The notes under the pieces are model-generated. The model did no database searches. It was not told where the DNA came from and saw only the letters and a program-made list of their open reading frames with translations. Made by a program: the position numbers and the translations under genes. A stretch of 43,423 bases of DNA from Alphaproteobacteria bacterium (GTDB lineage: Bacteria > Pseudomonadota > Alphaproteobacteria > UBA6615): contig JAKUPN010000016.1 of assembly GCA_022449545.1 (NCBI GenBank), positions 1 through 43,423 on the forward strand. Direction: 5' to 3'. Position 1 is the first letter of the stretch. Each line of letters opens with the position of its first letter. Shown piece by piece: positions 1 to 43,423 of the stretch.

Positions 1-468
1 CCCACCTTCAGCAACATTACCCTTACAGTGCACACCACTAGCCTAGGCTTTTACTCTTACACTCGTTTCTTTCCCACTATAAGCATCCTCCAAAGTTACA
101 TCTAGATTATACCTTAAATCAGCCCCATGGGTGTTGGCCTGGTGTCGACCTCGGGATCCGGTAAGATCTCCAAACATTTCGTCAAATATGTCTGAAAAAC
201 CTCCCCCAAAGCCAAATCCACCACCAGGTTGGCCTCCTCCCCCTTCAAAAGCTGCATGTCCGTATTGGTCATAAGCAGCCCGTTTCTCATCATCTTGCAA
301 AACCTCATAGGCCTCACTAACTTCTTTAAATTTCTTTTCTGCCTCTGCGTCGTTTGGATTTCGATCTGGGTGATACTTCATCGCCAACTTGCGAAAAGAG
401 CTCTTAAGTTCACCAGACTGAGCCGATCGATCGACCCCAAGTACTTCGTAATAGTCAGGTTTAGCCAT
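1..468 (-). CDS. dnaJ: Chaperone DnaJ (Hsp40), N-terminal part, interrupted by an in-frame stop and cut by the window edge
   Basis: Co-chaperone that stimulates DnaK ATPase and delivers unfolded clients in the cytoplasm. The ATG at 466-468 opens a J-domain (about residues 5-70) with the HPD triad at residues 33-35, then a Gly/Phe-rich linker and the start of the first substrate-binding domain. The frame hits a TAG at 43-45 after residue 141. Translation of 1-42 in the same frame still aligns with the start of the DnaJ zinc-finger region (a CxxCxGxG-like stretch), but the first Cys is Gly and a motif Gly is Val. The gene follows dnaK by about 113 bp, the usual order. A J-domain plus G/F fragment could retain partial activity. 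Either this is a decaying gene or the last bases of the sequence contain errors. Confidence 0.85.
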
Positions 469-581
469 TTGATAAAGTGGCTACCTCTTTAAGTTTTAGA
501 TCAGCTAAATCCATTCGAGTCATTATTTTACTTCTTAAATAAGGAGGGAACGCTGCCCATGAAAAATCAGTTACCAGGTAG

Positions 582-2516
582 TTACGATGTGGAAGTTTGA
601 TCCTTGTTGTCATCTTCATTTTCAACTTCCTCGAAGTCAGCGTCGACAACTCCATCTTCGGCAGGACTAGAAGAATTTTCTCCATCATTCGATCCACTAG
701 CCGCTGCTGCCTGCTCAGATTGATAAATAGCTTCTCCTAGCTTCATTGAGGACATGCTGAGAGCTTCTGTCTTAGTCTTAATCGCCTCGACATCATCATT
801 CTCTAGAGCTTCTTTTAAAGAAGAAAGATCATTTTCAATTGATTGTTTCTCATCTTCGGAAACTTTATCACCGTGCTCAGAGAGACTTTTTTCTATTTGA
901 TTCACTAAACTTTCAGCTTGATTCTTAGTTTCAACACCTTCACGCTTTACTTTGTCATCTTCAGCGTGCTCTTCGGCCTCTTTGATCATGCGATCAATAT
1001 CGTCATCTGACAGACCACCTGAAGCCTGTATTCTAATTTGTTGTTCTTTTCCAGTTCCTTTATCAGTAGCCGAGACATTAACTATCCCATTTGCGTCTAT
1101 ATCAAATGCAACTTCAACCTGAGGAACTCCGCGGGGGGCAGATGGTATTCCCACCAAATCAAACTGGCCAAGAATCTTATTGTCTGAGGCCATTTCACGT
1201 TCACCTTGAAACACACGTATCGTTACAGCTGATTGATTATCTTCAGCAGTAGAAAACACCTGGCTCTTTTTTGTTGGGATTGTAGTATTTCTATCAATTA
1301 GCCGGGTGAAGACTCCCCCTAACGTTTCAATTCCCAATGACAAGGGGGTTACATCTAACAACAAAACATCCTTAACGTCGCCTGCTAGAACTCCACCCTG
1401 GATCGCCGCGCCTATGGCTACGACTTCATCCGGATTTACTCCTCTGTGAGGGTCACGTCCGAAATGATTTTTTACTGTTTCTTGTATCTTTGGCATACGC
1501 GTCATGCCACCGACCAATATAACCTCATCAACTTCCCCCGCTGATAAGCCGGCATCTTTCAGAGCTGCCTTACATGGTTCAATAGTCCTCTGCACCAGAT
1601 CATCAACTAATGCTTCTAATTTAGCTCTAGTTAACTTTATATTTAAGTGTTTAGGTCCCGATTGATCAGCAGTAATAAATGGTAAATTGACCTCGGTTTG
1701 AGTGGCTGAGCTAAGCTCAATTTTAGCTTTCTCGGCCGCCTCTTTAAGTCTTTGTAACGCTAATTTATCTTCTTTTAAATCGATAGCCTGTTCTTTTTTA
1801 AATTCAGCAGCAAGGTATTCTATAATTCTAGCATCAAAGTCTTCTCCCCCCAGGAACGTATCCCCATTTGTTGACTTAACCTCAAATACGCCATCACCTA
1901 TTTCCAGTACAGACACATCAAAAGTACCACCACCAAGGTCATATACGGCGATAGTACCTCCCTCTTTCTTATCAAGACCATAAGCCAACGCTGCTGCTGT
2001 TGGCTCATTAATGATCCGTAAAACATCTATACCAGCTATTTTACCCGCGTCCTTAGTAGCCTGACGCTGAGAGTCGTTAAAATATGCAGGCACTGTAACC
2101 ACTGCTTGAGGAGCCTCTTCCCCTAAAAATGTTTCTGCTGTCTCACGCATTTTTTGTAAAATAAATGCACTCACTTCCGAAGGACTGTAGGTTTTATCAT
2201 GAGCTTTTACCCAAGCATCTCCATTGTCACCTTTGACAATTTCATAAGGAACCAGATCCCTATCTTTTTCGGTAACCGGGTCATCAGCTCTACGACCGAT
2301 AAGACGCTTAATAGCAAACAGTGTGTTTTCCGGATTAGTAACCGCCTGTCGTTTAGCCGGCTGACCCACCAGACGCTCGCCATCATCAGAAAAAGCAACC
2401 ATAGAAGGAGTTGTTCGCGCTCCTTCGGTATTTTCAATAACTTTTTCTTGCCCGCTATCCATTACAGCCACACAAGAGTTTGTTGTTCCTAAGTCAATAC
2501 CTATAACCTTTGCCAT
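582..2516 (-). CDS. dnaK: Molecular chaperone DnaK (Hsp70)
   Basis: ATP-dependent cytoplasmic chaperone working with GrpE and DnaJ. At 644 residues it is full length for the family (about 640). The N-terminal phosphate-1 motif ([10 protein letters not shown], residues 5-14), the second phosphate loop ([10 protein letters not shown], near 195) and the adenosine motif ([10 protein letters not shown], near 340) define the nucleotide-binding domain. The interdomain linker ([10 protein letters not shown]) near 390 leads to the substrate-binding domain and an acidic C-terminal tail. The ATG at 2514-2516 begins the canonical [10 protein letters not shown] start. It lies between grpE (271 bp upstream) and dnaJ, with its own heat-shock-type promoter at about 2604-2632, so it can be expressed independently of hrcA-grpE. 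Confidence 0.98.
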
Positions 2517-2603
2517 ATTTCCCTCACTATTTGGCAGTCAACACAGCCCCCGCCACAAACCTATTTATTTACAGAAAAAATATATCGTATACAACTTTCG
2601 GAC

Positions 2604-2632
2604 ATATAGGTAAGGATTGGTCTCTCTTCAAC
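2604..2632 (-). promoter_or_regulatory. Predicted RpoH (sigma-32) promoter of dnaK
   Basis: On the minus strand GTTG (2632-2629) is followed, after exactly 18 bases, by CCTATAT (2610-2604). This matches the alphaproteobacterial heat-shock consensus CTTG-N17/18-CYTATnT with one mismatch in the -35. It leaves a leader of about 80 nt before the dnaK ATG. Similar elements precede hrcA and hslV. Confidence 0.55.
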
Positions 2633-2753
2633 CTTAAGTTGAAAGTAAAGTAGTTTTGAAAATCGTATTTTTCCTTTCAGATTTTAAAAATAGAGCAATG
2701 TAACTAATAAATTACCTAAACAAGGACACTTTATTAGTAAAATTTATAGAAGT

Positions 2754-2779
2754 AGCCGAATAAATTAAAAACTTCGGCT
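2754..2779. terminator. Hairpin between grpE and dnaK
   Basis: A 7-bp perfect stem (AGCCGAA at 2754-2760 and TTCGGCT at 2773-2779) with a 12-nt AT-rich loop lies 8 bp beyond the grpE stop. Bases on the + side of the stem are T-rich. On the grpE-sense strand the trailing sequence is only moderately U-rich, so it may be a weak terminator or an RNA-processing/stability hairpin separating grpE from dnaK, which has its own promoter. Confidence 0.5.
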
Positions 2780-2787
2780 TATATTAT

Positions 2788-3450
2788 TTATTTTTTCAAG
2801 GTCTCCGGATCTTCTAAAGCCCCTTTCGCAACACCAACTCTTGCCGGCCTAATCAGACGGTCGTGCAAATTATAACCAGGTTGTATAACCTGCGCGACCA
2901 CACCATCTGGAAACTCACTATCAGGGACTTCATACATAGCTTCATGAAAGTTTGGATCGAATTGTTCACCAACAGGATTAATTTGCTTTATATTATGATC
3001 TTCCATAATTTTTTGTAGCTGTCTTTCAACCGCTTCAACCCCGCCAAGTAATGTCTGCAAAAGACCCTCTCCCTCCTTTTGCTCCTCAGGAATTGCCTGC
3101 AATGCACGCGATAAATCATCAGCGACCGTCAATATAGAGCGAGCAAAACCAGCTATGCCATATTTGTGTGCTTCAGAGAGATGTCGTTCGTTCCGTTTAC
3201 GATTGTTCTCAGCTTCAGCCATAAAGCGGAGATATTGATCTTTCAAACTCGTAATTTCCTCCTCAAGCCTTAAAATCCGATCTTCATCTTTCTCTTCTTT
3301 TTCTTCCTGCCCGGAGTCATGTTCCTCAGAACCCAGATCTTCTTTAATGTGTTCTGATGAATTTATGTTCTCAACAACTTTCTCTAGCTCTTCAGTTTGA
3401 AGGTTAGAGTCGGACTCTTTGATTTGATCCTTATCTTTTTGATCGCTCAT
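2788..3450 (-). CDS. grpE: Nucleotide exchange factor GrpE
   Basis: Releases ADP from DnaK to reset the chaperone cycle. The protein is 220 residues. A long acidic, Glu/Lys/Asp-rich N-terminus (about 1-55) leads into a predicted coiled coil with the family pattern RFMAEAENNRKR (about residues 74-85). The C-terminal beta domain holds the FDPNFHEAM motif and the conserved LIRPARVGVAKG segment. The acidic extension is longer than in E. coli GrpE, but such extensions are common. It lies 50 bp downstream of hrcA, so hrcA-grpE probably share a transcript, and a hairpin follows before dnaK. Confidence 0.97.
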   Translation of the reverse strand: MSDQKDKDQIKESDSNLQTEELEKVVENINSSEHIKEDLGSEEHDSGQEEKEEKDEDRILRLEEEITSLKDQYLRFMAEAENNRKRNERHLSEAHKYGIAGFARSILTVADDLSRALQAIPEEQKEGEGLLQTLLGGVEAVERQLQKIMEDHNIKQINPVGEQFDPNFHEAMYEVPDSEFPDGVVAQVIQPGYNLHDRLIRPARVGVAKGALEDPETLKK

Positions 3451-3500
3451 AAAAAATAATTTCCTTTAAAAATTAAATAGCTATTTGAGGTCCTTGCAAT

Positions 3501-4544
3501 TTATCCTACTAACCGCCCAATAACTTTCGCTGTATAGTCTACAACAGGAATAACTCTTGCATAATTAAGTCTTGCAGGCCCTATTACACCTATCGCTCCA
3601 ACTATTTGTTCCTTACTATTTGTATAAGGAGCTACAACCACAGAGCAACCAGTCAAATTGAATAATTCGTCCTCTGCTCCAATAAATATCTGAACTCCTT
3701 CTCCAGTTCTTGTGGCATCTAATAGCCAAGACCACGATTCTTTTGTTTCCAAAGCCCCATAAAGAGCTCTAACTCTTTCTAAATCTTCTACTGCCTGCAC
3801 GTCGTCTAAAAGTCTTTCTGTTCCACTAACAATTAAGACAGAAGATTCACCATCGCTGGCACTTGTAGCCATTCCTGCTTCTACTAGTCTCTGGGTGAGA
3901 AAATCGAGTTCTTGACGGTGAGCAAGGAGTTCAGCCGCAATTTGAGCTTGGCCTTCTTCTATGGTTTTTCCTACCATTCGCGCCGACAGAAAGTTTGTAG
4001 CTTCAACAATTACGGATGATGGCATACCTACTGGTATATCGATTACTCGATTTTCTACGGCCCCATCGTCTGTTACCAACACAACTATTGCACGCTCAGG
4101 GCCCAAAGCAACAAACTCTATATGTTTTAGGCGTACGTCCGTTTTAGGAACCACCACCAAACTTGTATGGTTACTCAACCCTGAAAGAACACGACTAGCT
4201 TCCTCTAATGTCTTTTGAGGGTTACGACCCTGAGCTGCACATTGTGATTCAATCGACGCCTGTTCATCTTCCGTCAATCTTCCAACCTCTAGAAGTCCAT
4301 CAACAAAAAATCGTAAACCTGCTTCTGTGGGCAATCGCCCTGCTGAAACGTGAGGAGAGTAAAGTAAGCCAGCATCCTGTAAATCAGACATAACATTGCG
4401 CACCGTAGCCGGAGATAGATCTACACCCAAACGCTGTGATAAAGTGCGCGAGCCGACTGCTTCTCCTGTTTCAAGGTAGGCGTCAATAATCTGTCGAAGT
4501 ATTTCGCGACTTCTTTCATTTAATTTTGGAACCATAAGGCTCAT
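3501..4544 (-). CDS. hrcA: Heat-inducible transcription repressor HrcA
   Basis: Winged-helix repressor that in other bacteria binds CIRCE operators and is itself modulated by GroEL. The 347 residues match the family length. The N-terminal helix-turn-helix (about 5-75) includes the typical GEAVGSRTLSQR and LSPATVRNVMSDL segments, and the GAF-like core ends with the VIPVVDYTAKVIG motif. The start is the ATG at 4542-4544, though the ATG three codons later is possible. It heads hrcA-grpE and is divergent from rph. I see no CIRCE-type inverted repeat upstream. Instead an RpoH-type promoter lies at 4577-4605, so HrcA probably controls a target elsewhere, such as groESL. Confidence 0.96.
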   Translation of the reverse strand: MSLMVPKLNERSREILRQIIDAYLETGEAVGSRTLSQRLGVDLSPATVRNVMSDLQDAGLLYSPHVSAGRLPTEAGLRFFVDGLLEVGRLTEDEQASIESQCAAQGRNPQKTLEEASRVLSGLSNHTSLVVVPKTDVRLKHIEFVALGPERAIVVLVTDDGAVENRVIDIPVGMPSSVIVEATNFLSARMVGKTIEEGQAQIAAELLAHRQELDFLTQRLVEAGMATSASDGESSVLIVSGTERLLDDVQAVEDLERVRALYGALETKESWSWLLDATRTGEGVQIFIGAEDELFNLTGCSVVVAPYTNSKEQIVGAIGVIGPARLNYARVIPVVDYTAKVIGRLVG

Positions 4545-4576
4545 TTAGTGACCTAGTCTTTCGTTTCTCAAAAGAG

Positions 4577-4605
4577 ATTTAGGTATACAGACTTGTCTAA
4601 TCAAG
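4577..4605 (-). promoter_or_regulatory. Predicted RpoH (sigma-32) promoter of hrcA-grpE
   Basis: On the minus strand CTTG (4605-4602) is followed, after exactly 18 bases, by CCTAAAT (4583-4577). This fits CTTG-N18-CYTATnT with a perfect -35 and one mismatch in the -10. It implies a leader of about 25-30 nt ahead of the hrcA ATG. The same architecture appears before dnaK and hslV. Confidence 0.55.
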
Positions 4606-4718
4606 AGCTGCATGTAATTCTTCCTATAAATTAACCACTCTTCTAGACGTTCGCGATATCAACATGTAAATTCTGAACATTGAAATTATATAACATGTTC
4701 TGAAAGCAGGCTGATATA

Positions 4719-5453
4719 ATGAAGATGACATCCTGGCGACCTTCCGGTCGCAAATCAAATGAAATGCGCAAAATAAGTTTGAAAAGTGGTGTAGCGAAAT
4801 ATGCTGAAGGCTCCTGTCTTGCAAAATTTGGTAATACAGAAGTTTTATGTACCGCCACAATAGAAGATAGAGTGCCTCAGTGGTTAAAGGGTACTGGAAG
4901 TGGCTGGATAACAGCTGAATATGGCATGCTTCCCCGCTCAACTCATACTCGTACTACCCGTGAAGCTTCCCGAGGGAAACAATCAGGCAGGACACAGGAA
5001 ATTCAGCGTTTGATTGGAAGAAGTTTACGGGCTTCAACTGACTTAAGAAGCTTAGGAGAAAGACAAATTCGTTTAGACTGTGATGTTTTACAAGCTGATG
5101 GTGGCACAAGAACAGCCGCTATAACAGGAGCGTATGTGGCTCTTTATTCATCTTGTCAGGGTCTTTTAAAAAACGATGCCTTAGAAAAATTGCCGATCCA
5201 TGAAACTGTAGCTGCTGTATCATGTGGTCTATACAACGGAGAGGCTATATTGGATTTAGATTATGAAGAAGACTCAAACGCACAAGCTGATGCAAATTTC
5301 GTTTTAACAGCAAGCGGGCAAATCATTGAGATTCAAGGAACGGCAGAGGGCAAGTCATTTTCGCGCAATCAATTCATTAACCTATTAGATTTAGCGCGTT
5401 TAGGAACAAAAATTATTTTTCAATCACAAAAGGCTGCACTAAAAATAAAATAA
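4719..5453 (+). CDS. rph: Ribonuclease PH
   Basis: Phosphorolytic 3'-exoribonuclease that trims tRNA 3' ends. The 244 residues are close to the usual 238-240. The family opening RPSGR is at residues 7-11. The phosphate-binding DGGTRTA segment and the acidic active-site strand [18 protein letters not shown] are intact. The ATG at 4719 overlaps a TATAAT hexamer (4715-4720), so translation may instead begin at Met3 (4725) on a leaderless or near-leaderless transcript. It is divergent from hrcA and followed by rdgB and hemW on the same strand, a conserved alphaproteobacterial order. Confidence 0.97.
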
Positions 5454-5502
5454 TATGCATAGATGTATGAAAACACTTATTAAATCATTCTAAAAAAATA
5501 AT

Positions 5503-6129
5503 ATGATGTCAGATATATACCGCCAATTTTCAGAAGATTGCCTGTTAGTCGCTAGCCATAATGATGGTAAGGTCAAAGAAATAGCTGCGCTTTTGAAGCC
5601 TTTAAAAATAAGTATTATGAGTTCCAAACAACTGGGCTTACCCGAACCCATCGAAGATGGAAAAACATTCATAGACAATGCTGTTTTAAAGGCTCGTTCG
5701 GCTTGTGAGAATAGTAAGCTGCCTTCTCTCGCTGATGATAGCGGCTTAGCTGTTTCTGCTTTAGCAGGCAGACCTGGTATTTTTTCTGCCCGGTGGGCCG
5801 AGACTGCCACAGGCAGAAACTTTCAAAAAGCTATATATAAAGTTCATAGAGAAATGGGACAAAGTGAAGACCGTTCAGCTGAATTTATTTGTGCGCTAGC
5901 CCTTTGTTGGCCAGATGGTCACATTGAATGCTTTCAAGGAAAAATTTGTGGCACAATTGTATGGCCCCCAAGAGGCACAACTGGATTTGGGTATGACCCT
6001 ATTTTTCAAGCAATAGGAGACAATGTAACTTTTTCTGAAATAGACCCAATAGAAAAACAAAAAAAATCACACCGCGCCATTGCCTTCAATAAAATGGTTG
6101 ATGCTTGCTTCAATTTACCTGATGGCTAA
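5503..6129 (+). CDS. rdgB: XTP/dITP diphosphatase (RdgB/HAM1 family)
   Basis: Removes non-canonical purine nucleotides (ITP, XTP, dITP) from the pool. The 208 residues show the nucleotide-binding SHNxxK motif at residues 18-23, the catalytic LADDSGLAV segment (Asp78/Asp79), the ARWAE motif, and GFGYDPIF near residue 164. Two consecutive ATGs (5503, 5506) make the exact start uncertain by one codon. Its last 8 bases overlap the likely hemW start, so the two genes are probably translationally coupled. Confidence 0.97.
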   Translation: MMSDIYRQFSEDCLLVASHNDGKVKEIAALLKPLKISIMSSKQLGLPEPIEDGKTFIDNAVLKARSACENSKLPSLADDSGLAVSALAGRPGIFSARWAETATGRNFQKAIYKVHREMGQSEDRSAEFICALALCWPDGHIECFQGKICGTIVWPPRGTTGFGYDPIFQAIGDNVTFSEIDPIEKQKKSHRAIAFNKMVDACFNLPDG

Positions 6130-7297
6130 AAATAAAATAACACCACCAAAGACAGTAGCCATCTACATACACTGGCCTTTCTGTCTTTCATTGTGCCCTT
6201 ACTGTGACTTTAATAGTCATGTAAAAGAAAACGTCAATCACCATGATTGGAAAAAAGCTCTCATTTTAGAACTTGAGCACTATTCAAAAATAATTGGAGC
6301 AAGAAAAGTAACCAGTATTTTTTTTGGAGGCGGGACGCCCTCGCTTATGGAAGCAGATACTGTAGCAAAAATTATTGAAACTATTGAGAAATATTTTTCT
6401 TTAGTGAAAGACGTGGAAATAACTCTTGAAGCAAACCCAACTTCTTCAGAATCTAAAACTCTCTCTTCATTTTCTAAGGCAGGCATTAATCGTGTGAGCC
6501 TTGGTGTACAAGCACTAGACGACGAATCCTTAATATTATTAGGAAGAAAACATAATACTGAAGAGGCAAAAAGAGCAATCAAATTAGCTTCGGATAGTTT
6601 TGAACGTTTTTCGTTCGACTTGATTTATGCTCGCCCTAAACAAACAAAGACTATGTGGGAAAAAGAACTTAAGGAAGCAACAAGGCTAGCTAGGGGACAC
6701 CTCTCAGTCTACCAATTAATTATAGAGCCAGGAACTCCATTTTATCTATCTCAAGCACGAGGCCTTATTACTTTACCTAATGAAAGTTTATCTGTGGCCC
6801 TATTTCAGATGACCCAAGAAATTCTCGAATCAGTAAACCTTCCCTCTTATGAAGTGTCTAACCACGCTGCAGTCGGAGAGTACTGTAAACAGAATATGAC
6901 CTACTGGCATTATGGAGATTACATTGGGATAGGGCCTGGGGCTCATGGACGAATTACTTTAAATGGAAATATTTATGCGACCCGACAACACAGAGCGCCA
7001 GAAATGTGGTTGAAAAGAACCGAGATGGCTGGTCATGCAACACAAACTTTTGTGCCTTTGGACGAAGAGGAAATTATAAATGAAATTATTTTAATGGGCC
7101 TTAGAACAAAAGCCGGGGTTGATGCATCTAATTTTTACCTTCGCACAGGAAGAAACCTCAAAGAAGCCGTAAATGTCGAAGCCTTAAATAGATTAAAAGA
7201 AGGTAACTTTTTAACAAGTGACCAAAAAGGTATAAGAACAACTATGGCAGGCTTACTAAGATTGAATTCAGTAATAAAAGAGCTTGTCTCTTTTTAG
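6122..7297 (+). CDS. hemW: Radical SAM protein HemW (coproporphyrinogen III oxidase-like, heme chaperone)
   Basis: HemW proteins bind a [4Fe-4S] cluster and heme and are thought to insert heme into target proteins. They are often misnamed oxygen-independent coproporphyrinogen oxidases. Counting from the ATG at 6122 the protein has 391 residues, with the radical-SAM cysteines C21, C25 and C28 (CxxxCPYC). It also has the GGGTPS motif and the HemW C-terminal domain. A longer reading frame exists upstream (from 6080), but it lies inside rdgB and precedes the conserved IYIHWPFC block, so I prefer 6122. The 3' end overlaps the convergent lipoprotein gene by 4 bp. Confidence 0.95.
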   Translation: MAKNKITPPKTVAIYIHWPFCLSLCPYCDFNSHVKENVNHHDWKKALILELEHYSKIIGARKVTSIFFGGGTPSLMEADTVAKIIETIEKYFSLVKDVEITLEANPTSSESKTLSSFSKAGINRVSLGVQALDDESLILLGRKHNTEEAKRAIKLASDSFERFSFDLIYARPKQTKTMWEKELKEATRLARGHLSVYQLIIEPGTPFYLSQARGLITLPNESLSVALFQMTQEILESVNLPSYEVSNHAAVGEYCKQNMTYWHYGDYIGIGPGAHGRITLNGNIYATRQHRAPEMWLKRTEMAGHATQTFVPLDEEEIINEIILMGLRTKAGVDASNFYLRTGRNLKEAVNVEALNRLKEGNFLTSDQKGIRTTMAGLLRLNSVIKELVSF

Positions 7298-8760
7298 TTG
7301 CCAAAAAAATTGAACGTCCTAGGAGCTGGGTCAATTTCATATAATTCTTCTTCACGCACTTCAAAGACTGATAAGCCCCTTTCAACTAAACCAGAATTAC
7401 GTAAACGAAATATCCCATCTACTCCACTAAATCCTCTTTCAGAAATCAACGCAGTTGTCGAAAAAGTTTTTGTTGTCGGTATTGAATTTTTGGAAGAAAA
7501 ATTGGCTATAGCTATAGACATAGCGGTTGCATCATAACCCAACGTAGCTTGGCGAACAGGGTTACGACCAAACAATTTATTAAACTTCTCTTTAAAGAAT
7601 TTTCTCCCTTTATTCGCAGGAGCTGCATACCAAGCATGATTTAGGCTGGGTTCCGTGCGTAAAACGGGATCAGCCCATAGAGAAGTACCTAGGAGTTTTA
7701 CTTTAGAAGTGTCTACATCATAAAATGCTAATAGTGGAGCGATCCTAAGTGCTTCTTTAGCGTCCATCGGTAATATTAGCGCCTGAAAAGTCAAAGAGGG
7801 CAATGAGTTTATTTTATTAATGCCACTTAGAGTATGTTTTTGGGTCTTGGATTTTATATGGTGCTTATCAGCCCCAGCTATCTGTGGCCTTAAATCGGGC
7901 TTATTAAGGCTTAACCTCTTTATTATGCGCACAATCTTATCTATTTCATCTTCAAAATAATTGACAGACACAACATCGTAATTTCCAGATCGTGAACCCT
8001 CGTAAAGAGCTTTGACCATTCTACGACCATAAAGATCATTTGGCGCTAATGCTGAAAATCTCTTAATATTATTTTGAACAGAGTAGTTGATAACTCTTCG
8101 AATTTGATCCTCAGGGGATAGCCCCATAATATAAATACCGTTTCCGGCGACTTCGTTGTTATTGGAAAATGCCACAACGGGCACCTCAAGGGGCCTAGTA
8201 ACCTCAGCTACAGCTAAAACTGAACTACTATACAAAGGGCCAAGTATAATTTGTGCTCCTTCATTAATCACTTCATTGGCAGCTAGTTTAGAAGCCTCTG
8301 GATCTCCTTTTGTATCACGTACGACTAATCTAATATTAGGATCAGCCAAATCAAATAGAGCCATCTCAGCTGCTAAAAGTAAGTCATTTCCTAATGAAGC
8401 CGCCTTGCCAGACAATGGTAAAAGAATTCCCAGTGTAACTTTACCTGATTTATTAATATTATCTTTCGAAGTGCTCAAACTCGCAGCTGGTTTAATTGCG
8501 AGACTTTCAGTATTTTTTTTGGTGGATGTTTCGATTTTTATCTTTTTGTTAACGGCCTTTTTAATCTTCGGTCTATTAGTGCTCTCTATTTCCTGTTTCT
8601 GCTGAACTAATGGAGACACCTTTTGTTTTGTTATGGGTGTCGTCTTATATTGGGTTTGTTGCTCACATGCAGAAAAAACGAGACAAGTAGGCAATAGAAT
8701 TACCCAGAAAAAATTTAATTTTATGAAATCTTTATAAAACTCTAATATTCGTGGTACCAA
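7294..8760 (-). CDS. Periplasmic-binding-type lipoprotein, penicillin-binding protein activator (LpoA C-terminal family)
   Basis: The 488-residue protein has a Peripla_BP_6/LpoA-type fold. A signal peptide (about residues 14-31) ends in FSAC, giving a predicted lipidated Cys32. A Lys/Thr/Ser-rich linker follows, and then the ligand-binding domain from about residue 105 (GILLPLSGKAASLGNDLL). In proteobacteria such proteins sit beside rsmI and are thought to stimulate peptidoglycan synthases. The reading frame begins with TTG (8758-8760) preceded by AAGGCG. No ATG lies upstream of the signal peptide, so an unusual TTG start is likely. It is divergent from rsmI and convergent with hemW. Confidence 0.85.
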   Translation of the reverse strand: MVPRILEFYKDFIKLNFFWVILLPTCLVFSACEQQTQYKTTPITKQKVSPLVQQKQEIESTNRPKIKKAVNKKIKIETSTKKNTESLAIKPAASLSTSKDNINKSGKVTLGILLPLSGKAASLGNDLLLAAEMALFDLADPNIRLVVRDTKGDPEASKLAANEVINEGAQIILGPLYSSSVLAVAEVTRPLEVPVVAFSNNNEVAGNGIYIMGLSPEDQIRRVINYSVQNNIKRFSALAPNDLYGRRMVKALYEGSRSGNYDVVSVNYFEDEIDKIVRIIKRLSLNKPDLRPQIAGADKHHIKSKTQKHTLSGINKINSLPSLTFQALILPMDAKEALRIAPLLAFYDVDTSKVKLLGTSLWADPVLRTEPSLNHAWYAAPANKGRKFFKEKFNKLFGRNPVRQATLGYDATAMSIAIANFSSKNSIPTTKTFSTTALISERGFSGVDGIFRLRNSGLVERGLSVFEVREEELYEIDPAPRTFNFFGN

Positions 8761-8805
8761 GTTAATTCGCCTTGAAATAATTTATTTGTTTATCGCATAA
8801 AAAGC

Positions 8806-9690
8806 ATGAGCTTCATAATGACCATATTAATTGAAAAACATAAATCATTAGAGCGTGGTGATACGGAACCGGGTCTATATATAGTCGCAACCCCTATAGG
8901 CAACCTTGGGGATATAACACTACGAGCCTTACAAATACTTCATAAATCAGATCTCGTGGCGTGTGAAGACACTCGGGTTACTCGTCGCCTTCTATCACAC
9001 TATAATATAAAAGTTCCAACCACCTCGTATAATGACCATAACGCTAAAAAAGTAATACCGCGAATAATTAAACTTCTACAAAGTGGCAAGATAGTGGCAT
9101 TAGTTAGTGATGCAGGAACCCCATTAATTTCCGATCCCGGCTATAGACTAGTGCTAGCAGCAATATCAAAAAATATTCCTATTACTGCAGCTCCAGGCCC
9201 TGTGGCAGCAGTTGCCGCCCTCACAATAGCAGGTCTACCTACTGATAAGTTTCTGTTTATTGGTTTTTTACCAACAAAAAAGGGAGCGAAAAAAAATTAT
9301 TTAAAAGAGATAAAAAATATTCAAGCAACCTTGGTATTCTATGAGTCATCACAACGATTAATAGAAACACTTTATGATATGACTGAATATCTTGGTAACA
9401 GATCCGCAGCAGTTATGAGAGAAATAACTAAAAAATTCGAAGAGACGAAAAGAGGTTCTCTTAAAGAACTAGCTGACCAATTTTCCGAAGAGGGCGCCCC
9501 AAGAGGAGAGATAGTAATAATCGTCTCTTCTCTAGAACCAATAAAAATGAGCGATCAAGAAATTGATGTGTTAATAACGAAAGAGCTTGTTAACAATACT
9601 CTGAGAGATTCTGTTAATATAGTTGCCCAATCATCTGGAAGGGCGAGACGAGAAGTGTATAAGAGAGCCCTAATAATATCTAAAAAATAA
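8806..9690 (+). CDS. rsmI: 16S rRNA (cytidine(1402)-2'-O)-methyltransferase RsmI
   Basis: SAM-dependent methylase that modifies C1402 in the ribosomal P site. The 294 residues match the family. The TP_methylase motifs are clear: GLYIVATPIGNLGD at about 23-36, LVACEDTR near 50, SDAGTPLISDPGY near 104, and APGPVAAVAAL near 130. The start is either Met1 (8806) or Met5 (8818), and neither has a strong ribosome-binding site. In many alphaproteobacteria yraN follows directly, but here 212 bp of non-coding DNA and a BON lipoprotein gene follow instead. Confidence 0.97.
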   Translation: MSFIMTILIEKHKSLERGDTEPGLYIVATPIGNLGDITLRALQILHKSDLVACEDTRVTRRLLSHYNIKVPTTSYNDHNAKKVIPRIIKLLQSGKIVALVSDAGTPLISDPGYRLVLAAISKNIPITAAPGPVAAVAALTIAGLPTDKFLFIGFLPTKKGAKKNYLKEIKNIQATLVFYESSQRLIETLYDMTEYLGNRSAAVMREITKKFEETKRGSLKELADQFSEEGAPRGEIVIIVSSLEPIKMSDQEIDVLITKELVNNTLRDSVNIVAQSSGRARREVYKRALIISKK

Positions 9691-9802
9691 TACAAATTGC
9701 TGAATCATCAGAAAAAGCTGTATTGTTAATCAAGATCTAATATTAAATTATTAACTTTTACTCAAACATTAGAATTTTAAACAACCCAATAAGAGGTTTA
9801 AC

Positions 9803-9819
9803 TTTTAGCCAAGCTAAAA
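9803..9819. repeat. Palindrome TTTTAGC-CAA-GCTAAAA upstream of the BON lipoprotein gene
   Basis: A perfect 7-bp inverted repeat with a 3-nt spacer lies in the 212-bp gap between rsmI and the BON gene, about 85 bp before the latter. It lacks a convincing U-tract in either direction, so it may be a weak terminator of rsmI or an operator. The rest of the gap shows no gene. Confidence 0.4.
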
Positions 9820-9902
9820 AACATGTATACTTATCAGATAGAAATAGCCGCTTATAGGGGTTTGCCATATCACAAATTCAAACAGCAACGAAAACAGACC
9901 TT

Positions 9903-10541
9903 ATGAAACGGAACAGACATAATATATTTCTCTATGTAATCCTCTTGCTCTCTTTCACCCTCATAACCGCTTGTACAGCAACTGGTGTGGTAATGAGCAC
10001 CGGTGCAACAGTTGGAGTTGCAGCATCCGAAGAACGAGGGGTTAAGGGAGCGATTACAGACGCAGGTATACGGATACAAATTAATGACTTGTGGCTCAAG
10101 GCCGGACTAGAGCTATATAATTTAGTCAGCTTACAGATATACGAAGGGCGAGTACTTCTTGCTGGACATGTCCCTGACGACAAAATGTCAGACAAAGCAA
10201 TGCTCTTAGCCTGGCAACCTGACGGAGTTCGAGAAGTAATTAATGAAATCCAAGTAAAAAAAATAACAAGCATTCAAACATTTGCAAGAGACGCATTAAT
10301 CAATGCCCGCTTAGACTCAGCGCTACTATTTTCCAAAGGAATAAACTCAATTAACTATTCTACACGCTCTGTAGGAGGAATTATTTACCTACTTGGAGTC
10401 GCCAGAAACCAAGAGGAGCTTGATAAAGTACAACAGGTAGCCCGGACTATTCCGGATGTGAAAGGTGTCATCAGCCATGTTCTCTTAATCGACGACCCGA
10501 GACGCCTGCAACAGCCTTCTGTAAAATCTAGGAAAAAGTAG
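9903..10541 (+). CDS. BON-domain lipoprotein (OsmY/DolP-like)
   Basis: A 212-residue secreted lipoprotein. A hydrophobic signal peptide (about 7-23) ends in LITAC, placing the lipidated Cys at 24. Two BON domains follow (about 60-130 and 130-205), each with the typical INDLWLKAGLE- or RDALINARLDS-like helix and a VHLLGVA- or VLLAGHV-like strand. Relatives such as DolP bind anionic phospholipids in the outer membrane and support envelope integrity. The stop TAG overlaps the GTG start of the next gene by 1 bp (TAGTGA), indicating coupling. Confidence 0.9.
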   Translation: MKRNRHNIFLYVILLLSFTLITACTATGVVMSTGATVGVAASEERGVKGAITDAGIRIQINDLWLKAGLELYNLVSLQIYEGRVLLAGHVPDDKMSDKAMLLAWQPDGVREVINEIQVKKITSIQTFARDALINARLDSALLFSKGINSINYSTRSVGGIIYLLGVARNQEELDKVQQVARTIPDVKGVISHVLLIDDPRRLQQPSVKSRKK

Positions 10542-11389
10542 TGAGCCACTCGTCACTTCTATCTTCCCAAGGCCCTGAAATAGAATTAGATAAAATTGCT
10601 AGCCTAAAAGATAATGAGATTTCACTTGGTGATACCGCGCTACTACTAGCTGTTTTAGACAATCCACTAGTTTCTATTCGCCGTTATGAACGACACATGT
10701 GTAAATTATCGGCAGACGTGGAAAAAGCTTACGCAAATAATAATAATACAAACGATAAAAAACTTGACGCGCTCAGAAAAGTAATAGCAGACGAGCATGG
10801 CTACGTTGGTGATACAGACACATATGACTCTTTGCAGAATGCCAATCTGATAAGCGTCATAGACCGACGAAAAGGACTGCCAATTGCTTTAGGAATTTTA
10901 TATATACACACTGCTAGAATGCTAGGTTGGAGCATCGATGGTCTAAAATTTCCAGGACACTTTCTAGTAAGGATAGAAGATGAAGGTGAAAGAGTTATAT
11001 TTGATCCATTTGATAGTGCTAAACGAATTGAAGTTTTCGATATGCGAGCATTACTAAAGAAGACTCTTGGCTCAAATGCAGAATTGTCTGCTGATAATTA
11101 TGATCTTGCTAGCAATAGAGAAATTCTTATTAGATTACAAAACAATAAAAAGATAAGACTTCTAAAAACTGAACAAGTAAGCGAAGCACTATCTGTGGTT
11201 GAAAGCATGATTAGTTTTGCCCCTAACCTGTCTGGTCTCTGGCATGAAGCAGGAGTTTTAAATAATCACCTAGGAAACATAAGCGCAGCTATCTCGTCAC
11301 TGGAACAATGCTATGAACTATGCTCTTTACCTCAGGAAAAAGCCCGTTTAAAGGAGTTAATAAACGGACTGCACAACCAGCTTAACTAA
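10541..11389 (+). CDS. SirB1-family transglutaminase-like/TPR protein
   Basis: A 282-residue member of the SirB1 (YchA) family: a transglutaminase-like fold (about residues 30-190) with the DRRKGLPIALGILY and PGHFLVRIE segments, followed by TPR-like helices (about 205-280). Family members are widely conserved but their catalytic role is unproven, and I cannot assign a reaction. The start is GTG at 10541, overlapping the BON stop by 1 bp. The order rsmI - BON lipoprotein - SirB1 - gshB suggests an envelope or redox-linked housekeeping group. Confidence 0.88.
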   Translation: MSHSSLLSSQGPEIELDKIASLKDNEISLGDTALLLAVLDNPLVSIRRYERHMCKLSADVEKAYANNNNTNDKKLDALRKVIADEHGYVGDTDTYDSLQNANLISVIDRRKGLPIALGILYIHTARMLGWSIDGLKFPGHFLVRIEDEGERVIFDPFDSAKRIEVFDMRALLKKTLGSNAELSADNYDLASNREILIRLQNNKKIRLLKTEQVSEALSVVESMISFAPNLSGLWHEAGVLNNHLGNISAAISSLEQCYELCSLPQEKARLKELINGLHNQLN

Positions 11390-11507
11390 GTATTATCCGA
11401 TTTCACAAAAATAAGATAAACTGGAAAAAGGCTTACCTATAGTGATAGGTGTTCTAATTTAGATCAGTTCAAGTATAGAAATTAAATCATTGTTAGGGAG
11501 ATCATTA

Positions 11508-12458
11508 ATGAGTTTGGCTGTTGCTATTCAAATGGACCCCATAGAATCAATCGATATTGAGGGAGATTCAACTTTTTCGTTAGCCTTAGAAGCACTAGAA
11601 AGGGGTCATATTCTTTATCACTATCTGCCTAAAAGTCTAAGTCTTCGTGACGGAAGCCTTCTTGCAAAAGCACGCCCCTTAACTGTTCGAAGAGATAAAG
11701 AGAATTATTTTACATTAGAAAATGAACAAGTTCTTGAATTGTCAAAAACAGACGTCGTCTTAATGCGTCAAGATCCTCCATTTGATATGACCTACATAAC
11801 AACAACACACCTTCTGGAGCACATACACCCCAAAACATTGGTGGTAAACAATCCTATTGCCGTTCGTAATGCCCCAGAAAAACTTTATGCAACACATTTC
11901 AAAGGATTAATGCCCCCAACCTTAATAACATCAGATCATGACGAAGTGATCTCATTTAGAACAGAACAAAGTGATATAATTATTAAACCACTTTACGGGA
12001 ATGGCGGAGCTGGCGTATTTCATATTTCTCCTAAAGACGAAAACTTGAATGCATTACTTGAAATGTTTTCAGGCATCAGTAAAGAGCCGATTATTGCCCA
12101 ACGCTACCTTCCTGAAGTTCGTAATGGTGACAAGAGAATTATCTTAGTAGAAGGAGAACCAGTGGGAGCCATTAACCGAGTGCCGGCGCTTGGTGAGGCA
12201 AGATCAAATATGCATGTCGGAGGGAGGGCTGAAAAAACTAAACTTACTGATAGAGAAAAACATATTTGTAAACAAATAGGCCCCGATCTAAAAAACCAAG
12301 GGCTAATCTTCGTTGGAATAGACGTTATAGGTGACTATCTGACCGAAATAAATGTAACATCACCGACCGGCATCCAAGAAATAGACAGATTTGATAATAT
12401 AAAAATTTCAGGTCTCATCTGGGATGCTATAGAAGCCAGAGTGAAATCTTCGAACTAG
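11508..12458 (+). CDS. gshB: Glutathione synthetase
   Basis: ATP-grasp ligase that joins gamma-glutamylcysteine and glycine, the second step of glutathione synthesis. From the ATG at 11508, preceded by AGGGAG, it has 316 residues, the usual length. Motifs include [21 protein letters not shown] (split here by position, near residue 80), the ATP-binding [12 protein letters not shown] near 160, [16 protein letters not shown] near 225, and the C-terminal EINVTSPTG. The reading frame extends 6 codons upstream to a TTG at 11490, but the ribosome-binding site favours 11508. It is followed by a strong hairpin. Confidence 0.97.
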
Positions 12459-12473
12459 TTGAACCTAATAATA

Positions 12474-12495
12474 AAGGCGGGGTTGACCCCGCCTT
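12474..12495. terminator. Perfect GC-rich bidirectional terminator between gshB and the VOC gene
   Basis: AAGGCGGGG (12474-12482), a TTGA loop, then CCCCGCCTT (12487-12495): a perfect 9-bp GC-rich stem in very AT-rich DNA, flanked by AT-rich tails on both sides. It lies 15 bp after the gshB stop and 19 bp beyond the convergent VOC gene stop, so it probably ends both transcripts. Confidence 0.85.
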
Positions 12496-12514
12496 AATTA
12501 TAGTAAAAATCTTT

Positions 12515-13126
12515 TTAGTTTGCGGGAAACTCACTAAGATCAGGGGGAGCACCTTCTGGCCTTTGTAATAAATCTTCTTCAGCTTCACCAGCCTCAAGTC
12601 TTTTAAACAGATCCTCTGGATCAAACTTTACGCCAATGGGGTTTGCTGAAAACTCTCCATTGTCAAAATATTCAGCAAATTTTTCTTCTGGCACGTTGTC
12701 AACCTGTAACTCGACCTGATTTTTATCTGGATCAAAATAGTACATTGAAGTGGTAGGCCCATGATTAATGCAAAACTCTGGCAGAATATTTTCTTCTTTT
12801 AACCGGAAATAGGTATGACTCAAATCAGCTAGTTTTTCATAAGTAAATGCTACGTGATGCATACCTGCATAACCATCAATATGTTCTTTTATACCGGGAA
12901 ATCCTAAAACAGCTATTCTATGATGCTCATCATCGTAAGTCACGAATCCACCGAAATCAGCTTCATACATGGCTTCTCCCTCAAGGACTACCTTATACCA
13001 ATCTAGAACCATGTGTGCTCTTTCTGGCGGCGTTCTTAAAACAACATGGGCCAATTTCGCTGGGGCAATCTTTCCCCTTTCCTTAGCCGTTTTAGGCATT
13101 TTTGCAACTGGTGCACTTCCGTCCAT
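12515..13126 (-). CDS. VOC-family (vicinal oxygen chelate) protein, catechol 2,3-dioxygenase-like
   Basis: From the ATG at 13126, preceded by AGGGAGAG, it encodes 203 residues. The VOC fold shows the expected 2-His-1-Glu metal triad: His27 (AHVVL), His91 (GMHHVAF) and Glu139 (NQVELQVD). MYYFDPDKN near 128-136 is the typical extradiol-dioxygenase strand. A 60-residue charged C-terminal tail follows the domain. The family includes extradiol ring-cleaving dioxygenases and glyoxalases. The substrate cannot be read from sequence. It diverges from an amidohydrolase related to ring-fission lactonases, which hints at aromatic catabolism. A longer frame (to 13183) lacks a ribosome-binding site. Confidence 0.88.
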   Translation of the reverse strand: MDGSAPVAKMPKTAKERGKIAPAKLAHVVLRTPPERAHMVLDWYKVVLEGEAMYEADFGGFVTYDDEHHRIAVLGFPGIKEHIDGYAGMHHVAFTYEKLADLSHTYFRLKEENILPEFCINHGPTTSMYYFDPDKNQVELQVDNVPEEKFAEYFDNGEFSANPIGVKFDPEDLFKRLEAGEAEEDLLQRPEGAPPDLSEFPAN

Positions 13127-13338
13127 TTCGATCTCTCCCTTTGTTAAGCTCCAGAACAGTCTACTGGGGCTCATATAAAGCAATTATGAAAATAATTATG
13201 AGAACTGGAAAATCTATAATAATCTTTATGATAAAAGTCTTTTTTAGAAAAATAAAGTCTACGAATAATACTTTTTAATTTTAAAGAGTATAGAATCAGA
13301 TAATTTCTAATATTAACTCCTTACTAGGAAACCGAATA

Positions 13339-14199
13339 ATGGATCGAAAATTATCTCCTCCACCTGACCGTAACACTAAGAAACCATTGCTTAAAACTCC
13401 CTCAGGTGCTTGTGACACACATTTTCATATATATGGACCACAGGAAAGATATCCGTTTAATCCAAACCGACCTATGGATGCAGAAGACAGCACTTACGAA
13501 GACTTAATAAAGTTGCACGATACACTCGGCATATCTCGGGGTGTAATAGTACAATCCCTAATGCATGGGCATTGCTATGAGTATATGCTTAACGCTTTAT
13601 GTCGTGATCCAGAAAGATTTCGTGGCGTAGCGATGCCTGCTCCTGATATAACAGATGGAGAGTTAGAAATTCTCGATAAGGCTGGAGTAGTTGGAGCCAG
13701 ATTTGCCTACAGATGGTCGGCCGATATTAATAGAAATATGATAAGCAGGATAGACGAGCTGGGTTGGCATCCTCAATTTTGGTTCCGCGGTGAAGAAGAG
13801 GCACTAGCTTGGCGAGATATTATGATAGCATCGCCTGGAAATTTTGTGATTGACCACATGGGTTGGCAGCCTGCAAAGAATGGCTTGGATTCCCCTGGGT
13901 TTAGAGTAGTTTTGGATTGTCTCGAAACTGGTCGTTGTTGGGTCAAATTATCAGGTCCCAATAGATTCACTTCAGAAAAAAAACTTCCATACTCCGACAC
14001 ACTTCCTTTTGCACAAACCTTAATTGAATATGCTCCAGAAAGATTGATTTGGGGATCAGATTGGCCTCACCCCGATCATTTTGAAATAATGCCTAATGAT
14101 GGCGAGATCCTAGATCTAATGATCGACTGGGCTCCTGATGCTAACATCCGGAAAATGATATTTTCCGAAAACCCAAAAAAACTATTCGGTTTCTCGTAA
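13339..14199 (+). CDS. Amidohydrolase-family protein, related to 2-pyrone-4,6-dicarboxylate lactonase (LigI)
   Basis: A TIM-barrel metal hydrolase of 286 residues. Metal-binding DTHFH is at residues 26-30, a barrel His is at 173 (VIDHMG), and the C-terminal Asp241 lies in WGSDWPHP. This motif set and the early Ala-Cys-Asp-Thr-His context resemble COG3618/LigI-type lactonases, which hydrolyse lactones formed after aromatic ring cleavage. The exact substrate is unknown. It is preceded by AGGAAAC and an AT-rich 212-bp divergent promoter region shared with the VOC gene. Confidence 0.87.
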   Translation: MDRKLSPPPDRNTKKPLLKTPSGACDTHFHIYGPQERYPFNPNRPMDAEDSTYEDLIKLHDTLGISRGVIVQSLMHGHCYEYMLNALCRDPERFRGVAMPAPDITDGELEILDKAGVVGARFAYRWSADINRNMISRIDELGWHPQFWFRGEEEALAWRDIMIASPGNFVIDHMGWQPAKNGLDSPGFRVVLDCLETGRCWVKLSGPNRFTSEKKLPYSDTLPFAQTLIEYAPERLIWGSDWPHPDHFEIMPNDGEILDLMIDWAPDANIRKMIFSENPKKLFGFS

Positions 14200-14210
14200 A
14201 TAAATCTAAT

Positions 14211-14573
14211 CTAATGAGAGTGTTCTGTTGGCCCATAAAAACAAGTAAAAATGGTGCATCCCATTGGATAACTTAATGGCCCATGAGCAATCTCATCACC
14301 AGGACCAAAAAGATAGTCCCCTGCTTTAAGAACTTGGCCATCAACGTGCATCTCTCCCTCAACTATCAGGTTACTGTGCCAACCTCTATGAGTATGCCTG
14401 GGCTCTACATAACCTGCCGGAAATCGGACATAAAAATCACGTCTTCCGGTTTCTGGATCATGAGAAAACATCTTAATCTGCACACCTTCAGGCAAAGTGA
14501 ACAGATCAGTGTCATCTTCCCATTCCAGATCTTCAGGGTGAATTACTATTAGATCCTTGCTACCAAGCTTCAT
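14211..14573 (-). CDS. Cupin-domain protein
   Basis: A single-domain cupin of 120 residues, starting at the ATG at 14573 with GGGGGAG six bases upstream (an ATG six codons earlier is less well placed). Cupin motif 1 is visible as HTHRGWHSN (His60, His62, His66) with Glu73, and motif 2 contributes His97 (IAHGPL), forming a likely metal site. The PEGVQIKMFSHDPETGRRDF region resembles ChrR-like or DUF4437-like cupins. No reaction can be assigned. It lies 35 bp downstream of the TauD-like gene on the same strand and converges with the amidohydrolase. Confidence 0.82.
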   Translation of the reverse strand: MKLGSKDLIVIHPEDLEWEDDTDLFTLPEGVQIKMFSHDPETGRRDFYVRFPAGYVEPRHTHRGWHSNLIVEGEMHVDGQVLKAGDYLFGPGDEIAHGPLSYPMGCTIFTCFYGPTEHSH

Positions 14574-14608
14574 AAACATCTCCCCCAACATTTTAATAAA
14601 ATTGTTTT

Positions 14609-15466
14609 TTAGAAGGGAACATCTCCCTGGATTACTATACGGTGCATTAATCGATGTTTTGTGTAATCAAATAGAGCATAATGAAGGGACAACCTATTAT
14701 CCCAAACTGCTAAATCATTGGTTTGCCATTTATGGCGATAATTAAATTCCGGTGTTTTTAAATAATCAAAAAGATATCGTAATAAAAAATCACTCTCACG
14801 TTTATCTAAATCCTTAATTAGTGAGGTCATAGATTCATTCACAAATAAACCTTTTTTTCCTGTCACAGGATGAATGCGCACCATAGGATGCAGCGCCGGG
14901 CGATAACTCGATCTCTGTTCTTTAATAGAATCAGTACCTTCTCCATCCCACATTTCCGGTCGTACATGCTCATCATATGGTTGATAAGAATCGTGATAAG
15001 CCCATAGTCCATCTAAATGCGTTTTCATACGTTCAGATAGAGCCTCATAAGCAGCCGCTGTACTCACCCATATAGTGTCCCCACCTTCCGGTGGAATATT
15101 TTTTGCATAGAGAACAGTTCCGAGTGTAGGTCTTTTACGACCCACAAAATCTGTGTGCCAAAGATCGCGTGTTACGTGCGGAGGATTATCTGAATCATAT
15201 TCTAGAATATCAATCTCAGGATAATCTGGGCTTTTTTCGAAGCCCGATACAGCCGCTGGTTGAGGTTCTCCAAATCGTCTCGAAAAGGAAACCTGTTGTT
15301 CGGGACTTATTTTTTGGTCACGAAATATAATTACTGTTCGATCAAGTAATGCCTCGTGAATTTCGTCAAATTGAAAATTACTTAACTCCTTTGATAAATC
15401 TATTCCTTCTATGATGCCTCCACATGCTGGTGTCATTTCTGATAGAGAAAAGCTTTCGTAATTCAT
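14609..15466 (-). CDS. TauD/TfdA-family Fe(II)/2-oxoglutarate-dependent dioxygenase
   Basis: From the ATG at 15466 (residue 6 of the longest frame, with GGTGGA upstream) it has 285 residues. The facial triad is present: His104 and Asp106 in WHTDF, and distal His262 in the WDNRLSLHYA block, with the 2-oxoglutarate-binding Arg276 near the C-terminus. Family members hydroxylate taurine, alkyl sulfates, aryloxyacetates and similar compounds, and the substrate here is unknown. It is probably co-transcribed with the cupin gene and sits in a small group of metal-dependent enzymes inserted between gshB and the hinT/his genes. Confidence 0.93.
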   Translation of the reverse strand: MNYESFSLSEMTPACGGIIEGIDLSKELSNFQFDEIHEALLDRTVIIFRDQKISPEQQVSFSRRFGEPQPAAVSGFEKSPDYPEIDILEYDSDNPPHVTRDLWHTDFVGRKRPTLGTVLYAKNIPPEGGDTIWVSTAAAYEALSERMKTHLDGLWAYHDSYQPYDEHVRPEMWDGEGTDSIKEQRSSYRPALHPMVRIHPVTGKKGLFVNESMTSLIKDLDKRESDFLLRYLFDYLKTPEFNYRHKWQTNDLAVWDNRLSLHYALFDYTKHRLMHRIVIQGDVPF

Positions 15467-15525
15467 TGTTTTTCCACCCATTAGTATAGAATAATAGTTA
15501 GTTCACTTGGCAATTTAAAAAACAA

Positions 15526-15894
15526 CTATTTATCTTTAAGACTGATCATCTTTCCTACATTTCTACCACCTACAATATGTACATGGAAGTGGGGAACTTC
15601 TTGATTGGCATCAGTCCCATGATTAGCCAAAATACGATAGCCCGATCCGCTGAGGCCCGCCTGCCGTGCCACGTGGCCTACCGCAAATAAAAATCCAGCA
15701 ACTTCTTTTTCGCTTGCCTCCATCGTAAAGTCGTCTAAAGAAACATAAGATCCTTTAGGAATGACTAAAAGATGAACCGGTGCCTGAGGATTTATATCTT
15801 CAAACGCTAAAGCGTATTCATCCTCGTAAACAGAGTTAATAGGAATCTCACCTCTTAATATTTTTGAAAAGACATTTTGCTCGTCGTATTCCAT
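15526..15894 (-). CDS. hinT: HIT-family purine nucleoside phosphoramidase (HinT-like)
   Basis: A 122-residue histidine-triad protein with His102-x-His104-x-His106 in PHFHVHIVGG. The fold is complete from the N-terminal FSKILRGEIP to the C-terminus. HinT-type enzymes hydrolyse adenosine phosphoramidates and lysyl-AMP. It lies 15 bp downstream of hisE on the same strand, so it is likely the distal gene of the histidine operon. Confidence 0.95.
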   Translation of the reverse strand: MEYDEQNVFSKILRGEIPINSVYEDEYALAFEDINPQAPVHLLVIPKGSYVSLDDFTMEASEKEVAGFLFAVGHVARQAGLSGSGYRILANHGTDANQEVPHFHVHIVGGRNVGKMISLKDK

Positions 15895-15909
15895 TCATTC
15901 CCTCATCTA

Positions 15910-16248
15910 TTAGTCGTTTTCTCTTCGTGATTCTTTCTCAACTAAGCCAGATGTTCCTTCACGACGCTTCAATTCATTGAAAACATCAGTTGGGCTTATC
16001 CCCTGATCAAGCCACAGAACACATAAATGATAGATTAAATCCGCACTTTCACGAGTTACAGCAATAGACCCTTCTCTCAGGGCTGCTTCAACGGTTTCAT
16101 CAGACTCTTCTTTTATCTTATCGGTTATACGTTTTGTACCACCTTCTAAAAGTTTAGCCGTATATGAATCTGTCGGTTTAGCATTTTTTCGATCTTCAAT
16201 TATTTTGAAAAGCCTATCAATAGAAGAATCAGAGTTTATTTTATTCAT
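15910..16248 (-). CDS. hisE: Phosphoribosyl-ATP pyrophosphatase
   Basis: Second step of histidine synthesis, converting PR-ATP to PR-AMP. The ATG at 16248 with TAAGG upstream gives 112 residues, typical for stand-alone HisE. The family pattern KIKEESDETVEAAL and ESADLIYHLCVLW (MazG-like metal-binding helices) is clear. The frame runs open to 16374, but that part overlaps hisF and is unlikely to be translated. It starts 16 bp after the hisF stop. Confidence 0.95.
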   Translation of the reverse strand: MNKINSDSSIDRLFKIIEDRKNAKPTDSYTAKLLEGGTKRITDKIKEESDETVEAALREGSIAVTRESADLIYHLCVLWLDQGISPTDVFNELKRREGTSGLVEKESRREND

Positions 16249-16264
16249 AAGCCTTATCCCTAAT

Positions 16265-17029
16265 CTAATCCTCCAGTCGAACCGGTATTCCTGCATTATA
16301 CATATGCGCCTTAGCATCTGATATCGAATATTCACCAAAATGGAATATTGAAGCAGCCAGAACGGCGGAAGCATGACCTTTTGAAACGCCCTCCACTAAA
16401 TGGTCTAAATTTCCTACTCCACCAGAGGCAATAATTGGTATTGAGACATTGTCAGATATAGTTCTTGTTAAGTCTACGTCAAAGCCCGCTCGTGTGCCAT
16501 CTCGATCCATAGATGTTAAAAGAATTTCCCCGGCTCCGTATTCTTCCATTCTCTGGGCCCACTTTATCGCATCTATTCCAGTTTTTTTTCTTCCCCCATG
16601 AGTAAAAACCTCCCATTTGCCTTCGAAAACTAATTTAGCATCAATAGCAACAACTATGCACTGGCTTCCAAATTTCTGAGAAGCCTTTTTAACAAAATTA
16701 GGTTCGTTCACTGCGGCTGTGTTTATTGAAACTTTATCTGCCCCAGCGAGCAATAAGCTCCTAATATTATTAATGTTTCGAATGCCCCCTCCATCAGTTA
16801 ACGGCATGAAACAAGCCTCGGCGGTGCGCGTTACCACATCATATATAATTTCTCTATTATCGCTAGATGCTGTGATATCCAAGAAGCATAGCTCATCTGC
16901 TCCCGCTATGTCATAAATCTTGGCCTGCTCAACCGGATCTCCAGCATCTCGTAAATCAATAAAATTGACGCCTTTAACTACACGTCCTTCTTTAACATCA
17001 AGACATGGTATAATTCTTATTTTAAGCAT
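16265..17029 (-). CDS. hisF: Imidazole glycerol phosphate synthase subunit HisF (cyclase)
   Basis: TIM-barrel cyclase subunit that uses HisH-generated ammonia to form imidazole glycerol phosphate and AICAR. The 254 residues show the catalytic Asp11 (IPCLDVKEG) and Asp130 (VAIDAK), plus the phosphate-binding DGGGIR and ASGGVG loops. It overlaps the hisA stop by 8 bp, so the two are translationally coupled. Confidence 0.98.
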
Positions 17030-17768
17030 TCACATTGTCTTTCAAGAGATCTAATGCTTCTTTTAGTTCTAACCTACCATCGTATATAGCCATCCCGGAA
17101 ATGACTCCTGCTATCCCTTCTGACTCATATGGTAGTAACTTTTGTAAATCGCTTAGGGACGAAATACCGCCGGATGCAATTATTGGTGTTGTTAGAGTCT
17201 TTGCAAGCTCAACTGTAGAGGAAACGTTTACTCCGCCTAAGGCACCATCGCGTTCTATATCAGTAAAGATTATGGCCTCAACACCTTCATTTTCAAACCT
17301 TAACCCTAATTCGGACGCATTCATCTCAGCTTCTTCAGACCATCCCTCAACTGCTACTTTACCATTTCGTGCATCAATTCCTACCGCTATATGACCCGGG
17401 AAATGACGGCAAGCATTTTTTACCAATTCGGGATTCTTAACAGCCGCTGTACCTAAAACTACTCTATTAACTCCAGATAAGAGCCAGTTTTCGATGATAG
17501 ATAAATTTCTTATGCCACCCCCCAACTGAATATGAGCCTTATTTACTTTTGCCACTGTCAAAATATCATTAATTGCTGATTCATTGATAGGCTTACCAGA
17601 AAAGGCTCCATTCAAATCAACTACATGAATCCATTCTGCTCCATCCTTAAAAAAAGAGCGGGCCTGATTGGCAGGATCGGTATTAAATATTGTTGCTTTC
17701 TGCATTTCACCTTGTAACAGGCGAACGCATTTGCCATCCTTTAGGTCAATCGCTGGAAAGAAAATCAT
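17022..17768 (-). CDS. hisA: ProFAR isomerase HisA
   Basis: Isomerises ProFAR to PRFAR in histidine synthesis. The ATG at 17768 with AAGGA upstream gives 248 residues, the usual length. The longer open frame (to 17951) lies inside the GNAT gene. The catalytic pair Asp8 (FPAIDLKDG) and Asp132 (GIDARNG) and the phosphate-binding QLGGGIR and ASGGIS loops are intact. It begins 4 bp after the GNAT stop codon. Confidence 0.97.
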
Positions 17769-17772
17769 TTTT

Positions 17773-18288
17773 TTATAAATCCTTTGTATAAAATAAACCC
17801 CGAACATATTCTCCAGATATTCGAGCATATTTTGGATGAACGCCCCACCTGGTATATCCACTTTCTTCAAATATTTGAATAGCCCTCTCTTGTGTCTCCC
17901 GAACATCCAGATTGAGAACCGTATATGCTTCACGACGAGCCAAGTCTTCACACGACTGAAGAATAGCTGGAGCTAGACTGTGACCCCTTGCCCAAGGAGC
18001 AAGAAAAAAGGTGCTTACGTTTACAGTAAATGATTGTGCCTCTGCATTTGATCGCGGCCTATTCAGTTGCGCCGAACCTGCAATAACACCGTCCAATCTG
18101 CCAGCAAAAACCGTCCTGCCGGGGACTAACAAAGTACCGCGCCAATAAGACTCCATGATTTCTCGACGTGGTGGTTTTAACCAGCCAAAACCGCCACCAG
18201 CTGTAATTGCTGCTTCAGCCGCATCACACAGGTCGGCCAGGTCATTACCACGAAACTCCGACAATCTATCAACACGAATTTCAACCAT
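17773..18288 (-). CDS. GNAT-family N-acetyltransferase within the histidine operon
   Basis: A 171-residue GNAT-fold protein. The acetyl-CoA-binding region includes FFLAPWARGHSLAPAIL (about 93-109) and the later VLNLDVRETQERAIQIFEESGY segment (about 124-145), typical of acetyltransferase motif A/B. The acceptor is unknown. It lies 26 bp after hisH and 4 bp before hisA. It is therefore in the operon, although no histidine-pathway step needs an acetyltransferase. Confidence 0.9.
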   Translation of the reverse strand: MVEIRVDRLSEFRGNDLADLCDAAEAAITAGGGFGWLKPPRREIMESYWRGTLLVPGRTVFAGRLDGVIAGSAQLNRPRSNAEAQSFTVNVSTFFLAPWARGHSLAPAILQSCEDLARREAYTVLNLDVRETQERAIQIFEESGYTRWGVHPKYARISGEYVRGLFYTKDL

Positions 18289-18314
18289 ATTTATAGAACC
18301 AAATTATTCCTATA

Positions 18315-18971
18315 TTATGGCGACCACTTTAAGAAATTAGCAATTAATTGTAGACCAGTCTTTTGACTTTTTTCAGGATGAAATTGTGTGCCGATCATAT
18401 TATCCTTGCCAACCATAGCAGTCACTCTCTGACCATATTCCGTTACAGCTAAGATATGATCTGATTTTTTTGGAACCATATGAAAACTATGCACAAAATA
18501 TACATGAGGTTTCTGTGCGATATTACACAAGTTTTCAATTACTAAATGGTCCTTCACCATTATATCAAGCTCATTCCAGCCCATGTGAGGAATTTTGACT
18601 TGAGCGTTTGATTTCTTAATGGCTATTACATCTCCTTCTATCCAATTAAATCCGATAGTTTCTCCATTCTCGTAGCCTCTTGAGGCCATAAGTTGCATGC
18701 CAACACAAATACCTAAAAAAGGGCGGGCTTTTGTAATAACAATTTCGTTTAAAGCTTCCAGTAGACCCTCTTGTTTAGCTACTCCCGTATAACAGTCAGG
18801 AAAGGACCCCACACCGGGAAGAACCACTCTGTCAGCTCTCATTACAATATCTGTCTCTGATGAGACTTCAATAGTAAAATTAAGTCCCAATTCCGAGTTC
18901 ATTCTTTCAAAGGCTTTTGCCGCTGAGCGAAGATTGCCTGATCCATAATCAATAATTACAACTTTCTGCAT
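18315..18971 (-). CDS. hisH: Imidazole glycerol phosphate synthase subunit HisH (glutamine amidotransferase)
   Basis: Class-I glutaminase supplying ammonia to HisF. The 218 residues include the nucleophile Cys89 in GICVGMQLM and the His198/Glu200 pair in GTQFHPEKS. The oxyanion-strand LPGVGSFPDC is also present. It starts 9 bp after the DUF2628 gene and precedes the GNAT gene. Confidence 0.98.
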   Translation of the reverse strand: MQKVVIIDYGSGNLRSAAKAFERMNSELGLNFTIEVSSETDIVMRADRVVLPGVGSFPDCYTGVAKQEGLLEALNEIVITKARPFLGICVGMQLMASRGYENGETIGFNWIEGDVIAIKKSNAQVKIPHMGWNELDIMVKDHLVIENLCNIAQKPHVYFVHSFHMVPKKSDHILAVTEYGQRVTAMVGKDNMIGTQFHPEKSQKTGLQLIANFLKWSP

Positions 18972-18980
18972 TCTTTAATC

Positions 18981-19361
18981 CTACAACATATTCTGTTGTA
19001 ATTTGTTGAAATAAGCCCTTTCAATATCTTCAAATTTACTCCCAGTAACAACAGTCCTTAAAACGTACCCCTGGCGCATCAGATTCCATCGACGGCAATC
19101 GTTTCCCCACAAACCCAAACAAAAAGAAAAGGTAAATTGTGCTATTAAGATAGTCTTTGACCCTAAATCTAAAAAATTACCGCCCAAATTGATCAAAAAG
19201 TATCCGGTAAGAACTATTAATGCTATAATCCATAATCTATGCCATAAGGCCCAAATTGGGCCTAAGAAAAAAGCAACCCAACTGAAGCCCTCCTTAATTA
19301 GAACGAGGTCTTCATCATTTTCCACCGACCAGGGTGCAGTTTGAGCTGTGTAAACTTTCAT
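18981..19361 (-). CDS. DUF2628 membrane protein
   Basis: A 126-residue predicted inner-membrane protein of the DUF2628 family. The N-terminal soluble part contains the family pattern VLIKEGFSWVAFFLGPIWAL, followed by two or three hydrophobic helices (about 28-45, 47-65 and 74-88) and a short cytoplasmic C-terminus. Its function is unknown. In many alphaproteobacteria the gene lies between hisB and hisH, as here, 119 bp after hisB and 9 bp before hisH. Confidence 0.85.
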   Translation of the reverse strand: MKVYTAQTAPWSVENDEDLVLIKEGFSWVAFFLGPIWALWHRLWIIALIVLTGYFLINLGGNFLDLGSKTILIAQFTFSFCLGLWGNDCRRWNLMRQGYVLRTVVTGSKFEDIERAYFNKLQQNML

Positions 19362-19480
19362 ACTATGGCCATCATGTAGTCTCTTTTTTGTAGAATAATA
19401 TATATTTATAATTATTTTTACTTTGATGCATTCGAATTTATTTTAATGCAGCGTTTTGGGATTTCTGTTTTCGTTATTTG

Positions 19481-20119
19481 CTAAATCGAGTTTCCCAGAA
19501 CACCCTTTGTAGATGGGATATCGCCAGATCGACGACTATCAATTTCGATTGCTTGACGTAGACATCTGGCTAACCCTTTATAACAAGATTCGATCATATG
19601 ATGATTGTTTTCACCATATAAAACTTCAACGTGCAAATTTAGACCAGCACTCTGAACGAAAGCTCGGAACCACTCCTGAAATAATTCAGTGTCCATATTT
19701 CCAAGTTTTGGAATGGTAAATGGAACTCGGTAAACTAGGTAAGGCCGATTTGACGCGTCTAAAGCAACTCTTGTCAATGTCTCGTCCATAGGCACAAGCG
19801 CATCGCCATAGCGACGAATACCCCTTCGATCACCCAGGGCTTTACTAATTGCCTCTCCAACCGCATAACCACTATCTTCAGTTGTGTGATGAAAGTCTAT
19901 ATGTATGTCTCCTGTTGCACGAACACGAAGATCTATTAAACTGTGTCGCGACAGTTGTTCCAACATATGATCTAAAAAGCCAATACCAGTATCGATATCA
20001 TAGTTACCAATACCGTCCAAATTTAACGAAACTGATATTTCCGTTTCTTTGGTTTTCCTAGTTACACTAGCCTCACGTTCTTGTTTGTTAGTGTTTTTAG
20101 ACTTTTTTTTAGTACTCAT
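19481..20119 (-). CDS. hisB: Imidazoleglycerol-phosphate dehydratase
   Basis: Mn-dependent dehydratase of histidine synthesis. From the ATG at 20119, with GCAGGAG seven bases upstream, it encodes 212 residues, including a basic N-terminal extension of about 25. The metal-binding motifs [13 protein letters not shown] and [14 protein letters not shown] and the later ENNHHMIES segment are intact. A frame to 20149 exists but lacks a ribosome-binding site. As first gene of the operon, it is divergent from hslV. Confidence 0.96.
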
Positions 20120-20214
20120 TAAAAACTCCTGCAGGGTCATAGCGGGCAATGGTCAAATGACTAAATAACAGGGACTATTTTTCAATACCACTATTAATAG
20201 AATAAAGTAATGCT

Positions 20215-20243
20215 CTTGAAGACTGGGCACAGAGACCCAAAAT
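20215..20243 (+). promoter_or_regulatory. Predicted RpoH (sigma-32) promoter of hslVU
   Basis: CTTGAA (20215-20220) is followed by CCCAAAAT (20236-20243), with exactly 17 bases between CTTG and the -10 element. The -35 is perfect and the -10 is a weaker match to CYTATnT or CCCCATnT. The leader to the hslV ATG would be about 80-90 nt, similar to that of dnaK. The 214-bp gap between hisB and hslV shows no gene. Confidence 0.5.
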
Positions 20244-20333
20244 TATAGGAACACTTTGGATATCTTTTAACAAATATAAAATTATAAATAGAATTAACTA
20301 ATAATTTACATCAAATAACGGATGATTTGATTA

Positions 20334-20894
20334 ATGTATACGTCTAATAAGATTTATGATGAACAACAATGGCACGGAACAACTATATTATCAGTTCGAA
20401 AGAATAATGAAGTGGTAATTGCAGGTGATGGCCAAGTTACACTAGGATCAACAATAATTAAGTCTAAAGCGCGAAAAGTTCGTTTGCTAAGTGATGGAAG
20501 CGTTATAGCAGGTTTCGCTGGGGCTACAGCAGATGCCTTCGCATTATTTGAGCGCCTTGAAGCTAAGCTAGAACAACACCCAGGACAATTAACACGTGCT
20601 TGCGTAGAAATGGCCAAAGACTGGCGAACCGATCGTTATCTTCGCAGACTAGAAGCGATGATGGCTGTTGTAGACAAAGAAACCTCGCTGGTACTTACCG
20701 GCACTGGTGATGTACTAGAGCCAGATGATGGCATAATTGCTATTGGCTCAGGCGGAAATTATGCCTTAGCAGCAGCTCGTTCTCTAATAGACCAAGAAGA
20801 TCTTACCGCTAGAGACATCGCAAAACGTGCTATGTCTATAGCATCTGATATATGTGTCTATACAAATTCTAATATTACGATTGAGGGCCTATGA
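20334..20894 (+). CDS. hslV: ATP-dependent protease subunit HslV (ClpQ)
   Basis: Proteasome-like peptidase ring of the HslVU heat-shock protease. The 186 residues include a 15-residue propeptide ending in HG. The catalytic Thr16 becomes the N-terminus (TTILSVRK). The GDGQVTLG and [10 protein letters not shown] segments follow family norms. The last 4 bases overlap the hslU start (ATGA), coupling the subunits. Confidence 0.97.
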
Positions 20895-22204
20895 CTAATT
20901 TTTCTCCACGCGAAATTGTTTCTGAACTTGATCGTTTTATTGTCGGCCAAAATGAGGCTAAACGGGCAGTAGCTGTCGCTTTAAGAAATAGATGGCGTCG
21001 ACAACAACTATCAGATGATCTTAAAGAGGAAGTCTTGCCTAAAAATATTCTAATGATAGGGCCTACCGGCGTTGGTAAAACGGAGATTTCTCGACGACTT
21101 GCTAAATTAGCAGATGCTCCATTTATTAAGGTTGAAGCAACAAAGTTCACAGAAGTTGGATATGTTGGACGGGATGTTGAATCAATAGTCCGGGATTTGG
21201 TTGAGCAGTCAATAATGATGACAAGGGAACAGCGCAGAAAAGAAGTGCAGGCCCAAGCAGAAGTTAACGCCGAACAAAGGGTACTGGATGCCTTAGTCGG
21301 GGACAGTGCCAGCGATTCAACACGGCAATCATTTCGTGAAAAACTTAGGCGAGGAGAACTGGATGAAAGGGAAATAGAGATAGAGGTTGCAGATAGTGGA
21401 GGTTTACAGATGCCGACTATTGATATACCTGGCATGCCTGGTTCGCAAATGGGCATGATTAATTTTAACGATATGCTAGGTAAAGCTTTCGGACAAAAAT
21501 CTTCATCAAGAAAAATGTCAGTATCAGAGAGTTATGAAGTTTTAATGGCTAATGAGTCAGACAAACTTTTAGATGACGACAAAATTATCAAAGAAGCCCT
21601 AAATTCTGTTGAAAACAACGGAATTGTTTTTCTCGATGAAATTGACAAAATAAGTGTTCGTAATGAAAGAGCCGGCGGCGGAGACGTTAGTCGTGAAGGT
21701 GTACAAAGGGATCTTTTACCTCTGATCGAAGGCACTACTGTGGCAACAAAGCATGGTGCAGTTAAAACTGATCATATCTTATTTATCGCCTCAGGAGCAT
21801 TTCATTTGGCAAAACCTTCTGATCTTCTACCTGAGCTTCAAGGTCGTTTACCCATTCGTGTGACCTTAAAAGCTCTCACTCGAGATGATTTTGGACGTAT
21901 ACTAAGAGAGCCTGAAAATAGTCTTATTCGTCAATCTATTGCTCTTCTAGACACTGAAGGAGTAACATTAAATTTCTCGGAAGATTCTATAGACGCTATT
22001 GCAGATTTAAGTGCTGAGATTAACCAGAGTATAGAGAACATTGGAGCTCGTCGTCTTCATACAGTAATAGAGCGCTTGTTAGAAGACATCAGTTTCACAG
22101 CTACTGATAGAGAGGGTGAGACCATTGATATAAATGAAGAAATGGTGCGCACACGGGTTGAAGATTTAGCCAAAAATGCAGACCTTTCAAAATTTATATT
22201 ATAA
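20891..22204 (+). CDS. hslU: ATP-dependent protease ATPase subunit HslU (ClpY)
   Basis: AAA+ unfoldase feeding HslV. The 437 residues carry Walker A (GPTGVGKT, 57-64), the pore motif GYVGRD near 92, Walker B ([10 protein letters not shown]), and the C-terminal SKFIL tail that docks into HslV. The intermediate (I) domain is present between the Walker motifs (about 110-230). It starts by a 4-bp overlap with hslV. Confidence 0.98.
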
Positions 22205-22245
22205 AATGGCTGATTTATAATTGTATTCGATTTTGGGAGAACAAA

Positions 22246-23028
22246 ATGAAAATACCATCAAAAATTGTGGACATATCTATGCCCCTAGATAACGATAATA
22301 TTGTTGATCCAGATATCATGCGTCCTCAGATAGAATATGTTAGTCAAAAAGAAAATGCTGAATCTATGGCAAGTTTTTTTGAGGGCATGAATGCCTCGGA
22401 TCTTCCTAGTGCTGAAGGGTGGGCGTGGGAGGTAATAAAATTAACCACCCACAATGGCACACATATTGATGCACCTTGGCATTATCATTCTCATGATAAA
22501 GACGGTAATCCTATGCAAACCATAGATGAACTCCCTTTAGATTGGTTTTTTCGCCCGGGTATAAAGTTTGATTTTAGAAATATGCCAGACGGCTATATTG
22601 TACAACCTGAAGACATAGATGCAGAGCTAAAGCGAATAGATTACGAGTTAAAACCGTTAGATATTGTTCTGGTTAATACAAGGGCCAGCGAATACTATGG
22701 AACCAATGAATATTTGGATCACGGTATTGGCATGGGAAAGGAAGCTACTTTATATCTAACACGAGAACATGGAGTTCGCGTTACTGGAATAGACGCATGG
22801 GGTTGGGACGCACCTTTCAAGTTCGCTAAAGAAGAGTGGAAAAAGAACAAAGATGCGAGCAAGGTTTGGCAGGGGCACTGGGCCGGAATTGAACAACCAT
22901 ATTGTCACATGGAAAAACTATTAAACCTAGAGACTCTTCCGGATAAAGGATTTACAGTAAGTTGCTTCCCTTGGAAAATAAAATCCGCTTCAGCAGGCTT
23001 TATTCGAGCTGTTGCAATGTTTGATTAA
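22246..23028 (+). CDS. Cyclase-family metal-dependent hydrolase (kynurenine formamidase-like fold)
   Basis: A 260-residue member of the cyclase/KynB-like family. The metal-binding motif HNGTHIDAPWHY is at residues 69-80 (His73, Asp75, His79), and a further RVTGIDAWGWDAP segment is near 176. Members include arylformamidase and several uncharacterised hydrolases. The longer N-terminus and the absence of close pathway neighbours prevent a substrate call. The start has GGGAGA upstream. It lies 41 bp after hslU, possibly on the same transcript. Confidence 0.88.
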   Translation: MKIPSKIVDISMPLDNDNIVDPDIMRPQIEYVSQKENAESMASFFEGMNASDLPSAEGWAWEVIKLTTHNGTHIDAPWHYHSHDKDGNPMQTIDELPLDWFFRPGIKFDFRNMPDGYIVQPEDIDAELKRIDYELKPLDIVLVNTRASEYYGTNEYLDHGIGMGKEATLYLTREHGVRVTGIDAWGWDAPFKFAKEEWKKNKDASKVWQGHWAGIEQPYCHMEKLLNLETLPDKGFTVSCFPWKIKSASAGFIRAVAMFD

Positions 23029-23070
23029 GGATAAGTTCTTGGGACAAAAAATATAAAAGCAAATTAGGTT

Positions 23071-23436
23071 TTAATTTTTTGATTGAAAACTACGTAAGTG
23101 GCGCAAAATTGCCTCAACTTCTAATTCACTGAGTGTGCCAATACTTAGCGCCATTTGATTGGCTAGTTCGGTATGTTTATGGCCCATGCCTCTTGTGTCC
23201 ACAACAGCCCTCGGATGGGATAATGAAGCTAGACGTTTCATCTCCTCAAAATCATCCCAAATTAAATTAAAATACTCACATATTTGAACAACCAAAGCTT
23301 CCGATGGTCTTCCTCTGTGACCCCGCTCTAATGAAGAAAGATATGCCGCAGATAATTGTAAATCTTGAGCCAGTTGCTTCAAACTAACTCCCGTAGTCAA
23401 ACGTAAGCATCGCATTTTCTTCCCAAACGGAGTCAC
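23071..23436 (-). CDS. XRE-family helix-turn-helix regulator
   Basis: A 121-residue DNA-binding protein with an N-terminal HTH (about 5-60; SLKQLAQDLQLSAAYLSSLE). It resembles the small HTH protein commonly found after smr in alphaproteobacteria. The target genes are unknown. Translation probably begins at a GTG (23434-23436) that overlaps the smr stop (TAGTGA), so it is coupled to smr and lutABC. Confidence 0.88.
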   Translation of the reverse strand: MTPFGKKMRCLRLTTGVSLKQLAQDLQLSAAYLSSLERGHRGRPSEALVVQICEYFNLIWDDFEEMKRLASLSHPRAVVDTRGMGHKHTELANQMALSIGTLSELEVEAILRHLRSFQSKN

Positions 23437-24041
23437 TAGTGTCTATTCCTTTTTCTTTTTAGTAAGATATAAAACGCTCCTTCACCACCGTGTTCGGGCC
23501 GGGCAGCACAAAAGGACAAAGTGACTTCACGACACTTTGGTTTATTAAGCCATTCGGGTAATCGTTTTCGTAACACACCTGTACTATTTCTGGTAAGTCC
23601 TTTTCCAGTAATCACCAGAACTAAACGACAATCAGCCTCAAAACAATTTAAAATAAATGACTCTAACTGAGCCTGAGCTGTGGTTTGATACTCCCCATGT
23701 AAGTCAAGTCGAGCGTCAATTGGAAGCTTGCCTCGCCTCATCCTATCAACGGTTCGTTTATCAACTCCTGAAACTTTTTCAGCGCTTAACGGATCTAACT
23801 TTATTAGGTCTTTTCTAGGTAATGTTGGCTTTTCAAGAACATTAAATTCAGTTTTTTTTATAAACTTAGCCTTAGATTTATATGAAGCACTCTTAGGAGG
23901 GTTAACCTTTTTATGGGACGTCTTTTTTTTTAGCGGCCTCACCCCAGCCATAGTTCGTTCAAATAAATCTTGTTCACTGCTGGCTGTTTTTTCAACTTTT
24001 GTTCGCTTATTCACTTGATAGCTTTCGATTATGATGGTCAA
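23436..24041 (-). CDS. Smr-domain protein
   Basis: The 201 residues consist of a basic, Lys-rich N-terminal half and a C-terminal Smr (MutS2-related) domain with LDLHG near 113, VITGKG near 144 and GGEGAFYILLKR near 186. Smr domains are nicking or RNA-cleaving nucleases linked to recombination or ribosome rescue, and the role of this stand-alone form is unclear. The frame opens at a TTG (24039-24041) overlapping the lutC stop by 4 bases. A GTG at 24014 is an alternative start. It is coupled to the XRE gene by a 1-bp overlap. Confidence 0.87.
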   Translation of the reverse strand: MTIIIESYQVNKRTKVEKTASSEQDLFERTMAGVRPLKKKTSHKKVNPPKSASYKSKAKFIKKTEFNVLEKPTLPRKDLIKLDPLSAEKVSGVDKRTVDRMRRGKLPIDARLDLHGEYQTTAQAQLESFILNCFEADCRLVLVITGKGLTRNSTGVLRKRLPEWLNKPKCREVTLSFCAARPEHGGEGAFYILLKRKRNRH

Positions 24042-24748
24042 TTTGTTTCTTTTGAATCAACCAAAATGATATGTAAACGCCTCGGGCCATGGGCACCCAA
24101 TAATAAGGTCTGTTCTATATCACCAGAACGAGACGGTCCGGTAATAAAATTTACTGTGCGGGGCATTTCCTTTTTTTCGTTACGATCTCCCATCGCAGTA
24201 TTATTACGAATCATATCCCATACATCTTCATAACTTTTAGCGACACGATCTTTTGGTAAAACCACAACATGAGTTTCTGGAAGAAAATTTAAAGTTGAAG
24301 GATGATCTGGGCCTGAAAACATTGCAAGTGTGCCTGTTTCAGCTACACCTACCGCGGCTGAGGTAACACTAACCATATCATCTTTTTCAGGTATTCTCTT
24401 GCTAATTCCCAATAATGGCTGTTCCTCCCATGGAACTGAATCCAGCACTTCATCAGAAGACATTACCACCTGGGACGGTAGATTTTCTTTTTTAAGGTAG
24501 CTAGTTATTGCCCTTGGAATATCACTTAAGCGATCTACTTCTTCAACTGATGCAAAAACTCCTTCTGCCATATCCTTAAATAAAGTAATTAAACTTGAAG
24601 AAGTTAGAGATGTCCTTTCAGGTATAAGATTTCGCTTCGGGCTAGTTAGGCGATCTTTCAAAGCTGAAATCTTTTCTTTATCCATGGGGCCTGAGCGTCC
24701 CAGAGATCTTCTAATGTTATTCAAAATAATTTGACGTTGCTCATTCAT
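24038..24748 (-). CDS. lutC: Lactate utilization protein C (LutC/YkgG family)
   Basis: Third subunit of the LutABC complex that oxidises L-lactate to pyruvate. From the ATG at 24748 it has 236 residues with the LUD domain: VGVAETGTLAMFSGPDHPSTLNF in the core, the LPETHVVVLPKDRV strand, and the C-terminal GPSRSGDIEQTLLLGAHGPR. A longer frame (to 24829) lies inside lutB. It overlaps the lutB end by 8 bp, typical of a coupled operon. Confidence 0.94.
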   Translation of the reverse strand: MNEQRQIILNNIRRSLGRSGPMDKEKISALKDRLTSPKRNLIPERTSLTSSSLITLFKDMAEGVFASVEEVDRLSDIPRAITSYLKKENLPSQVVMSSDEVLDSVPWEEQPLLGISKRIPEKDDMVSVTSAAVGVAETGTLAMFSGPDHPSTLNFLPETHVVVLPKDRVAKSYEDVWDMIRNNTAMGDRNEKKEMPRTVNFITGPSRSGDIEQTLLLGAHGPRRLHIILVDSKETN

Positions 24749-26171
24749 TAGAAGATTCCGACCATAACTGTTGAAATGTTTTGCCCTCAGGAGCAGGAAA
24801 TTCTCTGTATTTTGTCCAACCTCCTGCAAATGGCAGGCTGGAAAATCTTCCCTGACGTTTCCCCAATAGAAACAGTATCTTCACCTGAACGCCCATAACC
24901 CATTTATAGAGACTGGGTCGTTTCACCAAATATGCCCAAAGTTTTATTCCATAACGAGCAAATTTTGGTGTTAAATGACTTTCAAACTCGCGTTGCCTCC
25001 AATGTCTCATTAATTTAGGCAAAGGTATTCTAACGGGACAAACTTCCTCACACCGGCCACAGAAGGTCGAAGCGTTGGGAAGATGACCAGCTTCGTCAAC
25101 TCCTAACAGGCTGGGTGTAAGAACAGCCCCCATCGGTCCAGGGTAAACCCAACCATAAGCATGGCCGCCAACAGATTGGTAGACCGGGCAGTGATTCATA
25201 CATGCACCACATCGAATGCACCGCAACATATCCTGAAACTCAGTTCCAAGCATATTTGTACGCCCATTATCTAGCAATATCACATGATATTCTTCAGGAC
25301 CATCCAAGTCAGCTTTTCGTCTTGGGCCCGTCGAAACAGTCGTATAAACACTAAATTCTTGTCCTGTTGCAGATCGAGCTAAAACTCTGAGTAGCGTTGA
25401 TGCATCCTCCAGAGAAGGGACTATTTTTTCTATGCTAGCCAAAACAATATGAACCTTTGGCAGTAATTGTGATAAATCTCCATTTCCCTCATTGGTAACA
25501 ATAATAGAAGACCCAGTTTCAGCCACCAAAAAATTAGCTCCAGTTATACCAACTTGTGCTTCAAAATATTTTCCTCGTAAAACTGTTCTTGCTTCTTCAA
25601 GTAAAGTGGGGGGCTCTTCTAAAATTCTTTGGGGATCTAGATGAGTATGGGTTTCCCTGAAGCTTTTTTCGACTTGAGATTTTGTAAGATGCACTGCGGG
25701 TGCTATAATATGTGATGGACGTTCATCTCGTATTTGTATGATGTACTCTCCCAAGTCGGTCTCTACAGCTCTAATACCAGAATTCTCAAGAGCCTCATTG
25801 ATATCGCACTCCTCGCCAATCATTGATTTTCCTTTATTAACGGAAGTAGCGTTAACTGAGCGACATATTTCTAATACCGTGTTTTGCACATCTTCTTTAG
25901 TTGATGCCCAATGAACTTTGCCTCCTGTTGAGATTACCTTTTGTTCATATTCCTCAAGATAAAAGTCAAGATTCTCAAGTACATGGTCTTTAATATCTCT
26001 AGCTTTATCTCTTAATGAATCAAACTCAGGAAGATTATCTATGGCTTTCTGGCGTCCGCCGGTAAAGTGGCCCTTACTTTTAGTTAACGCTTTTCTCAAA
26101 TCCTCATCCGCTAATTGACGAGAAGCATTTTTTTTAAATTGTTTTGGTAAGGTTTCAACCATGAGCAACAT
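24741..26171 (-). CDS. lutB: Lactate utilization iron-sulfur protein B (LutB/YkgF family)
   Basis: The 476-residue electron-transfer subunit of LutABC. An N-terminal LUD domain carries the GANFLVAETGSSIIVTNEGN signature near 211-230. It is followed by two [4Fe-4S] ferredoxin-type motifs: C318xxC321xxC324xxxC328 (CIRCGACMNHCP) and C371xxC374xxxC378 (CGRCEEVCP). The ATG at 26171 directly follows the lutA stop (TAGATG), with AGGGA just upstream. Met4 (26162) is an alternative start. Confidence 0.96.
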   Translation of the reverse strand: MLLMVETLPKQFKKNASRQLADEDLRKALTKSKGHFTGGRQKAIDNLPEFDSLRDKARDIKDHVLENLDFYLEEYEQKVISTGGKVHWASTKEDVQNTVLEICRSVNATSVNKGKSMIGEECDINEALENSGIRAVETDLGEYIIQIRDERPSHIIAPAVHLTKSQVEKSFRETHTHLDPQRILEEPPTLLEEARTVLRGKYFEAQVGITGANFLVAETGSSIIVTNEGNGDLSQLLPKVHIVLASIEKIVPSLEDASTLLRVLARSATGQEFSVYTTVSTGPRRKADLDGPEEYHVILLDNGRTNMLGTEFQDMLRCIRCGACMNHCPVYQSVGGHAYGWVYPGPMGAVLTPSLLGVDEAGHLPNASTFCGRCEEVCPVRIPLPKLMRHWRQREFESHLTPKFARYGIKLWAYLVKRPSLYKWVMGVQVKILFLLGKRQGRFSSLPFAGGWTKYREFPAPEGKTFQQLWSESSNE

Positions 26172-26936
26172 CTAGTCCCTATTGGGCTCGCCTATAGCTG
26201 GACCACGTGTCATTCCGGCCAAAACCTCTGCTACATGACGCACCTTTAATCGAGACCCCATTCTTTGAAGCTTACCTGCCATATTCATTAAACAACCCAG
26301 ATCTCCTGCAAGAAGTGTTTGAGCTCCAGTTTCGATAATCTGATTTACTTTATTCTCAACCATGCGATCAGATATATCAGCATATTTGACACAGAATGTT
26401 CCCCCAAATCCACAACATACATTAGAATCTGGCAATTCTCTAAGATGTAATCCTTCTATTTTATCCATCAGTTTCCTGGGTTGCTCGTGTATCGATAATT
26501 CGCGCAAGCCAGAACAACTATCGTGATAAGTAACTACACCCTTAAAATCACTTTCAATAGAATCAATTTTTAAGACATCTGTTAAAAAAGACAATAACTC
26601 ATAAGAACGATCTGCTAATTTGTTTGCTCTCTCGAGCCATTCATTATCATTAGTAAATATCATAGGATAGTGACGGCTTAGCATTCCCGCACACGACCCT
26701 GATGGAATAATAACGTAATCATAACTCTCGAATGTTTCTATAACCTGTTTGGCAATTTTCTTTGTCTCACCTATGTCACCAGTATTGTAAGCAGGTTGCC
26801 CACAACATGATTGCAGCTTAGGTACTTCCACCAAACAACCCGCATCTTCCAAAAGTTTAATGGAAGCGAAGCCTACAGAAGGACGAAACAAATCGACTAA
26901 ACAGGTAACAAATAATGCAACTTGGGGGTTTTCCAT
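26172..26936 (-). CDS. lutA: Lactate utilization protein A (LutA/YkgE family, CCG-domain)
   Basis: The 254-residue first subunit of LutABC. Two CCG domains hold the cluster-binding cysteines: Cys44-Cys45 (SCCGQPAYN) with Cys82 (GSCAGML), and Cys174-Cys175 with Cys182 (VCCGFGGTFCVKY), plus Cys141. CCG proteins bind noncubane or [4Fe-4S] clusters and occur in lactate, glycolate and heterodisulfide enzymes. It is the first gene of lutABC-smr-xre. A TATAAT-like element lies 28 bp upstream of the ATG. Confidence 0.95.
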   Translation of the reverse strand: MENPQVALFVTCLVDLFRPSVGFASIKLLEDAGCLVEVPKLQSCCGQPAYNTGDIGETKKIAKQVIETFESYDYVIIPSGSCAGMLSRHYPMIFTNDNEWLERANKLADRSYELLSFLTDVLKIDSIESDFKGVVTYHDSCSGLRELSIHEQPRKLMDKIEGLHLRELPDSNVCCGFGGTFCVKYADISDRMVENKVNQIIETGAQTLLAGDLGCLMNMAGKLQRMGSRLKVRHVAEVLAGMTRGPAIGEPNRD

Positions 26937-26963
26937 ATGAACAACTCGCCGTTAAAGAACTAA

Positions 26964-26969
26964 ATTATA
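26964..26969 (-). promoter_or_regulatory. Candidate -10 element for the lutABC-smr-xre operon
   Basis: A perfect TATAAT on the minus strand, 28 bp upstream of the lutA ATG, in the 226-bp gap after the Tim44-like gene. No good -35 hexamer is seen 16-18 bp further upstream, so the call is weak. A partial palindrome (CTCA-CATATA-TGAG) lies about 100 bp upstream. No gene is seen in the gap. Confidence 0.3.
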
Positions 26970-27162
26970 TTACCCTCAAAACAAAAACACAGCTTTTTTT
27001 AGCAGTGAGCCAAGTAACAAAACTCATAAATATGTTCTAAATGCGTTTACCTATATATCCTCAAGAACTCACATATATGAGCTGTCTTCTTGCCCAACTG
27101 CATATCTACAAGTTCAAAAAACACTTCAAGAGACTCAAGGATCAGAAAAAGTTATATTTTTA

Positions 27163-27840
27163 TTAATTAGGTGCCTCTGTTGCAACCAAGGTCCAATTTG
27201 GGTTTCTGGATCTAGTGTTTCGCGCAAACGTCCATATATCAGTAACAGTGGTAACTTGCGTAGGGTCACCTTCACTGATCTCTCCCGAGGCATTGTATGT
27301 TACCTCTATTTGTTCTGAAACAAATTTAATAGATACAAAGGCAACCGTACCGTCCATAGATGCTTCTATAATATCGCTTTCTTGAATGCCAACTAATGTC
27401 ATTTCCATAGAAGCACCTTTATCGCTTCTATCTTTTATTGCTCTAGAAAAATTATCATACACTTCATCACTTAATAGAGGTTTTAAAGTATCTGTGTCAC
27501 CAGTGGCGAATGATGTAACAATCATTTCAAATGCGCCTTTAGCCCCCTCACTAAACTTTATAGTATTAAAATCCGGATCTGATTTTCTAATTTCCCTTAA
27601 ATGTTCTCCCAAAGCCCCTTCAGCTTGTTCTATAAAAGGATCATCGGGATTCCTATCGGGAAGAGCCACCACATTTTTCTCGTCAGCATTATCGGTGGCT
27701 GCTTGAGGTTGGGGGTTGCTTGGCGTTTCACTAGTTCCCATTGGGCGACGCTCATTACCCATTCTTCTGCCCAGTACACTGCGCAGTCGAAAAACCAAGA
27801 AAGCTGCAACTGCTGCGAATAATAATAAATCGAGAGACAC
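27163..27840 (-). CDS. Tim44-like domain protein (TimA)
   Basis: A 225-residue protein with one N-terminal membrane anchor (about 2-19), a low-complexity Pro/Asn/Gln linker (about 28-60) and a C-terminal Tim44-like domain (about 75-222). The family is common in alphaproteobacteria and related to the mitochondrial import motor scaffold, and its bacterial role is unclear. The start is probably GTG (27838-27840) with AGGAA upstream, since no ATG precedes the membrane segment. Confidence 0.87.
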   Translation of the reverse strand: MSLDLLLFAAVAAFLVFRLRSVLGRRMGNERRPMGTSETPSNPQPQAATDNADEKNVVALPDRNPDDPFIEQAEGALGEHLREIRKSDPDFNTIKFSEGAKGAFEMIVTSFATGDTDTLKPLLSDEVYDNFSRAIKDRSDKGASMEMTLVGIQESDIIEASMDGTVAFVSIKFVSEQIEVTYNASGEISEGDPTQVTTVTDIWTFARNTRSRNPNWTLVATEAPN

Positions 27841-28084
27841 GCTATTTCCTATGCTATTTTTAAATTCCCATTATTGGGTATTTTTAAAACAAAAATTCAG
27901 TTTTAGAAACCATCTTTAATCTGATTAATACTTTTCATACATTAGTCTACAAACAATAAGTATAGTATTTACACTAAAACAAGAGCATATGCCAATTTAG
28001 AAAGTTTTTTCTAATCAAAGAATTACTGGAAAATTAATTAGTATCTATTACTCTAGATAGGTATAACAGCACGAGAGAACAAGA

Positions 28085-28567
28085 ATGGCCTTCTGGATAC
28101 TTATTATTTTTATTAGTATACCGCTAATTGAAATAGCTCTATTTATTCAGGTTGGCGGCTTCATAGGTCTATGGCCTACCATAGCTATAGTGATAATAAC
28201 TGCGATTCTTGGAACCTTTTTGATACGTAAACAGGGTTTATCTACTCTTCAAAGAGCCCAAAATGAGCTGGAGAAAAAACAAATACCAATAAGAGAATTA
28301 TTTGAGGGTATATGTCTTATTTTTTCTGGTGCTTTACTCCTTACCCCCGGCTTTCTTACTGATGTAATAGGCTTCGTTTTACTCGTACCGTCTTTGCGAG
28401 GCATTTTGGGGGGGCTTTTGTGGAAAACTATACAAAATACAAAAGGCATAAAAATAGAGATGTCTGATTATAAATCTCACAATATAAAAGAAGAAACAGG
28501 TCCTATTGTTGAGGGAGAAGCATTCGAAATAACAGACGAAGAAAACAAAGAAAATGATAAAAAATAA
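28085..28567 (+). CDS. fxsA: FxsA-family membrane protein
   Basis: A 160-residue inner-membrane protein with several hydrophobic helices (about 4-20, 28-46 and 78-102) and an acidic cytoplasmic tail. The PLIEIALFIQVG and LLTPGFLTDVIGFVLLVP segments are typical of FxsA. FxsA was first noted for suppressing phage T7 exclusion by F plasmids, and its normal role is unsettled. The start has GAGAG upstream. It is divergent from the Tim44-like gene and precedes secB by 84 bp. Confidence 0.92.
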   Translation: MAFWILIIFISIPLIEIALFIQVGGFIGLWPTIAIVIITAILGTFLIRKQGLSTLQRAQNELEKKQIPIRELFEGICLIFSGALLLTPGFLTDVIGFVLLVPSLRGILGGLLWKTIQNTKGIKIEMSDYKSHNIKEETGPIVEGEAFEITDEENKENDKK

Positions 28568-28651
28568 ATATCACTTTCTAATACATGGAATTTTAAATCA
28601 CTATATTCAAAAAATTGACAAAATATATTTATGTCAAAGGAAGATAATAAA

Positions 28652-29194
28652 ATGGAAGAAAAAGAAATCCAGACAGACCAAAGTCCACAACCCACCCTCG
28701 TTGTTAATGCTCAGTACGTTAAAGATCTTTCTTTCGAGAATCCAAATGCCCCCAAAAGCTTACTGCAACAAGAAACTGAACCGAATGTGCAAGTGGGAAT
28801 AGACACTGCTGCTAATAAACTTGAAGATTCGGTATTTGAAGTAACACTCACCATACGTGCTGAGGGTAGCGCTGATGATACTAATCTTTTCATGGCAGAA
28901 GTATCCTATTCTGGAGTATTTTCAATTGGTGAAACACCAGAAGAATACATAGCCCCCCTATTATATGTTGAAGCCCCAAGATTATTATTCCCTTTCGCAA
29001 GAGCTATTATAGCAGAGTGTGTTCGTGAAGGAGGATATCCTCCGCTTTTGATACACCCAGTTGATTTTATGTCGCTTTTCCAACAACGAGCTCAACAAGC
29101 ACAGAAGACATCTCAAGAAGATTTGGCAAATGAAACAAATGAAGAGTTTAGTAAAAATGGTAAGGGAGATCAAAAATTTGAATTCGAGATTTAG
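28652..29194 (+). CDS. secB: Protein-export chaperone SecB
   Basis: Tetrameric chaperone that keeps preproteins unfolded for SecA. From the ATG at 28652, with AAAGGAAG upstream, it has 180 residues; the frame runs 7 codons further up to 28631, but without a ribosome-binding site. The core (about 15-140) includes the YVKDLSFENPNAP opening and the EAPRLLFPFARAIIAECVREGGYPPLLI segment in two parts, plus an extended polar C-terminus. It converges with dnaQ (7-bp gap). Confidence 0.96.
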   Translation: MEEKEIQTDQSPQPTLVVNAQYVKDLSFENPNAPKSLLQQETEPNVQVGIDTAANKLEDSVFEVTLTIRAEGSADDTNLFMAEVSYSGVFSIGETPEEYIAPLLYVEAPRLLFPFARAIIAECVREGGYPPLLIHPVDFMSLFQQRAQQAQKTSQEDLANETNEEFSKNGKGDQKFEFEI

Positions 29195-29201
29195 TTAGTC
29201 A

Positions 29202-29885
29202 CTATTGATCTAAGCGCCACATAGGATTCTTAATACTATTTATCAATTCTTCGTGTGCTTCAATTTCTTCAGCTGTCGGCGTGTGTGATCTTAGCTTTCT
29301 TTCAATAACTTCAGAGCTTTCTGATGTTTGACTTTTTTTTACGTTCCCATCCTCGTTTAAATTTAATCCTGGCTGTCTTCCACCCATAAGATATAGATAG
29401 ACTTCTGCTAGCAATTCAGCATCTAGTAAAGCTCCATGCTTTTCTCTTGAGGAAAGATCTATCTGAAATCTACGACAAAGAGCATCTAGGCTTACTTGTG
29501 CCCCCGGAAATCTGCGACGTGCGAGGGAAACTGTGTCCAATGCACGCGATCTATCTATCAACTCAGCTCCAATCATCGTCATTTCCGAATCAAGGAATCT
29601 TAGATCAAAATCAGCATTATGAATTATCAGTTGTGATTTGCCGATAAATTCTAAAAAAGATCCTGAAATATCTGAAAATTTAGGTTTGTCGGAAAGGAAT
29701 TCTGTGCTTAGGCCATGAATTGCAAATGCAGATGCAGGCATTTCACGTTCTGGGTTTATGTATTCATGGAAAAATTTTCCAGTGGGCATATGATTGTGGA
29801 TTTCGAGGCAACCAATTTCGACAATTCTATCACCAGATTGTGGATCTAAGCCTGTAGTTTCTGTATCAAGTACTATTTCTCTCAT
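29202..29885 (-). CDS. dnaQ: DNA polymerase III subunit epsilon (3'-5' exonuclease)
   Basis: Proofreading exonuclease of the replicative polymerase. The 227 residues have DEDDh motifs: ExoI DTETTG (7-12), ExoII around HNADFDLRFLD, and ExoIII HGALLDAELLAEVYL. The C-terminal tail likely contacts the alpha subunit. The start has GAGAGG upstream. It belongs to the ppsR-maf-aroE-coaE-dnaQ block beside the replication origin. Confidence 0.97.
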   Translation of the reverse strand: MREIVLDTETTGLDPQSGDRIVEIGCLEIHNHMPTGKFFHEYINPEREMPASAFAIHGLSTEFLSDKPKFSDISGSFLEFIGKSQLIIHNADFDLRFLDSEMTMIGAELIDRSRALDTVSLARRRFPGAQVSLDALCRRFQIDLSSREKHGALLDAELLAEVYLYLMGGRQPGLNLNEDGNVKKSQTSESSEVIERKLRSHTPTAEEIEAHEELINSIKNPMWRLDQ

Positions 29886-29906
29886 ATAAACCTCTCATTT
29901 CCTAAA

Positions 29907-30521
29907 TCACATCCGTCTTGAAACAAGTCGTAAATGTTTAACCAGTCTTGTAAGTCTCCTAAAAGTATATGCTTTTCCCAATCCCGTCTCTATAACATAG
30001 TTTGCTCTTCGACATTTTTCTTTGTCAGATATTTGACTATCAACAATACCTTTAAACTTTTCGATGCTCATTCCACTTCTTGATAATACTCTTCGCGTTC
30101 TGATGAATTCAGGTGCTGTCATTACGAGAACAGCGTCAACATTTACCTCACCGTTCGTCTCATAAAGTAGCGGAATGTCAAGTACGACAAGTGATTCAGA
30201 CCTTAGTGAGTGAAATCTCAGAAAACGCCTTGCCGATAATCGTACAACTGGATGAATAATTTTTTCTAGTTCTTCACGAGCTTGACTGTCTGAAAAAACC
30301 ATATTGCCCAGCTTCTGTCTATTAATAACCTCACGTTCAATTACGCTAGGAAATCGCCTTCTAATTTCTTCGTTAATTTTTTTATCAGTTTTCAAAAGCT
30401 TAAGAACAGTAGCATCAGAATCATGAACAGGAACATTAAGTCTTCGAAACATATCAGCTGCCGTTGACTTGCCCATTCCAATAGATCCAGTTAGCCCAAG
30501 AACTAACAATCTTGCCTCCAT
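29907..30521 (-). CDS. coaE: Dephospho-CoA kinase
   Basis: Last step of coenzyme A synthesis. From the ATG at 30521 the protein has 204 residues with the P-loop GSIGMGKST (12-20) and the DSDATV segment. The longer frame (to 30560) lies inside aroE. It begins 4 bp after the aroE stop. Confidence 0.95.
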   Translation of the reverse strand: MEARLLVLGLTGSIGMGKSTAADMFRRLNVPVHDSDATVLKLLKTDKKINEEIRRRFPSVIEREVINRQKLGNMVFSDSQAREELEKIIHPVVRLSARRFLRFHSLRSESLVVLDIPLLYETNGEVNVDAVLVMTAPEFIRTRRVLSRSGMSIEKFKGIVDSQISDKEKCRRANYVIETGLGKAYTFRRLTRLVKHLRLVSRRM

Positions 30522-30525
30522 ATTT

Positions 30526-31389
30526 TCATAGCGCTGACAAAACCTTCTGACGAAGAACATCGTCTACTGATGGATCTACACCAAACCATTCTTGAAAACC
30601 TAATCTTCCTTGATGCAAAAGCATTCCTAAACCATCAACGACATTGTTGCCCCTTTTGCGTGCCCGCTGTAAAAGATCCGTTTCTAATGGTACATAAACT
30701 ATATCATTGACCACAGCGTCCATTGGTAAGTGTTGAAGATCAAGATCGAGTTCTTTTTTTCCTACCATGCCCAGCACTGTAGTATTAACTAAAAGACCTG
30801 ATTCAGCTAAAATATTTCCTCGATCATCCCAGCTATACACAGAAGATTTTTCTGAAAGACCTGGCACATTATCAACTAATTTATGGGCTCTCTCAGGTGA
30901 GCGGTTTGAAATTCTTACTTCTGGAACCCCTAAATCCAACAAAGCCACGCATATAGCTCTTGCAGCACCACCTGCACCCAAAACCACTGCTGGCCGAGAT
31001 TGGTATATTGTTCTCAATGATGCAGGAACACTCTCTTTTAAGTTTTCAAGAAATCCAAAAGCATCAGAATTCATGCCATACAAACTGCCATCAGCGCGAA
31101 TTTTTATAGTGTTAATCGCCCCTATCCTTTGAGCTACAGGGTCAATATTATCAACCAATGATAGTGCTTCTTCTTTGAGCGGGAGTGTCAAGTTTACACC
31201 AATAAAGTTTAGTTCACGTAGTCTAGTTAGGGCCTCAGACAAACATTCTGCCCTTACTTCCATGGCTTCATAAAATCCATTAATTTTATATTTGGAAATC
31301 CAGTAATTGTGTAATCGAGGAGATAAAGAATGAGAAATGGGAAAACCCATAACTCCTGCCTTTAGAGGAATGTTTTTTTCATTATTCAT
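30526..31389 (-). CDS. aroE: Shikimate dehydrogenase
   Basis: NADPH-dependent shikimate-pathway enzyme of 287 residues. The substrate-binding SHSLSPRLH (Ser21, Ser23) and the catalytic Lys72 in NLTLPLK are present. NADP binding is shown by GAGGAARAI near 135. The maf stop overlaps its start by 4 bp. Confidence 0.96.
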   Translation of the reverse strand: MNNEKNIPLKAGVMGFPISHSLSPRLHNYWISKYKINGFYEAMEVRAECLSEALTRLRELNFIGVNLTLPLKEEALSLVDNIDPVAQRIGAINTIKIRADGSLYGMNSDAFGFLENLKESVPASLRTIYQSRPAVVLGAGGAARAICVALLDLGVPEVRISNRSPERAHKLVDNVPGLSEKSSVYSWDDRGNILAESGLLVNTTVLGMVGKKELDLDLQHLPMDAVVNDIVYVPLETDLLQRARKRGNNVVDGLGMLLHQGRLGFQEWFGVDPSVDDVLRQKVLSAL

Positions 31390-32006
31390 TTTAATATTAC
31401 ACCGCGTTGCCTTAACTCGGAAAGCAAATAGAGTAACGGAATACCAAGAATAGAAAAATAGTCACCCTCAATTTTTGAGAATAGTTGAGCACCTAATCCC
31501 TCTATTTTATAGGCTCCAACAGTTTGATAGGCTTCTTCACCCATACTTTGTAGATACCAATCGATATAAGAATCACTTAAAAGTCGCATTACTAACTTAG
31601 CTTCACTTTCATGACCCCAAATTTTTATTCCAAATTGAGATAAACAGACACTAACTAGTAATTTGTGAGGACGACCCCGTAACTTCATTAAGTGATCTCG
31701 TGCTTCATCAAGGTTTTTAGGTTTATCAAATATTATACCTTCACACTCAAGAATCTGATCAGCCCCCACAACTAGAGAATTTGGATATAACAAAGATATT
31801 TTTTCTGCTTTTTTTTCTGCTAAAACTCTAGCAATTTTTACGGGCACCACCTTTTCTTTTTTTAATTTAGATTTTATTTCATTTTCATCTATACCGCTGG
31901 AAAATGCTGTATGTTTTACTCCAGCTGAATCCAACAGTCTCGTTCTAATTTTGCTTTTAGAAGCTAGTATTACGGATGGGAGTGATTGTATTTGTTCAGA
32001 GGCCAT
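31386..32006 (-). CDS. maf: Maf-family nucleoside triphosphate pyrophosphatase
   Basis: A 206-residue Maf/Ham1-superfamily protein that hydrolyses non-canonical or pyrimidine/methylated NTPs. The N-terminal LASKSKIRTRLL motif, SGIDENE, GADQILEC and KPKNLDEAR are intact. The subfamily (dTTP/UTP versus m7GTP) cannot be settled by eye. It lies 12 bp after ppsR and overlaps aroE by 4 bp. Confidence 0.94.
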   Translation of the reverse strand: MASEQIQSLPSVILASKSKIRTRLLDSAGVKHTAFSSGIDENEIKSKLKKEKVVPVKIARVLAEKKAEKISLLYPNSLVVGADQILECEGIIFDKPKNLDEARDHLMKLRGRPHKLLVSVCLSQFGIKIWGHESEAKLVMRLLSDSYIDWYLQSMGEEAYQTVGAYKIEGLGAQLFSKIEGDYFSILGIPLLYLLSELRQRGVILK

Positions 32007-32018
32007 AGGTGAAAAACG

Positions 32019-32879
32019 TTATTTAATTTTATTGTCTTCATGCCTAGACAATTGAGCCATTACTGCAGCTGCCGTTTCCTCAATAGATCGTCTCGTTACA
32101 TCAATAACAGGCCAATTTTTTTTGTTAAAATAACGCCGGGCCTGAGTTATCTCAGCCTTAACTTCTTCCAAGTCTATATATGGAGTCTCTCCCTCTTGTT
32201 TGAGAATAGCCAATCTTGCACGCCTCAGTTCCACCAGCCTTTTGGGGTCATTTGTAAGTCCAATTACAATTGCATTTTTCACTTCATCAAGAATTTTAGG
32301 TAAAGGAATTCCAGGCACAAAAGGAACATTTACTGCTCTCACTCCCCTATTAGCTAAGTACAGACATGTAGGAGTTTTTGAAGTTCTTGATACGCCCACC
32401 AATATAACATCTGAATTATCGTATTCTTCGGCTCTTTGGCCATCATCATGGGCTAAAGCCCAATCCATTGCCTCTATTCTATGAAAATATTCAGCATCCA
32501 TTTCATGTTGGCCACCAATTCTATGAATAGGTTGAGCACCCAAGAATTGTCCTAAAGCTGCAATAACTGGATCAAGAACTGAGATGCACGGCAACTTGAG
32601 GCGCCTGCAACCATCTCTTAACTGCTCCCTTAGTGTTTCATCTACTAAAGTGAACATTACCGGACCCGGTTTGGCTTCAATAGCTTCCAGAACAACTTTC
32701 ATTGCATGTTTTGTCCTTGCCATTGGCCAAACATGTTCAACCGGCTCAACATCTTCAAATTGAACCAAACACGCTCGAGCAACAGAATGGATGGTTTCTC
32801 CTGTAGAATCAGAAACCAAATGAAAGTCAAACGACTGATTTTGTTTATAGTCAGATGTCGAAAATTGTTCCTCCATCAA
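32019..32879 (-). CDS. ppsR: Pyruvate, water dikinase regulatory protein (PPSR/DUF299 family, RP001 homologue)
   Basis: Bifunctional kinase/pyrophosphorylase that phosphorylates PEP synthase or PPDK. The 286 residues carry the P-loop-like GVSRTSKTPTCLYLA near 157-171, and a fully conserved N-terminus (SDSTGETIHSVARA). Met1 (32879) or Met2 (32876) can start, with AGGGAA upstream. In Caulobacter and Rickettsia the homologue, called RP001, flanks the chromosomal replication origin opposite hemE, exactly the arrangement here. Confidence 0.95.
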   Translation of the reverse strand: MMEEQFSTSDYKQNQSFDFHLVSDSTGETIHSVARACLVQFEDVEPVEHVWPMARTKHAMKVVLEAIEAKPGPVMFTLVDETLREQLRDGCRRLKLPCISVLDPVIAALGQFLGAQPIHRIGGQHEMDAEYFHRIEAMDWALAHDDGQRAEEYDNSDVILVGVSRTSKTPTCLYLANRGVRAVNVPFVPGIPLPKILDEVKNAIVIGLTNDPKRLVELRRARLAILKQEGETPYIDLEEVKAEITQARRYFNKKNWPVIDVTRRSIEETAAAVMAQLSRHEDNKIK

Positions 32880-32908
32880 TTTATTCCCTGTTGAAAAATT
32901 ATGGATAC

Positions 32909-32917
32909 TGTAGATAA
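32909..32917 (-). promoter_or_regulatory. DnaA box, one mismatch
   Basis: TTATCTACA on the minus strand, one mismatch from TTATCCACA, inside the predicted origin. Confidence 0.5.
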
Positions 32918-33009
32918 CTCAACAAAACTTTAGTTAAAAAAATATTATTAACTAATAGAGATTTATAATTAACAATTTCATACTCAGCAGAACAAAACCT
33001 TCAACTATG

Positions 33010-33018
33010 TGTGGATCA
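33010..33018 (-). promoter_or_regulatory. DnaA box, one mismatch
   Basis: TGATCCACA on the minus strand (TGTGGATCA on plus), one mismatch from TTATCCACA, 15 bp from the perfect box at 33034. Confidence 0.55.
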
Positions 33019-33033
33019 AATTTCTGTATCGTC

Positions 33034-33042
33034 TTATCCACA
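33034..33042 (+). promoter_or_regulatory. DnaA box, perfect
   Basis: Perfect TTATCCACA on the plus strand inside the predicted origin. Confidence 0.75.
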
Positions 33043-33046
33043 CATA

Positions 33047-33172
33047 TATCCTCAAATTATTTATCAACCATAATCGTATATATAGAATACAATTCTTATA
33101 CTTAAATTAAATTATCCACAAAAAAAAAGATCTAGTGACAAGCTATATATATATACAACAAATTTGAGGATA
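33047..33172. repeat. 12-bp inverted repeat in the predicted origin
   Basis: TATCCTCAAATT (33047-33058) and its exact reverse complement AATTTGAGGATA (33161-33172), 102 bp apart. They enclose the second perfect DnaA box and the (TA)6 run. The function is unknown, and an origin-protein binding site is possible. Confidence 0.6.
33112..33120 (+). promoter_or_regulatory. DnaA box, perfect
   Basis: Perfect TTATCCACA on the plus strand, immediately before the A9-run and AT-rich stretch that may be the unwinding element. Confidence 0.75.
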
Positions 33173-33329
33173 AAATTTAAATACCGTTTCTCAAAAGAAT
33201 ACTACAACAACAAATATAATTAATTAATTTTATATTATTGATTTAGACCTAGAAAAAACAATTTCCAGGCCCATAATACATAATTTAATAATTTTACTAC
33301 TTTTGATTTAGAAAGAAGAAATACAAAAA

Positions 33330-34364
33330 TTGTCTAAACTTATTTTATTATCTCTTGAAGGAAAAAAATTACCAAGACCACCGTTTTGGTTTATGCGCCA
33401 AGCTGGACGTTATTTACCCGAATATAGAGACATTAGAAAACGTGCTTCTTCATTTCTCGATCTTTGTTACCAACCCGAGATTGCTTCAGAAATAACACTT
33501 CAACCAATACGAAGATTTCATCCTGATGCAGCTATTTTGTTTTCTGATATTCTTGTTATTCCAGATGCATTAGGCCAAAAACTAGAGTTTAAAGAAGGTG
33601 TTGGCCCTTGCTTAGATCCTATTCGCACAGCCATAGAATTAAAAAGTTTATCACTTAAGAGTTGTGATAAAAAATTAAGTCCAATATTAGAAACTATAAA
33701 ATATGTTAAGGAAAAACTTCCTGAGGATGTTGCATTGATTGGATTTGCTGGATCACCCTGGACTGTGGCAACTTATATGGTTGAAGGTGGTACTAGTAGA
33801 AATTTTATTTCTATAAAGAAATGGGCACGAAATGATCCCAATAGCTTTAATAAACTTATGGATATAATAGTAGACAGCACATGTGATTACATAATCGGAC
33901 AAATAGAGGCTGGAGCTGATGTAATTCAGTTATTTGATACTTGGGCAAGCGCAGTTCCTGCGGATCAGTTCCAAAAATTAGTTATTGAGCCAACCCAAAA
34001 GATTATAAACCGTGTTAGAAAGATAAAACCAAAAACTAAATTTATTGGATTTCCGAAAGGCATAGGATCAGCTATTTCATATTATGCAAAGGAAACAGGT
34101 GTTAATTGTTTGAGTATTGATAGCTCTATTTCACCTGAAATCGCCGCAAAATGCTTGCATCCGAAATATACAATTCAGGGTAATCTAGATCCAATAGCAT
34201 TATTGGTAGGCGGTAATTCGATGTTAAATAGTGCTGATAATATTATAAAAACCTTAAATAACGGACCTTTTATTTTTAACTTAGGCCATGGAATTGTCCC
34301 TGAAACACCACCAGAAAATGTTGAACTTCTTGCTGATTTTATCCGCTCTAGGGGAAAAGGATGA
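33330..34364 (+). CDS. hemE: Uroporphyrinogen decarboxylase
   Basis: Converts uroporphyrinogen III to coproporphyrinogen III in heme synthesis. The 344 residues include the active-site RQAGRYLPEYR (Arg23, Arg27). FSDILVIPDALG and the late GNLDPIALL and NLGHGIVPETP motifs are also present. The frame begins at TTG (33330-33332): no ATG or GTG lies before the conserved region, so a TTG start is likely, with GAAAGAAG upstream. It overlaps hemH by 4 bp. Confidence 0.97.
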   Translation: MSKLILLSLEGKKLPRPPFWFMRQAGRYLPEYRDIRKRASSFLDLCYQPEIASEITLQPIRRFHPDAAILFSDILVIPDALGQKLEFKEGVGPCLDPIRTAIELKSLSLKSCDKKLSPILETIKYVKEKLPEDVALIGFAGSPWTVATYMVEGGTSRNFISIKKWARNDPNSFNKLMDIIVDSTCDYIIGQIEAGADVIQLFDTWASAVPADQFQKLVIEPTQKIINRVRKIKPKTKFIGFPKGIGSAISYYAKETGVNCLSIDSSISPEIAAKCLHPKYTIQGNLDPIALLVGGNSMLNSADNIIKTLNNGPFIFNLGHGIVPETPPENVELLADFIRSRGKG

Positions 34365-35404
34365 AAATTGCGGTTGTTCTTTATAATTTAGGTGGTCCTG
34401 AAAAAAATGAAGATATAAAAAAATTTCTTTTTAATCTTTTTAATGATCCAATGATTATTAGTCTGCCAACTCCTCTAAGATGGTTTTTGGCAAAATTAAT
34501 ATCAAATCGTAGAGCTAAAACAGCACACGAAATTTATAAACACTTAGGAGGAGGATCACCCCTTCTTCAAAATACAATAGCACAAGCAAGGGATTTAAAT
34601 ACTACTTTATCGCAAACTAAAGACCATGATTATAAAGTTTTTGTAGCCATGAGATATTGGCATCCAATGGCAGATAATGTTGCTGAGCAAGTAAAATTTT
34701 ATCAGCCTGATGAGATTATTCTACTACCTCTCTATCCGCAGTTTTCAACTACAACAGTTGGTTCGTTTATTAATGTTTGGAAAAGAGCTGTAGATAAAAT
34801 AGATTTAAACTGTTCTACAAAAATGATTTGTTGCTATCCTTATGAGCAGGGATTTATTGATTCGATTGTCTCTTCAATCAGAAAAACTAATCATTTAGAT
34901 GATGTTAGAGATAAACGAATTCTATTTTCAGCACATGGATTGCCTCAAAAGATAATTAATAGGGGCGATCCATATCAGTGGCAAATAGAACAAACAGTTA
35001 ACGCTGTTGTAGAGAAAATCTCTATAAAAGATTTAGACTGGGTTGTGTCTTATCAAAGTCGTGTTGGGCCACTAGAGTGGATTGGTCCCTCCACAGAGGA
35101 GGAAATAGTACGGGCAGGTCAAGATAGAAAAAGTATAGTTATAGTTCCAATAGCTTTCGTTTCAGAACATTCAGAAACTCTAGTGGAGTTAGATATAGAA
35201 TATAAAAAATATAGTGAGATAGCAGGAGTAAATGGATTTTACAGAATTCCAACGGTAAGTGTATCAAATGAATTTATTTCTGGTTTAGCCCGCCTTGTTA
35301 ATCTTGCTCATTCTGAATCTAATTTTATTATAAGTGGAGATGTGAAACGTATTTGTCCAAATAACTGGAAGCAGTGTCCATGTAATGAGAAAGATACTAA
35401 CTGA
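34361..35404 (+). CDS. hemH: Ferrochelatase
   Basis: Inserts Fe2+ into protoporphyrin IX. The 347 residues carry FSAHGLPQKI with the metal-binding His near 188. YQSRVGPLEWIGPST and the later VSEHSETLVELD segment with its acidic metal ligand are also present. The C-terminal Cys pair (CPNNWKQCPC) is seen in several alphaproteobacterial forms, some of which bind an Fe-S cluster. The start overlaps hemE (ATGA) and the stop overlaps hemJ. Confidence 0.96.
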   Translation: MKIAVVLYNLGGPEKNEDIKKFLFNLFNDPMIISLPTPLRWFLAKLISNRRAKTAHEIYKHLGGGSPLLQNTIAQARDLNTTLSQTKDHDYKVFVAMRYWHPMADNVAEQVKFYQPDEIILLPLYPQFSTTTVGSFINVWKRAVDKIDLNCSTKMICCYPYEQGFIDSIVSSIRKTNHLDDVRDKRILFSAHGLPQKIINRGDPYQWQIEQTVNAVVEKISIKDLDWVVSYQSRVGPLEWIGPSTEEEIVRAGQDRKSIVIVPIAFVSEHSETLVELDIEYKKYSEIAGVNGFYRIPTVSVSNEFISGLARLVNLAHSESNFIISGDVKRICPNNWKQCPCNEKDTN

Positions 35405-35841
35405 TGGATCTCTTTCTGTCGATTTTAAAGGCACTACATTTAATCAGTATTATAGCGTGGATGGCAGGGTTACTCTATTTGCCAAGGCTATTTGTTTATC
35501 ATAGTGAATCAGAACCTGGATCATTACAAAGTGAAACATTCAAAGTTATGGAACGAAGATTATTTTGGGGAATTATGAACCCGGCTATGTTTTTTTCATT
35601 TTTATTTGGGTTGGCCCTAATTATTTGTTCTGATTCTTTGGACTGGTATAGTGCGTGGATATGGATAAAGGTTATTTGTATAGGGATTTTGACTATGGCG
35701 CATATGCAATTTGGTATGTGGCAAAAGGCATTTGAGGCTGATGCTAATGTTCACAGTGCTAAAACTTATCGTATAGTAAATGAAATTCCCACAATACTAA
35801 TGATAATGATTGTCTTAATGGTCATTATTAAGCCTTTTTGA
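35404..35841 (+). CDS. hemJ: Protoporphyrinogen IX oxidase HemJ
   Basis: A 145-residue integral membrane protein with four predicted helices. It shows the HemJ pattern of an N-terminal His (residue 12) in ALHLISIIAWMAGLLYLPR and a Lys in WIWIKVICIG. HemJ oxidises protoporphyrinogen IX before ferrochelatase in bacteria that lack HemG or HemY. hemE-hemH-hemJ are linked by 1-4 bp overlaps. Confidence 0.94.
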   Translation: MDLFLSILKALHLISIIAWMAGLLYLPRLFVYHSESEPGSLQSETFKVMERRLFWGIMNPAMFFSFLFGLALIICSDSLDWYSAWIWIKVICIGILTMAHMQFGMWQKAFEADANVHSAKTYRIVNEIPTILMIMIVLMVIIKPF

Positions 35842-35854
35842 GTTTTTATAATCT

Positions 35855-35968
35855 ATGTTATGGTTAACACAGAACTTGACATCTGGGCCTGATGCCACTA
35901 ATTGGCTCTTTATTAGACGTTTGGATGTGGAGTCTGTGGCGTTTAATCCTTCCATACTTGTCGAATAA
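35855..35968 (+). CDS. Possible 37-codon leader ORF upstream of rho
   Basis: An ATG-TAA reading frame of 37 codons in the 257-bp gap between hemJ and rho (first residues MLWLTQNLTSGPD). It has no clear ribosome-binding site and no recognised domain, so it may be chance. rho genes elsewhere are autoregulated through leaders. The rest of the gap shows no gene. Confidence 0.2.
   Translation: MLWLTQNLTSGPDATNWLFIRRLDVESVAFNPSILVE
35876..35904 (+). promoter_or_regulatory. Weak candidate promoter for rho
   Basis: A perfect -35 TTGACA (35876-35881) in the hemJ-rho gap, with only poor -10 matches 15-17 bp downstream. A transcript from here would have a leader of about 190 nt before the rho ATG. Confidence 0.3.
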
Positions 35969-36098
35969 GGCTAATTGCAGCTGTCGGCAAAATACCTCAA
36001 TAGTGTTTAGTGCAAAATTTTCCTAGGCATGTTTTAAAACTCTCTAATTATTTCAACTAATTTTTTCTGATGGTATTCTCACATTTTGGTAAAGGTTA

Positions 36099-37355
36099 AT
36101 GGACTTACAAGAACTTAAGCAAAAAACTCCTAGTGATCTTCTAGCATTTGCTGAAGAATTAGAAGTCGAAGGGGCAAGCAATCTTCGAACACAAGATATG
36201 ATGTTCGGCATCCTCAAAGCGCTCGCCGAAAGCGGTGTTCCTATTCATGGCGGAGGGGTTTTAGAGGTTTTACAGGATGGCTTTGGCTTTCTCAGATCTC
36301 CGGAAGCAAACTATCTGCCAGGACCAGATGATATATATGTGTCACCAAGCCAGGTGCGTAGGTTTGCATTGAGAACAGGTGACACTGTCGAAGGTGAAAT
36401 ACGGGCACCAAAAGAGGGAGAGCGATATTTCGCACTTCTTAAAACAAACCAAGTGAATTTCGACGACGCTGAACAAACAAGAACTCGTATAAATTTTGAT
36501 AATTTAACTCCGCTTTATCCAGAAGAAAAAATCTCATTAGAGGTAGAATTAAGTGAGAATAAAGATCCTACTCTTCGAGTAATTGATATAGTTGCTCCAC
36601 TTGGGAAGGGTCAGCGAGCATTGCTTGTGGCTCCGCCTCGAACAGGCAAGACTGTAATGATGCAAAATGTTGCTAAAGCCATAATGGCAAATCATCCAGA
36701 TGTTTACTTATTAGTCTTGTTAATTGATGAACGTCCGGAAGAGGTGACAGACATGCAAAGAACGGTTCGAGGAGAGGTAATAGCATCGACATTCGATGAG
36801 CCAGCTTCGAGACATGTTCAGGTAGCAGAGATGGTAATTGCAAAAGCAAAAAGATTGGTTGAACACAAAAGAGATGTGGTTATTTTGTTAGATTCAATAA
36901 CAAGATTGGCCAGAGCCTATAATACAGTTGTTCCTTCTTCAGGTAAGGTGCTTACCGGCGGTGTTGATGCGAATGCACTCCAGAGACCTAAAAGATTCTT
37001 CGGAGCCGCAAGAAACATTGAAGAAGGAGGATCATTGACCATTATATCCACTGCGCTAATTGAAACGGGTTCGCGTATGGATGAGGTAATATTTGAAGAA
37101 TTCAAGGGAACTGGTAATTCGGAAATAATACTTGATCGAAAGCTTGCTGATAAACGGACTTGGCCTTCAATCGATATAACGAAATCTGGCACTAGAAAAG
37201 AAGAGCTGCTTGTGGAGCGTGACACACTTTCTAAAATGTGGATGCTGAGAAGAATTCTAATGCCCATGGGGGTTGTTGATGGAATGGAATTCCTTCTAGA
37301 TAAGATGAAACAGTCCAAAACTAATAACGATTTTTTCGATTCAATGAATCAATAA
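36099..37355 (+). CDS. rho: Transcription termination factor Rho
   Basis: Hexameric RNA helicase that ends transcription. The 418 residues have the N-terminal Rho domain, the RNA-binding OB fold (about 50-120), Walker [10 protein letters not shown] (179-187), and the secondary-site and Walker B regions ([16 protein letters not shown]). The C-terminal [13 protein letters not shown] is complete. The start has AAAGG upstream. It is convergent with the DksA-like gene (9-bp gap). Confidence 0.98.
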
Positions 37356-37364
37356 TTTTAGATA

Positions 37365-37724
37365 CTAAGAATTTCTTGCACAAATTAGGCATGTTGGTAT
37401 TGCAGGGTCTAGCAGCAATCTGCCTTCTTCGATCTGATTACCGCACATTGTACACCAGCCATATTCTCCTTTTTGCAGGCGCTTAATTGCTGCCTCTACT
37501 TTTCTTAGTTCAGTTTCACGACGAAGTTCAGCGTTTTTTGCTACCTCTTGGATCTGCAAAGCGTCCATTCTAGATAAGCGACCTATTCGCTGTTGATCTA
37601 ACTCTACGGGCTGGGTAGATAGCCGGTTGTTCTCTTGAGTCAGAATTATATCTTTTCGCAAGTTTTCTAGTGTTTTGATTAAACTTTTAGTATTAATTTT
37701 TGGTTTTTTTTTCAATTGTTTCAA
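37365..37724 (-). CDS. TraR/DksA-type zinc-finger protein
   Basis: A 119-residue DksA-superfamily protein with an N-terminal helical part and a C4 zinc finger (Cys91, Cys94, Cys112, Cys115; CTMCG and TCLIC). The middle contains PVELDQQRIGRLSRMDALQ, typical of short alphaproteobacterial DksA-like proteins. The full DxxDxA coiled-coil tip of classical DksA is not seen, so RNA-polymerase control is inferred only. The frame opens at TTG (37722-37724) directly after the qor stop. A TTG at 37715 is an alternative. Confidence 0.88.
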   Translation of the reverse strand: MKQLKKKPKINTKSLIKTLENLRKDIILTQENNRLSTQPVELDQQRIGRLSRMDALQIQEVAKNAELRRETELRKVEAAIKRLQKGEYGWCTMCGNQIEEGRLLLDPAIPTCLICARNS

Positions 37725-38699
37725 CTAGGGAATTAGCACTGTAGAACCAGTTGTTTTTCTTCCTTCTAGATCTCTATGGGCCTGTGCCGTATCTTTTAGT
37801 GGGTAAGTTTGGTTGATTCCCACTTTTACAGCTCCGCTGTTAATCACCTCAAACAAGTCGTTTGCGCATTCTTCTAAAGCCTGTCTAGTGGCTGTATAAT
37901 GGAACAGCATCGGTCGGGTAATAAAAATTGACCCATAATTTGAAAGATCCATAATATCTACTGGGTCTGGCGCGCCAGAAGCGTTTCCAAAGCAAGCTAG
38001 CATACCAAGCGGAGACAAACACTTCATTGAGTCAGGGAGGGTGTCTTTTCCTACTCCGTCATAAACTACTGGAACTCCTTTTCCATCAGTTATGTCTCTG
38101 ACATTTTCCACGAAGTTTTCTTCATTATAATTAATCACGTGATGTACGCCGTTTTCTGAGGCAAGTTTGGCCTTTTCCTTGCTACCAACTGTTCCTATCA
38201 CTGTTGCACCGAGATGATTTAACCATTGACTAGTTATTAATCCAACTCCTCCAGCAGCAGCGTGTAAAAGAACAGTCATTCCGGGCTCAACACGAAAAAG
38301 TTGACGAATGAGAAATTGAGTTGTCATTCCTTTTAACATAGCTGCTGCGGCAACTGCATCGTCAATACCATCTGGAATTTTAACTGCTATATGTGCTGGC
38401 ATTATTCTTTCTTCTGAATAAGCGCCGACAGGCATATCCGCATAACTAATTCTATCACCAATACTTAAATGAGTTATATCTGATCCTATTTCTTCCACTA
38501 CACCAGCTGCTTCCAATCCAAGAATAGAAGGCATTGGCAGTGGCCTTGCTCCAGTTCGGAGGTAGGTGTCAATATAATTCAGTCCTATAGCTGTATGCCG
38601 AACCCGAATTTCCCCAGGGCCAGGATTATTAACTTCCACTTCTTCCCATTTTAAAACATCAGGACCCCCATGTTCGTGTATACGTATAGCATGTACCAT
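37725..38699 (-). CDS. qor: NADPH:quinone oxidoreductase (zeta-crystallin-like MDR)
   Basis: A 324-residue medium-chain dehydrogenase/reductase of the quinone-oxidoreductase type. A GroES-like N-terminal domain is followed by a Rossmann fold with AAAGGVG near 145, and a typical ILGLEAAGVVEEIG segment. No zinc-binding Cys pattern is seen, as expected for this group. The ATG has AAGGAG upstream. It is adjacent to the DksA-like gene with no gap. Confidence 0.93.
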   Translation of the reverse strand: MVHAIRIHEHGGPDVLKWEEVEVNNPGPGEIRVRHTAIGLNYIDTYLRTGARPLPMPSILGLEAAGVVEEIGSDITHLSIGDRISYADMPVGAYSEERIMPAHIAVKIPDGIDDAVAAAAMLKGMTTQFLIRQLFRVEPGMTVLLHAAAGGVGLITSQWLNHLGATVIGTVGSKEKAKLASENGVHHVINYNEENFVENVRDITDGKGVPVVYDGVGKDTLPDSMKCLSPLGMLACFGNASGAPDPVDIMDLSNYGSIFITRPMLFHYTATRQALEECANDLFEVINSGAVKVGINQTYPLKDTAQAHRDLEGRKTTGSTVLIP

Positions 38700-38777
38700 T
38701 TTTACTCCTTAATTTTAGGGGTCAGATATGACCGAAAGTGACAATTAAGTTAATTATTTTATGAATATATTTGTTTA

Positions 38778-40862
38778 TTATACTTTTTTCTCATAATTGG
38801 AAGCATTATATCCAGAGTTTGACAAAAGATCTCTAAGGTCGTTTGGATCAGTCAGTGGAGCTGAACAGGATTGACCAAAACATACATAGACTGTTGTTTT
38901 TCCATCTATGGATTTTTTTCCACTGGCTGGATGGCCTGATTTTATTTGTTCGATGGAATCAATTATTGATAAAACCTTGGTGGGAATATTTAAATTGTTT
39001 ATACATTCTAAAAACTTTATTTCGTCATGTTTTTCTTTTTGTCTAATGATAATAATTTGAATAGCTTCACTGAGAAACTGAGCTCCACTGATTAAAGTGA
39101 CATAGCTAAATGGATTATTATTTATATCACCAGAGAACGTTGAAATAATGTTTTCAGATAATGACCTGTAATCCTCAGCTCCCTTATGAAGATAAAGCCT
39201 AGCAAGAACTTCCGCCATAACACCATTACCAGATGGAGTTGCATTATCCATAGAGTTTTTGGTGCGGGATATTATATCGGAAGCATCGCTTGCTGTATAA
39301 TAATAGCCACGACCATCTTTATCCCAATAGTAATAATTTAATGTTTTGATCCACGACTCAACTATATCTATGTATTTTTGAGATTGAGTAGCCTCGAAAA
39401 GTAAGAGGCCAGCTCGACACATGTTGGCATAGTCATCAAGTGTTGATAAATGTTTTGATTGTCCATTTCTCCAAGAATGTCGTAGTCGATTAAAGCCTTC
39501 AAAATTTTCTGACATATTTTGTGTTATAAAATTGAATGCACTCTCTGATTGAATTAGCCAATCGGGTTTATCTAATACAATAGCGGCTTTTGTTAATGCG
39601 CTAATCATTAAGCCATTCCAGTCCGCTAGGACTTTATCATCAAGAGCTGGTGGGACCCGTTTTTGTCGTTCTGCAAAAAGAAGTTCTCTATTTTCTTTTA
39701 ATTTTCTTTCTGTTCTATTGTCTCTTAAACGAGGATGATGAGTTCTATTTAGGATATTAGCACCTTCCCAATTACCATCTTCTCGAATATCGTAGTGTTC
39801 TATAAATAAGTTGGCATCTTTGCCAAGAATCTTCCTAATTTCTTCAATCGACCAAACGTAGTACTTGCCCTCCACGCCTTCAGAGTCCGCATCGATGGTC
39901 GAGCAAAACCCTGAGTAAGAACCATGCTTGACCAGCATTTCTCTCAATACCCAATTCACCGTTTCGTTAATAATTTGAAAATATAAATGGTTGTATTTTT
40001 CCTGTAATGCGTCTGTATACAGCTCTATCAGTTGTGCATTGTCATATAGCATTTTTTCAAAATGAGGTGCCAACCAGATAGGATCTGTTGAGTAACGAGC
40101 AAAACCCCCTCCTAAGTGGTCGTATATTCCGCCTTGAGCCATTTTATCAAGCGTAATAACTACTGAATTTAAAAGTTCAGAGGCTTCAGATTTTTTATAA
40201 GCTCTCCAAATCATTGATAATACGGGCGCTTGGGGGAATTTCGGAGCTGTTCCGAAACCACCATTTAGCGAATCGAATTCTTTTATAATTAGCTCGGCAA
40301 ATGAAACTAGCTCACTTGGCTTAATAAATTTTGACGCTTTAGGTTTAGACATATCATCAAGAGCAGCAACTACTGCGACACTATTTGTCTCCACCTTTTC
40401 GCGTTCATTGCTATATATCTTTGAGATATGCTCCAGTAATTCAGGAAATCCAGGTCGTCCAAATTTTGATGTGGGAGGGAAATATGTTCCTCCCCAAAAA
40501 GGTTTTCCTTCTGGAGTACAAAACATAGTTAACGGCCATCCTCCTTGTTCTCCAAACAATGCCAAGGAAGTCATATATATGCTATCAATGTCGGGTCTTT
40601 CTTCTCTGTCCACTTTGATGTTTATAAAATGTTTGTTCATTATTTCCGCAGTACGAACATCTTCGAAACTTTCATGGGCCATAACATGGCACCAGTGACA
40701 AGCAGCGTATCCTATAGACAAAAGGATCGGTTTATCTTCTTCTTGAGCTAATTTCAGAGCTTTTTTACCCCATGGATACCACTCAACAGGGTTTTCTGAA
40801 TGTTGAAGCAGATACGGGCTTGTTTCTTTAGCTAAAGAGTTAACCAATTTTTTGAATTCCAT
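38778..40862 (-). CDS. Thioredoxin-domain/DUF255 protein (YyaL/SPATA20 family)
   Basis: A 694-residue protein with an N-terminal thioredoxin-like domain carrying CHWCHVM (Cys55, Cys58) and ERPDIDS near 87, followed by a long (alpha/alpha)6-like region and a C-terminal domain. The family is widespread but its reaction is unknown. It starts at an ATG at 40860-40862 and is complete. It is divergent from mnmE. Confidence 0.93.
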
Positions 40863-40898
40863 CTAACATTGATACTAATGCGACTTTTATGATTATTG

Positions 40899-40904
40899 TA
40901 TAAT
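40899..40904 (+). promoter_or_regulatory. Candidate -10 element upstream of mnmE
   Basis: A perfect TATAAT in the 147-bp divergent gap between the DUF255 gene and mnmE, about 105 bp before the mnmE ATG. No well-spaced -35 is seen, so it is tentative. Confidence 0.3.
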
Positions 40905-41009
40905 ACAGGTTTTTCAATGATAAAATATTTGTATAAAAAAATAGAAAATAATTTAATTGAGCTTAGAGTTTTTGCAATAAAGTATCAAAGTCTTTAAGGA
41001 CAGTTTTTG

Positions 41010-42341
41010 ATGATAGACACTATTTATTCTCTTTCTACAGGCGCAGGCTCTTCTGGGGTTGCAATAATCCGTTTATCTGGGTCGGCCTCTGAAGAGGTTT
41101 TGAAAATACTGACAAGAAAGCAAACCCCTAAACCGAGATTAGCGTCTCTTCGAAGGATTCATAGTCCAGTAAATCAGGATGCTATTGATGAAGGAATAGT
41201 TATCTGGTTTCCAGGGCCTAACAGTTATACTGGTGAAGATGTTGTGGAATTTCATGTGCACGGTGGTCCTTCAATAACAGAAGAGGTTCTTAAATCGATT
41301 TCAACGATAGGCTCATGTCGGATAGCTGAACCGGGTGAGTTTACCCGTCGAGCCTTTCAATCAGGTAAAATGGACCTTACCTCTGCAGAGGCAGTCGCTG
41401 ATTTGATCGATGCAAAGACAATTGAACAACGAAGGCAGGCTCTCAAGCAATTCGATGGACAATTAGCGGGATTATATGACGAATGGAGAAAACAACTTAT
41501 AGATTTACTGGCTTATGCTGAATCAGCTATAGACTTTTCTGATGAAGAACTTCCTGAGAACATAAATAAAACTATAAAACACAATATATTGTGTATTAAA
41601 GATAGAATAGCACAACATATAGATGATAAAATGGTTGGAGAACGAATTCGTTCTGGATTTCGTGTTACAATAGTAGGGGCGCCTAATTCAGGGAAAAGCA
41701 GCCTTTTAAATCGATTAGCGACGAGAGATGCTGCTATTGTTTCTGATATAGCAGGTACAACCAGGGATGTAATTGAAGTGCAAATGAATTTGGAGGGTTT
41801 TGCGGTCATCATCTCCGACACAGCAGGTATAAGAGATGCCCAGAACGAGGTAGAAGTTGAAGGGGTTAGACGTGCAAGAAAATCTGCCGACGAGGCAGAT
41901 CTACTTGTGGTCGTGTTTGATGCTCTTGATTTACCGAATATCAGCGATCTTACTTCAACATATATCACTGATAAATCGCTGGTTCTTATAAATAAAGTTG
42001 ATGTGCTTGAACATAATCTACCAAGTGAAATAAATGGTAAAGAAATTTTGGGGGTTTCGGCTAAAACTGGTGAAGGCTTTGAAGAATTTCAATTAAAATT
42101 AAATCAAGATATTAAAAATTATTTTAGAAATAATGAACAACCAGTTTTGACCAGAGTGCGTCATCGTGAGGCCTTGGAGGAGGCTCTAGTATCTCTAAAT
42201 AGGTCAAGTCAGGCCAAACTGCCTGAATTAGTTGCTGAGGATATTAGGCTGGCTGTTCGTTCTATTGGTAAAATAACAGGCAGAGTTGATGTAGAAGACG
42301 TATTGGATATAATCTTTAACGAGTTTTGCATTGGTAAATGA
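41010..42341 (+). CDS. mnmE: tRNA uridine-5-carboxymethylaminomethyl(34) synthesis GTPase MnmE
   Basis: GTPase that, with MnmG, modifies wobble U34 of several tRNAs. From the ATG at 41010 (AAGGA upstream) it has 443 residues, with the tetrahydrofolate-binding N-terminus (SLSTGAGSSGVAIIRLSG) and a G domain (GAPNSGKSS near 219, DTAGIRD, NKVD). The C-terminal FCIGK, whose Cys is functionally important in the family, is present. It precedes mnmG, its partner, by 110 bp. Confidence 0.97.
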   Translation: MIDTIYSLSTGAGSSGVAIIRLSGSASEEVLKILTRKQTPKPRLASLRRIHSPVNQDAIDEGIVIWFPGPNSYTGEDVVEFHVHGGPSITEEVLKSISTIGSCRIAEPGEFTRRAFQSGKMDLTSAEAVADLIDAKTIEQRRQALKQFDGQLAGLYDEWRKQLIDLLAYAESAIDFSDEELPENINKTIKHNILCIKDRIAQHIDDKMVGERIRSGFRVTIVGAPNSGKSSLLNRLATRDAAIVSDIAGTTRDVIEVQMNLEGFAVIISDTAGIRDAQNEVEVEGVRRARKSADEADLLVVVFDALDLPNISDLTSTYITDKSLVLINKVDVLEHNLPSEINGKEILGVSAKTGEGFEEFQLKLNQDIKNYFRNNEQPVLTRVRHREALEEALVSLNRSSQAKLPELVAEDIRLAVRSIGKITGRVDVEDVLDIIFNEFCIGK

Positions 42342-42451
42342 ATGAATATTTTATCTGACATCATTTATAAAATTATATACATCAATAAATTTTTCGATAT
42401 TTCTTGTTTATTCCCTTTGACTTCAGCCGTTAGCTTTAATAAATAGCCTCT

Positions 42452-43423
42452 ATGATGAACTATGATGTCATAACGATTGGTGGAGGACACGCTGGTTGTG
42501 AAGCCGCCGCTGCTTCTGCTCGCATGGGGGCCAAGACCCTATTGATAACCCAGAAAATAGAAACCATTGGAGAAATGTCCTGTAACCCTGCAATAGGAGG
42601 ATTGGGTAAAGGGCACCTGGTTCGTGAAATTGATGCTTTGGATGGAGTTATGGGGAAGGCTATTGATAAATCCGGCATACAATACCGTATATTAAACAGA
42701 AGCAAGGGCCCTGCAGTCTGGGGCCCAAGAGCGCAGGCTGATAGAGCCCTCTATCGTTCCGCTATTCAGAAATTTCTCTTTGATCAAGACAACCTTGAAA
42801 TATGTGCTGGCACTGTAGATGACCTTAAATTTGATACTGCAGGGCATTTGGAAGGGGTTATATTAAGCAATGGAGATTTGTTTCTGTCCAGGCGAGTTAT
42901 TTTAACAACAGGAACTTTTTTGCGGGGTGTAATTCACATAGGGGAGCAACAGACACCGGCTGGTAGAGTTGGTGAAAAACCATCAGTAGCATTGGCTAAC
43001 ACATTGAATCAAATGGGTTTTTCCTTGGGGAGACTTAAAACAGGAACTCCTCCTCGATTAGATCGTGAAACAATTAATTGGGAGGGCCTCGAGGTTCAGC
43101 CCGGTGATGCAGAGCCAAAGCCATTTTCCTATTTAACTCATAAGATAGAAATTCCCCAGATAGTTTGTCACATTAGTCATACTAACTAAAAAGGCCATGA
43201 CTTGATACGTGCTAATTTGCATAAAGCACCTATTTATTCAGGACAAATAGAAGGTACAGGCCCCCGCTATTGTCCGTCAATTGATGATAAATTTGTTAGA
43301 TTTTCTGAAAAAAGTAGTCATCAAATCTTTTTAGAACCAGAGGGCTTAAACGACAGGACGATCTATCCGAATGGCATATCAACTTCGTTACCGTTAGACA
43401 TTCAATCACGACTACTCAAGACT
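42452..43423 (+). CDS. mnmG: tRNA uridine-5-carboxymethylaminomethyl(34) synthesis enzyme MnmG, interrupted by an in-frame stop and cut by the window edge
   Basis: FAD enzyme that works with MnmE on wobble uridines; the family is about 620 residues. The ATG at 42452 begins [21 protein letters not shown] with the FAD-binding GGGHAGCE and the [14 protein letters not shown] block intact. A TAA at 43187-43189 follows residue 245, just after SHTN. The same frame then continues to the window end for 78 codons of clear MnmG sequence ([47 protein letters not shown]). The family has Glu at this site, so one GAA-to-TAA change explains the stop. It is either a recent pseudogene or a sequencing/assembly error. 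Confidence 0.93.

Follow-up and report, generated by a model that had tools for sequence, protein, structure and literature searches.

The window analyzed here, a stretch of 43,423 nucleotides of alphaproteobacterial DNA, contains a 450-bp region between ppsR and hemE, and the question that this locus raises is whether it is the site where replication of the chromosome starts, as the original prediction proposed. The experimentally located origin of Caulobacter and the predicted origin of Rickettsia both lie between hemE and COG1806/RP001 (PMC1914354). A cluster of DnaA boxes, a local switch of GC skew, sequence conservation, a nearby parS site and the gene neighborhood jointly support this proposal, and, judging from these sequence features, we put the probability that the gap serves as oriC, the chromosomal origin, in this marine alphaproteobacterium at about 0.95. 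The gap shares the attributes of the hemE/COG1806 origins, namely the flanking genes, a length above 300 bp, an AT content higher than that of the genome, a DnaA box cluster and a local skew shift, and is well supported as an origin of the Caulobacter/Rickettsia type in a new species. Because this location is already known for such origins, the find is an ordinary one; it narrows the location of the origin in an uncultured marine lineage down to 450 bp and so aids the estimation of growth rates from metagenomic coverage.

Profile matches on both flanks (Table 1) place the gap between the PPSR/RP001 homolog and hemE, and further matches support the two gene blocks that point away from it in the predicted orders, that is, ppsR, maf, aroE, coaE and dnaQ leftward and hemE, hemH, hemJ and rho rightward. 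The flanking genes are the same as those of the Rickettsia prowazekii origin (PMC1914354), and Cori of Caulobacter crescentus likewise combines hemE and COG1806 flanks with an AT-rich gap of several hundred base pairs and multiple DnaA boxes (PMC1914354, PMC4468827). The gap is AT-rich as proposed (23 % GC compared to 39 % for the window), and both perfect DnaA boxes and the (TA)6 run were recovered; one-mismatch boxes are indeed present, but there are three of them rather than two. The second perfect box is the least conserved of the five. This box is bracketed by a 12-bp inverted repeat (33046-33057 and 33162-33173, ATATCCTCAAAT and ATTTGAGGATAA), with 11 of the 12 positions paired by eye. 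Another block, TCATACTCAG..GAACAAA at 32976-32999 (TCATCCCAAGGCGGATAAAG in relatives), is conserved and contains no one-mismatch match to the DnaA box. The IHF site pattern WATCAN5WTR matches the gap once, at 33231-33243 on the minus strand, and its stricter version WATCAANNNNTTR does not match it at all. An Rfam scan of the region produced zero matches and hence no known RNA element.

Table 1 Annotated features of the ppsR–hemE locus and of the right end of the window (positions in the window)
Feature	Position	Strand	Details
ppsR (COG1806/DUF299, RP001 homolog), left flank	32019..32879	-	PF03618, E=8e-91
Predicted oriC (ppsR–hemE intergenic region)	32880..33329	.	450 bp
DnaA box, one mismatch, TTATCTACA	32909..32917	-	84 % mean identity to five relatives
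DnaA box, one mismatch, TGATCCACA	33010..33018	-	91 % mean identity to five relatives
Perfect DnaA box, TTATCCACA	33034..33042	+	93 % mean identity to five relatives
Candidate DNA unwinding element (together with the DNA as far as hemE)	33044..33243	.	lowest stability (nearest-neighbor energy) of any 200-bp segment in the window
Weak DnaA-box-like site, ATATCCTCA, two mismatches	33046..33054	+	relatives align TTGTCCCCA/TTATCCCCG-type sites here
Perfect DnaA box, TTATCCACA	33112..33120	+	53 % mean identity to five relatives
(TA)6 run	33144..33155	.	absent as a conserved feature in the sister species
DnaA box, one mismatch, TTATCCTCA	33165..33173	-	82 % mean identity to five relatives
Candidate DnaA-trio element, ACTACAACAACA	33201..33212	-	minus strand reads GAT in the 3'-5' direction; 80 % identical across six sequences
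hemE, right flank	33330..34364	+	TIGR01464, E=2e-119
mnmE	41007..42341	+	first gene of the mnmE–mnmG–rsmG–parA–parB block, which runs on into contig C11
mnmG, 5' part, ended by the contig edge	42452..43423	+	in-frame TAA at 43187-43189

Across the window as a whole, one-mismatch versions of TTATNCACA are not enriched (40 observed compared to 53 expected), so the signal resides in the local cluster. Perfect boxes are rare, with only 17 copies of TTATCCACA in the 2,248,481 bases (47 contigs) of the genome, and the two in the gap, 78 bp apart, form the tightest pair of all; at the mean genomic density of perfect boxes, the probability of finding at least two of them in 450 bp is about 6e-6. The next tightest pair (C2:45901/46198, 297 bp apart) is also embedded in AT-rich DNA and, on these grounds, could be taken for an alternative origin, as could the vicinity of dnaA on contig C46. 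The C2 pair, however, lies between convergent genes (ChaC-like and plsC-like by sequence inspection) and outside the known origin neighborhood, whereas the dnaA locus contains no box cluster: the 20 kb around it hold only three one-mismatch boxes, each of them downstream of dnaA. When clusters that include one-mismatch boxes were scored in a 417-kb sample of the genome (about 19 %; perfect boxes were located in the whole genome), the ppsR–hemE gap ranked at the top with a score of 9, followed by 6, the score of the C2 region, and then by 4. Thus, the search for a denser cluster, which the original prediction had named as grounds for refutation, yielded none at dnaA and none above the score of the gap in this sample. 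The C2 pair was accordingly discarded as a second candidate on account of its convergent neighbors and lower score, and an origin at that site, near dnaA or at any other perfect-box site appears to us the most improbable of the readings considered here.

The boxes also stand out by their conservation. In the alignment with the nearest named relative, the sister species MarineAlpha12_Bin1 (hemE 84 % identical), box positions are 98 % identical compared to 80 % in the rest of the gap, and the difference persists as sequences are added (0.98, 0.89 and 0.81 within boxes vs 0.80, 0.65 and 0.49 outside them in 2-, 3- and 6-way alignments, respectively). Only 1–2 of the 449 circular shifts of the box mask do as well (1 of 449 for the sister-species pair). 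A blind search for 8-mers in 65 distinct ppsR–hemE gaps returned DnaA boxes as the strongest motifs: the two commonest 8-mers, TTATCCCC (40 of the 65 gaps, 1.4 expected) and TTATCCAC (27 of the 65, 0.8 expected), are about 30 times as frequent as in shuffled sequences.

The GC skew, which according to the original prediction should reverse sign at this locus over the full genome, does switch there in the window and in two contigs of the same genus, on a local rather than chromosome-wide scale. The cumulative skew of the window reaches its minimum at 33523, within the start of hemE, and the skew is -0.088 to the left of the locus and +0.060, a modest value, to the right. In the congeneric contigs G002:C5 and G001:C6 (about 490 kb each, sampled in 20-kb stretches), the sign flips at the ppsR–hemE pair, with some noise on the hemE side, where two of the four samples nearest to the locus are close to zero in G002:C5 and one of the two samples is negative in G001:C6. 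More broadly, 39 of the 43 alphaproteobacterial loci with sufficient flanking sequence combine negative skew on the ppsR side with positive skew on the hemE side, and the cumulative minimum falls within 1 kb of the gap in 25 of the 43.

The mnmE–mnmG block at the right edge of the window connects the locus to the partition genes. The end of contig C11 carries the remaining part of mnmG together with rsmG, parA, parB and a perfect parS (C11:29210). No sequence overlap between C11 and C8, the contig of the window, was found when looked for; their adjacency is deduced from the split mnmG and from the distance between parS and the origin gap in the sister genomes G002 and G001 (about 11–12 kb). 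If the two contigs adjoin, parS is located about 11.3 kb from the boxes on the hemE side, an arrangement similar to that in C. crescentus, with parS about 10 kb from the origin (within 8 kb of it as reported for Caulobacter; PMC4468827). The mnmG fragment contains an in-frame TAA at codon 246, after which the reading frame continues to the contig end; this could reflect a strain variant, an assembly error or a broken gene.

These observations bear on a further possibility, namely that the gap is merely the promoter region of the divergent ppsR and hemE genes, with the boxes present by chance or for transcriptional control by DnaA, and that the origin lies elsewhere. Divergent genes do require promoters in the gap, and near 33272 there is a conserved block, CATAAT/CATAGT, that resembles a -10 element of hemE. 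Promoters alone, however, leave unexplained the skew switch at the gap, the class-wide box array along with the strand-specific CTAC element described below, the nearby parS and the known origin position (PMC1914354), and we regard this possibility as very improbable, if marginally less so than an origin at another box site.

Under the preferred reading of the gap as oriC, the comparison of the 65 gaps suggests that a strand-specific CTAC element may serve as a conserved unwinding signal in alphaproteobacterial origins. The motif CTACnnC is present on the hemE strand in 50 of the 65 gaps, compared to 3 on the other strand and 12 in shuffled sequences, and its distance to hemE is fairly constant. 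In some relatives, the element has the sequence CTACTACTTC, complementary to 3'-GATGATGAAG-5', in agreement with the DnaA-trio (PMC8287927). As in the basal unwinding system of Bacillus subtilis, DnaA boxes in the window adjoin AT-rich DNA and a conserved CTAC element that is specific to one strand, the opposite strand reading 3'-GAT-5'. The published rule for that system calls for a DnaA box, a spacer of 0–16 bp and at least three 3'-NAN-5' trios (PMC8287927). By contrast, the element in the window, CTACAACAAC, consists of the repeats CTA-CAA-CAA-CAA, only the first of which fits the 3'-NAN-5' register, short of three trios. Applied here, the rule produces matches at chance level only, and since 77 % of the shuffled sequences match as well, it does not discriminate in AT-rich DNA and was abandoned as a test. 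The element is therefore best described as a candidate that resembles the DnaA-trio without matching its published register.

By analogy with these systems, DnaA would bind the boxes arrayed over 32909-33173 and would probably be anchored at the two perfect ones. Following the B. subtilis model, a DnaA filament could then spread from the box beside the AT-rich side onto the CTAC element, the AT-rich DNA between this element and hemE would open, and the helicase would be loaded, with forks proceeding in both directions. As in Caulobacter, the new origins might be separated via ParAB acting at parS, some 11 kb from the gap in the direction of hemE.

Control of the origin is the aspect in which this lineage appears to depart from Caulobacter. 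The gap contains neither TTAA-N7-TTAA, the strict CtrA site (0.2 expected), nor GANTC (0.7 expected), as originally noted, and its three loose CtrA matches are no more than chance would explain (about 2–2.7 expected), whereas Rickettsia origins usually have predicted CtrA sites (PMC1914354). The original argument from this absence to a mode of control unlike that of Caulobacter is invalid: with expected counts below one, and with seven relatives that possess CtrA also lacking strict sites in the origin gap, the absence is uninformative and was dropped as evidence. Neither does it disqualify the gap, because hemE/COG1806 origins with zero CtrA sites have been accepted as members of this group (PMC1914354). 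The conclusion itself is nevertheless favored by the gene content of the genus. A query with a Caulobacter CtrA sequence produced matches of 69–72 % identity in seven genomes of the family but of at most 34 % in the genus of the window; CtrA was thus undetected by this query in each of the three genomes available for the genus (96–100 % complete), as was ChpT (PF10090). GcrA and DnaA are present, together with a candidate CcrM-like methylase that has both CcrM domains and strongly matches the Caulobacter CcrM model, yet scores under the cut-off of that model, and a candidate HdaA that is also below its cut-off. Given the non-detection of CtrA and ChpT, control of this origin probably differs from that in Caulobacter, and the limit on initiation would more likely be set by the activity of DnaA, together with an HdaA-like inactivator, than by a CtrA block of the origin. 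More tentatively, and at somewhat less than even odds, the origin in this genus may be licensed without the CtrA phosphorelay despite the retention of GcrA and CcrM, CtrA having quit the origin before the loss of the gene, as the family-wide lack of strict sites suggests. The combination of GcrA and CcrM without ctrA is not new, given the report of Granulibacter, which lacks ctrA in a group that retains CcrM and GcrA (Brilli et al., PMC2877005). Across the family, ctrA and chpT adjoin in the genomes that have the two, and in many other genomes, some of them >95 % complete, neither was detected, a pattern that suggests repeated joint loss of the two genes.
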